Source of the DNA: Marinomonas posidonica IVIA-Po-181
Lineage (GTDB): Bacteria > Pseudomonadota > Gammaproteobacteria > Pseudomonadales > Marinomonadaceae
Direction of reading: 5' to 3'
Length of the DNA: 64,000 nt
Assembly (NCBI RefSeq): GCF_000214215.1
Contig: NC_015559.1
Coordinates: forward strand, 3,335,001 to 3,399,000
Numbering within the stretch: the first letter of the stretch is position 1; each line of letters opens with the position of its first letter. Below are positions 1 through 64,000 of this stretch, one piece after another. The notes below the pieces were generated by a model. The model ran no database searches, had not been told where the DNA came from, and was given only the letters and a program-made list of their open reading frames with translations. A program made the position numbers and the translations under genes.

Positions 1-352
1 CAAAACTCTGATGAGGTACGCGATTAATAAATTCCTTAGGCGCTGGCATTAATCCTTGCTCAACAAGGTAAGACCAGAACTGCAGGCTCACTTCAAAAGC
101 GGCATTGATGTTGACCGCTTTATCTATGTTGACTGAGCCATCTGAATTTTCTGAGGTGTAATTTAATTCGCAATACGCTGCATGCCCAGTCCCTGCATTG
201 TTCCAACCATCCGTACTTTCTTTTGCGACACTGTCTAAACGCTCCACCATCAAGATGGACAGATTAGGATCAAGTTGTTTTAGCAATACGCCGAGAGTGG
301 TGCTCATAGCACCGCCGCCGACGAGTAAAACGTCTACTAAATTTGAAGTCAT
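1..352 (-). CDS. mqo: Malate:quinone oxidoreductase, N-terminal part (runs off the window)
   Basis: Membrane-associated FAD enzyme that oxidises malate to oxaloacetate and passes electrons to quinone. The first 117 residues are visible. They start [17 protein letters not shown], a Rossmann FAD-binding segment, followed by the family block [20 protein letters not shown] near residues 46-65 with Asn-Ala-Gly-Thr-Gly-His, which is diagnostic of Mqo. The start is the ATG at 352; the C-terminus lies beyond the left edge. It is transcribed away from the CBS gene. Certain as to family; completeness cannot be judged. Confidence 0.93.
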
Positions 353-775
353 AAAATTTCGCCGTGTCATACCCAATTGTAAAGTTGAGACTGATTTAGA
401 AAGGGGGCTTTTGGCCAGCAGCTAGTTATTATTAGAGGAGGTACTGCAATACTTTCTTCTCGGTTCCTCAGAATACTTTCATTTGCATTGGCAAGCAGCT
501 AGATTAAAAAATAAACAAGCTATCAAGAATTCTAAGTGGATAGGAGGTGATTATACGGATTTTGTCACCAATGTCTTGATACCTTAGTCTAAGTTTGTAG
601 ATATATTCACATTTCGAGCAACACGATCCATGACATTTTATTGACTTTAGCGACATGAAATAGGATTTTTAAGACATTAACAAAAAACTTGCTTGGATTT
701 TGCATCTATAATTAATTCATAATATTCGTTATCACTGCACGAAATTCAATTTTCACTGGCATGGAGACTTAAGCA
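353..775. other. Intergenic region between mqo and the CBS protein gene
   Basis: A 423-bp divergent promoter region with no convincing gene. An open frame on the plus strand overlaps mqo and ends near 425; it is the reverse shadow of mqo. The 9-mer AGCAGCTAG occurs near 417 and again near 497. A good -10 hexamer TATAAT lies at 707-712 upstream of the CBS gene, without an equally good -35. No terminator or RNA gene is seen. Confidence 0.5.
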
Positions 776-1177
776 ATGAAAGCCCAAGACATCATGGTGA
801 GCAATGTTATCTGTGTCGATATGGATGAAAGAGTACCTGAAGTGAAAAATCTGTTACAGCAACATGGCTTTCATCATCTACCGGTTACCGAGAATGACCG
901 TCTTGTCGGCATCATTTCAGACCGAGATATATTACGCTTGGTAAGCCCTTTTATCGACAGCGTTTCAGAACAAGCAAGGGACATAGATACTTTAAATCGT
1001 GCCGCTCATCAGATCATGACGCGTCAGCCCATTCGCGTGAAAGCCGACACACCAGTTACGGAAATTCTGACTTGGTTAAAGAAAGTCGATATTTCGTGCG
1101 TCCCAGTCGTTGATGAGGAAGATCATGTGATCGGCATCATCACTTGGCGAGATTTGGTCAATCACGCCAAGTTCTGA
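776..1177 (+). CDS. Two-CBS-domain protein
   Basis: A small cytosolic protein of 133 residues made of a tandem CBS pair (Bateman module), roughly residues 1-60 and 75-133. Each ends in the typical GIISDRDIL or GIITWRDLV pattern. Such modules bind adenine nucleotides (AMP, ATP, SAM) and usually regulate a partner; no catalytic domain is attached, so the partner is unknown. The start has a GGAG Shine-Dalgarno nine bases upstream. It stands alone and converges on hslO. Function beyond ligand sensing cannot be assigned. Confidence 0.85.
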   Translation: MKAQDIMVSNVICVDMDERVPEVKNLLQQHGFHHLPVTENDRLVGIISDRDILRLVSPFIDSVSEQARDIDTLNRAAHQIMTRQPIRVKADTPVTEILTWLKKVDISCVPVVDEEDHVIGIITWRDLVNHAKF

Positions 1178-1196
1178 TCATTGTCGAAACACAAAC

Positions 1197-2072
1197 CTAA
1201 TGGGTTTGCGCTTGATCCCCTAGCATGTCAACGAGGTCTGTTTCTTTGAATTCATATTGCTCTGCACAGAATTGGCAGTCGACCTTAATCACGCTCTGCT
1301 CGATCAAAAGCTGGCGAATTTCCTCGGTCCCTAACGACATCACCGCATCCAACATACGTTGACGAGAACAAGAACAACCAAACTGCATCTGTTTCGAATC
1401 GTACATGCGTACTTCTTCTTCGTGATACAAACGATGCAGTAATGTCTCAGTTTCCAACCCCAATAGCTCGTCCTCTGACACAGTTGATGCAAGGTGCGTA
1501 AAGCGATCCCAAGCATCTTTGTCACCCGCTTTGGCTTGCTCTTGCGGCAATCGCTGTAAGAACAAACCACCACATTGAGATCCGTTCGCGGCTAACCAAA
1601 CCCGACTTGGTAACTGTTCAGATTGCAAGAAATACTGCTCTAGACATTCTGCTAAGGTATCACCAACCACTTCCACAATACCCTGATAACGCTGACCATT
1701 ACGTGGCTGAATGGTAATCACCAAATAGCCTCCGGCCAGCAATTCTTTCAGCGACAGAGTATCTGGTACGGTTTGCTCCTCATCCCATTGCACAATGCCG
1801 CGCAAATTTTGAAATTCATCACATTCCGTCATTAAAGTAGAAAGGAAACCATTACCTTTAGCTTGCATGGATAAAACACCATCAATTTTAATAATGTCAC
1901 GTAGCAAAGCAATGGCAGCGACAAATTCGCCCAACAGTTTTTCCAATGGTAAAGGGTATTCTTTACGTTGAATGATTTCTTGGTAGGCGCTGTTCAATAA
2001 CACTCGTTCTCCACGAACATTAGTGTGATCAAACGAAAAGCGCTGAATCTCATTCACAGATAAATTATTCAC
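1197..2072 (-). CDS. hslO: Redox-regulated chaperone Hsp33
   Basis: Holdase chaperone activated by oxidation and unfolding of a C-terminal zinc centre. The four zinc cysteines are visible as CSC near residues 233-235 and CQFC about 30 residues later. Length is about 291 residues, normal for Hsp33. The open frame extends to a GTG at 2081, but that codon abuts the Shine-Dalgarno GAGAAGG. The GTG at 2072 has an 8-nt spacing and is the better start. Divergent from the ABC-F gene; monocistronic. Confidence 0.95.
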   Translation of the reverse strand: MNNLSVNEIQRFSFDHTNVRGERVLLNSAYQEIIQRKEYPLPLEKLLGEFVAAIALLRDIIKIDGVLSMQAKGNGFLSTLMTECDEFQNLRGIVQWDEEQTVPDTLSLKELLAGGYLVITIQPRNGQRYQGIVEVVGDTLAECLEQYFLQSEQLPSRVWLAANGSQCGGLFLQRLPQEQAKAGDKDAWDRFTHLASTVSEDELLGLETETLLHRLYHEEEVRMYDSKQMQFGCSCSRQRMLDAVMSLGTEEIRQLLIEQSVIKVDCQFCAEQYEFKETDLVDMLGDQAQTH

Positions 2073-2272
2073 AAAAAGCACCTTCTCAGCTCAAAGCTGA
2101 TGATAAAATTCATAACATAGATGCGCGCCATTTTACCCTTGCGCAAAGCAATCATCCACTTTAAAACAGCGTAACCACCACCTTTGCTATTTCGTTTCTT
2201 ATTAGGGCGCTCTAAAATACCCCCACACAGACATTAGTCCTCGTTTTTTGAGGTAAGAGACAGTTCGCTTAT

Positions 2273-4195
2273 ATGATTCAATTCACCGAAGTCAGTTTAC
2301 AACGTGGTACGCAATTCTTATTGGAAGAAGCTGACCTAACCATATTTGAAGGCCAGAAAGTCGGTCTTATCGGCGCCAATGGTGCCGGTAAATCTTCTCT
2401 GTTTGCCATGATCAAAGGCGAGTTACAAGCGGACACAGGCGAAGTCATCTTGCCGGGCCAACGTCGTATTGCGTTTATGGCGCAAGAAGTTGAGGAAACA
2501 CAACGATCCGCATTGGATTACTGTCTTGATGGCGACGACAACCTCAGAAAAATACAAGCGAACATCCTCAAAGCCGAAACCACTGGGGATAATCATGCGC
2601 ATGCCTCTTGGCTCGCGGAATTTGAAACCGCGCAAGGCTACACAGCAGAATCTCGCGCCGAGACATTGCTGCAAGGTCTCGGCTTTAAAATGTCAGACAT
2701 GCACAAACCTGTGTCGGATTTCTCCGGTGGTTGGCGTATTCGACTAAACCTAGCCAAAGCGTTAATGTGCCCTTCTGATGTTTTACTGCTTGATGAGCCT
2801 ACCAACCACCTAGACTTAGACGCCGTCATGTGGCTGGAAAACTGGCTACGTCAGTATCCAGGCACCCTATTGCTGATTTCCCATGACCGAGACTTCATCG
2901 ATAGCATATGTAGCCACATTGTGCACCTATACCAGAAGAAGCTGACGCTTTATAAAGGTAACTATTCAGACTACGAGCGCCAACGAGCGGAGCATCTTGC
3001 CCAACAACAAGCCAACTATGAAAAACAACAAACTAAGCGAGCCCACTTACAACAATATGTGGATCGCTTTCGCTACAAAGCGGACAAAGCTAAGCAGGCC
3101 CAAAGCCGCTTAAAAATGTTGGAAAAAATGGAACTCATCGGGCCTGCGCACATTGATTCCCAGTTCGAATTCAGCATCCCAGTAGCCGAAAAGACCTCTC
3201 AACAATTGATTAACCTGATTCAGGCAAATCTGGGGTATACATCAGAACAACAGGTTCAAACACAACAACTTGGCAACACAAACTTCGCCATCCGTGATGG
3301 TCAGCGTATTGGCTTACTCGGCCCGAATGGGGCAGGTAAATCGACCTTGATCAAATCCATTGTTGGAGAAATCCCACTCTTATCGGGTGACAGAGTCACA
3401 GGCGAAAACCTAGCCATTGGTTATTTCTCACAACACCAACTTAGTGCGCTGGATTTGGAAGCCTCCCCTGTCTTGCACATACAAAGACTGTCGCCCAAAG
3501 TATTAGAAAGCGATATTCGCCGCTACCTGGGTGGCTTTGGGTTTATTGGGGATGATGCATTGCGCGCCGTGAAAGGCTTTTCTGGAGGCGAAAAAGCTCG
3601 TCTGGCCTTGTCGTTAATCGCTTGGACTAAACCCAATCTACTTATTCTGGATGAGCCGACTAACCACTTGGATTTGGAAATGCGCCAAGCCTTAACGGAA
3701 GCCTTACAAGCCTTTCCAGGGGCTATTTTACTGGTCTCCCACGATCGTCATTTATTAAACAGTACCGTGGACGAATTCTATTTGGTCGCTGACCACCAGA
3801 TTCAGGCTTTTGATGGTGATCTTGCGGCGTATCATGCCTGGCTACAAGCTCGACAAGCCCAATCGTTAAGAGAAGAAAAAGGTGAGCAGGAAGTCAAAGT
3901 GGACAAGGTGGATCGCAAAGAAGAGCGACGTAAAGCCGCGGAACTTCGTGAGAAGCTACGACCACTTCGCAAACAAATAGAACAGCATGAAAAAGCCGTA
4001 CAAATAGCGCAAAGCAAGCTGGATGTTATTTCTGAGAAAATGGCCGATTCCAGCCTGTATGAAGCAAGTCAAAAAGACACTCTACAAGCCTTACTCAGCG
4101 ACGAGGCACAATGGAAGAAATCGTTAGAAGAAAGCGAAGAAGCTTGGTTTGAAGCACAAGAAGAACTAGAAGCAGCGGAAGCGGAACTCCAATAA
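2273..4195 (+). CDS. yheS: ABC-F family ATPase, YheS-like
   Basis: Soluble ribosome-associated ATPase with two ABC domains and no membrane part. Walker A motifs are GANGAGKSS near residue 36 and GPNGAGKST near residue 350; signatures are SGGWRIR and SGGEKAR. Each domain has a DEPTNHLDL Walker B region. The linker between domains is charged, and residues after about 540 form a long Lys/Glu-rich helical tail. The 640-residue length matches E. coli YheS rather than EttA. ABC-F proteins act at the ribosomal E site to relieve stalling; the exact role of YheS is less settled. A GAGGTAAGAGA ribosome site lies some distance upstream of the ATG. Confidence 0.9.
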   Translation: MIQFTEVSLQRGTQFLLEEADLTIFEGQKVGLIGANGAGKSSLFAMIKGELQADTGEVILPGQRRIAFMAQEVEETQRSALDYCLDGDDNLRKIQANILKAETTGDNHAHASWLAEFETAQGYTAESRAETLLQGLGFKMSDMHKPVSDFSGGWRIRLNLAKALMCPSDVLLLDEPTNHLDLDAVMWLENWLRQYPGTLLLISHDRDFIDSICSHIVHLYQKKLTLYKGNYSDYERQRAEHLAQQQANYEKQQTKRAHLQQYVDRFRYKADKAKQAQSRLKMLEKMELIGPAHIDSQFEFSIPVAEKTSQQLINLIQANLGYTSEQQVQTQQLGNTNFAIRDGQRIGLLGPNGAGKSTLIKSIVGEIPLLSGDRVTGENLAIGYFSQHQLSALDLEASPVLHIQRLSPKVLESDIRRYLGGFGFIGDDALRAVKGFSGGEKARLALSLIAWTKPNLLILDEPTNHLDLEMRQALTEALQAFPGAILLVSHDRHLLNSTVDEFYLVADHQIQAFDGDLAAYHAWLQARQAQSLREEKGEQEVKVDKVDRKEERRKAAELREKLRPLRKQIEQHEKAVQIAQSKLDVISEKMADSSLYEASQKDTLQALLSDEAQWKKSLEESEEAWFEAQEELEAAEAELQ

Positions 4196-4286
4196 ACCGC
4201 TAATAGAGTAAATAATAGGGTAAAGTCTCTCGAATTGCCTAATAGCAAGGCTTTCCCCATTACTCTGTCTTATTATTGTCATATAA

Positions 4287-5312
<1,026 letters not shown>

Positions 5313-5315
<3 letters not shown>

Positions 5316-5351
5316 GGAAGGTACGGACTGATTCCTACTTTCCTTTATTTC
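5313..5351 (+). terminator. Probable hemB terminator
   Basis: Stem AAGGAAGGTA (5314-5323) pairs with TACTTTCCTT (5336-5345) through ten pairs including one G-T. It is followed by a short T-rich tail. It overlaps the hemB stop codon. Confidence 0.6.
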
Positions 5352-5417
5352 GTAAATATTGAAATAAAACCAGAGAAGCTGGTGACCAGCAGGCGGCATT
5401 GGTGTAATTTGTTTATG

Positions 5418-5442
5418 GCTGCCTTCAATAATTGAAGGCAGC
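5418..5442. repeat. Perfect hairpin between hemB and ppk1
   Basis: GCTGCCTTCAA (5418-5428) and TTGAAGGCAGC (5432-5442) form an 11-bp perfect inverted repeat with loop TAA. No T-run follows on either strand, so it is not a classical terminator. It lies 54 bp before ppk1, inside its likely leader. Confidence 0.6.
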
Positions 5443-5495
5443 AAAGACAAGGAATGCCAACAACATATAAAGGTATTTGGAGAGAATAGAAGCAC

Positions 5496-7721
5496 ATGTC
5501 TGAGCAGCCTGTTAACGAAGTTGAAAAAAAGGACGTTCCTACCGCACCACCAGTGGAACTGGATGCAGAATTGGTGCTTGAACCGATTCCAGAGCAACCA
5601 CAAGACCCGACCAAGATGGCCATTGAGGAACGCTTACCAGAAGAAATTGATCTGGGCGATCCTGAACTGTATTTCAACCGAGAGTTAAGTCACTTGCAAT
5701 TCAACGCCCGCGTGCTTGAACAGGCCATGGATGAAAACCACCCGATTCTCAACCGTTTGATGTTTTTGTGTATTTTCAGTTCCAATATGGACGAATTCTT
5801 CGAGATTCGTGTTGCAGGCTTAAAGAGCCAGCTGGAATACAGTCGTGAGAAAAACGGCCCTGATGGCATGCATCCAAAGAAGGTTCTGAACCTAATCAGT
5901 GAGCATGCCCACAAATTGGTTCGTCGCCAATACCGTATACTCAATGACATCATCTTCCCTAAGTTAGCCGAAGAGAATGTGCAATTTATTCGTCGTACTC
6001 TTTGGACAGACAAACAATCCAACTGGGTACGTCGCTACTTTCGAGACAATGTACTGCCTATTATCAGCCCAATTGGCTTAGACCCAGCCCACCCTTTTCC
6101 TAGACTGGCGAACAAAACCTTTAACTTTGTGGTTGAACTGGAAGGGCGAGATGCCTTTGGTCGTGAAAACGGGCTGGCCATTGTACCGGCACCAAGCTCC
6201 TTACCGCGTCTGGTAAAATTGCCTGATGATGTAAGTGAAGGCGGTGAAAACATGGTCTTCTTGTCTTCGATTATTCACGCTCACGCCGACCAATTATTTC
6301 CAGGCATGACAGTCAAAGGTTGTTACCAATTCCGACTCACCCGTAATGCCGATTTAGAAGTGGATTCTGATGACATTGGTGTGGATTTAGCAGGGGCGCT
6401 TCGCACCGAATTACAAAGTCGCCATTATGGTAGTTCGGTTCGACTTGAGATTGCAGAAAACTGCCCAGACCATATTGTCACCTCCCTACTCAAGCAATTT
6501 GACCTTGAGCAGCAAGATTTATATCAAATTGACGGACCAGTGAACCTAAGTCGTTTAATGGCCGTATTAGAGTTAGTCGATCGTCCTGATTTGATGTACT
6601 CCCCATTCTCTCCTGGCTTACCTAGAAAGCTGGCGAGCGCAGGTGGACTATTTGAAGCAATTCGTCAGCGCGACTATTTACTAATGCACCCGTTCGAAAG
6701 CTTTTCGCCTGTTATCGATTTATTAAGCGAAGCCGCGAAAGACCCGAACGTGGTCGCAATACGTCAAACCCTTTACCGCACTGGCGCTCGCTCTCCTATC
6801 GCTAACGCCTTAGTCGAAGCGGCTCGAAATGGTAAGGAAGTGACTGTGGTTATTGAGCTCCGTGCTCGCTTTGATGAAGCGGAAAACCTAGCCTTAGCCA
6901 GTCGACTTCAAGACGCGGGGGCCATTGTTGTTTATGGGGTAGTACGTCATAAAACCCATGCTAAAATGATTTTGATCGTGCGTCGTGAAGGCAATAACCT
7001 TACTCGTTATGTACACCTAGGTACAGGTAACTATCACGCAGGTAACGCAAGGCTGTACACGGATTACAGCTTCATGACCTGCAACAAGGAAATCGGGGAC
7101 GACGTACATCGAGTCTTCCAGCAACTGACCGGAATGAGTAAAGAGCTGAAGGTGAAAAAACTTCTGCATGCCCCTTTCACTCTCCGTAACCGTCTGCTGG
7201 AAATGATTGATCGCGAAGCGAAAAATGCGAAAAATGGCGATCCATCTCGCATCATTATCAAGGTCAACTCTCTGACCGAGCAAAAGCTCGTACAGGCTTT
7301 ATACAAGGCCTCACAAGCTGGCGTTAAAATTGATTTGATTGTACGTGGTATTTGTACTCTTCGTCCGGGCATTAAGGGCATCTCCTCGAATATCCGAGTG
7401 CGCAGTATTATTGGCCGCTTTTTAGAACATACTCGTGTTTACTACTTCTATAATAATCGTAACCCTGAAGTGTATTTATCCAGTGCCGATGGCATGGATC
7501 GAAACCTCAATAACCGAATTGAAGTGGCGTTTCCGTTACAGGATTACAAACAAGTACGTCGAGTGAAGAAAGAGCTGGAATATTACTTAACAGACAATAC
7601 GCAAAGTTGGATTTTGCAAAGTGACGGTTCCTATCAGCTGTCGAAACCAAGAAAAGGCGAATATCGCAGTGCACAACGCGCCCTATTAAGCGAACTCGCA
7701 GACAACACACGACAAAGCTAA
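5496..7721 (+). CDS. ppk1: Polyphosphate kinase 1
   Basis: Reversibly polymerises the gamma phosphate of ATP into inorganic polyphosphate. The 741-residue protein has a 60-residue acidic N-terminal extension, then the PPK N domain ([20 protein letters not shown]), the middle domain, and two PLD-like catalytic domains. The phospho-accepting His region is [16 protein letters not shown] near residue 488, and HLGTGNYH follows. The second PLD half contains [10 protein letters not shown] with its His. A GGAGAG site lies 11 bases before the ATG. It ends at a strong bidirectional terminator shared with cdd. No exopolyphosphatase gene is adjacent. Confidence 0.95.
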
Positions 7722-7741
7722 CTTTTTTGCTATCCGCTAAA

Positions 7742-7776
7742 ACAAAAAAACCAGTTCAATGAACTGGTTTTTTTTC
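7742..7776. terminator. Bidirectional terminator between ppk1 and cdd
   Basis: AACCAGTTC and GAACTGGTT form a stem with a tiny loop, flanked by an A-run on the left and a T-run on the right. It can end both ppk1 on the plus strand and the nucleoside operon on the minus strand. Confidence 0.9.
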
Positions 7777-7790
7777 GTCTTACCGATTGC

Positions 7791-8198
7791 TTAAGCGAGG
7801 TTTTCTGGCCCAAATGAAAAAGGCAATAACTCATCCATTGTCAGAGACTTACGAACCCCTTCTGGCCCACAAATGTGGATCATGGTGTCGGTGGAAGAAA
7901 ACTCGCGAATACGCTGGCGACAACCGCCGCAAGGTGTCACTAATGCTTCGCCTTCGCCCATGACGTAGATTTCTTTAATCTGCGTCTGACCATCACGGAC
8001 CATAGCAGCAATCGCCCCAGCTTCCGCACAAGTACCTTCAGGGTAAGAAGCATTTTCCACATTACAGCCTGAATACAGCTCCCCAGACACCGTCAGAATC
8101 GCCGCACCGACAGTAAAATGTGAATACGGCACATAAGCTTGGCTCATCGCGTTTTTAGCAAGATCAAACAACTGCTTGCTTTGTTTTGCATCCGGCAT
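7791..8198 (-). CDS. cdd: Cytidine deaminase
   Basis: Hydrolytically deaminates cytidine and deoxycytidine to uridine and deoxyuridine. It is 135 residues long, the short tetrameric class. The zinc motif is TCAEAGAI (Cys and catalytic Glu) with PCGGCRQ supplying the other two Cys ligands; the CNVENASYPEGT substrate segment precedes it. It is the last gene of the nucleoside uptake operon, starting two bases after the permease stop. That supports a role in processing imported pyrimidine nucleosides. Confidence 0.95.
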   Translation of the reverse strand: MPDAKQSKQLFDLAKNAMSQAYVPYSHFTVGAAILTVSGELYSGCNVENASYPEGTCAEAGAIAAMVRDGQTQIKEIYVMGEGEALVTPCGGCRQRIREFSSTDTMIHICGPEGVRKSLTMDELLPFSFGPENLA

Positions 8199-8199
8199 A

Positions 8200-9168
8200 T
8201 TAAGCTCGCTCTTTCACATAGGGTCGGCCTACCGCTTTTGGACCCACCGCTTTACCGATGAAACCAGCAAGCAGTAATACGGTTAAAACGTAAGGCAAGA
8301 CTTCAATAGCCTGAACTGGAACTTCACCAATACCAGGTAACACCACGCCTTGCATGCGAACCGCAACGGCATCGAGGAAACCAAATAACAAACAGGCAAA
8401 CAACACAGGTACTGGACGCCATTTACCAAAGATCAACGCCGCCAAGGCCATATAACCTTTACCAGCACTCATGTCTTTTAAGAAGCCAGCATTATGCGCT
8501 GTTGATAAATAGGCCCCAGCCAAGCCACACAAAATGCCACATACAATCAAGGCTCTATAACGAATGAAGGCGACCGATATACCAGCTGTATCCACCGCAT
8601 GAGGGTTTTCACCTACGGCTCGTAAACGCAAACCAAAGCGAGTTTTATAAATCACCCAAAACGTCATTGGCACCATAGCAAAGGCTAAATACACCAAAAT
8701 ATTATGACCACTTAACAGTTCAGAGTAGATCAAACCAATCACGGGCACATCCGCTAAAGCATCTGCAAACGGCAAAGTAATGGATAAGAAACGGGCATCA
8801 CCTGACAAGGTCGGTGTTTGTCCACCCATACCAAACCAGTCCATCGACAAGGTCACCGTTAAACCAGCTACAATGGTATTGATCGCCACACCAGAAACAA
8901 TGTGATCACCACGGTGAGTAATACAGGCAAAACCATGGACCATCGCCAACGAAACGGACGCCATGATACCAAAACATAAACCAATCCAAGCGGAGCCAAA
9001 AATAGCGGCGCCAGCGGCAGCGGCAAAGGCGCTGCCCAAAATTTTACCTTCCAGACCTATGTCTACGATGCCTGCTCGCTCAGAATACAAACCAGCCAAA
9101 GCCGCAAAAATCAGTGGCGTCGATACTCGCATGGTCGCGTCTAACATAAGTATTAATGTTTCAAACAT
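8200..9168 (-). CDS. Nucleoside ABC transporter permease (second subunit)
   Basis: Inner-membrane permease of the BPD_transp_2 family, 322 residues with about eight to nine hydrophobic segments. It resembles NupQ/YufQ of nucleoside importers: an early GLYSERAGIVDIGLEGKIL segment and the EAA-like loop GENPHAVDTAGI near residue 190. It forms the channel with the neighbouring permease. Ten bases separate it from the upstream permease and one base separates it from cdd. AGGGGAA upstream of the ATG is a good ribosome site. Confidence 0.88.
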   Translation of the reverse strand: MFETLILMLDATMRVSTPLIFAALAGLYSERAGIVDIGLEGKILGSAFAAAAGAAIFGSAWIGLCFGIMASVSLAMVHGFACITHRGDHIVSGVAINTIVAGLTVTLSMDWFGMGGQTPTLSGDARFLSITLPFADALADVPVIGLIYSELLSGHNILVYLAFAMVPMTFWVIYKTRFGLRLRAVGENPHAVDTAGISVAFIRYRALIVCGILCGLAGAYLSTAHNAGFLKDMSAGKGYMALAALIFGKWRPVPVLFACLLFGFLDAVAVRMQGVVLPGIGEVPVQAIEVLPYVLTVLLLAGFIGKAVGPKAVGRPYVKERA

Positions 9169-9178
9169 ATTGGTTCCC

Positions 9179-10276
9179 CTACGCTACCGCTCTGCGAATA
9201 AAAAAGCCTTCGATACGATCTTTAAACATGTGTTCAAGCGCACCAGAGAAGAGAATCACCAAACCTTGGATCACAACAACGATCTCAGGTGTGATGGTCG
9301 GGATTTCAAATGCTAACTCAGCACCACCTTGATATAAGGCACCAAACAGAATCGCCGCTAACACAATGCCAATTGGATGATTACGTCCCATCAAAGACAC
9401 AGCAATACCTGCAAAACCATAACCAGCGGTGAAGTTAAGTAAGAGGTTATGGTTGACCCCCATGATTTCGTTGATGCCAACAAAGCCAGCTAAACCACCT
9501 GAAATCAACATCGCCCAAATCGTCACTTTCGCTGTATCAATACCAGCATAACGAGCAGCAGTAGGGTTTGTTCCCAATGTTCGAAGTTGGTATCCCCAGC
9601 GCGTGTGCCAGATCAATCCCCACACAAACACACAACAGACTAAAGCGACTAAAAAGGCCATATTCAAAGGAGAGTCACCAATATCAATGCCCAATGGGGA
9701 AAGCAGTTCATGCAAATAAGGCAACCAAGCGTTTTCTTCAAACGTACGACTGTTTGGCGCCATTCTGCCGTCTTCTTTTAGCCAGTTCACAATAAGATAA
9801 ACCATCAAAGAAGAAGCAATAAAATTGAACATGATGGTGGTAATAACAATGTGACTACCACGACGAGCCTGAAGGTAAGCTGGAATATAAGCCCATGCCG
9901 CCCCAAATACCGCTGCGCCAATGATCGCCAATGGCGCGATAACATACAGCGGCATAGTATGATCGAGCGCCAGACAGACTAACCCAACCCCTAAACCCCC
10001 AATGTACGCCTGACCTTCACCACCTATGTTGAACAAACCGCCTTTGAAAGCAACCGATACCGCCAGACCAGTGAAGATTAAATTCGTCGCATAATACAAG
10101 GTATAGCCAATCCCTTCGTCATAACCGAAAGCACCGTAAACCAAATACCCTGCCGCCTCTATAGGGTTCTCACCAATCGCAAGAATCACCAAACCAGAGA
10201 CAATAAAAGCCAATAAAATGTTCAGAAAAGGAATCAGGGCAATGTTTACCCAAGCTGGCACTTTTGCGTCACTCAT
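9179..10276 (-). CDS. Nucleoside ABC transporter permease (first subunit)
   Basis: Inner-membrane permease of 365 residues, NupP/YufP-like. Segments AVSVAFKGGLFNIGGEGQ and GTNPTAARYAGID (EAA-like loop) are typical. About ten hydrophobic stretches are visible and the C-terminus is charged. The start ATG overlaps the stop of the ATPase gene by four bases, implying translational coupling and co-assembly. The purine or pyrimidine preference cannot be read from the sequence, but the downstream cdd points to nucleosides. Confidence 0.88.
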   Translation of the reverse strand: MSDAKVPAWVNIALIPFLNILLAFIVSGLVILAIGENPIEAAGYLVYGAFGYDEGIGYTLYYATNLIFTGLAVSVAFKGGLFNIGGEGQAYIGGLGVGLVCLALDHTMPLYVIAPLAIIGAAVFGAAWAYIPAYLQARRGSHIVITTIMFNFIASSLMVYLIVNWLKEDGRMAPNSRTFEENAWLPYLHELLSPLGIDIGDSPLNMAFLVALVCCVFVWGLIWHTRWGYQLRTLGTNPTAARYAGIDTAKVTIWAMLISGGLAGFVGINEIMGVNHNLLLNFTAGYGFAGIAVSLMGRNHPIGIVLAAILFGALYQGGAELAFEIPTITPEIVVVIQGLVILFSGALEHMFKDRIEGFFIRRAVA

Positions 10277-11829
10277 GCTGATGCTCCTTGCTCTTCCTTG
10301 TTGTAAGCATTCGCCATCATCAGACCAAGGGTTCGTTCATCCGCGTCTTTAGCGTCAAGTTCGCCAACGACTGCACCATCAAACATCACTAAGATGCGAT
10401 CACTCAGTGCCATAATTTCATCCAATTCTACTGACACAAGCAAAATGGCTTTGCCTGAATCTCTAAGTTTAACAATCTGTTCATGTATGTTTTCGATCGC
10501 ACCAATATCAACGCCTCGCGTTGGCTGGCCAATCAGTAATACGTCGGGGTTTTGCTCGACTTCGCGGGCAATAACGATTTTTTGCTGGTTACCACCTGAA
10601 AAGTTCGCGGTTTTAAGATGTGGATTGGGGGGACGTACATCCCAATCTGCCATACGAACATGGCACTCATCTAACATGGCTTTATGATTCATTAGAATCT
10701 TGCCGTTGTAGGCAGAGGAATTATGATAGCCAAGGATGGCCGCTTCATAGGCTTCAAAACCTGTTACCAAGCCCATTTTATGGCGATCTTCTGGCACATG
10801 GGCCATCTTTAGATCACGCATTTGCGCGGCATCTTTTGGCGCTTTAGCCGTAATAGTTTGACCAGCAAACTGAATTTCGCCTTCGCTCATCGGTGTGATT
10901 CCAGATAAGACATTGAGCAATTCACTCTGGCCATTACCCGACACACCGGCGATGCCTAGGATTTCACCCGCACGCAATTCCAAGCTAACTTCTTTCAGGC
11001 GTTTTACGCCTTGGCTATCAAACTGTGTCAAGTTCTTAGCCGAAAGGAAAACATCACTCGGTTGCGCTTCGTCTTTATTGACGGTTAAACGAACTTTTTT
11101 ACCGACCATCAATTCAGCCAACTCTTCCGTGTTGGTGTGCTGAGTTTCTCGATGAGCCACCATCTCACCTTGACGCATAACAGATATGTTGTCCGTCGAG
11201 GCCATGATTTCACGCAGTTTGTGGGTAATTAACAGTACTGTGACACCCTGCTCTTTAAGGGATTTCAAAATACGGAATAAATGATCGGCCTCTTGAGGTG
11301 TTAATACCCCCGTTGGCTCGTCCAAAATCAAGATGCGAGCACCGCGATACAAAGCTTTTAAGATTTCCACACGTTGCTGTAAACCAACCGGAAGTTCTTC
11401 AACGATTGCGTCCACATCAATGTCCAAGCTGTACTCTTTGGCCAAGCGTTGAAGTTCAACCCGAGCCGCAGCCATGCCACCTTTTAATAAAGCACCACCT
11501 TCAGTACCTAAGACCACGTTCTCAAGTACACTAAAATTTTCCACCAACATAAAGTGCTGATGCACCATGCCGATGCCAGCATCAATCGCGTCTTGTGAAC
11601 TACGAATATCAACTCGTTTGCCGTCTACTTCGATGAACCCTGTATCAGCTTCATAAAAGCCATAAATGATACTCATCAAAGTCGATTTTCCTGCACCGTT
11701 TTCACCAATAATGCCGTGAATGGTACCAGCCGGAACTTGTAAGCAAATGTCTTTGTTGGCCTGAACGGCCCCAAAGCGTTTGCTGATATCTCGCAATTCT
11801 ATTGCGAATGGCACTGTATTATTCGTCAT
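10273..11829 (-). CDS. Nucleoside ABC transporter ATPase (double ABC domain)
   Basis: A 518-residue ATPase with two fused ABC domains, as in NupO/YufO and sugar importers. The N-terminal Walker A is GENGAGKST, the C-terminal one GVSGNGQSE, and the C-terminal signature is FSGGNQQK. As in the family, the second site is degenerate. It powers the two permeases encoded downstream. Upstream lies a leader of about 250 nt that begins with the terminator following bmp. The start ATG has no obvious Shine-Dalgarno, so its translation may depend on structure or another factor. Confidence 0.9.
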   Translation of the reverse strand: MTNNTVPFAIELRDISKRFGAVQANKDICLQVPAGTIHGIIGENGAGKSTLMSIIYGFYEADTGFIEVDGKRVDIRSSQDAIDAGIGMVHQHFMLVENFSVLENVVLGTEGGALLKGGMAAARVELQRLAKEYSLDIDVDAIVEELPVGLQQRVEILKALYRGARILILDEPTGVLTPQEADHLFRILKSLKEQGVTVLLITHKLREIMASTDNISVMRQGEMVAHRETQHTNTEELAELMVGKKVRLTVNKDEAQPSDVFLSAKNLTQFDSQGVKRLKEVSLELRAGEILGIAGVSGNGQSELLNVLSGITPMSEGEIQFAGQTITAKAPKDAAQMRDLKMAHVPEDRHKMGLVTGFEAYEAAILGYHNSSAYNGKILMNHKAMLDECHVRMADWDVRPPNPHLKTANFSGGNQQKIVIAREVEQNPDVLLIGQPTRGVDIGAIENIHEQIVKLRDSGKAILLVSVELDEIMALSDRILVMFDGAVVGELDAKDADERTLGLMMANAYNKEEQGASA

Positions 11830-11884
11830 ATCAAAAAGTTATTCGTCTGCTTAAATGGAACGCTTAGAGTCTGCCTCTAAAGCG

Positions 11885-11903
11885 AAAACACCTTAGGTGT
11901 TTT
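11885..11903. repeat. 19-bp palindrome upstream of the nucleoside ATPase gene
   Basis: AAAACACCT and AGGTGTTTT are perfect inverted arms with a single central base. It is 56 bp before the ATPase start in the minus direction. Possible operator or leader hairpin; there is no T-run of terminator length. Confidence 0.5.
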
Positions 11904-12031
11904 GTATTACAAGATCTCTCTTACGTTGAAAAGCGCACACTTACGTGTGTGTAAAGGGCTCGCATATGCAAAACTGGCTTTTCAAATTTCGATTCAACCG
12001 CATCCTAGCAATATGAATGAAATACTTTACA

Positions 12032-12070
12032 CAAAAAAAACAGTTGCCCGCGCCTGCGAGCAACTGTTTT
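12032..12070 (-). terminator. Terminator directly after bmp, inside the nucleoside operon
   Basis: On the minus strand, AAACAGTTGC pairs with GCAACTGTTT, followed by a run of eight T. It begins eleven bases past the bmp stop and lies before the ATPase gene. It should reduce transcription of the transporter relative to the binding protein. Confidence 0.88.
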
Positions 12071-12080
12071 CTGTCATAAC

Positions 12081-13070
12081 TTAGTAGTTACAAGTATTGT
12101 CTGACATGTAGTCATGAACCTGGATTTCACCGCTCACGATTTTGCTACGAATGTCTTGGACCTTAGCCTTCATGTCCGCTGTAATCAGGCCAGCGTTGTT
12201 ATCATCAAGCGCCCAATCTACACCACCTTCAGCCAAACCTAATACCTTTACACCGGATTTCCAGCTACCATCAGCAGAGCTCTTATAAGTATCATAAGCC
12301 GCTAGATCAACTCGCTTAACCATAGACGTTAGCATAGTACCTGGTTGTAAATGGTTTTGGTTAGAGTCAACACCGATCGCCAATTTACCTTCGTCTTTCG
12401 CCGCTTGGTAAACACCGATACCCGTACCACCAGCTGCAGCGAATACGACATCAGCGCCTTTCGAGAACTGGCTCTTAGCAAGCTCAGAACCTTTGGTTGG
12501 GTCATTGAAAGCAGCGCCCGTTGAACCTGTCATGTTTTGCAATACTGTCGCACCAGACGTTACGTATTTTACGCCCTGCTCGTAACCACAGCCAAACTTA
12601 CGGATAAGAGGAATATCCATGCCACCAACAAAACCGACAGCATCTGTTTTAGACGCCATGGCCGCCAATGCACCAACAAGGAAAGAGCCTTCATGCTCTT
12701 TAAAGACGATAGATTGAACGTTTGGCAGATCAATCACACTGTCGATGATGCTGAAATGAATTTCTGGGAAATCTTTTGCTACTTTTTCAACAGCAGAAGA
12801 CATGTTGAAACCAACAGCAACGATTGGTGAATAACCACGTTTTGCAAGACGACGTAAACCCTGTTCTACCTGAGCTTCGTTCTTCGGCTCAAATTCACGA
12901 ACTTGTACACCACTCTCAGACGTGTATTTTTTCACGCCATTGTAGACACCTTCGTTAAAAGACTTATCGAACTTACCGGCTTGGTCGTAAACCACCGCTG
13001 GATCAGCTGCTTGAGCCATGCTTGCAGAGATGGCCAACGCCGTTACTGACGCAATAAAGACACCTTTCAT
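12081..13070 (-). CDS. BMP-family nucleoside-binding periplasmic protein
   Basis: Substrate-binding protein of the basic membrane protein (PnrA/TmpC) family, 329 residues. It has a cleavable signal peptide (MKGVFIASVTALAISASMAQA, cleavage about residue 21) and no lipobox Cys, so it is probably soluble in the periplasm. VVYDQAGKFDKSFNEGVYNG and the GGMDIPLI, AAAGGTGIGVYQAA and GVDSNQN segments match purine-nucleoside binders. AGGAATAGGA precedes the start. It is first in the operon and separated from the ATPase gene by a terminator. Confidence 0.92.
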   Translation of the reverse strand: MKGVFIASVTALAISASMAQAADPAVVYDQAGKFDKSFNEGVYNGVKKYTSESGVQVREFEPKNEAQVEQGLRRLAKRGYSPIVAVGFNMSSAVEKVAKDFPEIHFSIIDSVIDLPNVQSIVFKEHEGSFLVGALAAMASKTDAVGFVGGMDIPLIRKFGCGYEQGVKYVTSGATVLQNMTGSTGAAFNDPTKGSELAKSQFSKGADVVFAAAGGTGIGVYQAAKDEGKLAIGVDSNQNHLQPGTMLTSMVKRVDLAAYDTYKSSADGSWKSGVKVLGLAEGGVDWALDDNNAGLITADMKAKVQDIRSKIVSGEIQVHDYMSDNTCNY

Positions 13071-13224
13071 TCCTATTCCTCTTTTTATGTAATTAATCTA
13101 GACAAATCTAACCTTGCCTAACTGGTCAAAAATAAACCTATTAATAAAATACCGCAACGAAATATGCACATTTTAACCAAAGTTTTTGCGCAAAGTTCAT
13201 AAGGTACCCAAAAAATTTCGCTTT

Positions 13225-13241
13225 GATTGACTAAATCAATC
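13225..13241. promoter_or_regulatory. Inverted repeat in the bmp promoter region
   Basis: GATTGA and TCAATC are perfect 6-bp arms with a 5-bp spacer, about 155 bp before the bmp start and close to the mutM stop. Operator candidate only; no regulator gene is adjacent. Confidence 0.3.
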
Positions 13242-13280
13242 GATATATGAGCAATTCTTGTGCCGAAACTAAACAAAAGG

Positions 13281-14099
13281 TCAGGTTTGGCATTTTGCAC
13301 AATACACTGTACTGCGTTGTGCCTGTCGAACCTCCGTCAAAACCTTTTGACACTGGGTACATGGCAGGCCAGCTCGACCATAAACCGCCAACTCTTGCTT
13401 AAAGTAACCAGGCTTACCGTCACCACCGACAAAATCTTTTAATGTGGTGCCGCCCTGCTTGATGGCATTGGCAAGCACTATTTTAATGCACTCAACCAAT
13501 TTACGCATTCTAACTTTGGAAATATTTCCCGCCATTCTATTTGGGCGAATACCGGCCTTAAACAACGCTTCATTTGCGTATATGTTGCCCACCCCAACCA
13601 CGACTTTACTGTCCATAATAAAAGTCTTGATGGGCATTTTACGTCCCTTAGCTTTGGCGTATAGATAGTCCACATTAAAGTCATCTGTTAAAGGCTCAGG
13701 ACCAAGATGACGTAATAAATCATGAGTTTGCCAATCTTCGGTGGTCCACAAAATAGCACCGAAACGCCTTGGGTCGGTATAGCGTAACCAGTCACCATCA
13801 CCCGCAAAACAAAAGTCCACATGATCATGAAACAAAGGTGGTGTATTGGCCGGCACAAAATACAAACTGCCTGACATGCCTAAATGAATGATCAAAGTAC
13901 CTTTGGCGGTATGAATACCTATGTATTTTCCACGTCGTGATAAGTGAGTAATTTCTTGCCCCACCATTTCAGTGCGCAACTCTGGGGTAATCAACCAGCG
14001 TAATTGCGGCTGGCGAATATCCACTTGAACAAGTTTTCGCCCGACTAAATGCGCTTCAATGCCACGCAGTGTGGTTTCTACTTCCGGTAATTCAGGCAT
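13281..14099 (-). CDS. mutM: Formamidopyrimidine-DNA glycosylase (Fpg)
   Basis: Base-excision repair enzyme that removes 8-oxoguanine and nicks the abasic site. It has the catalytic N-terminus (Met)-PELPEVET with Pro2 as nucleophile and Glu3, Lys near residue 58 in the RRGKYIGI segment, the H2TH region, and a C-terminal zinc finger CTQC...YCAKC. Its 272 residues are normal. GAGG precedes the ATG. It follows rpmG as in many gammaproteobacteria, but a terminator separates them. Confidence 0.97.
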   Translation of the reverse strand: MPELPEVETTLRGIEAHLVGRKLVQVDIRQPQLRWLITPELRTEMVGQEITHLSRRGKYIGIHTAKGTLIIHLGMSGSLYFVPANTPPLFHDHVDFCFAGDGDWLRYTDPRRFGAILWTTEDWQTHDLLRHLGPEPLTDDFNVDYLYAKAKGRKMPIKTFIMDSKVVVGVGNIYANEALFKAGIRPNRMAGNISKVRMRKLVECIKIVLANAIKQGGTTLKDFVGGDGKPGYFKQELAVYGRAGLPCTQCQKVLTEVRQAQRSTVYCAKCQT

Positions 14100-14163
14100 C
14101 TCTTACCTCAATAACAAGACTCATAAAATACTGACCAAGCGAACAAAGTATATCTACTAGATA

Positions 14164-14196
14164 CAAAAAAACCGACTCACTGAGTCGGTCTTTTTG
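14164..14196. terminator. Terminator after rpmG
   Basis: ACCGACTCA and TGAGTCGGT form a stem flanked by A-run and T-run, so it works on both strands. On the minus strand it ends the rpmB-rpmG transcript before mutM. Confidence 0.88.
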
Positions 14197-14209
14197 AAAA
14201 AGCCAAAAA

Positions 14210-14380
14210 TTATTTAATTTTCGCTTCTTTGTACATTACGTGCTTACGTACTACAGGATCAAACTTTTTCATTTCTAGTTTGTCTGGAGTATTACGCTTG
14301 TTCTTGTCAGTTGTGTAAAAGTGACCAGTACCAGCGGAAGATACCATGCGAATTAGATCGCGAGCGCCTTTAGAAGCCAT
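14210..14380 (-). CDS. rpmG: 50S ribosomal protein L33
   Basis: A 56-residue protein starting [20 protein letters not shown] and ending in [10 protein letters not shown]. It is a large-subunit protein near the E-site tRNA. It has no CxxC pairs, so it is the zinc-independent (C-minus) form. The start ATG is at 14380, 11 bases after the rpmB stop. Together they form the usual rpmB-rpmG pair. Confidence 0.96.
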
Positions 14381-14391
14381 GATTCAGATCC

Positions 14392-14628
14392 TTATACTTT
14401 TTCGCCGTTGGCACGAATTTCAGCAAGAACTGTTTCGATACCTTTTTTATCAATAATACGCATACCTTTAGAAGAGACACGTAAACGGATGTAACGGTTT
14501 TCGCCTTCGACCCAAAAACGGTGCCAGTGAAGGTTTGGAAGAAAACGACGTTTAGTACGACGCTTTGAGTGAGAAACGTTGTTACCTGTAACAGGACGCT
14601 TCCCAGTAACTTGACATACGCGAGACAT
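14392..14628 (-). CDS. rpmB: 50S ribosomal protein L28
   Basis: A 78-residue protein starting [20 protein letters not shown], followed by the Arg/Lys-rich [13 protein letters not shown] segment. The open frame continues 46 codons upstream to 14766, but that extension has no similarity to L28. The ATG at 14628 gives the family length. Co-transcribed with rpmG. The leader carries an inverted repeat (GGAAGTG at 14662-14668 and CACTTCC at 14674-14680), which could be a regulatory hairpin. Confidence 0.97.
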
Positions 14629-14661
14629 AATTAAATACCTTTTGCTATCCAGAAAATTATT

Positions 14662-14680
14662 GGAAGTGTGCTTCACTTCC
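14662..14680. repeat. Hairpin in the rpmB leader
   Basis: 7-bp arms GGAAGTG and CACTTCC with a 5-nt loop, 34 bases upstream of the rpmB start. Possible leader structure. No known L28 autoregulatory motif was recognised. Confidence 0.35.
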
Positions 14681-14820
14681 TCAGGCGGAGCATGGTTCCG
14701 AATGAACCAAAAATATCCCGTACCGAGGAATAGCGGCGCGAATTCTCTCACAGCACCGCGTTTCAATCAAATCATTTGTCAAAAAATGATCAATTTCCAA
14801 ACCATTTTTTCTGTCACCCC

Positions 14821-15888
14821 TTACAAAGTATTATGAAAAGTAGTGAGAATAAGCGACACCAGCTCATCATGTATGGCTTTTCTCGTTCTGTTTCCCACTT
14901 CATCACATAAAGGATCCCTTTCACCCACACTCTCTAGGAAAGCTTTCGCTCCAATTTTACACTCAGGCAAGAAGCTGAAATGAGTCGCCTTAGCAACATA
15001 ATCTATTCGTCCATTCATTACAGTTTCGGACAAAACACTGGAAGCGACAGAAATAGGAACACTTGCTTTGCTACCAAGATTAATAAAATGCATAGGAATA
15101 GAAATGGCACGCAGGCTGTGAGAGTCAAAAGCTTGCGCGACAGCAGGATCAACCAATACAGCAGATTTAATACGGTGATCTAGATTTAACCGCTCAAATT
15201 TACGCTTATCAGTCATTCTGAGATCAAAAGGAGCCATCACGACCTGTTTGCCATCAACATAACCGACCCCGGAACGAAACCAATGGCAATCCGCCATACT
15301 AGGAAAGGTCTCACAATAGACAGCGTAGCTTTCCAGATTCGCACGCGCTCCGACCAAAGACATAACGGCCGCTCCGCCCAGCGAAAACCCTAATGCCCCA
15401 ACGCGTTGAGAATCGACATGCTCACGACCATCCCATACATCAAGCATATAACTCACCAACAAGGAAAGATCATCAGTACGTTGCCACAACTTAGGCGTGT
15501 CTACCGGAGTTGAGTCTCCCGATGTGGTCCCCGGGTGATTGGGCGCAGCAACAATAAAACCCACTTTTACCAACTCAGTCGCAAGCCAAGCTAACGTATC
15601 GTTGTTAGCACCAGACCCATGAGACATAACAACCAAAGGATAGCGACCGGATGAAACGTTTGCTTCTAGAACAACTGGAACTTCCTTAAAAATTCGGCTG
15701 CGAGTAAGCACCGTCGGCTTCTCGGTACTCAGCGTTGGATACCAAACCTTGAAGGCAACCTTCTCCTTTCTTAGTTCAGAAAAAACACTCAAGCTTTGCA
15801 TTCCGACACGAACGTCATCAGCGGCCTGAGCCAAACTGAATAACGTTGTTGAACAAAAAACACAAAAGCCTATCAATATTCGAATCAT
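14821..15888 (-). CDS. Exported alpha/beta hydrolase, PAF-acetylhydrolase/dienelactone-hydrolase type
   Basis: About 355 residues with a signal peptide ending near SLAQA. The fold markers are the oxyanion-side block VVMSHGSGANNDT and the nucleophile elbow GFSLGG (Ser about residue 169). An Asp-His pair could be supplied by VDPAVA and ATHFSF. The substrate is unknown: an exported esterase or lipase-like enzyme of this family may act on short acyl esters. The frame starts with GTG at 15891, but the ATG at 15888 lies 7 bases after AGAGG. It sits between radC and rpmB, genes that are usually neighbours, so it is probably an insertion. Confidence 0.75.
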   Translation of the reverse strand: MIRILIGFCVFCSTTLFSLAQAADDVRVGMQSLSVFSELRKEKVAFKVWYPTLSTEKPTVLTRSRIFKEVPVVLEANVSSGRYPLVVMSHGSGANNDTLAWLATELVKVGFIVAAPNHPGTTSGDSTPVDTPKLWQRTDDLSLLVSYMLDVWDGREHVDSQRVGALGFSLGGAAVMSLVGARANLESYAVYCETFPSMADCHWFRSGVGYVDGKQVVMAPFDLRMTDKRKFERLNLDHRIKSAVLVDPAVAQAFDSHSLRAISIPMHFINLGSKASVPISVASSVLSETVMNGRIDYVAKATHFSFLPECKIGAKAFLESVGERDPLCDEVGNRTRKAIHDELVSLILTTFHNTL

Positions 15889-15992
15889 CACATTACCTCT
15901 AGTACGTTAAAAGATAATGTGACGATAAGAAGAAAAGTCTCGTCGTTCGTCCTATATCCTGTTTTAGGACGTACTCAATCGTCTTGCAGGAC

Positions 15993-16667
15993 TCATACAT
16001 ATCCTCGTTCGGCCAAAGACAAAGGTTGGCCTTCACCAACAATAAAGTGATCTAACAACCTCACATCAATCAGTTCCAACGCCCTCTTTATACGATCAGT
16101 AATAGAAATATCTGCCTGGCTAGGTTCACATATTCCTGAAGGGTGATTATGAGCAATGATAATGGCAGCAGCATCATTAGTAAGAGCCGCTTTCACAACT
16201 TCTCTAGGGTAAACTGCAGCACTATCAATGGTTCCTTGAAACAGTTCTTGATAGCGGATAAGTCGATGCTGGCTGTCCAAAAAAAGCACCACAAAGCGCT
16301 CTCTGGATGAATGTCTTAGTTGACTTAATAGATAGGCTTTTACATTGTCGACGTTCGTAAAGACCGTTTCTCTGACGAGTTGCTCCTGAAGATAGCGGCG
16401 AGACATTTCCAATACAGCCTGAAGCTGAGTATATTTGGCATCCCCCAAACCAAATCCCTGACAAAATTCCTCTCGACTGGCCGACATTAAGGTACGTAAG
16501 CCACCAAAATGCTGTAACAATTGTCTTGCCAACGCCACAGCACTCAAGCCATGAGAGCCTGTACGAAGAAAAATCGCCAATAACTCAGCATCCGACAAGG
16601 CAGCAGAGCCTTGATGAATTAATTTTTCACGGGGGCGTTCTTGTTCTGGCCAGTGTTTAATACTCAT
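15993..16667 (-). CDS. radC: RadC family JAB/MPN domain protein
   Basis: A 224-residue protein with an N-terminal helix-hairpin-helix-like UPF0758 domain (residues 1-100) and a C-terminal JAB domain with the metal motif HNHPSG followed by an Asp nine residues later. Historically named for DNA repair; the biochemical role is uncertain. AAGGAG precedes the ATG. Divergent from coaBC, the arrangement common in gammaproteobacteria. Confidence 0.93.
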
Positions 16668-16761
16668 GATCTACTCCTTGATCCATGATAATCTTGTTGT
16701 ATTCGGCTTCCTGCCAACACAACTAACCATATAGATCACTGAACGACTTGAGAAGTTTTTT

Positions 16762-18006
16762 ATGTCAAACCTAGCGGCAAAACGCATTCTATTAGGCATC
16801 ACAGGTGGCATTGCCGCCTATAAAAGCATTGAGTTAATTCGCTTATTCACTAAGGCCGGCGCTGAAGTGCAAGTTGTCTTAACTGATGGTGCCAAAGCCT
16901 TTGTCACTGACATGACACTACAAGCCATATCTGGCAATCCTGTTCGCAGCACGCTGTTGGACCCAAGTGCCGAAGCCGGTATGGGGCATATTGAGCTCGC
17001 TAAGTGGGCCGATCTGATTGTCGTTGCTCCCGCCTCTGCTGATTTTATGGCACGCTACGCACAAGGCATGGCCAACGATCTTCTAAGCACCCTATGCTTG
17101 GCCACAGAATCCCCTGTTTTACTAGCGCCAGCAATGAACCAAGCCATGTGGCGACACCCAGCCACACAAGCCAATGCCAATACTCTCGCAGATCGTGGTG
17201 TTTTTTCTGTGGGACCAGCCGATGGCGCGCAAGCCTGTGGCGATGTAGGCCCAGGCCGCATGAGCGAACCCTCTGATATTTTCGCTTATGTTGAACAATA
17301 CTTTCATCATAAGGTTGCGGATCAAGTTAATGGTACAAAAGACCTCACAGGACAAGATTGGGTCATTACCGCAGGACCAACCATGGAAGCCATTGACCCT
17401 GTTCGTTACATCAGCAATCACAGTTCAGGCAAAATGGGCTTCGCACTGGCTCAAGCCGCACAACTACGCGGAGCCAATGTGACGCTGATTTCAGGCCCAG
17501 TTAACCTTCCAGCACCAAACGGCGTTAACCTGATCACGATCAAAAGCGCCGACGACATGCTCGCCGCTTGCCAACAAGCCATGACCAACCAAGCCGATGT
17601 CTTTATTGGGGCCGCTGCCGTTGCCGACTTTAAAATGAAGGCCATTAATCATCAGAAGATGAAAAAGCAGTCTAATGCGGATGAAATGCAGCTCACTTTA
17701 GTCAAAAATCCAGACATTATTGCCACCCTGGCGAGCCAAAAAGGCGCAAAATATATCGTCGGCTTTGCTGCTGAAACTCAAGATGTCATACACTATGCAA
17801 AAGACAAACTGGCACGCAAAGGATTAGACATGATCATCGCCAACGATGTCTCTAGAACGGACATTGGCTTTAATCAAGATCAAAACCAAGTAACAGTGCT
17901 CACCAAGGAGCAAACTTGGTCTTCCGAGCTTGCAACGAAAAACCAGCTGGCCATCCAGCTAGTTGAACATATCCATACTCACTTCAAATCCACTTTATCT
18001 AAGTAA
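16762..18006 (+). CDS. coaBC: Bifunctional phosphopantothenoylcysteine decarboxylase / phosphopantothenate-cysteine ligase
   Basis: Makes 4'-phosphopantetheine from phosphopantothenate and cysteine on the way to coenzyme A. Residues 1-190 are the CoaC flavoprotein (LGITGGIAAYKS, active-site His in GMGHIELAKW, substrate motif PAMNQAMW, and ACGDVGPGRM with the catalytic Cys). Residues 195-414 are CoaB (ITAGPTMEAIDPVRYISNHS, then DMIIANDVS). The length of 414 is normal. Followed after 9 bases by dut, likely one transcript. Confidence 0.97.
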   Translation: MSNLAAKRILLGITGGIAAYKSIELIRLFTKAGAEVQVVLTDGAKAFVTDMTLQAISGNPVRSTLLDPSAEAGMGHIELAKWADLIVVAPASADFMARYAQGMANDLLSTLCLATESPVLLAPAMNQAMWRHPATQANANTLADRGVFSVGPADGAQACGDVGPGRMSEPSDIFAYVEQYFHHKVADQVNGTKDLTGQDWVITAGPTMEAIDPVRYISNHSSGKMGFALAQAAQLRGANVTLISGPVNLPAPNGVNLITIKSADDMLAACQQAMTNQADVFIGAAAVADFKMKAINHQKMKKQSNADEMQLTLVKNPDIIATLASQKGAKYIVGFAAETQDVIHYAKDKLARKGLDMIIANDVSRTDIGFNQDQNQVTVLTKEQTWSSELATKNQLAIQLVEHIHTHFKSTLSK

Positions 18007-18015
18007 GAGAACCTC

Positions 18016-18474
18016 ATGAAACAAGCCATTCAATTAAAAATCCTCAGCGACAAAATTGGCAACGAAATCCCGCTACCAACCTATGCTACCGAAGGCTCAG
18101 CGGGATTGGATTTAAGAGCCTGTTTAGACAAGGCCATTGAACTGGCGCCAGGCGAAACTACTCTATTACCAACGGGCCTGTCCATTTACATTCAGGATCC
18201 AAATCTAGCAGCCACAATTTTACCTCGTTCAGGTTTAGGTCATAAACACGGCATAGTATTAGGCAATCTAGTTGGCTTAATCGATTCAGACTACCAAGGC
18301 GAGCTAATGGTGTCTTGTTGGAACCGTGGCAACACAAGCTTCACTATTGAACCGGGTGAGCGAGTGGCCCAATTAGTGCTACTGCCTGTTGTACAAGCAG
18401 ATTTTGACATCGTCACCGAATTTGAAGAAACCGAACGCGGCGCAGGTGGCTTTGGCCACACAGGCACAAAATAA
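18016..18474 (+). CDS. dut: dUTP diphosphatase (dUTPase)
   Basis: Trimeric Mg enzyme that hydrolyses dUTP to dUMP and pyrophosphate. The five conserved motifs are visible: [40 protein letters not shown] and the C-terminal [10 protein letters not shown]. Its 152 residues are typical. It is co-oriented with coaBC, and the terminator just after it ends the pair. Confidence 0.97.
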
Positions 18475-19708
<1,234 letters not shown>

Positions 19709-19762
19709 GCACTCGCGATATTAAAGATACTTGGACAATAGGTTATTACTGGGTACGAGACC

Positions 19763-20356
19763 ATGAGCAATAAAAAAATCGATCGCCGCACTCAAATCTT
19801 GCAAGCGTTAGCACAAATGCTAGAAAGCAGCCCAGGTGCTCGCATCACAACGGCTGCACTTGCCAAACAAGTTGGCGTTTCAGAGGCCGCTCTGTATCGC
19901 CATTTTCCAAGTAAGGCGAAGATGTTTGAAGGCTTGATCGAGTTCATTGAAGAATCCCTTTTTTCTCGTATCAATCGTATTATTCAAGAAGAAACTGACG
20001 TTGTATCTCGTATTGAAATGATGATGACGCTGATCCTCGGATTTGCTCAACAAAACCCAGGCATGTGTCGATTGCTCACAGCGGACGCTTTGTCAGGTGA
20101 GACGGAACGCCTAAGAGTGCGTATTGCACAGCTATTTGATCGCATCGAAACACAGCTGAAACAAGTCATTCGAGAAGCGGATTTAAAACAAGGTTTGCGA
20201 TCTAAAATGGGCGTGGCACCAACGGCGGATTTTTTGCTGGCGGTGATCGAAGGCAAAGTTCGTCATTATGTTCGCAGTGAGTTCAAAACTAAGCCGATGG
20301 AAGCTTGGAAGGAACAGTGGCCTATATTGGCACAAAACTTGATGCAGAACCGCTAA
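19763..20356 (+). CDS. slmA: Nucleoid occlusion factor SlmA (TetR family)
   Basis: DNA-binding protein that blocks FtsZ ring assembly over unsegregated chromosome. The N-terminal TetR helix-turn-helix is at residues 26-52 (ITTAALAKQVGVSEAALYRHF). The SlmA-specific C-terminal segment KVRHYVRSEFKTKP is present. Its 197 residues match the family. The argB-slmA-pyrE neighbourhood supports the name. Convergent with pyrE; a hairpin overlaps its stop codon. Confidence 0.95.
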   Translation: MSNKKIDRRTQILQALAQMLESSPGARITTAALAKQVGVSEAALYRHFPSKAKMFEGLIEFIEESLFSRINRIIQEETDVVSRIEMMMTLILGFAQQNPGMCRLLTADALSGETERLRVRIAQLFDRIETQLKQVIREADLKQGLRSKMGVAPTADFLLAVIEGKVRHYVRSEFKTKPMEAWKEQWPILAQNLMQNR

Positions 20357-20381
20357 GACTCAGCCATGCCGAGCCTTAGCG
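20351..20381. terminator. Hairpin between slmA and pyrE ends
   Basis: CGCTAAG pairs with CTTAGCG and an inner CTC pairs with GAG. It overlaps the slmA stop codon. There is no T-run, so termination strength is uncertain. Confidence 0.45.
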
Positions 20382-20387
20382 CAGCCA

Positions 20388-21035
20388 TTAGATACCGTAT
20401 TGGTCTCGGTAAGCTTTTACCGCATCCAAATGCTGGGCAAATTCAGGTGAGTCTTGCTCAGCCAGATAGGTCATGATGTCGTTGAGTGACACTATGCTGA
20501 TGACAGGCATACCGAAGTCACGCTCAACTTCTTGAATAGCAGATAATTCGCCCTGGCCTCGTTCTTGACGATCCAGTGCGATAAGCACACCAGCAGGCAA
20601 TGCGTTCGCTTGTTGAATGATGGCCATGACTTCGCGGATGGCCGTTCCTGCGGTAATTACGTCATCAATGATCATGACGCGACCAGCAAGAGCGGCACCG
20701 ACTAAAGAGCCACCTTCACCGTGAGTTTTTGCTTCTTTGCGGTTGAATACGTATGGTGTATCTAGATCATGATGATCGTATAAGGCAACGGCGGTAGTGG
20801 TTGCCAATGGAATGCCCTTGTAAGCAGGGCCAAATAGAACATCAAATGGAACATTTGCTTCCATGAGAGAGGCCGCGTAGAAACGACCTAACTTTGCTAA
20901 TGCTTGGCCTGAACTAAATAAGCCTGCATTAAAAAAGTAAGGGCTTACACGGCCTGATTTAAGTGTAAATTCGCCAAAGCGCAAAACGTTTTGCTCAATA
21001 GCGAATTTAATAAAGTCTCTTTGGTAAGGTTTCAT
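20388..21035 (-). CDS. pyrE: Orotate phosphoribosyltransferase
   Basis: Converts orotate plus PRPP to OMP in pyrimidine synthesis. The PRPP loop [16 protein letters not shown] and the [10 protein letters not shown] catalytic loop are present. The frame extends to 21062, but the ATG at 21035 is preceded by TCTGGAG five bases upstream and gives the family N-terminus [12 protein letters not shown] (215 residues). Divergent from crc, as in Pseudomonas. Confidence 0.96.
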
Positions 21036-21152
21036 ACCGACTCCAGAAAGATAAAAATTCACAACACAGCGTCACCGAGATGGTATAAAAAGCCATGCTA
21101 ACTTAGGATAGGCGCTAATATAACACACGGCTAGGAATTGTAGGGACCAGAA

Positions 21153-21929
21153 ATGAAGGTCATCAGCCTTAATGTAAACGGTATAAAACAAGCAGCCGAT
21201 CGCGGCTTTTTTGAATGGATGGTTCGTCAGAACCCAGATGTTGTGTGTCTACAAGACATACAGGTCGATGAACGCAGCCTAAATGACAGCGTTTTCTTTC
21301 CACCTGAATACAACACGTATTTCTTTGATTCGATGGAAAACCCTGATCAAGCGGGCGTTGCCATCTATTGTAAGAGCATGCCAAAGGCCATTATGACTGG
21401 CATGGGTTTCCCTGAATGTGACTTTGAAGGTCGCTTCATTCAAGCGGATTTTGACAAGGTCAGTATTGGTGCTTTTTTAACACCACATGGATCGAATCAT
21501 GAAGAAACCCTACAAGAGCATAAATATCGCTTTATGGAAGGCTTTAAGAACCATTTGATTAAAACCCGCCGTAAGCGCCGCGAATTTATTTTTTGCGGCA
21601 CCGCGAATGTGGCTCGCTCTCCGATCGACGTCAGTAGCTGGTTTGTGAATCAGCGAAATTCTGGTTTCTTACCAGAAGAGCGCAAATGGATTAATGAAAT
21701 CTTCAACGAGCTGGAATACATCGATGCTTTCCGTCAGGTAAATAAGCAAGATAAACAATACACTTGGTGGCCTGACTACGAGCGCGCTTGGAAATTGGAC
21801 GAAGGTGGTCGTTTGGATTATCAAATCGCCACACCAGGCCTGAAAAACTTGATCCAAGGTGGCACAATCTACAAAGGTCAGCGTTTCTCTGACCATGCGC
21901 CATTGATTATGGAATACAACTTAGACTAA
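21153..21929 (+). CDS. crc: Catabolite repression control protein Crc
   Basis: An exonuclease III/EEP-fold protein of 258 residues that has lost the catalytic set. The metal Glu position reads LQD (33-35) instead of LQE, and the GD-x-N motif reads GTAN (149-152); only the terminal SDHAP His is kept. The same pattern marks Pseudomonas Crc. Crc with Hfq blocks translation of transcripts carrying A-rich AAnAAnAA sites and so ranks carbon sources. Its position divergent from pyrE also matches Crc rather than XthA. AGGGA lies six bases before the ATG. Confidence 0.9.
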   Translation: MKVISLNVNGIKQAADRGFFEWMVRQNPDVVCLQDIQVDERSLNDSVFFPPEYNTYFFDSMENPDQAGVAIYCKSMPKAIMTGMGFPECDFEGRFIQADFDKVSIGAFLTPHGSNHEETLQEHKYRFMEGFKNHLIKTRRKRREFIFCGTANVARSPIDVSSWFVNQRNSGFLPEERKWINEIFNELEYIDAFRQVNKQDKQYTWWPDYERAWKLDEGGRLDYQIATPGLKNLIQGGTIYKGQRFSDHAPLIMEYNLD

Positions 21930-21945
21930 ATGTTTAAGTGGTCAC

Positions 21946-21986
21946 AAAAAAACCGCTGAATGCATCTGACATCCAGCGGTTTTTTT
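21946..21986. terminator. Bidirectional terminator between crc and the mutarotase gene
   Basis: AAAACCGCTG and CAGCGGTTTT arms around a 15-nt loop, flanked by A-run and T-run. Serves the two convergent genes. Confidence 0.9.
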
Positions 21987-22009
21987 AATGATAATAGCCG
22001 AGAGAAAAC

Positions 22010-22930
22010 CTAGTCTTCCATTAGCGGCTTATGCTTCACCTTTAGCTTCAATTGGTGAATCTCACCTGGCGCAATCACATAAGCGTCTGACAAGGCATTA
22101 CCGGCTTCAACACAAACAAAGCGACAATAATCCTCTTTGTCCATATCGGCACGTTTCTTTGCCAACTTGCCACCCGGATTCCACAATACTGTACTGCCAC
22201 TGCCTTCCGTTTGAATAATCAAGCGACGCTGCATATCAGGGTCATGAATCTCACATTCTTCTGGCGATGACACATACACTCGATCCATATGATTGCAAGG
22301 TGTCACTACGCCTTGCTGCTGATATTCACGACCTTCATCAAATTTATCAACATACGTAACTTGATCCAAGCCATGTACTTGCGCGGTTTTATTATCAGCC
22401 ACATGGAAATAAGTATGTAAGGCTTCACTCACTGGCATTGGCTTATCGGATAGATTCGCAGCGGTAAAATTAATGCGAAAACCCTTGCTGGAGAAACGAA
22501 ACACTTGCCGCAATTCAAAGGCATAAGGCCACATTTCTTCAATCAACGGATGGTCTTCCGAGGCTAGACGAATCACAATTTTCACATCGCCATTTTTAAA
22601 GCGCCCAGCTTCAATAAACTCCCAACGAAAATAACGTGCCAATCCGTGTGCGGGAAAATCTTCTTGCTCTTCATTGGCACCAAACCAAGGCCAGCATACA
22701 GGCACACCAAAATGGCGACGCCCAAAACGGCCTTCACCACCTTTGTTCTCCGATTGAAAAAGGAGATCAGGTTGACCAGACGGTGTAAAGCTCACCAGAT
22801 GCCCACCCCATAGAGCAATGACGGCGCTAAAGCCAGGTTGATCTATGATAATTTCATCACATTTTTTTAAGCTTGCGGGGCGTATTTCCCCCCCCAGCTC
22901 TTCCAACTCTTTCATCAGTTGGCCATTCAT
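22010..22930 (-). CDS. yeaD: D-hexose-6-phosphate mutarotase (YeaD-like aldose 1-epimerase)
   Basis: Cytosolic galactose-mutarotase-fold protein of 306 residues that interconverts anomers of glucose-6-phosphate and related sugars. The block FGRRHFGVPVCWPWFG and the ALHTYFHVAD segment with catalytic His are typical, and CVEAGNA near the end carries the catalytic Glu. GGGG lies shortly before the ATG. No sugar operon is adjacent. Confidence 0.9.
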   Translation of the reverse strand: MNGQLMKELEELGGEIRPASLKKCDEIIIDQPGFSAVIALWGGHLVSFTPSGQPDLLFQSENKGGEGRFGRRHFGVPVCWPWFGANEEQEDFPAHGLARYFRWEFIEAGRFKNGDVKIVIRLASEDHPLIEEMWPYAFELRQVFRFSSKGFRINFTAANLSDKPMPVSEALHTYFHVADNKTAQVHGLDQVTYVDKFDEGREYQQQGVVTPCNHMDRVYVSSPEECEIHDPDMQRRLIIQTEGSGSTVLWNPGGKLAKKRADMDKEDYCRFVCVEAGNALSDAYVIAPGEIHQLKLKVKHKPLMED

Positions 22931-22941
22931 TTATCACCCCA

Positions 22942-22970
22942 GTTACTATTTCTCATACGCACATAGTAAC
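22942..22970. promoter_or_regulatory. Inverted repeat near the mutarotase promoter
   Basis: GTTACTAT and ATAGTAAC are perfect 8-bp arms separated by 13 bp, just upstream of the mutarotase start. It could be an operator for that gene or for the short plus-strand unit that follows. Confidence 0.4.
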
Positions 22971-23048
22971 CCCACAAATGACGATTACAATAGTTTGTGT
23001 TTATACCGAAAATTCGAAGGCAAAAATTCTCCCAAAAGGAATGAAATA

Positions 23049-23096
23049 ATGCTCAACCTAAAAGGTCTTTTAGGCCATAAAACACAAGAAGAATAA
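23049..23096 (+). CDS. Possible 15-residue small protein
   Basis: A frame reading MLNLKGLLGHKTQEE has AAAAGGA eight bases before the ATG and ends 30 bases before a strong terminator. No family is recognised. It could be a small protein, the coding part of a dual-function RNA, or chance. Confidence 0.3.
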   Translation: MLNLKGLLGHKTQEE

Positions 23097-23124
23097 GTGT
23101 CCGAAAGGGTCTGATTTACAAGCA

Positions 23125-23153
23125 TAAAAAAGCCACCCTGAGGTGGCTTTTTT
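23125..23153. terminator. Bidirectional terminator
   Basis: GCCACC and GGTGGC stem with loop CTGA, flanked by six A and six T. On the minus strand it lies upstream of nothing but the intergenic gap and ends the PAS gene transcript. On the plus strand it would end the short unit at 23049. Confidence 0.88.
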
Positions 23154-23155
23154 CA

Positions 23156-23623
23156 TTAGGTTTTTGTTGTGCCTTGGCGAATGGCATCAAAGGCCATCTT
23201 GTTGGTTGCCACATCAGTGACATCATACACCACCAAACACACTTGATTAATGGAGCCATCAGGACCAGAAATAGGACGTATTGCGATGTTTTGATACATG
23301 TAATCGGCAATACTGGTGAGTGGTCGATAGCATGTAAACTTGAACAAATGAGATCGCTGTTCCCAAGAAATGTAGATGGGTGTTTTCAAGCTAAACACAT
23401 TGTCCAATTTTTGCTGCAACCAGTTTTGATCAAGGTCAGGAAATACACTGAATAAAGACTGCTGCTTAGCAATTGAAGAGCTCACACCACTGTGATTCTC
23501 CATAAAGCTGTTCCACAACTGCACTTTATATTGTCGATCCAACACCACCAGCCCCACATCAATGTGGTGCAATAGGTCAAACATCCAATGAAAATCGGCT
23601 AAGCCATCAGATTGCATACTCAT
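23156..23623 (-). CDS. Single PAS-domain sensor protein
   Basis: A 155-residue soluble protein that is essentially one PAS domain (residues 10-140). It has the typical start LLHHIDVGLVVLDRQYKVQLWNSFMENHSG and the PAC-like strand end QVCLVVYDVTDV. No kinase, GGDEF or methyl-accepting domain is attached. Its ATG overlaps the stop of the upstream receiver-CheC gene by four bases, so the two are made together. The ligand is unknown. It may feed a signal to the receiver-CheC protein or bind it directly (inference). Confidence 0.8.
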   Translation of the reverse strand: MSMQSDGLADFHWMFDLLHHIDVGLVVLDRQYKVQLWNSFMENHSGVSSSIAKQQSLFSVFPDLDQNWLQQKLDNVFSLKTPIYISWEQRSHLFKFTCYRPLTSIADYMYQNIAIRPISGPDGSINQVCLVVYDVTDVATNKMAFDAIRQGTTKT

Positions 23624-24633
23624 TCGTCCTCCGCCAGAAATGACAACAAGTGCTCTAATGTCGGTACCGAATCTTCTGTGAACAATAACATCAAATCACA
23701 ATTGATCTGGTAATTCTCCACTTCATAAACAATTTCGACCGCTAATGTGCGTTTCCAAGAAGCTTTTTTCACATTAATTAAATCCGCGATTTTGACATGC
23801 TGACCAAGTAACGTTGGATGACCATGGCTGAAATCAATATTCAATTGCTTACCAACCGCGGTCATAAAAGGCCCTACGAGCACAGAGGACACATCCATTA
23901 AGAGTTCTGTTTCATGTTCTCGAGAACTCACATCCGTCATCCCCAACAAGGTCGCCATGTCTGGAAAACTGGAGTCGTTAAAAATCAGCAAAGCCTCAAA
24001 GGCAATACCGGATCCCACGAACCCTTGGGACACCGCGGAACAGCTATCCTCTTTAACACTGTACTCCAGTGCCATTTGCAGCTCGCCCACTTCTAGGATG
24101 TTGACTCTCGGTACCGGCAACTTAATAAAGACATTGAGCATTTCCGCCAACACACTCGCAGCACGCCCCATGGCAATATTAGAGACTTCTTGCAAGGTTT
24201 CTTGCAACGTAAAGCTTTCCGCCGCAGTAGCCACATCATTAGGCGTCACACTCGCTTGAGCATTTGGCGAGAATACCCCTAGCTCCAACAACAATGTACG
24301 GATGTCCTCTGTCGCCGCTGGTTTTTTATGGAACGCCGCCGCACCCATTGCTTTCACACGCTCAATGGCTTTGGGCTGTACGTCACCAGACACCACAATT
24401 ACAACAGGTGCTTGAGAGAAACCTTGAAGGGCTTCAAGGGTTTCATAGCCATCTTTTATTGGCATATTCAGATCTAAGAATAAGACATCAAACGCATTCG
24501 CTGCTATTTGCTCCAGCGCATCTTGACCATTCTCAGCAAATTCAATTTCGACATTCCAGTCATTTGGCAAAACCTTTGCCAATTGCTTCCTTGCCATTTT
24601 TGAATCATCACATATCAGTACTCTTGTACCCAT
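23620..24633 (-). CDS. Response regulator with CheC-like phosphatase domain
   Basis: A 337-residue fusion. Residues 1-120 are a receiver with acidic DD at 9-10, phospho-acceptor D54 in LFLDLNMP and Lys104 region HKKP. Residues 140-337 resemble CheC/CheX. One CheC phosphatase motif, E149-x2-N152 followed by GRAA, is kept; the second copy (MDVSSVLVG) lacks the Asn. CheC proteins dephosphorylate CheY-P. A receiver attached to such a domain suggests either a self-regulated switch or a sink in a chemotaxis-like path. No che gene is near. Start preceded by AGAG. Confidence 0.82.
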   Translation of the reverse strand: MGTRVLICDDSKMARKQLAKVLPNDWNVEIEFAENGQDALEQIAANAFDVLFLDLNMPIKDGYETLEALQGFSQAPVVIVVSGDVQPKAIERVKAMGAAAFHKKPAATEDIRTLLLELGVFSPNAQASVTPNDVATAAESFTLQETLQEVSNIAMGRAASVLAEMLNVFIKLPVPRVNILEVGELQMALEYSVKEDSCSAVSQGFVGSGIAFEALLIFNDSSFPDMATLLGMTDVSSREHETELLMDVSSVLVGPFMTAVGKQLNIDFSHGHPTLLGQHVKIADLINVKKASWKRTLAVEIVYEVENYQINCDLMLLFTEDSVPTLEHLLSFLAEDE

Positions 24634-24657
24634 GACAGTTCTCTTATTATCTAGTAC

Positions 24658-24723
24658 CGCTACTATGACAGCTAAGGTGATGTTTCGAGAAACACAAAAG
24701 TGTTACGTCTCGTAATTTTTTTT
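24658..24723 (+). ncRNA. Candidate small RNA ending at an orphan terminator
   Basis: On the plus strand, CGAGA-AACAC pairs with GTGTT-(ACG)-TCTCG (24686-24712), then eight T. No plus-strand gene feeds this terminator: both neighbours are on the minus strand. A possible promoter has TTGTAC at 24624 and TTATCT at 24647 (17-bp spacing), which would give an RNA of about 65 nt. Promoter and start are guesses; the terminator shape is clear. Confidence 0.35.
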
Positions 24724-24810
24724 ATCCCACTCCAACCAACGTATATTCTATGCTTGTTCATATTTAAAGCATTCCTACTATAAAGTAGCACAAGTTCTCA
24801 AAAATCGCTG

Positions 24811-25995
24811 TTATACAAGAGACAACAAGGCCTTAGCCACCAGTCTTTCATCGTACTTTTCAGGTTTATGAGTGATCAGAGGCGTTTTAATCACCGCCAC
24901 ATTGAGCCGGGTCAGTTTATCAAAATCCAATTCACCATAATTATAACGATCATCAAGCAATATGTAATCCAATGCTGAATAATTCGCATGCTCAGGCACA
25001 TCTTTTATGATGGCAGCGATTAAGCGCTCGACTCGTTCCGTTAAAGATAAACCTAACTGTTCTGGGTCCGTTCCTAAATTCGGCACATAGACCTTTGGAT
25101 TAGGATTTTGACAAATGGCTTGCCCCACACCCTGCGGCGCCAAATTGGCCAACAAGCTACTGTAAAAGCTGCCTGGTGGGTAACAAATCAAGTCCGCCGT
25201 TTCGATAGCGTCTTTTCGATCGTCAGCAATCGGACGGTTAGTTGGTTGTGGTTGGGTTAACCCCTTATTGAGCCACATGCGTTTAATCGGACTGGCAAGC
25301 GCTGAAGTTTCTTTGCCTGTAATATTATGTTGTCCTAATACCACATCGCCATTTTCCAGCTCAACACCCAAATGCAGATCCGCATCCAGTGTGGTTTTTA
25401 CTTCTCCAAGCGCCTTGATCAGACGAGAAAACAAGAACACGATCGGGTCAAGCTGGTGCTGGTTATTTAAAAAGCCTCCCGCCATAATCAGATTGCCAAT
25501 GCTTGCTCCGCGTAAATCAAACCCTTCATCTATTTCAGTCTGGGTCACCGCCAACTGGGTTTGAATCAAGGCCTTCATCGGGTTCGGTATATTGGTGATT
25601 AACTCGTGCTCACCTTTAACCAAAGCATCCAATTGCGCACTTAGTTCAGACATGGATTCTGTACTGCTTAAACGATGAGTGAACAAAGCGTACACTTCAG
25701 GCTGGCCCAAAACAGTTTCATCCGCCAGCGCCATTAAGCGACTTCGCAAATCGCCCACGGCAGGAATATCAAATGCGGCTCGTAACCTAGCGGAACTACC
25801 ACCAGAATCAAACGGAGTCACCAAATGTATGGAATGATGGGTATATTCTTTAAACACACGACTGATTTTATTTAGTGCTGAGCCACCACTAAAAAACAGC
25901 ACCTTTGGCCCTTGCTCAGGCAAACTCTGATAACGATGCACACGAACAAGATCTGGCATTACCATGCGTCGCCAGATACGTAAAGCATTCGCCAT
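24811..25995 (-). CDS. CofD-like protein (YvcK/UPF0052 superfamily, GAK-type)
   Basis: About 394 residues. The start KVLFFSGGSALNKISRVFKE and HLVTPFDSGGSSARLRAAFD match CofD/YvcK folds, with PAVGDLRSRLMALAD after it. This resembles the CofD-like subfamily found in the predicted GAK systems (TIGR04357 type). CofD itself transfers a phospholactyl group to deazaflavin; YvcK binds UDP-sugars; the function here is unknown. The other GAK genes are not nearby. The frame begins with GTG at 26004, but the ATG at 25995 lies 8 bases after GGAG. Divergent from an IclR regulator. Confidence 0.72.
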   Translation of the reverse strand: MANALRIWRRMVMPDLVRVHRYQSLPEQGPKVLFFSGGSALNKISRVFKEYTHHSIHLVTPFDSGGSSARLRAAFDIPAVGDLRSRLMALADETVLGQPEVYALFTHRLSSTESMSELSAQLDALVKGEHELITNIPNPMKALIQTQLAVTQTEIDEGFDLRGASIGNLIMAGGFLNNQHQLDPIVFLFSRLIKALGEVKTTLDADLHLGVELENGDVVLGQHNITGKETSALASPIKRMWLNKGLTQPQPTNRPIADDRKDAIETADLICYPPGSFYSSLLANLAPQGVGQAICQNPNPKVYVPNLGTDPEQLGLSLTERVERLIAAIIKDVPEHANYSALDYILLDDRYNYGELDFDKLTRLNVAVIKTPLITHKPEKYDERLVAKALLSLV

Positions 25996-26044
25996 ATTAA
26001 CCACTCCGTCTATATTGACTCTTGATCCTACAGAAAACGAAAAA

Positions 26045-26091
26045 GCGTTTTAAAATATATTCTCTTAACTGACAATGTTAAGATAAAACGC
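26045..26091. promoter_or_regulatory. Nested inverted repeats between the CofD-like and IclR genes
   Basis: Outer arms GCGTTTTA (26045-26052) and TAAAACGC (26084-26091); inner arms CTTAAC (26064-26069) and GTTAAG (26077-26082). Both are perfect. Lies in the divergent promoter region, a likely operator for the IclR protein. Confidence 0.5.
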
Positions 26092-26128
26092 ATTCTAACC
26101 ATAACATGTTTTACAGACAGGAAAGATC

Positions 26129-26911
26129 ATGGAAAAAAAAACCGCTGGTTCTTCTCTTAGCAAAGCACTCAACATGCTAAATCATGTATGTACCTCTCCT
26201 GTACCATTGCGCTTTGCTGAACTGGTTGACCTGTCTGAATTGCCTAAAGCCACCGCTCACCGTCAACTTAATACCTTGTTAGAACATGGCCTAGTACGCT
26301 TTGATGAGCACAAACAAGCTTATTACCCAGGTTATGGATTATTGGCTTTAGCGCACCGAACTTGGGCCAACTTAGACATTCGAGATGTGGCCGCCTCACC
26401 CATGCGTGATTTATGGTCTAGCACCCAAGAAACCATTCACCTAGCCGTTTTAGATGGCGCTGAGGTGATCTACATCGACAAACTAGAAAGCCCTAAAAGC
26501 TTGAGGCTATATTCCGCTGTTGGCAAAAAAGGCCCTGTTTATTGCACCGGTGTTGGCAAAGCGATGTTGGCGTTTTTACCACCCAAAAAACAACAACAGG
26601 TCATCTGCGAACAAGCCTTTATTCGTCATACTGAGCATACACTCACCACACCGAAAGCACTGCAAGACAATTTACAGCAAATAAAAGACACTGGTATTTC
26701 ACTGGACCTTGAAGAGCACGAAATAGGAATCAAGTGTGCTGCAGCGCCCATTTTTAATTCACGGCATGAGGTAGTGGCCGCCATCAGTGTCACCGCACCA
26801 GCGTTTCGCACTCATGATGATATTTATGAAGAAATGAAAGGTGCAGTAAAATTGGCCGCCGAGGTGATTTCAAAACACCTCGGCGATTGCGAATACTCCG
26901 ACAATAGATAA
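26129..26911 (+). CDS. IclR family transcriptional regulator
   Basis: A 260-residue regulator. The N-terminal winged helix-turn-helix covers about residues 10-70 (RFAELVDLSELPKATAHRQLNTLLEHGL). The C-terminal IclR ligand domain contains GKKGPVYCTGVGKAMLAFL and a late GIKCAAAPIFN segment with the conserved Cys. IclR proteins bind small organic acids, sugars or aromatics. The effector is unknown. AGGAAAGATC precedes the ATG. Likely target is the divergent CofD-like gene or itself. Confidence 0.9.
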   Translation: MEKKTAGSSLSKALNMLNHVCTSPVPLRFAELVDLSELPKATAHRQLNTLLEHGLVRFDEHKQAYYPGYGLLALAHRTWANLDIRDVAASPMRDLWSSTQETIHLAVLDGAEVIYIDKLESPKSLRLYSAVGKKGPVYCTGVGKAMLAFLPPKKQQQVICEQAFIRHTEHTLTTPKALQDNLQQIKDTGISLDLEEHEIGIKCAAAPIFNSRHEVVAAISVTAPAFRTHDDIYEEMKGAVKLAAEVISKHLGDCEYSDNR

Positions 26912-26915
26912 TCGC

Positions 26916-27719
26916 TTAAATTGAGCGAGACGCCAAAACCACCTGAGCTAACTCTGCAAAACCTAGCCCTCCAGGTTCACTGGTTTGAAACCTAGGATGA
27001 TGCTGCATTTGCGCTAAATGATGAGCAATATTGGCCACCCCGACACTAAGTGGAAAACGCGCAAACATACTCTCGTCATTAGGCGCATCCCCCACATACA
27101 ACACTTGCTCACGCTGCTGTTGCTCGCTCAATTGATACACCTGACTCAGCACCCGTTGCGCCATCGCGAATTTGTCATAACCAGCAGAACACACATTAAT
27201 GTGAATCGAACTAGCACGTGCGTTTAGCCCTAGCGCTAACAACGCCTCCAAACAGGCTTCTTTGGAAGCAATAGCTGGAGGATTAACATCTTGAGCATAA
27301 TCAATCGCCACATCGGTCAGACGATAGGCCTGATCACGCGCAAGCTTTAAGTCTGGAAACCCACTTAAAACACCCTCAACTTGCGACAAAATTTGCTGTT
27401 GCTCGGCGCGCATCTCAGATTCTTCACGCCAAAAACTATAAGTCAGATGTTGTCGTTCATCACGACCAATAAAACACGCTCCGCCCTCGGTTATGACCCC
27501 TTCAACCGGCAAAGCCCTAGCAATCATATCCGACCAACCAGCACAACCGCCGGTCACTGGAATAACTTTTATGCCATGAGCCGCTAGTTCGGCTAAAGAT
27601 TGCAAGGTTTCTACTGGCAATTGCCCTTGCCAGGTTAAGGTGTCATCGAAGTCCGTTAAAATAAACCGTAAGCGCTGACAATCCTGCATTGCCAACTCAG
27701 AAAGAGCATAAATAGACAT
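26916..27719 (-). CDS. HAD-superfamily (class IIB) phosphatase
   Basis: 267 residues with motif I LTDFDDTLTW (two Asp), a PVTGG motif II region and the late GDAPNDESMFARF motif IV. This resembles Cof or mannosyl-3-phosphoglycerate phosphatase types that act on sugar phosphates. The open frame runs back to 27827 into the deoR-like gene, but the ATG at 27719 follows AAGGTG and lies 7 bases after the deoR stop. It is the last gene of the ugp operon, so a glycerol- or sugar-phosphate substrate is plausible. Confidence 0.82.
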   Translation of the reverse strand: MSIYALSELAMQDCQRLRFILTDFDDTLTWQGQLPVETLQSLAELAAHGIKVIPVTGGCAGWSDMIARALPVEGVITEGGACFIGRDERQHLTYSFWREESEMRAEQQQILSQVEGVLSGFPDLKLARDQAYRLTDVAIDYAQDVNPPAIASKEACLEALLALGLNARASSIHINVCSAGYDKFAMAQRVLSQVYQLSEQQQREQVLYVGDAPNDESMFARFPLSVGVANIAHHLAQMQHHPRFQTSEPGGLGFAELAQVVLASRSI

Positions 27720-27726
27720 AGTCACC

Positions 27727-28485
27727 TTATGAACAAAGTTGTATTTGAACGCCATGCAAGGTGAGTAACTGCTTTTGCTTTTCGGATAATTCATCAGTGA
27801 AAATTTGATCAATCGCCGAAAAATCATGCACCCGTGCCATGGCCTTTCGCCCCCATTTATGCCGATCAGCCACCAGCAAACTGTGTCGACTCTGATCCAC
27901 TAAAACACGACTGACGGCGGCCTCTTCTGGATCAAAATCCAATACCCCCTGCGCCTCATCTAATCCACCACAACCCAACACGCCATAATCAAAATAATAT
28001 TGCCTTAGGCCTATTAAGGTTTCCTCACCCACTAAATCATAATGGCGGTGCCTCAACTTACCCGCCAACACTCGAACACGAATATGAGGGTATCTGCCAA
28101 AGATGCTGGCGACGGTAAGATTGTTGGTGAACACTTGTAAGTGTTGATGAGAAACCAAGGCTTTCGCCACATACTCAACCGTTGTCCCTATGCCTAAAAA
28201 GACCGACGCACCGTCAGGAATAATCTCAGCGACTCGAGCTGCAATCGTGGCTTTTGACTCACCGTTTAGTAACTGACGATGATCAAAAGGCAAATTCTCG
28301 GTACTTGATAGAGGCGCCACACCACCATGGGTACGGCGCACCAAATGACGCTCCGCCAGCAAATTAATGTCTTTGCGAATGGTTTGAGAAGACACATTAA
28401 AACGAGCAACCATGTCTTCCACTAACAAGGCGTCTTCTTGCTGAACCCAATTTAAAATTTGATTCTGTCGGTCACTTAATGCCAC
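27727..28485 (-). CDS. DeoR family transcriptional regulator (GlpR-like)
   Basis: About 252 residues. N-terminal DeoR helix-turn-helix at about residues 15-55 (VEDMVARFNVSSQTIRKDINLLAERHLVRRTHGG), then the DeoRC sensor domain with GTTVEYVAKAL and the DYGVLGCGG/EEAAVSR segments typical of sugar-phosphate sensing. A GTG at 28485 with AAAGG seven bases upstream is a better start than the ATG at 28500. It begins one base after the ugpQ stop. As in GlpR, the inducer is probably glycerol-3-phosphate or a related phosphate (inference). Confidence 0.88.
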   Translation of the reverse strand: MALSDRQNQILNWVQQEDALLVEDMVARFNVSSQTIRKDINLLAERHLVRRTHGGVAPLSSTENLPFDHRQLLNGESKATIAARVAEIIPDGASVFLGIGTTVEYVAKALVSHQHLQVFTNNLTVASIFGRYPHIRVRVLAGKLRHRHYDLVGEETLIGLRQYYFDYGVLGCGGLDEAQGVLDFDPEEAAVSRVLVDQSRHSLLVADRHKWGRKAMARVHDFSAIDQIFTDELSEKQKQLLTLHGVQIQLCS

Positions 28486-28486
28486 A

Positions 28487-29242
28487 TTAAAGCCTTTCAT
28501 TTTCGACTAAAAATGCAAACTGAGTCGGGTCATCGGTAATCACTGCATCCATCCCCCATTCCCAATGAGACGCCACCAAATCAGGGTCATTTGGTGTATA
28601 ACAAAGCAACTTATACCCTGCAGCTTTCACGGCTTGCGCTTGTTCTTTGGTTAAAACGCTATAGTCACAATTCAAACTGTAGGCTTCAATGCTCTGTAGT
28701 TGAGCTTGCCAGTCATCAGGAATGGCTTCATACAATTGAGCCAAATGTCGCCCATCAGCAATCTCGTAGCACAGTTGCAACGCCTGATGATTAAAGCTAG
28801 AAATAATCAATTTATTATTATCCTGCCAATGATCGCGCAATACGGCCATCACAGCTGGCACTATATTCTCTACATCTTTATCAGCGTGTTTGATTTCCAA
28901 ATTGAGACCCAATCCCAATGACTGGATACATTCCAAAGCTTCTAACAAAGTGGGCACTTTTTCATTGTTAAAAGCCGCTGAAAAATACCCTCCAGCATCA
29001 AGTCTAGAGACGTCCGCAGGAAGCAATAGACGGGTTTCCCCTGTGCCGTTCGTGCAACGCTCTAGCGTGTCGTCATGAAAGATCACCAAACCGCCCTCTG
29101 CGATCAGATAAACATCAATTTCAACCCAGCTTGCACCGGCTTCAGCCGCGGCTTTAATCGATGACAAGGTGTTCTCTGGTGCTAGCAAGGCTGCACCACG
29201 ATGCCCCATTACTTTCGTATCTAAAACTGTGTCCGCTGTCAT
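28487..29242 (-). CDS. ugpQ: Glycerophosphodiester phosphodiesterase
   Basis: Hydrolyses glycerophosphodiesters to sn-glycerol-3-phosphate and an alcohol. 251 residues with no signal peptide, so cytosolic as UgpQ. GDPD motifs are GHRGAALLAPENT (His and Arg), WVEIDVYLI (Glu-x-Asp), IFHDDTLERCTNGTG and NLEIK. It lies eight bases downstream of ugpC and one base before deoR, fitting hydrolysis of imported phosphodiesters. Confidence 0.94.
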   Translation of the reverse strand: MTADTVLDTKVMGHRGAALLAPENTLSSIKAAAEAGASWVEIDVYLIAEGGLVIFHDDTLERCTNGTGETRLLLPADVSRLDAGGYFSAAFNNEKVPTLLEALECIQSLGLGLNLEIKHADKDVENIVPAVMAVLRDHWQDNNKLIISSFNHQALQLCYEIADGRHLAQLYEAIPDDWQAQLQSIEAYSLNCDYSVLTKEQAQAVKAAGYKLLCYTPNDPDLVASHWEWGMDAVITDDPTQFAFLVENERL

Positions 29243-29250
29243 TACTCATC

Positions 29251-30315
29251 TCACAAGCGTTGTTGCGTTACGGCATCAAAAACATGCCAATGTTCCATAG
29301 GCGCTTTTAACCACAATAACGAATTGATTTCAGGCCAATGAGGGCCAGATAAACGAACCACCATAGGCTCCTGCTTTACACCCAGACCCACCGTGCCGTG
29401 TATGAGGGTTTCAGCTCCTAACGATTCTACCGCTTGAATGCGTAAAGCGAAATCGGCATTTTCCTCACTCACCACCTCTAAATGTTCAGGGCGAACTCCC
29501 CAGATAATGCTACCTCTATGTTCATGAACCAAAGGTAAGGACAACTGATCTGATAGACGAATGCCTTGTTCATCTAAATTGGCTGGCAACAGATTCATCG
29601 AAGGCGACCCGATAAACGCAGCCACAAATGGCGTAGCAGGCTTGTTATACAGCGCCATCGGCGAACCAATTTGTTCAGCCTTACCTTTGTTTAGCACCAC
29701 TAAACGATCTGCTAACGTCATGGCTTCGACTTGATCATGCGTCACGTATAAGGTGGTCGTACCCAATTTTCGTTGCAACTGACGGATCTCGACTCGCATC
29801 TGCACTCGCAATTTAGCGTCTAGATTCGACAGCGGCTCATCAAACAAAAACACCTTGGGGTCCCGCACCATGGCACGCCCCATGGCGACTCGCTGACGTT
29901 GACCACCGGATAACTGTTTTGGTTTTCGTTCTAACAATTCTTCGAGTCCCAACATGTTCGCCACAGAGGTGACTTTTTTCGCTATGACCTCTTTGCTCTC
30001 ACCGCGATTCTTCAGACCATAGGCCATATTCGCATACACTGTCATATGAGGATAAAGTGCGTAGTTTTGGAACACCATGGCAATGTCACGATCCGCAGGC
30101 TCTTTGTCATTGACCTTTGCCCCTTTGATCATCAAATCGCCTTGCGAAATGGTCTCAAGCCCCGCCACCATTCTCAGCAAAGTTGACTTACCACAACCTG
30201 ACGGACCAACCAAAACAATGAACTCACCTTCTTCTATCGTCAGATCGATACTTGGAATCGCGTGATACCCATTGGGGTAGGTTTTACCAATATTGTTTAA
30301 TACTACATCTGACAT
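29251..30315 (-). CDS. ugpC: Glycerol-3-phosphate/glycerophosphodiester ABC transporter ATPase
   Basis: 354-residue ATPase of the CUT1 type. Walker [10 protein letters not shown] near residue 37, signature LSGGQRQR, Walker [18 protein letters not shown]-loop VTHDQ, and a C-terminal TOBE/regulatory domain ([16 protein letters not shown]). CUT1 ATPases are similar, but the operon with ugpQ supports UgpC. It overlaps nothing and follows ugpE by four bases. Confidence 0.92.
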
Positions 30316-30319
30316 TTTC

Positions 30320-31168
30320 TTATTTCTCCGCGTCCACTAAGCCCTTCACAAATAACTTCTGCATACCGATCACCACGGCGACCGGCGGAATCATGGCAAG
30401 AAGCGTCGTGACCATGACATGGTTCCATTCAATATCCCCCTGATCCACCGCCAACATGCGTTTAATACTCATTACTAAGGTGTAATAAGCATCGTCTGTG
30501 GTGATGATCACGGGCCATAAATATTGATTCCAACCGTAAATAAACATAATGACAAACAAGGCGGCGATGTTGGTACGTGACATGGGCAACAAGATGTCGA
30601 AAAAGAATCGAATCGGCCCTGCCCCATCCATTCGTGCCGCCTCAATCAGCTCTCCCGGCATGGTCATAAAACATTGTCGGAATAAGAATGTCGCTGTCGC
30701 ACTGGCAATCAAAGGCAAGATCAAACCCGAGTAACTGTTCAACATGTCGAGATTCGCCACCACCTCATAAGTCGGCACAATACGTACTTCCACTGGCAAC
30801 ATCAGAGTAATAAAAATCACCCAAAAACACGCGCCCCGAAAAGGAAAACGAAAAAACACAATGGCATAAGCCGATAGCAATGAAATGAATAACTTACCGA
30901 CAGTGATACCAAGAGCCATGATGAAAGAATTCAGCATCATGTACCAAACAGGCACATCCACACCAGAGCTGGCCTCTCCTAAAAATACGGATCGCCAGTT
31001 CTCCACCGCTTGATCCCCAAACCACAATGGAATTTCACCGGCCCCAAAGGATGAACTAGGGTGAGTCGATGCCACCAACGCCACCCAAACAGGCAAGGCC
31101 ACAACCCCTATTCCCAGCAACAGGGAAAAATGACTAACGAAGGTAAGCCAAGGACGATTTTCTATCAT
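30320..31168 (-). CDS. ugpE: Glycerol-3-phosphate/glycerophosphodiester ABC transporter permease
   Basis: 282 residues with six membrane segments. The CUT1 EAA loop is [24 protein letters not shown] near residue 185. Pairs with UgpA to form the channel. Its ATG overlaps the ugpA stop by one base, so it is translationally coupled. Confidence 0.92.
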
Positions 31169-32043
31169 TAGTATTCCACCTTACGTTCAATGTAACGGAA
31201 CTGAATCACCGTCATAATGCCAACCAAAAACATCAACACCACAGATTGAGCCGCTGAGCTACCCAAGTCTAAGCCAATAAAACCGTCATTAAAGACTTTA
31301 TACACCATGGTCGCTGTGCTCACGCCAGGACCACCTTGCGTGGTCGCATCGATCACCCCAAAGGTGTCAAAAAAGGCATACACTAGATTGACCACCAACA
31401 AGAAAAAGGTAGTCGGCGACAACAGAGGAAACACTATGGTCCAGAAGCGTTTAAATGGGCTGGCACCATCAATCGATGCCGCTTCAATAAGAGAACGAGG
31501 TACCGCTTGTAAGCCAGCTAAAAAGAACAAAAAGTTGTAACTGATTTGCTTCCAAGTCGCTGAAATCACTACCAGGGTCATAGCTTGGTCGCCATTCAAG
31601 AAATGATTCCAGTCGACACCAAAGTACTGCAGCCACAAGGCAACCGGCCCCATACTGGGATCAAACAATAGCCACCAAAGCACACCAGCCAAAGCTGGGG
31701 CGACCGCATAGGGCCAAACCAGTAATGTTTGATAGGTTAATTTACCGCGAATCACTCGATCCGCCATCACCGCCAGCCAAAGCGCAATAGCCAAACCAGA
31801 AAAGGCAACAGAGAAACTGAACACCAAAGTGACCCAAATGGACTTGTAATACTGCGGGTCATTAAACAGATAAACAAAGTTATCAAAGCCAACAAACTCT
31901 CGGCTTAAACCAAACGCGTCTTCTTGATAGAAGGCTTGTTCAAACGCTTGCTCTGCCGGCCACAAAAAAAAGATAAGAGTGATAACAAGCTGAGGTAAGA
32001 CCAACAGATAAGGTAATTTTTTATGAGGAAAATACACAGACAT
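31168..32043 (-). CDS. ugpA: Glycerol-3-phosphate/glycerophosphodiester ABC transporter permease
   Basis: About 291 residues, six membrane segments and the EAA loop [20 protein letters not shown] near residue 205. The frame extends upstream to a TTG at 32076, but the ATG at 32043 gives the usual UgpA N-terminus and has AAGG upstream. A hairpin separates it from ugpB. Confidence 0.92.
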
Positions 32044-32077
32044 TAATACCGCGCCTTGCCATAAGTTGAAACACAAA

Positions 32078-32102
32078 ACCCTCGCTCATCATGAGCGAGG
32101 GT
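32078..32102 (-). terminator. Attenuator-like hairpin between ugpB and ugpA
   Basis: 11-bp perfect arms CCCTCGCTCAT and ATGAGCGAGGG with a one-base centre. On the minus strand TTTTGTGTTT follows. It is 23 bases past the ugpB stop. Probably a partial terminator or 3'-end stabiliser. Confidence 0.75.
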
Positions 32103-32124
32103 CACCGTAACCAACTGACGTTAA

Positions 32125-33426
32125 TTACTTATTGGCTCTTTCAAACTTACGCAGCAACACATCACCACGTTTAACCGCTTCGTCTAACGCAGCCTGAGCG
32201 GATTTTTGCCCTGCCCAAACGCTTTCTAACTCTTCGTTAATGATGTCACGAATTTGTACAAAGTTACCCAGACGTAAACCTTTGGAATTTGGCGTTGGCG
32301 TACCCGATGTCATCTGAAGCACACCGGTCTCTGTACCTACATTTTGAGCATAGAAACCTTGACCTTTGGTTAGATCGTAGGCGGCACGGGTAATGGGCAA
32401 GTAGCCTGAGAATTGGTGCCAATCAGCTTGCACTTCCGCACGTGATAAGAAGCTTAGAAAAGACGCAACGCCTTTGTATTCTTCTTTCTTATGACCTTGT
32501 AGTACCCAAAGAGACGCACCACCAATGATGGTATTCTTCGGCTCAGAGATAGCGCTGCCTTGGTAAGGAAGCTGTGACACACCAAAATCAAACTTGGCGT
32601 TTTTCTTAATACCAGCATAACCCGCTGAGGAGTTCATAAACATCGCACATTCTTGGCTGTAGAATTTTGGTGCTGAGTCACTGCGACGACCACCATAACT
32701 AAAGATACCGTTCTGTTGCCACTCACCCATTTTCTCAATATGTGCCACTTGCAACGAACCATTGAATGTCAATTTCGTGTCGAGACCACCAAAACCGTTT
32801 GCTTCACTAGCAAAAGGCACATTGTGACGAGCACTGAAGTTCTCTAACTGAACCCAAGACTGCCAAGCCGTCGTGAAACCACATTTAACACCATTGTCCA
32901 GTAACGTCTGAGAAACGCTTTCCATTTCTTCCCAAGTCGTTGGTGGATTCTTAATGCCAGCTTTCGCAAACAAGTCTTTGTTGTAGTAAAGAACTGGCGT
33001 TGAACTGTTGAATGGCATAGACAACATGTTGCCGTCTTGATCAGAGTAATAGCCAGTAACAGCACTTAGAAAGCCACTTTGATCAAATGACTGACCTGAT
33101 TCACGCATTAATTCATAGACAGGGTAAATTGCCCCTTTTGCCGACATCATACTGGCCGTACCCACTTCGAATACTTGCACTATGTGTGGTTGTTTTTTTG
33201 CTCGGAAAGCCGCAATTGCGGACGTCATGGTTTCCGTATAATTTCCTTTATAAACAGGCTTTACGGTATAGGCATCTTGAGAGTCATTAAATGCTTTGGC
33301 GATCTCATTTACTTTTTCACCATTCGCACCACCCATTGCATGCCACCATTCAATATTGGTTGCTGCAAAGCCGGAGCTTGCAATAGAGAACCCAATCACC
33401 GCTGACGCCAATTTCAGTTTATACAT
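32125..33426 (-). CDS. ugpB: Glycerol-3-phosphate/glycerophosphodiester-binding periplasmic protein
   Basis: 433 residues with a signal peptide ending SSGFAA near residue 21 and no lipobox Cys. NIEWWHAMGG at the mature N-terminus and the KPVYKGNYTETM segment are UgpB-typical. The C-terminal half carries WVLQGHKKEEYKGVASFL. The frame starts at a GTG (33441) that overlaps the Shine-Dalgarno GAGGA; the ATG at 33426 is the correct start. First gene of the operon. Minus-strand AAAAACAA lies just before the ribosome site, a possible Crc/Hfq target. Confidence 0.93.
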   Translation of the reverse strand: MYKLKLASAVIGFSIASSGFAATNIEWWHAMGGANGEKVNEIAKAFNDSQDAYTVKPVYKGNYTETMTSAIAAFRAKKQPHIVQVFEVGTASMMSAKGAIYPVYELMRESGQSFDQSGFLSAVTGYYSDQDGNMLSMPFNSSTPVLYYNKDLFAKAGIKNPPTTWEEMESVSQTLLDNGVKCGFTTAWQSWVQLENFSARHNVPFASEANGFGGLDTKLTFNGSLQVAHIEKMGEWQQNGIFSYGGRRSDSAPKFYSQECAMFMNSSAGYAGIKKNAKFDFGVSQLPYQGSAISEPKNTIIGGASLWVLQGHKKEEYKGVASFLSFLSRAEVQADWHQFSGYLPITRAAYDLTKGQGFYAQNVGTETGVLQMTSGTPTPNSKGLRLGNFVQIRDIINEELESVWAGQKSAQAALDEAVKRGDVLLRKFERANK

Positions 33427-33508
33427 TTCCGTGTTCCTCACAATGAGTTGTTTTTAGAAAAGAAAGAACGACTATAGAAACTAAATATTTCAATTTGATG
33501 ATAGATAG

Positions 33509-33543
33509 GTTTCATTTGAAACACAAATTCACCCAAATGAAAC
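33509..33543. promoter_or_regulatory. Candidate operator pair upstream of ugpB
   Basis: A perfect 14-bp palindrome GTTTCATTTGAAAC (33509-33522) and a partial copy CAAATGAAAC (33534-33543) whose centre lies 21 bp away, two helical turns. They sit about 85-115 bp before the ugpB start. Likely binding site of the operon's own DeoR-family protein (inference). Confidence 0.55.
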
Positions 33544-33663
33544 AACAAAGGAAGTTTAAATTCATAAAGCGGAGAATAAACAGACGTTTACACGTCATTC
33601 ACTATTGATTTGAAAGATTTTAGTCGAAAAGAAAAGAGATTAACAAAACGGAGAATGTACAGA

Positions 33664-34008
33664 TTATTTTAGAATTTCGTGTTTTAAAGCCAAGGAGAGA
33701 CGGTCAAATTCTGTGTTCAAGACGATTAAGGCCTTATCTAATTGAGACGTCGCTTCGTCATCGATAATGCGCTGCAAATCGGCAAGTTTATCGCAAAACT
33801 GATAACCCGATACCTCTAAGCCAGCCCCTCTTAAACGGTTTGCAACCAAAGCTAAATTGTCCCAATCTCGCTCCATGACATAAATGTCCAGCAATCCCAA
33901 CAAGCCTGTTGCTTCTTTCAGAAACTCCACGGCCACCAAGATCATCAGCTCTTCATTACGAGCAAGGCGACTTTCAAAGTCTGAACTATCAAATGTGACT
34001 AAATCCAA
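33664..34008 (-). CDS. Hpt-like small protein without the phospho-accepting histidine
   Basis: 114 residues, all helical in appearance. The Hpt core is recognisable: ILVAVEFLKEATGLLGLL, then WDNLALVANRLRGAGLEVSG. Canonical Hpt has A-H-x-L-K-G; here it reads A-N57-R-L-R-G, so the His is Asn (codon AAC; His would be CAC). The gene starts 14 bases after the stop of the hybrid kinase and is clearly its partner. If not a sequencing error, it cannot relay phosphate and may act as a binding decoy or scaffold. Recognition as Hpt rests on the pattern only. Confidence 0.68.
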   Translation of the reverse strand: MDLVTFDSSDFESRLARNEELMILVAVEFLKEATGLLGLLDIYVMERDWDNLALVANRLRGAGLEVSGYQFCDKLADLQRIIDDEATSQLDKALIVLNTEFDRLSLALKHEILK

Positions 34009-34022
34009 TACAGTCTTGCTCC

Positions 34023-37000
34023 CTAGTCTGTTTGTTTAAGCCATTTCGTCAGTGCTTCCACCAACTTGTCTTGGGACACAGGCTTCGCGATGTGGTCATT
34101 CATACCCGCTGAAAAACACTCATCTTGATCTCCCTTCATTGCATTGGCACTTAATGCAATAATTGGCACATTTGCTGGCGTTTCAGTACCATCGAACTGC
34201 CTAATATGACGCGTTGCCTCATAACCGTCCATCACTGGCATTTGACAATCCATCAACACCAAATCAAAAGTCATTTGTTGGGCTAAGGTCACTGCACGCT
34301 CACCATTTTCAGCAATCACAACCTCAACGCCATACAGATTCAATAAGCCGCGCGCGACTATCTGATTCGTCAAATTGTCCTCTGCTAACAACACCTTAGC
34401 ATTAAAAACAGGGCTATTTTCTAGCGCGGCATTATTACTCTTGGTCGCCATGACTTCTCCTAAAACGGGTGATTTCAGACTTTCTAAAACATCCAGTAAT
34501 GGCTTGCTAAACACAGGCTTCATAACAGACGTAATCATCATACTATCACTAAATTCAAACGCTGAGCGAGATTGCAGTAAAACTTGCTGAATCTGCTTTT
34601 CTTGACACACACGCTCCAACTTATCGACGTCATGAGAAGACGCCTTTTTTAATACATCAGAATCCAATAGAAGCAGTCTTTCAAAACCCTTATCACTGGC
34701 TAAAGCCTCACTTAAACCACCAAAGCTGGTAACCTGACAGCCTAATGAGTCAAGCACACTCACAACATAAGAACGGCCTGTATCATTCTGATAAATGAGC
34801 GTCACGCTGGCATCGTAACTCACTGTCTGAGGCGCCTCAATGGCACTCACTTGGATTGGGATTTGTACATAAAAACTCGACCCAACGCCTTTCTGAGACT
34901 CTAAACGAATCTCACCTCCCATCGCAGCCACAATTTCCTTACTGATGGCCAACCCTAAACCCGTACCACCAAAACGTCTGGTAGTAGAACCATCCGCCTG
35001 CTTGAAACGCTGAAATAAGCTCGACTGAGCCTCCTCAGATATGCCAATTCCTGTGTCCTGAACCGTGAACGATAAAACGTGATGATCGTCCGCTTGTCGG
35101 TCAATCGTCAGAGTTAAATTCACCTCGCCGACCTGAGTAAATTTTACTGCATTACCCACCAAATTCATGATGACCTGTTTCAGTCTCACACGATCACCAG
35201 ACAAGGTTAAATTGGGTACTAAGGTAGCCGGCACATTTAAAATGATGCCTTTTTCTTCCGCTTTAAGACTGGCGATATTCGTCACTTCCTCGACCAAAGC
35301 GCTTAATAAAAAAGGCTCAGCCTCGATACTCAGTGCCCCAGCTTCAATTTTAGAAAGATCCAAAATATCATTGATGACATCTAACAAAGACTCAGAGCTG
35401 TGTTTTGATAAAGTCGCCAAATGTGTTTGGTTGGGGTTTAACTTGCTGTTTAATAACAAGGTCAAACTGCCAATCACACCATTCAATGGCGTACGAATTT
35501 CATGACTCATATTCGCCAAAAACTCACTTTTAGCACGATTTGCCTGCTCCGCTTCGTCTTTTGCTCTACTTTGCTTCAATTCAGACAACTTAAGGCTGTC
35601 GTTCGCTAATTGAAGATCTTTGGTACGCAACCGAACTTTGTTTTCAACGTCGGCTGCATGACTGCTAACAATTAATAAAAACCAACCAAACAAACCCGCC
35701 ACAAATAAACTAAAAGCCAAAACTAGCTGAACAATCCACGGCTGCTTAAAGAAATAACTGTGGCTAACTTGATAAAGCTGCCAAGTTTTTGCACCAACGC
35801 GAATATCGGCTTTCACGGCATGTTGAAAATCACCTTTTTCATAAGTGGCTAACAAGTCAGAAACGGATAGATTCGCTGCCATATTTTTAGCCACTAACAC
35901 AGGCTCGCCTCCATAACCAAATTCGTCCACTAAATACAAATCCGTGTTCGGCAAACGGCCTTTTTGAACTATGGTATCGGTTAAGGTCGACAAGGTAATA
36001 ATTGAACTGGCAACCCCTAGAAAGGCATCCGTCTGTTGATCAAAGAAAGGTAAAAACAGCAAAACCCCTTTAGTGTCCTTTACAAGGCGCAACGGAGAAG
36101 TTGGATAAACCTGTTTATTTTGAATGGCTTGATCCAATGCAAAATGTCTGTCTGCTTGAGAATAGACATCATAACCAAGTGCGTCAGCATTGAGCTCAAG
36201 TGGCGAGAGAAAGGTCATCACAATGTGTCTATCCCTGGGGGTTACGGCTACTAAGTCGCCCGTTAATGACCTTTCCTTCACCTTAAATTCCCGATCTTGG
36301 TAAAATCGCTGGATTCTCTTTTCGAATGCTGAAATATTGTTGCCCGCCACTGAAAAATTCAATGAAACACCAATAATCGAATCGTCCCTTTGCATCACAC
36401 GATCAGAAAAAAAGGCAAACTCTTCAGCATTGATTTCTTCACTGCCGTCAATGAAAGCCACAAAGCTATAAAGCATATCCACCGCATTTTTTACACGATT
36501 CGAAATAGAGACGTCTAACAATTCAGCGTTAGACTGAAATTCCTTAACTTGCCGATTCCATTCCGCATAACTTCCGCCCCAAGACAAAACGGCAACTATT
36601 AACAAAACCACAACAAGGCCGTTCATTAACCGCATTGGACGATCAAAATAACCGCCAAATAGAGATGGCAGAAATACTGCTAACCAAGGCACGATAAAGA
36701 TGACACCAATCATGTCACCAGCCCACAAAACACTCCAGTTTAGCCAATACTGCGAATACTCTATGGCACCAAAAAACAATAAAGAGGAAGCCTCAATACT
36801 TGCTCCTATCAGCGTTGACAACACCCCACCGAGCACCACAAAACGCATCGCCTGACGACTGCGATGAAACAAACGCGGAACATCAACAAAACGACGCACC
36901 AAATAACCACCAACACAGGATTGCAAGGTTGCTCCCATTGCAATACACACAGGTAACGCCAAAGCAAACGTTTGATTATTCGACCAAGTAATAAAAACAT

Positions 37001-37196
37001 TGATGAGTACAGAACCAAGGAACACACCGAACGGAGCATATTTTGGGAAGAACATAACAGCGACGAGTGCCAAGCCAGATGCAGGCCAGATAATCGTTGA
37101 ATAACCTGGGGATACGGCCACCGCCAGACCAACTGCTCCCAACACCGAATAACCCAGCGCTGTCAGCAAAATGACCTTTGCGATTTTTGTCATCAT
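34023..37196 (-). CDS. MASE1-CHASE hybrid sensor histidine kinase
   Basis: 1057 residues. Residues 1-205: MASE1-type multi-span membrane sensor. 220-390: periplasmic CHASE domain (with YSQADRHFALDQA). 485-512: last membrane segment, then a coiled coil. HisKA with H565 in MSHEIRTPLNG. HATPase with N-box NLVGNAVKFT (678-687), DTGIGIS and GGTGLGLA. 795-905: a receiver-like domain lacking the acceptor Asp pattern. 933-1050: true receiver with AEDN and D983 in LMDCQMP. Such kinases relay to an Hpt; the adjacent one lacks its His. The signal is unknown; CHASE domains often sense small adenine-like or peptide ligands. Confidence 0.9.
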   Translation of the reverse strand: MMTKIAKVILLTALGYSVLGAVGLAVAVSPGYSTIIWPASGLALVAVMFFPKYAPFGVFLGSVLINVFITWSNNQTFALALPVCIAMGATLQSCVGGYLVRRFVDVPRLFHRSRQAMRFVVLGGVLSTLIGASIEASSLLFFGAIEYSQYWLNWSVLWAGDMIGVIFIVPWLAVFLPSLFGGYFDRPMRLMNGLVVVLLIVAVLSWGGSYAEWNRQVKEFQSNAELLDVSISNRVKNAVDMLYSFVAFIDGSEEINAEEFAFFSDRVMQRDDSIIGVSLNFSVAGNNISAFEKRIQRFYQDREFKVKERSLTGDLVAVTPRDRHIVMTFLSPLELNADALGYDVYSQADRHFALDQAIQNKQVYPTSPLRLVKDTKGVLLFLPFFDQQTDAFLGVASSIITLSTLTDTIVQKGRLPNTDLYLVDEFGYGGEPVLVAKNMAANLSVSDLLATYEKGDFQHAVKADIRVGAKTWQLYQVSHSYFFKQPWIVQLVLAFSLFVAGLFGWFLLIVSSHAADVENKVRLRTKDLQLANDSLKLSELKQSRAKDEAEQANRAKSEFLANMSHEIRTPLNGVIGSLTLLLNSKLNPNQTHLATLSKHSSESLLDVINDILDLSKIEAGALSIEAEPFLLSALVEEVTNIASLKAEEKGIILNVPATLVPNLTLSGDRVRLKQVIMNLVGNAVKFTQVGEVNLTLTIDRQADDHHVLSFTVQDTGIGISEEAQSSLFQRFKQADGSTTRRFGGTGLGLAISKEIVAAMGGEIRLESQKGVGSSFYVQIPIQVSAIEAPQTVSYDASVTLIYQNDTGRSYVVSVLDSLGCQVTSFGGLSEALASDKGFERLLLLDSDVLKKASSHDVDKLERVCQEKQIQQVLLQSRSAFEFSDSMMITSVMKPVFSKPLLDVLESLKSPVLGEVMATKSNNAALENSPVFNAKVLLAEDNLTNQIVARGLLNLYGVEVVIAENGERAVTLAQQMTFDLVLMDCQMPVMDGYEATRHIRQFDGTETPANVPIIALSANAMKGDQDECFSAGMNDHIAKPVSQDKLVEALTKWLKQTD

Positions 37197-37298
37197 AAAA
37201 TCCCTTAAAATAAGTCATCTAAGCATAGACAAACTGAGTCAGGGGATAAGTAAGATATTGGTTATGTTATGTAATAAAGAGGATTACAAAATCCCATA

Positions 37299-37332
37299 AA
37301 AAAAGCCCGCTAGTAAACTAGCGGGCTTTCTT
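37299..37332 (-). terminator. Terminator after tRNA-Phe
   Basis: AGCCCGCTAGT and ACTAGCGGGCT arms with loop AA. On the minus strand a T-run follows. It lies directly past the 3' CCA of the tRNA. Confidence 0.9.
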
Positions 37333-37337
37333 CATCA

Positions 37338-37413
37338 TGGTGCCCAGAGACGGAATCGAACCGCCGACACGAGGATTTTCAATCCTCTGCTCTACCGACT
37401 GAGCTATCTGGGC
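37338..37413 (-). tRNA. tRNA-Phe (GAA)
   Basis: A 76-nt cloverleaf on the minus strand: acceptor GCCCAGA pairing with TCTGGGC, D-arm GCTC..GAGC, anticodon stem AGGAT with loop TTGAAAA giving anticodon GAA, T-arm with GGTTCGATTCC, and encoded CCA. Followed by a strong terminator, so it is a single-gene unit. No integrated element or direct-repeat attachment site was seen around it. Confidence 0.97.
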
Positions 37414-37533
37414 AAGTGGGGCGTATTATAGAGAAACCTTTTTTAGGGTCAATAGTTTTTTTTGAAAAAAACATAAAAACTTAGTTTTCTCTGATTGTCT
37501 GGTATTATCTCTAAATATCAAGGAGATAAATTC

Positions 37534-38010
37534 ATGCTACACATTGTACTTTACCAACCTGAAATCCCACCCAATACAGGTAATGTTATCCGCCTTTGTG
37601 CAAACACTGGCTACCACCTTCACCTAATCGAGCCTTTGGGCTTTGAGTTAGAAGATAAAAAGCTACGTCGTGCGGGCTTGGACTATCATGAGTTCACTCG
37701 TTTAAAGCGCTACCCAGATTTCCAAGCTTTTCTGGATCAAAATGAGACAGGCACTGTGTATGCTCTGACAACAAAAGGCAGCCATACTCATAGTGAAGCA
37801 GAATTTGCTGCGAATGATGTCTTAGTGTTTGGCCCAGAAACACGAGGCTTACCCGCTGACTTTATCGAAGCCTTGCCAGCAGCCCAGCGTCTGCGACTGC
37901 CTATGCAGACTAATTCTCGTAGCTTAAACCTTTCCAATACCGTGGCCGTGATGGTCTATGAGTCATGGCGGCAACTCAACTATGCCATGCCTAGTGACAT
38001 ACAAGCTTAG
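37534..38010 (+). CDS. trmL: tRNA (cytidine/uridine-34-2'-O)-methyltransferase
   Basis: SPOUT-class methyltransferase that methylates the wobble base of tRNA-Leu isoacceptors using SAM. 158 residues beginning [17 protein letters not shown], with FGPETRGLP and the C-terminal knot [20 protein letters not shown]. The open frame extends upstream to 37495, but AAGGAG sits nine bases before the ATG at 37534. The K+ channel gene follows after seven bases. Confidence 0.96.
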
Positions 38011-38017
38011 GAGCCCA

Positions 38018-39118
38018 ATGAATTCTCTTAGCCTCCTGTTAAAACGTAAAAATAGCCGTCGCCAATTTCGTAAAGAAGTGCACCTTCACGAAACCACTGA
38101 CTTAAAAAAGCGTCTGTTACTGTTCGCCGGCGTCATTGCTCTTCACAGTCTCGCCATGATGTTGTTTGAGGATTTAAATTGGTGGCAAGCTTTCTGGCTC
38201 ACCATGACCTCAGCCAGTACAACCGGTTATGGGGATTTATCCGCCGTCAGCTTTTGGGGACAGCTTTGTACCATCGTATTAATTTACGGAATGGGCATAA
38301 CCCTACTAGCACAAATTGCCAGTGACTATGTTGAACTCAGATTAATGCGTAAAGAAATGCGCATCAAAGGCCGCATGAGGTGGGATCATATGCAAGATCA
38401 TATTCTTATTATCAATACTCCAAAATATGACGCAGAGCGTTATCTAGGCTTGTTGGTAAATCAGATCAACCAAACACCTGAATTAGCCGACACGCCAATT
38501 CAAATTCTCACCACAGCCTTTCCCGATGGTCTGCCAAACGACCTCAGGTTACAAGGCGTGGTTCACCATACAGGTGATGCCTTAGAAGATGGTATGTTGC
38601 TGTCTGCTGGCATACAAAGTGCCAAATACGTGATTGTGTTGTCACCAGATAGCCGCAACAATCATTGTGACAGCTTAATTTTTGATGCCTTACATAGGAT
38701 CAAACAGATTGGCTCGTCTGCGTTTATTTTGGCCGAAGCCATTAATGATGGGAATCGCCCTCGTTTCAAAGCGGCTGGGGCAAATGCTGTGATTCGTCCA
38801 ATTCGAGCCTACCCAGAAATGCTAGTACGGTCTTTGATCGCACCGGGAACCGAGCAAGTACTGGAAGACTTGTTTCGCCATCAAGGAGATCACACCATTC
38901 GTCTAGACATCTGCTTGTCTGATGTTAGCTGGGCTCATGTGGTCACAACGCTGATCCAAAAAGACATAGGAACGGCACTAGGTTATGTGAAGCAAGGTGG
39001 GGATATTGTCACTCACCCTCAGTCCAAAGAGATGATCGACGCTAAGGGTCTGATTATTCTCGTAAACGACAATCAGCAGTTGCCTGAAGCGGAGCAGATT
39101 CGCCGTTTATTTGTCTAA
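38018..39118 (+). CDS. Two-membrane-helix potassium channel with RCK/TrkA-N domain
   Basis: 366 residues. Helices at about 33-50 and 78-98 flank a pore loop with selectivity filter TTGYGD (68-73). From residue 120 a TrkA-N-type Rossmann domain follows (HILIINTPKYDAERYLG, then HHTGDALEDGMLLSAGIQ and VIVLSPDSRNNH). Prokaryotic K+ channel gated by a cytosolic ligand. The pore filter confirms ion selectivity; the ligand is unknown. ATG at 38018 has TAGGAG six bases upstream, so an upstream-extended frame into trmL is rejected. Confidence 0.9.
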   Translation: MNSLSLLLKRKNSRRQFRKEVHLHETTDLKKRLLLFAGVIALHSLAMMLFEDLNWWQAFWLTMTSASTTGYGDLSAVSFWGQLCTIVLIYGMGITLLAQIASDYVELRLMRKEMRIKGRMRWDHMQDHILIINTPKYDAERYLGLLVNQINQTPELADTPIQILTTAFPDGLPNDLRLQGVVHHTGDALEDGMLLSAGIQSAKYVIVLSPDSRNNHCDSLIFDALHRIKQIGSSAFILAEAINDGNRPRFKAAGANAVIRPIRAYPEMLVRSLIAPGTEQVLEDLFRHQGDHTIRLDICLSDVSWAHVVTTLIQKDIGTALGYVKQGGDIVTHPQSKEMIDAKGLIILVNDNQQLPEAEQIRRLFV

Positions 39119-39288
39119 ATCGCTTAACTCATAATGAGTGACGACTGAAAGCTAACTTTGCAGCTTGATAGCCAAGGAAGGGTCTATACCATCTATGTTT
39201 TGAAGTAAGGGGAGAAAAGACAAACCAACACGGGCACGAATAGAACTGGCGAGGATGCTGACTAAAATCAGCGCCCCCCGCGATGCGG

Positions 39289-39567
<279 letters not shown>

Positions 39568-39593
39568 CTACAGCGCAATCAAACAAATCAGCT

Positions 39594-40139
<546 letters not shown>

Positions 40140-40225
40140 CTATCTTCACTCCCATTTAGGGGTCGCATCATATAGGAATATGCCGATCTTCTCAATTCGA
40201 CACATTCCTCTGCCTATTTATCCGC

Positions 40226-40242
40226 GTGATGCCCCGCATCAC
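40226..40242. repeat. Hairpin downstream of yggT
   Basis: GTGATGC and GCATCAC arms, loop CCC, seven bases past the yggT stop in the minus direction. No T-run; weak or Rho-assisted 3' end. Confidence 0.45.
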
Positions 40243-40248
40243 TTAGTT

Positions 40249-40794
40249 CTATCCGAAACCGTAAAAAGCCAAGGCTTGTTTCGAAAAAGAAATGGCCAAG
40301 AAGATAAAGATAGGTGATAAATCCAATCCTCCCAACGGCGGAATAACGCGCTGACAAGCACTATACAAAGGTGCAGTGATCTGAGCAACCAGCATCGCAC
40401 CTGGATGATTCGCCCCTGGCGCAACCCAGCTTAGGATCACTGAAATCAACATTGCCCAAAAGTACAAGTCTAACAAGTGATACAACACCCCGACGACAGT
40501 CGCAATAAAATATTGCACCGGTTGAGCGTTCACACCATGTGCAAAGTTAATTAACAGCAGGGTGAGGAGTTGCACAATCAAGGCTAATACCAAAGATGCC
40601 GTGTCAAGACGACCTATCGACGGTATTATTTTACGCAATGGAATGATAAATGGACTGGTCGCTTTTACCACACCCTGACTAATGGGGTTATAAAAATCGG
40701 CTCGAGTAAGCTGCAGCACCATGCGCAGCAGTACAATGAATAAATACAGGTTACCAATGACTTGTATTAACATCACGAATGGGTTTGATTGCAT
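40249..40794 (-). CDS. yggT: YggT family membrane protein
   Basis: 181 residues in two similar halves, each with two to three membrane helices (LFIVLLRMVLQLTRADFYNPISQ..., then LYHLLDLYFWAMLISVILSWVAPG). Each half ends with P-x-x-R/CQRVIPPLGGLDLSP-type motif. Function not established; linked to osmotic or envelope processes in some bacteria. Of two ATGs, the one at 40794 is 8 bases after AAGGA and is preferred. Third gene of yggS-proC-yggT. Confidence 0.9.
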   Translation of the reverse strand: MQSNPFVMLIQVIGNLYLFIVLLRMVLQLTRADFYNPISQGVVKATSPFIIPLRKIIPSIGRLDTASLVLALIVQLLTLLLINFAHGVNAQPVQYFIATVVGVLYHLLDLYFWAMLISVILSWVAPGANHPGAMLVAQITAPLYSACQRVIPPLGGLDLSPIFIFLAISFSKQALAFYGFG

Positions 40795-40820
40795 TACCAT
40801 TTTCCTTAGTTAAATGTTGT

Positions 40821-41639
40821 CTAGGCTGAAAAATCGTCAGCCATAACCTTTGAACGATCGATACAGGCTGTCATGGCATCCGCTACTACTTGATCAATAT
40901 TGGACGCTTCAAAAGACAATAACGCTTGTTCGGTGGTGCCATTTGGTGAGGTAATATTTTGCCTCAACTGTGCGATTGGCTCATCGATTTCAACCACCAT
41001 TCGCGCAGCCCCTAACATAGCATGACTCGCCAGTTTGCGACTGCTTTCTTCGTCAAGGCCTTGTTGTTTAGCCTCTTTTATCATGGCTTCCACAAAGCGG
41101 TAGAAGTAAGCAGGGGCACTACCAGATAACGCAGTCACCGTGTGCATCTGAGCTTCATCGTCCACCCAGACTGAGTCACCAATACTGGCGAACAATTCCG
41201 TAACCCAGACTTTTTGAGCTTGAGTTGTTTGAGTATTGGCGATTAAACCCGTCATCCCCGCACCAATTTGCGAAGGCGTATTCGGCATGCTTCGAACCAC
41301 AGCAACAGAACTATTCAGCCAATGAGATAACGCAGCGATTTCCACTCCTGCGGCCACTGATATGTACAACTGGTCTTGACGAACCTGTGATGCAAACGCC
41401 TCAATCACAGACTGCATCTGAGCAGGCTTTACACATAACACAATCACATCAGCTTGTTGAACGGCTTGCAGGTTATCTGCCAACATAGTGATGCCATATT
41501 CACCCGCATAATGCGCGCGTTTTTCTGCCGTTCTTGACGTGCCAATAATGTTTTTCGCTGGGTAGCCACTCGCCAATAATCCACTAAAAATGGATCTTGC
41601 CATATTTCCAACGCCTATAAAGGCGATACTTGGTGTCAT
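40821..41639 (-). CDS. proC: Pyrroline-5-carboxylate reductase
   Basis: Reduces pyrroline-5-carboxylate to proline with NAD(P)H. 272 residues. Rossmann start IAFIGVGNMARSI, then VVRSMPNTPSQIGAGMTG and the signature ALSGSAPAYFYRFVEAM near residue 165. Follows yggS and precedes yggT, the classical cluster. Confidence 0.96.
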   Translation of the reverse strand: MTPSIAFIGVGNMARSIFSGLLASGYPAKNIIGTSRTAEKRAHYAGEYGITMLADNLQAVQQADVIVLCVKPAQMQSVIEAFASQVRQDQLYISVAAGVEIAALSHWLNSSVAVVRSMPNTPSQIGAGMTGLIANTQTTQAQKVWVTELFASIGDSVWVDDEAQMHTVTALSGSAPAYFYRFVEAMIKEAKQQGLDEESSRKLASHAMLGAARMVVEIDEPIAQLRQNITSPNGTTEQALLSFEASNIDQVVADAMTACIDRSKVMADDFSA

Positions 41640-41702
41640 TTTGTATCCTAATATTGTGTTTTTAATCGTTATAGACGCTTATCAAAAGTCGACATATTGG
41701 CG

Positions 41703-42425
41703 TTAATGGGCATAATCTCGTGCCCCAAAAATCGCAGTACCCACGCGAACCATAGTGCTCCCTGATGCAATCGCGGCGGGCAAATCACCCGACATACCAA
41801 TGGATAATGTGTCTATCATGCGATCGTATTTGGATAATTCAAGAAACGCCTGCTGTAAAGGTTGGTAAACCTGGCACTGAGCTTCATAGCTTTGCTGAGG
41901 CGCCGGAATCGCCATCAAACCTCGTAACTGAAGATTCGGCAAGCTTTGAACCAATTCAACCATCACGGGTAATTGTTCTAATAAAATACCTGATTTGCTT
42001 TCTTCACCACTGATGTTGACCTGAATACACACCTGTAGCCTTGGCATTGCTTCAGGCCTTTGCTCACTTAAACGACGCGCAATTTTTTCGCGATCAATGG
42101 AATGTACCCAATGCATGGTTTCGGCAATTTGGCGTGACTTATTCGATTGAATCGGCCCAATAAAATGCCACTCTATGTCTGTGAGTTCTGATAATGCGTG
42201 GTGCTTGTCAAAAGCTTCTTGGACGTAGTTTTCGCCAAAGGCCCTTTGTCCTGATTGGTAAGCAGCCTTTATGTCGTCGAGGGGTTTGGTTTTGCTCACA
42301 GCCAATACACGCACACTGGTTTGATCACGACCTGCGTCTAGTGCCAACTGCTCAACTTGTTGCATCACCTGAGAGAGGTTTTGTGTTACCTGATCGGCAT
42401 GAGAGTGATTTGTGTCGAGTGCCAT
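41703..42425 (-). CDS. yggS: YggS family PLP homeostasis protein
   Basis: 240 residues, single-domain PLP barrel related to alanine racemase N-domain. The PLP Lys is in LAVSKTKP near residue 40, with HFIGPIQSNKSR, VNISGEESKSG and the C-terminal LSIGMSGDLPAAIASGSTMVRVGTAIFG block (shortened view). Controls free pyridoxal phosphate and amino acid levels; no catalytic activity known. The frame extends to 42467, but the ATG at 42425 with AGAGG upstream fits the family. Confidence 0.95.
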   Translation of the reverse strand: MALDTNHSHADQVTQNLSQVMQQVEQLALDAGRDQTSVRVLAVSKTKPLDDIKAAYQSGQRAFGENYVQEAFDKHHALSELTDIEWHFIGPIQSNKSRQIAETMHWVHSIDREKIARRLSEQRPEAMPRLQVCIQVNISGEESKSGILLEQLPVMVELVQSLPNLQLRGLMAIPAPQQSYEAQCQVYQPLQQAFLELSKYDRMIDTLSIGMSGDLPAAIASGSTMVRVGTAIFGARDYAH

Positions 42426-42519
42426 GCTTGTGCCTCTTACTGTCTTAATCAAGCAACTGAATAACATACCTTATTCACTTGCCAAGTAGAAACACATGAT
42501 ACCACTAAAGGAAAAGCAC

Positions 42520-43626
42520 TTATAAAGAATAAAACTCATTGCTGGTATCGTATAAGGCACCATGAAACTCAATTTGATAGCCAGACACATTTTTCAATGA
42601 ATTGGCAGCAAAATGCGCGGCCTGATACAGAGCTTCTAAGCTAGAATGTTCAGGATAAAACCCAATGCCAATGGAAACACCCGATCCAATCAAACCATTA
42701 CTGACATACTTTTCATGCTCCATGGACGCTAAAAGTTTAGTTGCAACGACTTCCGCATCCGATAGATTCTGAATGCGAATTCCCATAACCAATTCACGTT
42801 CATCATAGTGCGCTATCAAATCATTCTCACGCACTGTTTCACGGATCAATTCCGCTAATACTTTTAGCTCTTCGTCCTCCACTTTCTTCTTAGAAAGCAA
42901 TTGTATAGAGAACATGGCTGCACGCTGAAAATGACGACGAGAATCTTTCAGCACTATGCCAAAACTGTTTTCAAAACTGAAACGACGCAACAGACCGGTA
43001 ACAGGGTCTCGATGATTATCTTCTAATAATTGATAATCTGCTTTTTCACGAATAAAGACTGCATCCAGCCAAGAACTGTAAGCATCCAATGCGGTTTCCA
43101 TCAGTTCGCTTTCTAACTGCTGCTGATGCTTTTGAAAAGCCAGCATGATGTAAATTGCACCCTGCTCGTCTGAGTTACTGACCATGGACACATCAGAAAA
43201 ATTATGGGTGTTTAGGAAAGTTTGCCAAGACTGCCAGTTCGCCGCATTGAGGATGTCAGACTCGTGACGTTTTTGACAAGAAGGGGCTGCCGCGAACGAA
43301 ATAAGTGCTTGAGGAACATCCGCCAACATACCTTTCGGATTCAAAAGACTTTCGCTCACTAGATCTGAATACTGGAGTCGCCACTGTAGACAATCTTTGT
43401 CACATATTAAAAATAAACAATAAGACTGTGACAACTGTGATTTTATCTTTTCACGAAATCGGTTCAACAAAGAACTTAAAGGCGCTCCTTTAGAGATAAT
43501 TTGCATCATCTGAGACATATCACTGTACAAGCTCTTAATGAAATCTCGTTCTTTCTCTAAAAAAGACACACGAGTACGCAACGCTTGCTGTTCATCCAAC
43601 AGTGATTTTGAAGATTCTATAGACAT
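42520..43626 (-). CDS. Degenerate GGDEF protein with intact I-site
   Basis: 368 residues, soluble. Residues 5-40: coiled coil. About 45-190: GAF-like sensor. 205-368: GGDEF fold starting DPVTGLLRRFSFENS. The active-site GGDEF is replaced by DEREL (275-279), so cyclase activity is not expected. The inhibitory-site motif RxxD (R266-E-N-D269) is retained with canonical five-residue spacing. This combination is seen in c-di-GMP receptors such as PelD and PopA. ATG at 43626 is used; an upstream TTG is less likely. No neighbour suggests its output. Confidence 0.8.
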   Translation of the reverse strand: MSIESSKSLLDEQQALRTRVSFLEKERDFIKSLYSDMSQMMQIISKGAPLSSLLNRFREKIKSQLSQSYCLFLICDKDCLQWRLQYSDLVSESLLNPKGMLADVPQALISFAAAPSCQKRHESDILNAANWQSWQTFLNTHNFSDVSMVSNSDEQGAIYIMLAFQKHQQQLESELMETALDAYSSWLDAVFIREKADYQLLEDNHRDPVTGLLRRFSFENSFGIVLKDSRRHFQRAAMFSIQLLSKKKVEDEELKVLAELIRETVRENDLIAHYDERELVMGIRIQNLSDAEVVATKLLASMEHEKYVSNGLIGSGVSIGIGFYPEHSSLEALYQAAHFAANSLKNVSGYQIEFHGALYDTSNEFYSL

Positions 43627-43701
43627 AAAACAATACAACCAGTAGCAAATCCTTGTTTAGCTAGATTAACCACCTAAGACAAAAAGTAAAGAATTTGTAT
43701 A

Positions 43702-43729
43702 GATAAGTTGGCTAAAAAACCAACTTATC
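43702..43729 (-). terminator. Hairpin at the end of the pyr operon
   Basis: GATAAGTTGG and CCAACTTATC, 10-bp perfect arms with an 8-nt A/T-rich loop, 12 bases past the pyrC' stop. Little T-run follows, so efficiency is uncertain. Confidence 0.55.
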
Positions 43730-43740
43730 CTGCAAATCAG

Positions 43741-45018
43741 CTACGAAAGTTGATAAATTCGCTGTCCAGATATGTAAGTTGCCGTCACTTGCCCGATAAA
43801 CTCATCTTCAAAGTAGGGAGAGTTGTGACCTTTCGTTTTGCGGTTCTCATACGTCCAATGCCATCTAGAGGTACTGTCAAACAGTATAAAGTCAGCAAAA
43901 CTGCCTATTGCTAACGACCCTGCTTCCAAACCAAAACACGCCGCTGGACCTGACGTTAGACACGTTAGTAAAGTCGAAAAATCCAAGTCCCCTTCATCCA
44001 ACAAGGTCATAGCCAACGGCAATAGAATTTCAACGTTTGCCATGCCGGGTTCAGTGGCGGCAAATGGAGCGATTTTCGCCATTTTTTCATGGGGCTGGTG
44101 ATCAGAACATATCGCTGAAATCACACCTTGTTTGATGCCTTCGATTAAGGTTAGACGATCCCCCTCACCACGCAATGGTGGCAACACATGGAAGCGCCCA
44201 TCAAATTGGTTCAACACATCGTCACTTAACAGGATATTATGCAAGGCCACATCCGCTGATACGTCCAACCCTGCCGCTTTCGCATCCGCTATCATTTCGA
44301 TCGATTTCGCACAAGACAGACGAGCAAAATGGGCGCGTACGCCAGTTTTCTCTACCAGTAATAAATCTCGCATTAAAGCAACGGTTTCCGCTGTATCCGG
44401 AATGCCTGCCAATCCGTGCATAGTGGAGTACAGACCTTCGTGGGCACAACCGCCATCCGACAAGCTTTTATCTTCTGGATGAAACACCACTAAAAGATCG
44501 TGTGTCGCCGCGTATTCCAGAGCACGCGATAATACTTTGGCACTTTTCATTTCATGACGACCATTCGATACCGCCACACAACCCGCTTCCGTCAGCGCCA
44601 CCATATTACTGAGCTGTTCCCCTTCCAAACCTTGTGTTAAGGCTCCGATAGGAAACACATTAGCCATTCCCGCTTCATCCGCTTTATCTTGAATTAATGC
44701 CGCTACCGCTGGTGTGTCGACTATCGGTTTGGTATCAGGAGGGCAAATCAAAGTGGTGACACCACCCGCAACTGCCGCACGACCTTCGGTCGCTATGCTG
44801 CCTTTTTGCGTTTGACCTGGCTCGCGCAATGCCACCGCCAAATCCACTAAACCAGGCAGCACCCATTTGCCCGAGGCATCCACCACCTCGGCCTCTTCGA
44901 AATCGGCTGGGGCCTCACCTATCGCCACAATTTTTTGATCTTCAACAAACAAATCTAGGATAGCATCAAGGTTTTGACTAGGATCGATCAAACGACCATT
45001 CTGAACTCGTAATTTCAT
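43741..45018 (-). CDS. pyrC': Dihydroorotase-like protein PyrC' (catalytically dead)
   Basis: 425 residues of amidohydrolase fold. The metal motif PGxxDxHxHLREPG of true dihydroorotase reads PGLVDLAVALREPG (55-68): both His ligands (61, 63) are Ala. This is the pattern of the non-catalytic PyrC' (PyrX) of Pseudomonas, which is required for assembly of the aspartate transcarbamoylase complex with PyrB. A real pyrC must be elsewhere. The ATG at 45018 lies one base after the pyrB stop with GAGAAG upstream; the longer frame to 45072 is rejected. Confidence 0.93.
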   Translation of the reverse strand: MKLRVQNGRLIDPSQNLDAILDLFVEDQKIVAIGEAPADFEEAEVVDASGKWVLPGLVDLAVALREPGQTQKGSIATEGRAAVAGGVTTLICPPDTKPIVDTPAVAALIQDKADEAGMANVFPIGALTQGLEGEQLSNMVALTEAGCVAVSNGRHEMKSAKVLSRALEYAATHDLLVVFHPEDKSLSDGGCAHEGLYSTMHGLAGIPDTAETVALMRDLLLVEKTGVRAHFARLSCAKSIEMIADAKAAGLDVSADVALHNILLSDDVLNQFDGRFHVLPPLRGEGDRLTLIEGIKQGVISAICSDHQPHEKMAKIAPFAATEPGMANVEILLPLAMTLLDEGDLDFSTLLTCLTSGPAACFGLEAGSLAIGSFADFILFDSTSRWHWTYENRKTKGHNSPYFEDEFIGQVTATYISGQRIYQLS

Positions 45019-45019
45019 A

Positions 45020-46027
45020 CTACTTCTCACCCTCGCTGCCTTGGTCCGTTTCGGCTTTCTGCAGTTGACCACTCATCGCCATAGACATCACGGCCATGCG
45101 TACTGCAATCCCATTGGTCACCTGATTCAAAATCACAGAATGACCACCATCCGCGACTTCTGAAGAAATCTCAACACCTCGGTTAATCGGCCCAGGGTGC
45201 ATCACTATGGCGTCAGGCTTAGCCCAAGACAAGGACTCTTCCGTCAAACCATACAAGCGGTAAAATTCACTTTCACTTGGCAGTAAAGCACCCTGCATGC
45301 GTTCTTTTTGCAACCTCAACATAACCACGACATCAACGTCTTTCAGACCCGCCTCTAAGTCATGACAGATTTTTGCCCCCATTTCAGAGAAGAAGCCTGG
45401 CACCAATGTCTTAGGCCCAACCAAGCGCACTTCATCCACGCCTAGCGTAGTGAGCGCTTGCAACTGAGACCGAGCCACTCGGGAATGCAAGATGTCGCCA
45501 ACAATCGCAACTTTGAGCCCTTCAAATTGCCCTTTATGACGGCGTATGGTCAACATATCGAGCATGGCTTGAGTTGGGTGCGCATGGCGACCGTCACCAG
45601 CATTGATAATGGCCACATTAGGCGTGCAATGTTCGGCAATAAAATGCGCCGCGCCACTGTCCGAATGACGAACCACAAACATGTCGCTTTGCATGGCTTG
45701 CAAGTTTTGCAAAGTATCCAGCAAGGATTCGCCTTTTGAGGTAGCAGAGGTTTCAATGTTGAGGTTAATCACATCGGCAGATAATCGCTTAGCTGCCAAT
45801 TCAAAAGTGGTGCGGGTACGTGTGGAGTTTTCAAAAAAAAGATTGACCACGGTTTTCCCTCTCAACAGAGGAACTTTCTTGACCGATTGTTCGCCCATCG
45901 TCAGAAAAGAATCGGCCCGATCCAAAATCTCCGTCAGAATCGTTTTGTCCAAACCGTCCAAGGTTAAAAAGTGTTTTAACTGGCCGTCGTCGTTTAGTTG
46001 TAATGCCCGTGATTCGGATCGCATCAT
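45020..46027 (-). CDS. pyrB: Aspartate carbamoyltransferase catalytic chain
   Basis: Commits carbamoyl phosphate and aspartate to pyrimidine synthesis. 335 residues with the carbamoyl phosphate motif [13 protein letters not shown], the 80s-loop region [22 protein letters not shown] and [11 protein letters not shown]. The N-terminal extension before HFLTLDG is as in Pseudomonas-type PyrB that pairs with PyrC'. GAGGAAAG precedes the ATG. Preceded by a leader with an attenuator-like structure. Confidence 0.97.
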
Positions 46028-46096
46028 GGTTTGCTTTCCTCAAGCTACAAAGGCGGAGTTCGCCTTTCTCTTTAAAACAAAATAGGTCGATAAGAA

Positions 46097-46129
46097 AATG
46101 CCCGGTACAGATAACTGCAACCGGGCATT
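46097..46129 (-). terminator. Terminator (attenuator) upstream of pyrB
   Basis: AATGCCCGGT and ACCGGGCATT, 10-bp perfect arms, loop 13 nt; on the minus strand ATTTTCTT follows. It lies after pyrR and 70 bases before pyrB, so readthrough is needed to express pyrB. Confidence 0.8.
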
Positions 46130-46136
46130 AAGAACA

Positions 46137-46208
46137 TCAAGTAACAAGTCCACCTATTTTTCGGTGAAATCCAGTACGACCGATTACTTTTTCATAAAAC
46201 TTATCCAT
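46137..46208 (-). CDS. Possible 23-residue pyrB leader peptide
   Basis: MDKFYEKVIGRTGFHRKIGG-LVT, ending eight bases before the terminator stem. Stopping that close to the terminator is what a translation-coupled attenuator (like E. coli pyrL) needs. No clear Shine-Dalgarno is seen, and its ATG lies in the loop of a long stem. Speculative. Confidence 0.3.
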   Translation of the reverse strand: MDKFYEKVIGRTGFHRKIGGLVT

Positions 46209-46225
46209 AGGGTAATTGTCGTACT
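46173..46225 (-). promoter_or_regulatory. Long stem-loop in the pyrB leader
   Basis: AGTACGAC (46173-46180) pairs with GTCGTACT (46218-46225) and, after a 2x1 internal loop, ATTAC pairs with GTAAT. The apical loop holds the ATG of the leader ORF. May be an alternative structure controlling the downstream terminator. Confidence 0.5.
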
Positions 46226-46257
46226 TGTTCAGCAAAAAATAAAGGCTTGAAAACAGA

Positions 46258-46755
46258 TTAATCTGTCTCAATCACAGAAACCGCAAGCGGTTTCGGCCCA
46301 GTTAACTTAACCCTTTGATCAGGATTAAGCTTCAAACTTTCTCCTACGATGTCAGCCGCGATTGGCAACTCGTGCTGACCAAGATCGTATAAAATAGCTA
46401 GGGTAATACTAGCAGGGCGTCCGAAATCAAAAATTTCGTTCATTGCGGCGCGAATGGTACGCCCCGACATCAATACATCATCCACCAGAATCACATGACG
46501 ATCCTCAATCGCTGGCAGAGAAGTCTGATTGACCTTAGGATTCAAGCCTGCTTTGGTAAAATCATCTCGATAAAACGTAATGTCCAAAGTGGCTAACGGA
46601 TCTTTTGTTGGCGCTGCAGACATTAGTTGTTCCGCTACCCACACTCCACCAGTATGAATCCCAACCACAATTGCATTCTCGATTTGTTTAGCTTGGCAGT
46701 AATCTGCTAACTGCTGCTTCATTGAGGCCAAAGAAGGCTCTAAATCTAATGTCAT
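46258..46755 (-). CDS. pyrR: PyrR, pyrimidine operon regulator / uracil phosphoribosyltransferase family
   Basis: 165 residues. PRPP-binding motif HVILVDDVLMSGRTIRAAM and the early VGIHTGGVWVAEQL segment are typical. In Bacillus PyrR binds the pyr leader RNA in the presence of UMP to promote termination; Pseudomonas homologues regulate pyrBC'. Its position just before a pyrB leader with a terminator fits a regulatory role. I could not find the Bacillus-type PyrR RNA consensus in that leader. Confidence 0.93.
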   Translation of the reverse strand: MTLDLEPSLASMKQQLADYCQAKQIENAIVVGIHTGGVWVAEQLMSAAPTKDPLATLDITFYRDDFTKAGLNPKVNQTSLPAIEDRHVILVDDVLMSGRTIRAAMNEIFDFGRPASITLAILYDLGQHELPIAADIVGESLKLNPDQRVKLTGPKPLAVSVIETD

Positions 46756-46820
46756 TTTGTTATTAACCTGTTTTGAAACTCTAATCTGTCATCACACACC
46801 GTTTACTGACAACGCCGATC

Positions 46821-47282
46821 TTAATAGTGTTCAGCAAACCATGTTTCCAAAATCATCTGCGCGGCCAACCCATCGACAGAGTTGTCTTTAAAATTCCGAT
46901 TACCGCCACGTGCGATCACTTGCCCTTTCGCTTCATAAGAAGACAGTCGCTCATCCATCATATGGTATGGCAGGTTAAATCGTCCATGTAATCGTTTGGC
47001 AAATTTCCGCGCTCGTTGGCACATTTCATTCTCTTGTCCATCCATGTCGAGCGGCAACCCAACCACTACGGCATTAGGTTGCCATTCTGCAAACACTTTT
47101 TCAATTTCATCCCAATTGGGAATGCCATCACGTGCTTTGATCGGTTCTAAAGGCTGAGCCGTTCCCGTGAGACTTTGTCCGATCGCCAACCCGATTCGAG
47201 TGGTGCCAAAATCAAAACCCAATACGGATTGCGTCGTATTGGGTTTTGCTGTGTTGTTTTCTGGTGACGCACTTGCTGTCAT
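46821..47282 (-). CDS. ruvX: RuvX/YqgF Holliday junction resolvase-like nuclease
   Basis: 153 residues, RNase H-like fold: LGFDFGTTRIGLAIGQS with the first Asp, VVGLPLDMDGQEN, and MMDERLSSYEA with the later acidic residues. Implicated in pre-16S rRNA 5' maturation and junction processing. A 14-residue polar N-terminal extension precedes the fold. Its ATG overlaps the yqgE stop by one base (TAATG), so coupled; yqgE-ruvX-pyrR-pyrB is a classic order. Confidence 0.94.
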   Translation of the reverse strand: MTASASPENNTAKPNTTQSVLGFDFGTTRIGLAIGQSLTGTAQPLEPIKARDGIPNWDEIEKVFAEWQPNAVVVGLPLDMDGQENEMCQRARKFAKRLHGRFNLPYHMMDERLSSYEAKGQVIARGGNRNFKDNSVDGLAAQMILETWFAEHY

Positions 47283-47845
47283 TAACCATGTCCTATGTCC
47301 GGTGAAAGTCTCGTCATATCAATGCCCAAAACTTGAGTCGCTGCGGTAAACTGAAGCTCACTTGGCGTATTGAATAATACGTCTAAATCCGCTTCACATA
47401 CCAGCCAATCATTGTTCGCAATTTCCGTTTCCAGCTGTCCATCTTCCCAACCTGCGCAACCAAGTGTGATACGAAACGCATTCGGTCCCTGACCTTGCGC
47501 AATGTCCTCTAAGGCCTTCAAAGATGCCGACAAAGACACATCGGAGGTGACAGGGAGCGTATTATTCCATCTTTTATCCGCAGTATGCAGAATAAAACCG
47601 CGCTCCGCTTCAACCGGACCACCGGTATAAATCGTTTCGGTTAACAAATCTGGATGCTCTATTGGCATACTCAAATGATCGGCCAATTCACTAAAATCAA
47701 TATTAGAAGGGCGATTAATAATAATCCCCATCGCGCCTGCTGGCGTATGTTCACAAAGATAGATCACAGTATGTTCGAAGTGCGGGTCATTAAGGTGCGG
47801 CATTGAGATTAGAAAATGATTTTTAAAAGAATCAAATACAGTCAT
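47282..47845 (-). CDS. yqgE: UPF0301 protein YqgE/AlgH
   Basis: 187 residues of the DUF179 family: FLISMPHLNDPHFEHTVIYLCEH, GAMGIIINRPSN, YTGGPVE and LGCAGWEDGQLE-type segments. Function unclear; AlgH affects alginate and other traits in Pseudomonas. The frame extends to 47866, but the ATG at 47845 has AGAGGG eight bases upstream. First gene of the yqgE-ruvX-pyrR transcript. Confidence 0.93.
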   Translation of the reverse strand: MTVFDSFKNHFLISMPHLNDPHFEHTVIYLCEHTPAGAMGIIINRPSNIDFSELADHLSMPIEHPDLLTETIYTGGPVEAERGFILHTADKRWNNTLPVTSDVSLSASLKALEDIAQGQGPNAFRITLGCAGWEDGQLETEIANNDWLVCEADLDVLFNTPSELQFTAATQVLGIDMTRLSPDIGHG

Positions 47846-48362
47846 AACATGAGCCCTCTTTATCAAATAAAAAACGCAATTACTGGATTAAAAAACACTG
47901 TGCCAGCCTGGCAGAAGAAATACATGTAGAAGAGCAAAGAATGCGACCAAATCAATAAAGCCGCCACTGTCAGTATAGGACAAACTGAGAATTTACCTAG
48001 CCAATCCTCACATTTTATTACGAAATCACTTCAAAATTGTCCATTCAGTTAGTAAACTAGAGTTCAATCGAATCATCAATGATTAAATCCTCTTTTACGG
48101 AATAGGGTCATAAAAATGCCGCTCAACTTACTCAATTTTGGACAAACAAGTACGACGTCTGTCGTGGCTGTTGCCTGCCCAAAAGCGTTAAGTTTGTCCC
48201 ATTGGACACAGCATTTTCAGGCAGAAACCGTGGATTTACGCTACTTTTTCCATAGTGGTTGGTCTTCTTAGACTGATATTTGTATCGCTTTTATCCATTA
48301 CGCCTTTTTAAGGGGTATATCAAAACGACAAATACACACTTTTATGCGGAATAAAGGACACT
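47846..48362. other. Divergent intergenic region between yqgE and the 2OG-oxygenase gene
   Basis: A 517-bp stretch containing the two divergent promoters and one plausible short ORF (48116-48271). Otherwise AT-rich without a clear terminator, repeat or RNA gene. Confidence 0.5.
48116..48271 (+). CDS. Possible 51-residue protein of unknown function
   Basis: Frame begins MPLNLLNFGQTSTTSVVAVA and ends FFHSGWSS. No membrane helix, signal or known motif. The upstream region has only a weak AGGG site ten bases before the ATG. It precedes the 2OG-oxygenase gene by 91 bases on the same strand. Could be a small protein, a decayed gene end or chance; composition looks protein-like. Confidence 0.3.
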   Translation: MPLNLLNFGQTSTTSVVAVACPKALSLSHWTQHFQAETVDLRYFFHSGWSS

Positions 48363-49205
48363 ATGATGACATTACAAGCCATTGACTATACAAGTAAAAA
48401 AGCCCAAGAAGACTTTGTTAAATCCCTTCACGAAACAGGGTTTGGGGTCTTAAAAAACCACCCTATACAACAATCTTTGGTAAGTACTATCTACCAAGAA
48501 TGGCAGCACTTCTTCGATGGCGAAGACAAACAAAATTACCTTTATCATAAAGGCACACAAGACGGTTTTTTCCCCGCTGACATCTCTGAGACAGCCAAAG
48601 GTCATTCAAAGAAAGACATCAAAGAATACTTCCATTACTACCCTTGGGGACAATGTCCACTTGAGCAAAAAGCATTACTTGCACAGTATTATTCTGAAGC
48701 CAATGAACTCGCGTCTGAATTGCTTGGCTGGGTTGAAGCACACACGCCAGCTGAGGTAGCAAAACACTACTCTCAATCTCTATCCAGTATGGTGGAAGAC
48801 AGTGACCAAACCTTACTGCGTGTTTTGCATTACCCACCATTGAAGGGTGATGAGGAGCTGGGGGCGATTCGTGCTGGTGCGCACGAAGACATCAACTTAC
48901 TGACTATCCTACCGTCGGCTAATGAGCCTGGCTTACAAGTCAAAGCCAAAGATGGCTCTTGGATGGACGTACCTTGTGACTTCGGTACCTTGATCATTAA
49001 CATTGGTGACATGCTACAAGAAGCCTCTGGTGGCTACTTTCCCTCTACGTCGCATCGAGTCGTGAACCCGGAAGGTGCAGATAAAACCAAGTCACGTATT
49101 TCCTTACCTTTGTTTTTACACCCAAAACCAGAGGTAGTCTTGTCAGATCGCTATACCGCCAAGAGCTATTTGCATGAACGCTTAGTCGAATTGGGCGTGA
49201 TTTAA
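48363..49205 (+). CDS. 2-oxoglutarate/Fe(II) oxygenase-like protein (isopenicillin N synthase family)
   Basis: 280 residues. N-terminal DIOX_N-like part with FVKSLHETGFGVLKNHPI; C-terminal jelly roll with iron ligands HED near residue 175 (AGAHEDINLLTIL) and the distal His in TSHRVVNP, plus the 2-oxoglutarate Arg-x-Ser in SRISLPLF. Oxidises an unknown small substrate. Two adjacent ATGs; the second (48366) is 7 bases after AAAGGA. Monocistronic, closed by a strong terminator. Confidence 0.88.
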   Translation: MMTLQAIDYTSKKAQEDFVKSLHETGFGVLKNHPIQQSLVSTIYQEWQHFFDGEDKQNYLYHKGTQDGFFPADISETAKGHSKKDIKEYFHYYPWGQCPLEQKALLAQYYSEANELASELLGWVEAHTPAEVAKHYSQSLSSMVEDSDQTLLRVLHYPPLKGDEELGAIRAGAHEDINLLTILPSANEPGLQVKAKDGSWMDVPCDFGTLIINIGDMLQEASGGYFPSTSHRVVNPEGADKTKSRISLPLFLHPKPEVVLSDRYTAKSYLHERLVELGVI

Positions 49206-49218
49206 TTGAACTCTAAAA

Positions 49219-49252
49219 GAAAAAAGGCGACGGTTTAAGTCGCCTTTTTTCT
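49219..49252. terminator. Terminator after the oxygenase gene
   Basis: AAAAAGGCGAC and GTCGCCTTTTT arms with 7-nt loop and T-run. Confidence 0.9.
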
Positions 49253-49401
49253 TTCTAGTGACCTTAGATGGTAATCCCCTTCTCTATCCTTACGTATCGT
49301 GCAAATTCTGCGCATCTTGCTGGTTATTTCAGCTAAATGCCTTTAATTTGTTTGGAATGCCCATAACAAGTTTCTAATCATTATTTTTTAGGTATGACAT
49401 T

Positions 49402-50055
49402 ATGAGCACCTCTCTTAATATTCAGTTTGTTTCAGACATCATGTGCCCTTGGTGCGTTGTCGGTCTGGGGAATTTGAACAAAGCTCTAGATCAATTAGAT
49501 GACTCTGTTACCGTCGATCTAACGTTCCAACCCTTTGAGTTGAACCCAAATATGCCTGCGGAAGGACAGAATGTTCGTGAACATATCATCGAAAAATATG
49601 GCATATCCGAACAAGAATCCGATCAAAACCGAGCCATGATTCAAGCCCGCGGTAAGGAGGTCGACTTCAACTTTAATTTTACCTCTGACAGCCGTATGCG
49701 AAATTCATTTGATGCGCATCGCCTTCTGCATTGGGCAGGTGCTCAAGGCAAGCAAGCTGAATTAAAAGCGTCCTTGTTTAAAGCTCACTTTACTCACAAC
49801 CAAGACGTGAGCGACTATTCAGTATTAGCCAATCTAGCCGCCAGTGTGGATTTAGATTTAGCCGAAGCGAAGGCCATATTAGAGGGTCAGCATTATGCTG
49901 ATGAGGTTCGAGAGCAAGAAGCATTTTGGCAGCAAAACGGCATCAGTTCCGTACCGACAGTGATCATCAATAACAAATACGCGATCTCAGGTGGGCAACC
50001 GGCAGACGTTTTCAAAAGTGCTTTGGAGGAAATTATGGCAAAAGACGCCGAATAA
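49402..50055 (+). CDS. DsbA/FrnE-like thioredoxin-fold oxidoreductase
   Basis: 217 residues, cytosolic (no signal peptide). Active-site CPWC (15-18), large helical insert, and cis-Pro SVPTVIIN near residue 178. FrnE-like DsbA proteins handle disulfides or polyketide isomerisation; many are annotated as 2-hydroxychromene-2-carboxylate isomerase-like. The specific role is unknown. Followed by a terminator. Confidence 0.88.
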   Translation: MSTSLNIQFVSDIMCPWCVVGLGNLNKALDQLDDSVTVDLTFQPFELNPNMPAEGQNVREHIIEKYGISEQESDQNRAMIQARGKEVDFNFNFTSDSRMRNSFDAHRLLHWAGAQGKQAELKASLFKAHFTHNQDVSDYSVLANLAASVDLDLAEAKAILEGQHYADEVREQEAFWQQNGISSVPTVIINNKYAISGGQPADVFKSALEEIMAKDAE

Positions 50056-50086
50056 ATTCTTCATATATTTTTCAATAGCAAACAAT

Positions 50087-50113
50087 AAAATGCCCCTACC
50101 ATGGGGCATTTTT
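50087..50113. terminator. Bidirectional terminator between the DsbA-like and aldehyde dehydrogenase genes
   Basis: AAATGCCCC and GGGGCATTT arms, with A-run and T-run, between convergent genes. Confidence 0.88.
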
Positions 50114-50138
50114 GTTACTAACGATTCACCTCACCAGA

Positions 50139-51599
50139 CTAAAAAGGATAAGGTGTAGCACTCGCTTTTACCGTCATCCATTGCCAGTGAGTATACAAAT
50201 CCCAATCTGCAGGACCACAGACTGCATTGCCATTGCCCGATGCACCACAACCACCAAATGGGTTAATGCATTCATCGTTTACCGTCTGATCGTTAATATG
50301 CAGTAAGCCAACATGCAGCTGAGAACCAATAGCCTGAGCACGAGAAAGATCGTTCGAAATCACCGCCCCAGCCAAACCGTACTCAGTATTATTCGCCAGC
50401 TCAATCGCTTCATGATCGTCTTTAAAGCTCACCAAGTTCACGACTGGACCGAAGATTTCTTCATCAAACGAGCGCATCCCTGGAGTCACACCGCTCAGCA
50501 CGGTAGGTGCATAAAATGGACCATTAAAGGTGCCACCCACTTCCAACTTAGCACCAGCAGCGACCGTATCCTTTACAATGGAATTAATTTTCAGCATCTG
50601 ACGTTGATTGATAATTGGCCCAAGTGCGACTTCCTCCGTTGCAGGATTACCAACGGGCAAATGACTGGCCTTTTCAACGATTTTTGCGGTGAGTGCTTCA
50701 GCAATGCTTTCTTGTACCAGAATGCGTCCTGATGCCATGCAAATTTGTCCTTGATGGAAATAGGCTCCCCAGGCAATATTACTGGCTGCCACATCTAGAT
50801 CCGCATCTTCCAAAACAATCAAAGAGCTTTTTCCTCCCAACTCTAAAGACACTTTTTTCAAATTTCGGCCACAGGCTTCACCCACTTTACGACCCGCTGC
50901 CGTCGACCCAGTGAACGCCACCATCTGCACTTCGGGTGCGGCACACAAGGCTTCACCCGCTTCCACACCACCAGGTAACACTTGGAATAGACCTTTTGGA
51001 AAACCGGCTTCTTCCAATGCCATGGCGAGAATAAAGCCACCTGTAACAGGGGTTTGTGGATCAGGCTTAGTGACTACAGCATTGCCTGTTGCTAGCGCTG
51101 GTGCAATAGAACGAATGGATAAAATCAGAGGAAAATTAAAGGGCGAAATAACACCAACAACACCAAGTGGTTGACGCTTTGCATAAGATTGACGATCTGG
51201 CGTAGAAGGTAAGGTTAAACCATTTGGCTCCAATGTCATATTGGCAGCCAATTGAAGAATTAGAATAGCTTCTTTGATTTCATGCATTCCTTTAGGAATG
51301 ATGCCACCCGTTTCACGGGCCACATAAAAGGCAAGATCATCAAAATTTGTTTGCAGAAATTGTGCGGCTTTATGAAATAAAGCGGCTTTGTCGCGAGGTG
51401 CCACCGCAGACCAAACCTTCTGAGCTTGGCTGGCTTGCTGACAAGCCGTATAAATATCGTCGGCACTGGCCATCGCCACTTGGCTTAATACTTCTCCAGT
51501 TGCAGGCTCTATCACCTCTTGTGTTTGCTTGGCCACAGGCCAATCACCATTAAAAAATTTACCTGACCACTTTTGTGATGCCAATACAGAATTAGACAT
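50139..51599 (-). CDS. Aromatic aldehyde dehydrogenase (benzaldehyde/vanillin/coniferyl-aldehyde type)
   Basis: 486 residues of the ALDH superfamily. Catalytic Cys287 in GQICMAS, general base Glu253 in LELGGKS, N155 in SPFNFPL, cofactor loop FTGSTAAGR. The PFNFP and HQGQICMASGRILV segments resemble XylC/benzaldehyde and vanillin dehydrogenases, giving an aromatic acid from an aldehyde with NAD(P)+. AGGAG lies nine bases before the ATG. A -24/-12 promoter lies 60 bp upstream, and a XylR/DmpR-type regulator is divergent. The exact substrate is not proven. Confidence 0.85.
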   Translation of the reverse strand: MSNSVLASQKWSGKFFNGDWPVAKQTQEVIEPATGEVLSQVAMASADDIYTACQQASQAQKVWSAVAPRDKAALFHKAAQFLQTNFDDLAFYVARETGGIIPKGMHEIKEAILILQLAANMTLEPNGLTLPSTPDRQSYAKRQPLGVVGVISPFNFPLILSIRSIAPALATGNAVVTKPDPQTPVTGGFILAMALEEAGFPKGLFQVLPGGVEAGEALCAAPEVQMVAFTGSTAAGRKVGEACGRNLKKVSLELGGKSSLIVLEDADLDVAASNIAWGAYFHQGQICMASGRILVQESIAEALTAKIVEKASHLPVGNPATEEVALGPIINQRQMLKINSIVKDTVAAGAKLEVGGTFNGPFYAPTVLSGVTPGMRSFDEEIFGPVVNLVSFKDDHEAIELANNTEYGLAGAVISNDLSRAQAIGSQLHVGLLHINDQTVNDECINPFGGCGASGNGNAVCGPADWDLYTHWQWMTVKASATPYPF

Positions 51600-51658
51600 A
51601 GGTTTGTTCTCCTGTTTATTTTTATTAGAAATCCACTGTCATGGGATTCCAATACAAG

Positions 51659-51674
51659 AGCAATCCTTATGCCG
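51659..51674 (-). promoter_or_regulatory. Sigma-54 (-24/-12) promoter for the aldehyde dehydrogenase
   Basis: Minus strand reads CGGCAT-AAGGA-TTGCT, matching TGGCAC-N5-TTGC with invariant GG and GC at the right spacing. It places transcription start about 50 bp before the gene. Confidence 0.65.
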
Positions 51675-51793
51675 CCTGCAATAGACTCTCGATAGTAATT
51701 TTCAATAACAAGCTAACACATTGAATTAAATGATATTTTAAAAAAAATAAGAAAAGAACATCGCCTTAAACACTCTATCTTCACGCTAATGGC

Positions 51794-51809
51794 TTGACGA
51801 TATCATCAA
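51794..51809. promoter_or_regulatory. Upstream activating sequence 1 (TTGA-N8-TCAA)
   Basis: TTGACGATATCATCAA, inverted ends TTGA/TCAA. About 150 bp upstream of the predicted -24/-12 start site; form and position fit XylR/DmpR enhancers. Confidence 0.6.
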
Positions 51810-51834
51810 AATCGATTCAGACTTAAAAACTAAA

Positions 51835-51850
51835 TTGATCATTTCATCAA
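51835..51850. promoter_or_regulatory. Upstream activating sequence 2 (TTGA-N8-TCAA)
   Basis: TTGATCATTTCATCAA, 41 bp (about four helical turns) from the first box. It lies just before the regulator's ribosome site, so the bound regulator could also repress its own gene. Confidence 0.6.
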
Positions 51851-51872
51851 GTGAATGAGGAAGTACAAAATA

Positions 51873-53636
51873 ATGACAAACACACATCGTATTTCACTGG
51901 CTGACATGGCGAAAGAGAGTCGTAAGGTCTTATTAAAAGGCAGTTCAAAAGAACTCAATGGACAACACTACCCTTCCTTAGATGACCTTACTGAGTGCCT
52001 CTCATTTTCGCCTGGCGATGGTCGTATCTGGTTAGAAGATCAACGCATGATATTGCTGCACAGCTCATCCTTTGGCTTACTGAGACAAGAATTAATCGAC
52101 TCCGTAGGGTTAGAAAAGTCCCGTGACATTTTAACAAGAACAGGCTATTTATCTGGCATAAGGGACGCGGATTTAATCCGCAAACGCTGGCCAGATGCAG
52201 AACCAGCCGCCATTTTCGAAGCAGGAACAAGACTGCATGGGTTAGAAGGCTTGGTGAAAGTGGAAACGGTTCATTTTGAGTTTGATACCGAAAAAGGCTT
52301 GTACCATGGTGAATTTCTTTGGCACCACAGCGCCGAAGTAGAAGAACACATTGCCGCTTACGGTCTTGGCAGTGCCCCCGTTTGCTGGATGGAATTAGGG
52401 TACGCCATAGGGTATGTATCAGGTCTGGTGGGATCGCTTGTGGTGTTCCGCGAAGTCGAATGCCAATCTATGGGGCATTCAGTTTGTCGAGTCATTGGAA
52501 AATCAGTGGAACTTTGGGACAGTGTTGAAGAGGACATTCGCTTTCTTAATGTGTCGTCGAAGAACACCAAAAAAGAACTCAAATCGGCGCCGGAATTTGA
52601 ATCCGTAACGCCAACGGAAGCATCCGAAGAAACGACTATGATTGGTGTTTCAGCTGCTTTCAGCGCCGCCAATCATGCCTTACAAAAAGTCGCTCCTACC
52701 AGTGCTACTGTGCTATTTACAGGGGAATCCGGTGCTGGCAAAGAATTGTTTGCCAGCATGTTGCATCAGTTCAGTCGCCAAACAGGTCCATTTATCGCCT
52801 TTAATTGTGCTGCGCTACCTGAAAACCTGTTGGAATCTGAGTTATTTGGGGTTGAAAAAGGGGCTTTTACAGGCGCTTCTCACAGTCGACCGGGGCGCTT
52901 CGAACGCGCCAATGGCGGCACATTATTTTTGGATGAAATTGGCACTCTCAACCTAACTGGCCAAGGTAAGTTACTGCGAGCCCTACAGGAAAAAGAGATT
53001 GAAAGGGTGGGCGGTATATCCCCCATTAAAATCAATGTTCGAGTCGTTGCTGCGACCAATATTGATCTCAAAGCCGCGGTTAAACGAGGTGAATTTCGTG
53101 AAGATTTATTTTTTCGCCTGAATGTTTTTCCAATACACCTGCCGCCGTTACGAGAAAGAAAAGCGGACATCCCCCTATTAGTCGATCACTTCTACCGCTA
53201 CTTTTGTCAGTTACATCAAAGAGCGCCAACAGGCTTCACTCAGAATGCTCGCCGTGGTTTATTTAATTACGACTTTCCTGGCAATATTCGAGAATTACAA
53301 AACTTAATTGAACGGGGGGTGATTGCTTCTGAGGAACATGAATTGATTGAATTACACCACCTATTCCGTAACGAAGCGATCCCAGATGAAGTCATTTACT
53401 CCGTTAATCAACAAGGCGCATTAAGTCAAGCACAGACGATGCAAGAGTCAGATGACGTACTCGCCCGTATATCTCAATTTGTTGCAGGAGAAACCTCATT
53501 GGATCTTGAAGCATTAGAACTCAGTTTATTGCAGCAAGCTGTTGACAGTGCAGAAGGCAATCTTTCTGAAGCTGCTCGACGAGTCGGTTTAAGTCGACCT
53601 CAATTGGCGTATCGACTTAAAAAAAGGCCCAATTAA
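51873..53636 (+). CDS. Sigma-54-dependent activator of the XylR/DmpR/PoxR family
   Basis: 587 residues. N-terminal XylR_N sensor (about 25-135) and V4R domain (140-205) bind aromatic effectors directly. AAA+ domain: Walker A GESGAGKE (284-291) and sigma-54 contact loop GAFTGA (330-335). C-terminal Fis-like helix-turn-helix [19 protein letters not shown]. The frame begins at 51855, but the ATG at 51873 follows GAGGAAG. Divergent from the aldehyde dehydrogenase and convergent with the SDR. Effector likely a phenylpropanoid, phenol or benzyl compound (inference). Confidence 0.92.
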
Positions 53637-53643
53637 GGGCCTT
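53617..53643 (-). terminator. Terminator of the SDR gene
   Basis: AGGCCC and GGGCCT arms; on the minus strand a T-run follows. It overlaps the 3' end of the regulator gene. Confidence 0.75.
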
Positions 53644-53661
53644 AAGGATATCTTCCCTCGA

Positions 53662-54429
53662 TTAGATGTAAGTGGACGCCAAACCACCATCAATCGGAAT
53701 GTTCGCGCCACACACCCAACGCGATTGATCTGAGCATAAAAAGGCAATCACTTCTGCCACTTCATCTGAGTACGCTGGACGAATCATACGACCCGCGTCT
53801 TCTTGCACTCGCTTTTCTCCTAGCATAGAGACGAAATCGCCTAAAATTGGCGTCATTACTGGGCCAGGTGCGACACAGTTCATACGAATAGCATGATCTC
53901 TAAACCAAGCTAAAGCCTGTTGTGTCGTCCACACAATCAGGGCTTCCTTAAAATATTGGTAACAGGTTTCTTGTTCAACTGGGTGCTTGGCTAGCCATTT
54001 CGCACCATCATCATAATGCTCAATCGCAGCCAGCTCTTTGTGCTCAACCAAACGTTCCGGCCAAGCGGCACCCAAGATAGAAGCCACATTCACAACACTG
54101 GCTCCCTGACTAAACTGTGGAATCAAAGATTGCGTTAAGTGTCTCAAACCAAGGTAATTTACTCGACCAACTAGGTCTGCTTGAGAGGTGCCCGGTACAC
54201 CTGCAATATTACACAACCCATCAATTTGATCCGGTAACTGCTTGATCGCTTGATCAATTGCATCAGGATCTCCAAGGTCAATTTGGATAAAACCGTCTAG
54301 TGTCAAACTGGCCTCATTGCGATCCATTCCAATAACCTTAGCACCGTGAAATCGAGCCAGTTTTGCGACATCTGCTCCAATACCTGAAGACACTCCAGTA
54401 ACAACAATTGTTTTATTCGCTAGCATCAT
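53662..54429 (-). CDS. Short-chain dehydrogenase, coniferyl-alcohol dehydrogenase type
   Basis: 255 residues. Cofactor motif TGVSSGIG (11-18); catalytic Ser117, Tyr157 and Lys161 (CYQYFKEAL). The roughly 40-residue insert between Ser and Tyr (ERLVEHKELAAIEHYDDG...) is characteristic of the coniferyl-alcohol/3-alpha-hydroxysteroid dehydrogenase branch. It likely oxidises an aromatic alcohol to the aldehyde that the neighbouring dehydrogenase takes to the acid. A -24/-12 element lies 80 bp upstream. Confidence 0.85.
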   Translation of the reverse strand: MMLANKTIVVTGVSSGIGADVAKLARFHGAKVIGMDRNEASLTLDGFIQIDLGDPDAIDQAIKQLPDQIDGLCNIAGVPGTSQADLVGRVNYLGLRHLTQSLIPQFSQGASVVNVASILGAAWPERLVEHKELAAIEHYDDGAKWLAKHPVEQETCYQYFKEALIVWTTQQALAWFRDHAIRMNCVAPGPVMTPILGDFVSMLGEKRVQEDAGRMIRPAYSDEVAEVIAFLCSDQSRWVCGANIPIDGGLASTYI

Positions 54430-54508
54430 ATTCTCTTCCCCTTATTTTTATTATGAAATATATGTCATCAGCACTTACTCTTAAGAAAAGCACTCAGATT
54501 GAGGGAAT

Positions 54509-54525
54509 TGCATGGACTGTGCCCA
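54509..54525 (-). promoter_or_regulatory. Sigma-54 (-24/-12) promoter for the SDR
   Basis: Minus strand reads TGGGCAC-AGTCC-ATGCA: GG and GC with correct N5 spacing. Predicted start about 70 bp before the gene. The upstream activating boxes are less clear here; a half-match TTGATGATTTCA lies at 54690. Confidence 0.6.
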
Positions 54526-54706
54526 AACACAAAAGAGCCGAATTAAAAAATCATATTAAACATCTAATCCATTGATATTTATTTGTTTTATAGAAAAAAG
54601 TAGAGAAACACTAAAGGCTATATCAGCTCTTTAGCCAAAAAGCCTCTTTAATCAAATGATAAAAAAGTCATGATGAACACAAGGTAGGTTTGATGATTTC
54701 AGAGAA

Positions 54707-55303
54707 TCAAGCCTCTGGTTTTAACCTGATTTTTTGACGAATTCGGCTCAAAGCCACTGGTGTAATGCCCAGATAGGAGGCAATTTGTTGTTGCGGAATC
54801 GAATCTTTCAGGTCGGGGTAATCAACACAAAAGTCTAAATAGCGACGCTCTGCAGAATGTTCAACAAAAGCACTTTCTCGTTGATCTTTCTTGAGGAATA
54901 TTTGCTCCATAAAACGACTGTAGTAAGTTAAGAATCCTAAGTCTTGATGCATTTGTTCATAAAACGACAACCAGTCATAGGAGCTAATAACACAGTCCTG
55001 TAAAGCTTGAATACCAAACAAGGTTGGAGAATTTTCCACCATGGCCCGCGTTGAACCAATGACTTTCGGCGCTCGCACAAAGGTTTTAGTAAACTCTTTG
55101 CCTTCCTCTGAAGTGTTGACATAACGAACCAAGCCTTTATGAAGAAAGAAAATCCTTTGAGCATACTCACCCTGACGGAACAAATAGTCTCCTTTACTGA
55201 CCGCATGAAACGTCATCGGGAGAGTCAGCGATTGCCAGTTAATCTCATAGCCTTGCTCTGAAAAGTATTGCTGAAAACTGACCAATAACTGTGCTTTATC
55301 CAT
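54707..55303 (-). CDS. Crp/Fnr family transcriptional regulator
   Basis: 198 residues: cyclic-nucleotide-binding fold at 25-120 (GDYLFRQGEYAQRIFFLHKGLVRYV) and a C-terminal winged HTH (QQQIASYLGITPVALSRIRQK). The Cys set needed for an FNR Fe-S cluster is absent, and the cAMP-binding residues are not evident, so it is an unassigned member. Its 3' end overlaps the SDR upstream region. It is divergent from nothing and follows the EamA gene by 21 bases in the same direction. Confidence 0.85.
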   Translation of the reverse strand: MDKAQLLVSFQQYFSEQGYEINWQSLTLPMTFHAVSKGDYLFRQGEYAQRIFFLHKGLVRYVNTSEEGKEFTKTFVRAPKVIGSTRAMVENSPTLFGIQALQDCVISSYDWLSFYEQMHQDLGFLTYYSRFMEQIFLKKDQRESAFVEHSAERRYLDFCVDYPDLKDSIPQQQIASYLGITPVALSRIRQKIRLKPEA

Positions 55304-55324
55304 TTTGCCTACCTATTCCTTATA

Positions 55325-56260
55325 TTAGGTCACTAATTTAGCCATTTTGTTCTGATAATCAATCATATACAACGCAATCAACAATATACCTACACCAGCA
55401 GCAAAGCCAACATTCAACAACAAACTCCAATTCAATGTCGTCAGCGCCACATAGCAAGCCACCCAGACAGGTATCGTGTATGTGGCAGCCAATAAACGAT
55501 TCGCGCCTAAGCGGATCACTAGCTTTTGCTGCAACATGAAGGTAAACAAGGTAGTAAAGATGGTTAAATATAAGGTATTAGACCAAAAACCCAGTTCCAG
55601 CCATTCAACTTGCTCCAAATGCCCCCATAAGAGAGTGATGGGCAACAGCCACAGAGAACCAAACAGCATAATCATAAAAGCCCCTTGCAAGGCACCAATA
55701 GAACGTCCCCACTTCTGAACCAAGACCACGTGTAACGCCAACAAAACACAAGATGCTAAAAAGACATAATCGCCTTTATTCCATACCAACATGCCCGTAT
55801 CTTGCGTGGAAAACAGCACCATCATTGCTCCAATCGATCCTAATAAGAAGCCCAATACTTTTCCCCACGAAGTGGATTCTTTTAACCACACTCGCGCCAC
55901 GGCAACGCCCATTAAAGGCACTAGAGTATAAAGAACCGATGTATGCAGTGGCGTGGTCGATTCCAGTGCAACAAACATCCCAATAAAAAAACCAACTAAG
56001 GCACCACTGATCAAAAAGTAATGCAACAATCTCTGCGGAGAGGAAAAAAGGCCTTTGAGTGTCCAAGTTGATGCATCGCACTGTGACCCACGCGTTCGGT
56101 AATTATTCAGAAAAATTACCGCCGTCATGAGCCCTAAAGCCACGATAAAACGAAGAAAAGATGTGGCAATTGGGCTCGCATAAACCGCCATATTGCCTGA
56201 CACGACAAAAGAAGAAGCCATCAAAATAGCCCAAACGAAAAGCAGCACAAAAGGGTTCAT
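55325..56260 (-). CDS. EamA/DMT family inner-membrane transporter
   Basis: 311 residues with about ten hydrophobic segments in two EamA repeats (residues 1-145 and 160-305). Short sequence AILMASSFVVSGNMA in helix 1 and SVLYTLVPLMGVAVARVWLKE are typical. Probable exporter of amino acids, metabolites or drugs. Its ATG overlaps the end of the N-acetyltransferase gene by four bases, so they may serve one pathway. Confidence 0.85.
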   Translation of the reverse strand: MNPFVLLFVWAILMASSFVVSGNMAVYASPIATSFLRFIVALGLMTAVIFLNNYRTRGSQCDASTWTLKGLFSSPQRLLHYFLISGALVGFFIGMFVALESTTPLHTSVLYTLVPLMGVAVARVWLKESTSWGKVLGFLLGSIGAMMVLFSTQDTGMLVWNKGDYVFLASCVLLALHVVLVQKWGRSIGALQGAFMIMLFGSLWLLPITLLWGHLEQVEWLELGFWSNTLYLTIFTTLFTFMLQQKLVIRLGANRLLAATYTIPVWVACYVALTTLNWSLLLNVGFAAGVGILLIALYMIDYQNKMAKLVT

Positions 56261-57084
56261 TCTGCCTCTCCCTCTAATGCAAGTAACCTTGGTGCCACAA
56301 AACGGTCAAATAAATGCTGAGCAATGACAGGTTCGACATCCACATTAAACACCTGCAACAAGGTGGAATGGAGGTCTTCTGCTGAACAGATAAAACGCTC
56401 TTCTTCATGACCATTCTGACGGGTGAAAAGCACATGATTGCGTATACCAACCGTGCGATTGAAATCTTTAATGCTGGCAACCAGGTTATTCACAAACGCT
56501 GCCTTAGGGTATTTGGATGAAAAGAAATTCCCTATCACACAATCTTCATCTGTGTATTCAGCCAAATCAAAACGATACAAGGTATGAAAGCTGCCAGACC
56601 TTTCTATCTGCAAATCATACTCACCGCCCTGCTCCACAATTCGATAGTTTTCATGACCGATTTTCTGCTCCAAACCTGATTGCAGCAGCAAGGGGGAAAT
56701 AGGACAATCTGCGCCAAAGCCAACATCAAGGAGATACGCCTTTCCATCAATATTGACCAGCGTAACGCGATGAGTACGGGGACGATCTATTTCTTGTCCA
56801 TTTAATACCCTAGCCATCACCAAACGTACCGAATAACCAAGGCTTTTCAATAACTCAAATGCTAACTTATTGTGTTCAAAGCAATACCCACCTAACCCAT
56901 GGACCACAATTTTTTCATAAACATTGGTTAGATCAAGAGACACCTCTTCTCCGAGCAGTACCGCCAAACTATTAAAACTGTACTTCGCTATGTGTGCCGC
57001 CTGCAATTGCCCCACAAATGCCAGTGACAATTCCTCAGGTGTCGATAGCTTGAGGTCAGTTAAATAAGCGTGTAAATCAGACAT
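56257..57084 (-). CDS. nat: Arylamine N-acetyltransferase
   Basis: Transfers acetyl from acetyl-CoA to arylamines or hydrazines. 275 residues with the catalytic triad Cys68 (GGYCFEHN), His105 (RTHRVTLV) and Asp120 (YLLDVGFGAD). The frame extends upstream to 57108, but the ATG at 57084 follows AGAGG. Coupled by a four-base overlap to the transporter downstream, so export of an acetylated product is conceivable. Confidence 0.92.
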   Translation of the reverse strand: MSDLHAYLTDLKLSTPEELSLAFVGQLQAAHIAKYSFNSLAVLLGEEVSLDLTNVYEKIVVHGLGGYCFEHNKLAFELLKSLGYSVRLVMARVLNGQEIDRPRTHRVTLVNIDGKAYLLDVGFGADCPISPLLLQSGLEQKIGHENYRIVEQGGEYDLQIERSGSFHTLYRFDLAEYTDEDCVIGNFFSSKYPKAAFVNNLVASIKDFNRTVGIRNHVLFTRQNGHEEERFICSAEDLHSTLLQVFNVDVEPVIAQHLFDRFVAPRLLALEGEAE

Positions 57085-57156
57085 CCGTATTTTTCCTCTG
57101 GGTTTCACAATAGTCAGCAGAGTACATTGAAATACAGTTAGAAGAATTAACCTAGG

Positions 57157-58167
57157 TTAAGTGGCATAAAAAAGTGAGGTAGTGGAAACAAGAATCATAA
57201 TAACGACTGGCATTTTCGCCAAAAGGTGACGTTTCATACTCTCAAACGCATATCGAAAGGGCTCTACATACATGGCTAACAATCCCTTGTCATCAAAACT
57301 GGTATTAGTACCGAATACCAGATCTTGTTGCCAATCTGCTTGCTTCCAAGAACCAAATATTCTGTCCCAAAGCGCTAATACCACACCAAAATTACAGTCA
57401 TAGTCCTCCACCGCAGAGGAATGGTGACGCTGGTGTTGTGCGGGTGAAATCCACCATTTTTCACCACGGCCATAACTCAAAGTCACATGGGAATGACGTA
57501 GATTGGCACCCAATACATTAAATACGAAGGTAAATATGGAAACGCCCCATACTGTGTAAAGCGATACCTGCCCAGGAAACAAACTGACAAAACCAGCAAT
57601 ACAAATAGCTTGAATCAAGGACGAACGCAAAAAGAATAACATGCCCTCCACAGGGTGCGTACGGAACACAGTGATAGGCGTCAACACTTTTGCACTATGG
57701 TGCACCCGATGAAACGCCCATAAAGCAGGCCATTTATGCAACATGCGGTGCAAATAGAAACGGCTAAAGTCGTCTAGCAGAAAATAGCACAAAGTGAATA
57801 AGGCAATGACATAGCCAGTTGGTAAGCTTATTAGGTCACCCAAGTGTGGCGACCAATTCTGACTTTGATAATACAACCAGGTGGTCAGTAACACGCTGCT
57901 GAGCAATCGCGGCGACAAAAACGCCATCACATAGCGATTGATAAAGAAAATGGCATAGTCGATTCGGGCCGATTTGTGCCACCAAACCCTAGGCGAAAAA
58001 AGTCTTTTGAGGTGTTGTTTGAATTGACCAGGATAACGCCAAGCAATAAAACCAAGCGCCACGACGAAGGCCGATACCAGATACCAGATCGACACCCGTT
58101 TCTGCACGCTTTGTAAATCCGCCAGCGTCTGCTGTAACACGCTCATCAACCAGTCAAGATACGTCAT
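57157..58167 (-). CDS. Sterol desaturase/fatty acid hydroxylase family membrane enzyme
   Basis: About 336 residues with four to five membrane segments. The di-iron His boxes are HRMLH, HRVHHS and HQRHHSS. Family members hydroxylate or desaturate lipid chains or sterols. The first ATG of the trimmed frame is at 58167; the upstream extension lacks a ribosome site. Followed in the minus direction by nothing convincing; transcribed from the gap after the DUF4856 gene. Confidence 0.85.
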   Translation of the reverse strand: MTYLDWLMSVLQQTLADLQSVQKRVSIWYLVSAFVVALGFIAWRYPGQFKQHLKRLFSPRVWWHKSARIDYAIFFINRYVMAFLSPRLLSSVLLTTWLYYQSQNWSPHLGDLISLPTGYVIALFTLCYFLLDDFSRFYLHRMLHKWPALWAFHRVHHSAKVLTPITVFRTHPVEGMLFFLRSSLIQAICIAGFVSLFPGQVSLYTVWGVSIFTFVFNVLGANLRHSHVTLSYGRGEKWWISPAQHQRHHSSAVEDYDCNFGVVLALWDRIFGSWKQADWQQDLVFGTNTSFDDKGLLAMYVEPFRYAFESMKRHLLAKMPVVIMILVSTTSLFYAT

Positions 58168-58216
58168 GGACACATAAGAGAAAGCTAAGACACTATTAAA
58201 ATAGCAGAAATCACAT

Positions 58217-58252
58217 GAAAATAAGAGAAGGCCCATGACCTTCTCTTATTTG
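58217..58252 (-). terminator. Terminator after the DUF4856 gene
   Basis: AATAAGAGAAGG and CCTTCTCTTATT, 12-bp perfect arms with 7-nt loop, then a short T-rich tail on the minus strand. Confidence 0.75.
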
Positions 58253-58263
58253 ATGCTCACACA

Positions 58264-59661
58264 TTAGTCGTTTTCAGCACTCACACCCGTATTCAGGTTT
58301 TTCATTAGATCAGAAATCCCTGCAGTACGATCATTCAGCTTCGCTTTCAATGCAAATTTCTCAGCCAAATGCACTTGCAGTTTCAGCATGTTCAGCTTGT
58401 ACTCATTCATAGAAATACTCTTACCTTGAATGAAAGCACCGTCTGCACCCACTGCAACCACTTGCGAATCACCGAACAACACCGGACTGAAACCGGTTAA
58501 GCGATTCAACTGAACTTGCGTCTCGCCCAACTCACGACCAGCCGCTTGCAGCGATAAAGTAAAGCCTTTCAACTCCCCCCAATGTTTCACATAGTTGCGA
58601 TATGGCTTAGCAATATCACCATTGGACTTCTCGGCTTGTTGTAAAGTTTCAATGTCTTTGTACACACTGCCAGCGTATTTAAACGCCGCCTCGGCAATGA
58701 CTTTCTGCCAGTTGCCAGCAATCACTTTGGCGTAGGCTTGCAACTCTTGTCGCTCAGTATTAGACAGTTTCTCACCTTGCGCATCTTGGATCAGCTTACG
58801 ACCATCGTAAAAGGCTTTCATGATGGTATGGAAATATCTTGTGCCACCTGACGCATCAACACTTGCTGCATAATAGGCATGAGCAAACGCCATTTCAGAT
58901 TTCAGATCCACCGCACCGTCTTTATTGAAGTCGGCCTTAGCAAACACTTCTGGCTTCATTTTCGTGATGTTGACGACTTCTTTTGGCGTTAAGCGCAAAG
59001 AATGAATGGGGGCGCCAAAGTAACCAAAGGCTTCGTCCCAAACATGTTCTTTGCCTGTGTACGCCACACCGTCTTTGTACGCTTTGTCATTAGGATGCAC
59101 ATCCGCACCTAACTTCTCATCCAAATAATGGTTTACCGCTTTGTTATAGAACACGGCACCCATGGAGAATTTAGAGATCAACTGAATGTAGTCGTAACCA
59201 TTAACTGGGTCGAAGCCGCCTTTTGTTTTTGCCGCTTGCACTATCATGCTGTTTAGCACTTCAGCCGCCGTCATATTACCTGGCCAGCCTGTTACCACAC
59301 CCTTGTAAGCACTGGTGGCCAAATCTTTTCCTGATGACAATTCATCCATTTTGGTTTGTTTAATCGCAAAGCCTTTCTTAGAAACTGGGTCGATAATGTC
59401 ACGACCAGCCGCCGTTCCTGAGAAGTATAGATTCAACTCGTCAAGCAGAGCTTGATTGTCGTTACCCTTGCCTTGCTTACTCAACACCTTGATCGAGTTA
59501 TGCAATGCGTGACGCGCTATTTGTCCGCCATATGACACTGAGCTTGTTTTATCGCCCTGATAGTCCTTTAAAGTAATGCCAAATTCATAGGTTGGTTCTG
59601 CTGCCTGCGTGGCCCCCGCCATGCTTAACATCAGCAAAGATAAAACCCATTTATTTTTCAT
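58264..59661 (-). CDS. DUF4856 domain exported protein
   Basis: 465 residues with signal peptide (MKNKWVLSLLMLSMAGATQA). The rest is a helical DUF4856-type body; HVWDEAFGYFGAP (206-218) is characteristic. Residues 244-256 read DFNKDGAVDLKSE, an EF-hand-like calcium loop. Homologues in other phyla sit with iron-uptake imelysin-like proteins; the function is unknown. AGAGG precedes the ATG. The AT-rich upstream region contains ACTATTGATTCTTATT, 12 of 16 matches to a Fur box. Confidence 0.78.
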   Translation of the reverse strand: MKNKWVLSLLMLSMAGATQAAEPTYEFGITLKDYQGDKTSSVSYGGQIARHALHNSIKVLSKQGKGNDNQALLDELNLYFSGTAAGRDIIDPVSKKGFAIKQTKMDELSSGKDLATSAYKGVVTGWPGNMTAAEVLNSMIVQAAKTKGGFDPVNGYDYIQLISKFSMGAVFYNKAVNHYLDEKLGADVHPNDKAYKDGVAYTGKEHVWDEAFGYFGAPIHSLRLTPKEVVNITKMKPEVFAKADFNKDGAVDLKSEMAFAHAYYAASVDASGGTRYFHTIMKAFYDGRKLIQDAQGEKLSNTERQELQAYAKVIAGNWQKVIAEAAFKYAGSVYKDIETLQQAEKSNGDIAKPYRNYVKHWGELKGFTLSLQAAGRELGETQVQLNRLTGFSPVLFGDSQVVAVGADGAFIQGKSISMNEYKLNMLKLQVHLAEKFALKAKLNDRTAGISDLMKNLNTGVSAEND

Positions 59662-59740
59662 ATTGAACCTCTAGTCATACTCACGCTGAGTATTTTGTTA
59701 TTTTAAAATATGCAAAAAAATCGCAAGAAGGAACAAAGAT

Positions 59741-59756
59741 ACTATTGATTCTTATT
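59741..59756. promoter_or_regulatory. Possible Fur-box-like sequence before the DUF4856 gene
   Basis: Reverse strand AATAAGAATCAATAGT matches AATGATAATCATTATT at 12 of 16 positions. About 85 bp upstream of the start. In such AT-rich sequence this can occur by chance. Confidence 0.3.
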
Positions 59757-59854
59757 TTTACTTAATGAAAAAAAACTATTGATTTATATAAAGTGTTTAT
59801 AACTGAGTATAATAAAGAAAAACGAAGGCTAAAAGAGAGAACCTAACGACAAAA

Positions 59855-60829
59855 TTAACATCGCCACTCTAAGGTTTGAGAAGGCTGCTCTCCAAACAAT
59901 TGTTTATAATCTTTGGCAAATTGACTCAGATGCCAAAATCCCCACTGCGCGGCAATTTGGCTAACGTTAATGCTATTCGACGTCGTATCAAAACTGGCCT
60001 GTACAAGGGCACGCCGTACCCCATTTAAACGAGTAAAACGCAGATATTGAATTGGACTGACGTCTAAAATACTTTCAAAACTGTATTGCAATGTGCGCCG
60101 ACTCACATTGGCGACTTCACACAATTGCGTTACGGTTACTGGCTCATCCATATGCCCATCTAAGAAATCTCGAGCACAATCCACTACTTTCTTACGATGA
60201 TGATAACTTTGTGTTTTCGCCGGCTGAGGCGTTTCCACTTTCAGTACTTCCAGTAACGCCATCAAAACAATGTCTTTTTGCAAGCGTGAAGGTGTCTCAT
60301 TTTGGGTGACGGATAACATGCGCTCTAGTAAAAACCTCACATCATTTAAGGTTTTTTCTGGCACGCCTAAACGGCCATATTCCGTGAGCTCTTTCCAGTT
60401 TAAATCCACACCATGAATGTTAGCGGTTGCCATCAGGTTCGATTGATCCACCACCAAACCAAATAAATCGTAATCTGCTGGGGTCGATAAATGAAACTCG
60501 CCACCGCCAGGACGACACATGATGGTGTCTGGACGTATGGTCAAACCATTGATTTTACTAGGCTCTTGCCCTGCTAACGGGATACCAAGCCAGACGGAAT
60601 CCGGCCACACAACACACTTTTGCTGTAACGCTTGGCTAGTGTGTTCACAAAACACCTGTAAGCCGTCAAAAGGCAACTCCACAATGCGGCCATAAAAACT
60701 ACCACGACTGGTTTGATCATATTCTTGCTGCCAGTTCGTCAGATTACTGGCATGCAAATCTGCATCATGCGCTTCTGAAACACGAACCGCAGAGCCCCAT
60801 TTTGGTGCGCTTTCGGTCATATTTAACAT
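59855..60829 (-). CDS. AraC family regulator, EutR-like
   Basis: 324 residues. C-terminal double HTH (about 215-324: FLDGHMDEPVTVTQLCEVANVSRRTLQYSFE, then a second HTH with INVSQIAAQWGFWHLSQFAKDY). N-terminal sensor has the RPGGGEFHLSTPADYDLFGL segment shared with the EutR branch. Divergent from eutB, with a 10-bp direct repeat in between. Expected inducers are ethanolamine and cobalamin. GAGG lies five bases before the ATG. Confidence 0.85.
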   Translation of the reverse strand: MLNMTESAPKWGSAVRVSEAHDADLHASNLTNWQQEYDQTSRGSFYGRIVELPFDGLQVFCEHTSQALQQKCVVWPDSVWLGIPLAGQEPSKINGLTIRPDTIMCRPGGGEFHLSTPADYDLFGLVVDQSNLMATANIHGVDLNWKELTEYGRLGVPEKTLNDVRFLLERMLSVTQNETPSRLQKDIVLMALLEVLKVETPQPAKTQSYHHRKKVVDCARDFLDGHMDEPVTVTQLCEVANVSRRTLQYSFESILDVSPIQYLRFTRLNGVRRALVQASFDTTSNSINVSQIAAQWGFWHLSQFAKDYKQLFGEQPSQTLEWRC

Positions 60830-60861
60830 AACAACCTCACAAATAAGACCCTAACAAAACA

Positions 60862-60917
60862 ATAACTCATTGATATTTATTGAATTTTTTAAATTTGCCA
60901 TTATTCGATAACTCATT
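60862..60917. promoter_or_regulatory. Direct repeat between the eutR-like gene and eutB
   Basis: ATAACTCATT occurs at 60862-60871 and 60908-60917, 46 bp apart. Direct repeats in this position fit AraC-family operators. Confidence 0.4.
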
Positions 60918-61018
60918 TCTGACAAATTGCATAAAGTAGGTATCAGCAAAACTTATGCCTTAATTCGCAATCCATCGCCTTAACGCATTAACACTTGAGT
61001 TTATTAAGAGCTGGTTTT

Positions 61019-62440
61019 ATGAGTCATCACAACAAGACCTTCCAATTTCGTCACGCCATAGGCGAACGCACCTTTGGCTTCGTTGACCTTGCTGAACTGA
61101 TGGCAAAGGCCACTCCTGCTCGCTCTGGTGATCGTTTAGCTGGCGTGGCAGCGGAAAGTGCGGAAGAGCGTGCTATCGCACAAATGACTTTAGCCGATGT
61201 CCCTCTCACTCTCTTTTTAGAACAACTCCTAGTCCCCTATGAAGAAGATGAAATCACTCGCTTAATCATAGATGAACACGATAAAACAGCCTTTGCCCCC
61301 ATTGCTCACTTAACCGTTGGCGGATTTCGTGATTGGTTATTGAGTGATCTGGCCAGTCCAGAAATACTTCAACAAATTCGAGCTGGCGTTACCCCTGAAA
61401 TGGCAGCGGCGGTTAGTAAAATTATGCGCAACCAAGACCTCATTTTGGTCGCCAAAAAATGTCATATCAGAACAGCTTTTCGTAACACCATAGGCCTTCC
61501 TGGGCACTTATCAACGCGCTTACAGCCCAATCATCCGACCGATGACCTCACTGGCATTGCGGCTAGTATGTTAGACGGTTTGCTGTACGCCAATGGCGAT
61601 GCGGTCATCGGCATAAACCCTGCCACCGATAATGTTCAGCAAGCCAGTCGTTTGATTAAAATGATGGACGACGTTATTCAGCACTACGACATACCAACTC
61701 AATCTTGCGTTCTGACTCACGTCACCAACACCATCGAATGCATAGAACAAGGTGCACCCGTTGATCTAGTATTTCAATCGATTGGTGGCACGCAAGCCAC
61801 TAATGATAGCTTTGGCTTTAATCTAGCGACGTTGGCTGAAGCTCAAGAGGCTGCCTTATCCTTGAACCGAGGCACGGTTGGCAACAATGTGATGTATTTT
61901 GAAACAGGTCAAGGCAGTGCTCTGTCCGCCAATGCAAACCACGGACTCGACCAACAAACCTGCGAAGTAAGAGCCTACGCCGTAGCCCGCAAATTTGACC
62001 CACTGTTGGTCAACACTGTAGTCGGCTTCATCGGACCAGAATATTTGTACGACGGTAAAGAAATCACTCGCGCGGGTCTCGAAGATCATTTTTGTGGAAA
62101 GCTACTCGGCCTGCCAATGGGTTGCGATGTTTGTTATACCAATCACGCAGAAGCTGACCAGAACGACATGGACAACTTGCTGACACTATTAGGCGTGGCC
62201 GGTTGCACCTTTGTCATGGGCATTCCCGGTTCAGACGACATCATGCTGAACTACCAAACGACCTCATTTCACGATGCACTTTATGCACGACGTGCCTTGG
62301 GTTTAAAACCGGCACCGGAATTTGACGCTTGGTTAGCCAAAATGGACATTTTTAAAAATAACCAGCAGTTCACCCTAAACCAGCAACTGCCTGACGCGTT
62401 TCAACCTTCTTTACAGCGCTTAATTGGAGGTCGGTCATGA
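61019..62440 (+). CDS. eutB: Ethanolamine ammonia-lyase large subunit
   Basis: Adenosylcobalamin-dependent enzyme that splits ethanolamine into acetaldehyde and ammonia. 473 residues; the TIM-barrel segments LSTRLQPNHPTDDLTGIAAS and VMYFETGQGSALSANANHGLDQQTCE carry substrate and B12-contact residues. The ATG at 61019 is chosen; the longer frame begins with TTG. EutC follows with a four-base overlap. No reactivase (EutA) or shell proteins are seen in the window. Confidence 0.95.
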   Translation: MSHHNKTFQFRHAIGERTFGFVDLAELMAKATPARSGDRLAGVAAESAEERAIAQMTLADVPLTLFLEQLLVPYEEDEITRLIIDEHDKTAFAPIAHLTVGGFRDWLLSDLASPEILQQIRAGVTPEMAAAVSKIMRNQDLILVAKKCHIRTAFRNTIGLPGHLSTRLQPNHPTDDLTGIAASMLDGLLYANGDAVIGINPATDNVQQASRLIKMMDDVIQHYDIPTQSCVLTHVTNTIECIEQGAPVDLVFQSIGGTQATNDSFGFNLATLAEAQEAALSLNRGTVGNNVMYFETGQGSALSANANHGLDQQTCEVRAYAVARKFDPLLVNTVVGFIGPEYLYDGKEITRAGLEDHFCGKLLGLPMGCDVCYTNHAEADQNDMDNLLTLLGVAGCTFVMGIPGSDDIMLNYQTTSFHDALYARRALGLKPAPEFDAWLAKMDIFKNNQQFTLNQQLPDAFQPSLQRLIGGRS

Positions 62441-63288
62441 AGCATGATGACGATGCTCTAATCGATGCAGTAACAGAAAACAGCTGGCGAAAACTCAACG
62501 CATTTACCGATGCTCGTGTTGGCCTTGGGCGCTCCGGAGTGAGTGTGCCTACTCAACATTTACTGGCGTTCCAACTGGCTCATGCACAAGCAATTGATGC
62601 GGTTCATGCGCAACTCGATAGTCAGCAACTGTCACAACAAATCATGGCCCAGGAATGGGCTCCAAGCTGTGCCCCCCTATTTTTGCACAGTCGCGCGACG
62701 GACCGCGCAACCTATTTACAACGACCGGATTTTGGTCGTCGCTTAGATCAAGCTTCTGTCGACAAATTAGAGCATCACCAAAACACCACAGGTGACCGTT
62801 ATGATTTGGCGATCGCTGTTGTAGATGGCTTATCTTCTTTAGCGGTAGAGCAAAATACCTTGCCATTTTTGGACGCGCTTTTTTCTTACCTAAACCCAAG
62901 TAAAAATAACCAACAGCAAACTTGGTCAGTCGCCCCCATCTGTTTTGTTGAACAAGGTCGAGTCGCCCTAGGAGATGAAATTTGCGAAAAGCTAAACGCC
63001 AAATGCGTCATTGTGCTAATAGGTGAGCGTCCTGGCTTAAGTTCTCCAGATAGTTTAGGGCTTTACCTTACTTGGGGTGGCAAAGTCGGCTATACCGACG
63101 CCTATCGAAACTGTATTTCGAATATCCGACCGGCCGGGTTGGTGTATCAAGAAGCCGCTCGTAAAGCCTATTACCTATTAAGTGAAGCGAGGACCTTGAA
63201 ACTGTCCGGTGTGAAACTCAAAGACCGATCCGATGATGACCACATCACAGATCTTTCACAGGAAACAGAAAACTTTTTAATTTCATAA
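62437..63288 (+). CDS. eutC: Ethanolamine ammonia-lyase small subunit
   Basis: 283 residues: ARVGLGRSGVSVPTQHLLAFQLAHAQAIDAVH at the N-terminus (shortened view) and IGERPGLSSPDSLGLYLTW, with NCISNIRPAGL near the C-terminus. Binds the upper face of B12 with EutB. Start ATG overlaps the eutB stop by four bases, so the subunits are coupled. Confidence 0.95.
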   Translation: MKHDDDALIDAVTENSWRKLNAFTDARVGLGRSGVSVPTQHLLAFQLAHAQAIDAVHAQLDSQQLSQQIMAQEWAPSCAPLFLHSRATDRATYLQRPDFGRRLDQASVDKLEHHQNTTGDRYDLAIAVVDGLSSLAVEQNTLPFLDALFSYLNPSKNNQQQTWSVAPICFVEQGRVALGDEICEKLNAKCVIVLIGERPGLSSPDSLGLYLTWGGKVGYTDAYRNCISNIRPAGLVYQEAARKAYYLLSEARTLKLSGVKLKDRSDDDHITDLSQETENFLIS

Positions 63289-63487
63289 CCTGAAGCATGG
63301 TCGCTACAGGTCACTAGATATTCTGCTGGGTCCCCCAGTGGATATCAGCTTTATGGCCCATCAGAGCCACCAAGCTGAATAAGTAATCATGGAACGACCA
63401 TCAGAAAACAGCGCATAAGATGCTGACTGATAAACAGGCCACTTGTGGCCATTAAGCAACTAAAAACCCACAGAAAGGAACAAAACT
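63289..63487 (+). promoter_or_regulatory. Structured leader before the ammonium transporter
   Basis: 199 bp with no ORF. Four hairpins in a row: CTGGG/CCCAG (63326-63338); TCAGCTT..TGGC..GCCA..AAGCTGA (63345-63378, 8-nt loop); ATGG/CCAT (63389-63401); GGCCAC/GTGGCC (63437-63450). Possible cis-regulatory RNA or transcription-processing site between eutC and amt. Confidence 0.5.
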
Positions 63488-64000
63488 ATGGCAACAGAAA
63501 CCCCAACTTTGGAATCCTTGCAAGCATCCCTTGATGCTCAGCAAGCGATTTTCAACATGCACCAAGCAATGAATGTAGAAGTCTTCTACTGGTGGTGTAC
63601 CGCCATCATGGTGATGATTCACGCAGGCTTTCTTGCTTATGAAATGGGTGCATCTCGCAGTAAAAACGCCCTAGCAGCAGGGGTGAAAAACATTCTTGCT
63701 TTGGCTGTTATCATCCCAACTTTCTACCTGTTCGGCTGGTGGATTTATAACGCCTTCCCTGGTGGAATCATCCCAGCTGAAGCGGCTTCAGCACTTCCGT
63801 GGTCGCAAAGCATGGGGCCAGATGTACAAGACATGGGAACTGGCATATTCTGGGCAGCTTTCGCTCTGTTCGGTGCGACAACAGGTTCCATTATGTCCGG
63901 TGCGGTTATTGAACGTATTCGCGTCAGTGCATTCCTAATCCTAACCGTTATTCTTGGTAGCGGCGTGTGGATCCTAGCAGGTGCTTGGGGCTGGCACCCA
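63488..64000 (+). CDS. amt: Ammonium transporter, N-terminal part (runs off the window)
   Basis: 171 residues visible, begins MATETPTLESLQASLDAQQA, then membrane segments (VFYWWCTAIMVMIHAGFLAYEMG) and ALFGATTGSIMSGAVIERIR, typical of Amt. Imports or scavenges ammonia, here presumably the product of ethanolamine cleavage. AAGGA lies nine bases before the ATG. The frame is open to the right edge. Confidence 0.9.
   Translation, partial: MATETPTLESLQASLDAQQAIFNMHQAMNVEVFYWWCTAIMVMIHAGFLAYEMGASRSKNALAAGVKNILALAVIIPTFYLFGWWIYNAFPGGIIPAEAASALPWSQSMGPDVQDMGTGIFWAAFALFGATTGSIMSGAVIERIRVSAFLILTVILGSGVWILAGAWGWHP

Follow-up and report, generated by a model that had tools for sequence, protein, structure and literature searches.

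A conserved XylR/DmpR-type arrangement of paired boxes and a -24/-12 promoter probably controls an aromatic aldehyde dehydrogenase gene, with a matching unit at the neighbouring SDR gene, in Marinomonas

Which regulator switches on the aldehyde dehydrogenase gene at this locus, and through which DNA elements? We analysed a stretch of 64,000 nucleotides (the window) lying inside a genome of the genus Marinomonas that consists of one contig of 3.9 Mb. The dehydrogenase gene and the gene of a sigma-54 activator diverge from 273 bp of intergenic DNA, and an SDR gene is the next gene after the activator:

50139-51599, minus strand: aromatic aldehyde dehydrogenase gene, with relatives named benzaldehyde dehydrogenase
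51873-53636, plus strand: activator gene, encoding XylR_N, V4R, sigma-54 AAA+ (GAFTGA) and HTH_8 domains
53662-54429, minus strand: SDR gene, over the cut-off of the coniferyl-alcohol dehydrogenase subfamily

The activator start codon was placed at 51873, with a ribosome site at 51857-51863. An alternative start at 51855 was rejected because no ribosome site precedes it and the nearest relative has no ATG there. The closest activator, with 93% identity, is that of M. aquiplantarum. After the SDR gene, genes for a cyclic-nucleotide-binding regulator, an EamA-like transporter and an arylamine N-acetyltransferase-like protein occupy 54707-57108, and they follow the SDR gene in all 12 Marinomonas loci of this gene order.

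The translated activator scored over the Pfam cut-offs for XylR_N, V4R, the sigma-54 activator domain, its lid and HTH_8, and it contains GAFTGA. This combination of XylR_N plus V4R, a GAFTGA-bearing AAA+ domain and a Fis-type HTH is that of the XylR/DmpR subfamily, and the protein is the sole XylR_N protein of the genome (E 0.001). Against the MobR phenol regulator model NF041906 it scored 496 bits, below the cut-off of 999 bits. Among solved chains, DmpR/CapR came nearest across most of the protein and PoxR in the sensor part, and by sequence comparison the activator is nearest to PoxR/MopR/DmpR. The residues by which DmpR holds phenol and zinc are described in the accessible part of PMC7264223; the equivalents of DmpR His100 and Trp128 and the Cys-Glu-Cys-Cys zinc set are all kept in the activator (for the zinc cysteines, three numbers printed in that paper are off by two relative to our alignment). 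The putative ligand is an aromatic, probably phenolic, compound.

An earlier note on this DNA had proposed a minus-strand sigma-54 promoter at 51659-51674, two TTGA-N8-TCAA boxes 41 bp apart at about -150 and -195, and control of the dehydrogenase by the divergent V4R activator. The elements read as follows:

51659-51674, minus strand: -24/-12 (sigma-54) promoter of the aldehyde dehydrogenase gene, CGGCATAAGGATTGCT, conserved and with correct GG/GC spacing
51714-51726: weak IHF-like site, TAACACATTGAAT, with one mismatch, 55 bp from the first base of the promoter
51794-51809: box 1, TTGACGATATCATCAA, promoter-proximal putative upstream activating site, exact TTGA-N8-TCAA
51835-51850: box 2, TTGATCATTTCATCAA, promoter-distal putative upstream activating site, exact TTGA-N8-TCAA

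Read from 51674 to 51659 on the minus strand, CGGCATAAGGATTGCT is exactly CGGCAT-N5-TTGCT, with 3 mismatches to TGGCACG-N4-TTGCW, and it predicts a dehydrogenase start at about 51648, 12 bp past the -12 GC (51661-51660). Relative to that start the centres of the boxes, which are 41 bp apart, fall at about -153 and -194, close to the positions first proposed; 22 bp separate the end of box 2 from the activator ATG. The region has the features of an XylR/DmpR-type promoter, namely a -24/-12 element with the invariant GG and GC and paired inverted repeats at the right distance, such sites being described in the accessible parts of PMC7264223 and PMC3040749 as lying about 100-200 bp upstream.

A single box is no evidence on its own, since exact boxes occur in the 64-kb window at chance level (3 against 2.3 expected); the third of them, at 54242-54257, lies inside the SDR gene and was taken as a chance match. 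The combination is a different matter. When the 273-bp region was dinucleotide-shuffled 20000 times, one or more exact boxes arose in 527 shuffles, a -24/-12 match (at most 3 mismatches) in 294 and an exact box pair 10-100 bp apart in 4, and the layout of promoter plus box pair arose in none, whether the boxes were exact or were allowed one mismatch. The exact pair, with a gap of 15-35 bp, is found at a single place in the 3.9-Mb genome (0 for the reversed-pattern control). When one mismatch to the box consensus was allowed, the genome yielded 87 matches (49 forward, 38 reverse) and the reversed-pattern controls 13 and 11; the three matches outside the window that we inspected were all inside ORFs, with no convincing -24/-12 match near any of them. 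The strict sigma-54 consensus with at most 2 mismatches gave 7 sites in the window against 12.9 expected, and neither the dehydrogenase nor the SDR promoter was on that list.

We then used related loci as a measure of conservation. Among 48 genomes of the genus, 17 encode a full-length relative of the activator, sensor included, with 19 relatives in total. The box scan covered 17 of the 19 full-length relatives together with M. rhodophyticola (18 rows), the relatives G044:C4 and G024:C11 being used in the tree only. All 18 loci had a -24/-12 match with both GG and GC correctly placed; in 15 it lay 204-221 bp before the activator start. A box pair 41-43 bp apart (at most 2 mismatches in each box) was present at 14. 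The spacing was 30 bp at L029 and 34 bp at L028 and L030, and at L031, a more distant Marinomonas relative (44% identity) with other neighbours, the scan found a promoter match and no boxes. Where the dehydrogenase gene is linked, the window included, the whole layout was found at 12 of 12 loci with at most 2 mismatches per box and at 10 of 12 with at most one; shuffles of these 12 loci reproduced it in 0 or 1 of 1000 each.

Conservation also picked out the elements independently of their motifs. In an alignment of 10 loci (G024 and the near-duplicates G038 and G006 were left out), the four most conserved non-overlapping 16-bp windows were 51611-51626, in the dehydrogenase leader, followed by 51835-51850, 51794-51809 and 51659-51674, the last three coinciding to the base with the elements of the earlier note. 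Random triples of windows were equally conserved in 29 of 100000 draws. The distance from promoter to box 1 (first base to first base) was 134-137 bp at 11 of the 12 loci and 126 bp, about one helical turn shorter, in G040, a value shared by G020, where another gene is the neighbour; the distance from promoter to ATG ranged from 42 to 109 bp at the same 12 loci. An enhancer-promoter distance that is held while leader lengths drift is the geometry of sigma-54 activation. The proposal that a divergent V4R activator acts through paired upstream sites on a sigma-54 promoter of the dehydrogenase gene is supported at the sequence level by the domains of the protein, the presence of rpoN and of an IHF-alpha gene, and this conserved layout of fixed spacing.

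Among the related loci, L056 (in G020) keeps the promoter with boxes and has a transporter-binding-protein lookalike in place of the dehydrogenase. L058 (in G024) also keeps the promoter with boxes, and a zinc-alcohol-dehydrogenase-like ORF stands at the place of the SDR gene.

The DNA between boxes and promoter may also carry an IHF site. At 10 of 14 Marinomonas loci, a perfect match to the IHF consensus is found 54-55 bp from the dehydrogenase promoter. In the window this distance is occupied by a form with one mismatch, and a perfect match is missing there from G005, G039 and G040. By conservation the IHF-like site of the window, as placed in the dehydrogenase-linked alignment, ranked 129 of 258. 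An IHF-alpha gene, over its cut-off, is present in the genome, as is an rpoN gene. Such a site is not universal in known systems, being present at Pu and reported as absent at mph in the accessible part of PMC3063778.

A conserved repeat of the layout, in which the boxes are weaker, lies upstream of the SDR gene. This matching unit, at 54430-54705, was absent from the earlier note and is new here:

54509-54524, minus strand: -24/-12 promoter of the SDR gene, GGGCACAGTCCATGCA, predicted start at about 54498
54565-54577, minus strand: exact IHF consensus, TATCAATGGATTA, between the SDR promoter and its boxes
54648-54663: proximal degenerate SDR box, minus-strand sequence TTTATCATTTGATTAA, 2 mismatches in the half-sites
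54690-54705: distal degenerate SDR box, minus-strand sequence TCTCTGAAATCATCAA, 3 mismatches in the half-sites, spaced 42 bp from the proximal box

A promoter (at most 4 mismatches) and a proximal box (at most 2) stood 133-139 bp apart at 12 of 14 loci, and the distal box followed exactly 42 bp further on, with at most 2 mismatches, at 8 of those 12; the window, G005, G001 and G040 need at least 3. In G044 and G043 the SDR gene is divergent from the activator gene and has a promoter match about 355 bp before it. When 10 of the 12 loci were aligned, leaving out the near-duplicates G038 and G006, conservation upstream of the SDR gene fell in the order leader, promoter, the two boxes and then the IHF site, whose window (54566-54581) ranked fifth; random triples matched the three SDR elements in 129 of 100000 draws. 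The SDR leader is about 55 bp longer in G034, G018 and G006, with the promoter-to-box distance still 137-138 bp. As a sequence match the SDR IHF site is weak by itself, since the exact consensus occurs 9 times in the window against 4.5 expected.

Both genes share a further short element, an A-rich leader:

51616-51626, minus strand: A-rich leader AATAAAAATAA, immediately preceding the ribosome site of the dehydrogenase gene and inside the most conserved window
54442-54452, minus strand: second copy of AATAAAAATAA, before the SDR ribosome site

These are the only 2 exact copies in the window (0.16 expected), and none of 100 shuffles contained two copies. Among the relatives, all 12 of 12 dehydrogenase leaders contain AATAAAAATAA without change, as do 3 of 12 SDR leaders, the other SDR leaders having A-rich variants. 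The element is similar to the A-rich Crc/Hfq motif known from Pseudomonas and fits the AAnAAnAA form used for Crc targets there, as given in the accessible part of PMC3003667; a stricter A-rich pattern had no match in the window. A role for these leaders in catabolite repression is a guess, which we think less likely than not. With GGAG within 4 bases, the genome has 5 copies of AATAAAAATAA, one of them at this locus; the SDR copy, which has GGGG, is not counted. The four other sites precede a FadL-type-porin lookalike, a fatty-acid-oxidation-enzyme lookalike, a small secreted protein and no clear gene.

The boxes also bear on the activator's own expression. A sequence reading of the intergenic region gives a candidate sigma-70 promoter:

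51794-51823, plus strand: candidate sigma-70 promoter of the activator gene, TTGACG-N18-CAGACT

Its putative -35, TTGACG, is part of box 1, its start would fall at about 51830, and box 2 comes just after; among the conserved windows of the dehydrogenase-linked alignment, 51815-51830 ranks fifth. The suggestion that the inner box overlaps the start region of the activator gene needs correcting: the box nearer that gene is clear of its start codon and ribosome site. The boxes do lie over this likely promoter. Autoregulation of the activator is plausible. Because active XylR represses its own gene, according to the accessible part of PMC3469447, and because the boxes lie over the candidate activator promoter, negative self-control would be the likelier form; for self-repression as such we see roughly even odds.

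We propose that an XylR/DmpR-type enhancer drives the aromatic aldehyde dehydrogenase gene from a sigma-54 promoter, accompanied by a matching SDR unit, and we give this reading, drawn from sequence, a probability of about 0.82. Within this reading we infer activator binding, sigma-54 dependence, the ligand and the action of IHF. The divergent V4R/AAA+ activator would bind an aromatic (probably phenolic) ligand and, once ligand-bound, would occupy both boxes, which lie about 153 and 194 bp upstream. With the DNA from boxes to promoter probably bent by IHF, ATP hydrolysis by the AAA+ domain would open the sigma-54 polymerase at the -24/-12 element, leading to production of the aromatic aldehyde dehydrogenase. 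The second unit would drive the SDR gene across the activator gene; given its identical geometry, alcohol and aldehyde oxidation would be switched together. This offers a concrete and testable switch for aromatic alcohol/aldehyde oxidation in a marine bacterium.

The boxes could instead serve mainly the expression of the activator, with box 1 supplying the -35 and box 2 acting as an autorepressor site, and with the dehydrogenase promoter activated by a different enhancer-binding protein or from solution. The near-consensus -35 in box 1 and the conserved stretch 18 bp on fit this account, as do the other sigma-54 activators in the genome (12 matches, E at most 0.001). We nevertheless consider it very unlikely, because each box is conserved in both of its halves, the distance from the boxes to the sigma-54 promoter is fixed while leader lengths vary, and boxes of the same geometry occur at the SDR gene, where there is no activator promoter. 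Coincidence of boxes and a -24/-12 match in AT-rich intergenic DNA is contradicted by the shuffles, by the uniqueness of the pair in the genome and by conservation to the base; the chance frequency of single boxes in the window and the absence of the dehydrogenase promoter from the strict two-mismatch list speak for it, and we regard it as extremely improbable.

A further alternative leaves the mechanism unchanged and concerns the substrates. The dehydrogenase's relatives together with the SDR suggest an alcohol-to-aldehyde-to-acid pair for an aromatic compound. Substrates and inducer may be of simple benzyl type (benzyl/hydroxybenzyl alcohol and aldehyde) rather than coniferyl, which we rate a little short of an even chance. 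The closest named relatives of the dehydrogenase (among the best 120 of 7583) are benzaldehyde dehydrogenases and its closest solved relatives are 4-hydroxybenzaldehyde dehydrogenases; in addition, G024 has no SDR gene within about 5 kb and a zinc-alcohol-dehydrogenase lookalike ORF beside its activator gene. Against simple benzyl substrates, the SDR scored 402.4 bits for the coniferyl-alcohol dehydrogenase subfamily NF009092 (cut-off 242), and a small residue at DmpR-132 in the activator clade might admit a bulkier ligand. The nearest solved chain to the SDR is a 3-alpha-hydroxysteroid dehydrogenase (E 5e-21).

That clade emerged from a midpoint-rooted tree of 31 activators, 19 from Marinomonas and 12 from elsewhere in the order. 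The window protein falls within a group of 19 rows with support of 100/100; the depth of the tree is unsure because of the midpoint root and several long-branch outside rows. In all 19 group rows the residue at DmpR-113 is Phe, that at 122 is Tyr and that at 132 is Ala, Ser, Thr or Cys, whereas among the 12 outside rows Phe at 113 occurs in one (G112), Tyr at 122 in none and a small residue at 132 in one (G290); PoxR has Tyr at the DmpR-122 position. Within about 5 kb of the 19 group activators we found an SDR gene in 17 cases and a dehydrogenase gene in 16. Of 293 genomes searched, 28 had a match, and 12 loci were fetched; in three genomes of another family of the order, G190, G232 and G251, the dehydrogenase and SDR genes follow each other and are divergent from the activator gene. 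The same promoter type, CGGCACAGCCCTTGCT or GGGCACAGCGCTTGCT, lies upstream in all three, with a box (at most one mismatch) in the expected place in one of the three and a pair in none.

These observations admit a bolder reading, which we think unlikely: that sensing lignin-type phenylpropanoid alcohols is the dedicated task of the V4R clade (19 of the 31 tree rows, support 100/100), whose pocket is altered and which controls two sigma-54 units flanking its own gene; that the shared A-rich leader adds catabolite repression; and that the alcohol-aldehyde operon seen in the other family was split in Marinomonas, each half keeping or gaining its own enhancer of the same geometry. In the literature covered, which lies outside most subscription journals, we found no V4R/sigma-54 regulator tied to a coniferyl alcohol dehydrogenase. 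With its changed pocket, the clade may be a sensor of lignin-derived phenols and could be of use in biosensors.

How does the proposed enhancer-driven dehydrogenase unit compare with known systems? The model cases are XylR with Pu, Ps and Pr of the TOL plasmid of Pseudomonas putida (PMC3900584, PMC3469447); the likenesses and differences given here follow the accessible parts of the papers cited. Pu has two upstream sites, an IHF site between them and the promoter, and a -12/-24 promoter (PMC3900584), and at Ps the activator gene is divergent from one target, with XylR down-regulating its own promoter Pr (PMC3469447). XylR differs in having Tyr where DmpR and the present activator have the phenol-contact His (PMC7264223) and in controlling other enzymes, and self-repression is putative here. 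HbpR of Pseudomonas azelaica is also a divergent XylR/DmpR-type activator with two target promoters, each with upstream sites (PMC3040749); its substrates are others, and in Marinomonas the targets flank the activator gene, one divergent and one convergent. The phenol hydroxylase promoters of MphR, MopR, DmpR and PoxR resemble the present one in the divergent regulator, the paired inverted repeats, the A/T-rich spacer and the -12/-24 element (PMC3063778, PMC7264223), an intergenic arrangement described as nearly identical among several phenol clusters (PMC3063778), and their sensors share the His, the Trp and the zinc ligands. They differ in their target, phenol hydroxylase as opposed to aldehyde dehydrogenase plus SDR, and in the pocket positions DmpR-113, 122 and 132. 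Since the layout equals that of Pu and the phenol clusters, and an activator with two promoters is known in HbpR, the locus clearly exemplifies, in conserved form, a design already known, and is not a new kind of switch. What is less usual is the pair of single-gene units flanking the activator gene, together with the altered pocket.

Elsewhere in the window, a -24/-12 match, GGCATAAGTTTTGCT (60945-60959, minus strand), is flanked by an AraC-type regulator gene (59855-60829) and, divergent from it, an ethanolamine ammonia-lyase large subunit lookalike (60995-62440), and another, CGGCACAAGAATTGCT (13250-13265, minus strand), lies upstream of a substrate-binding-lipoprotein lookalike gene (12081-13070).
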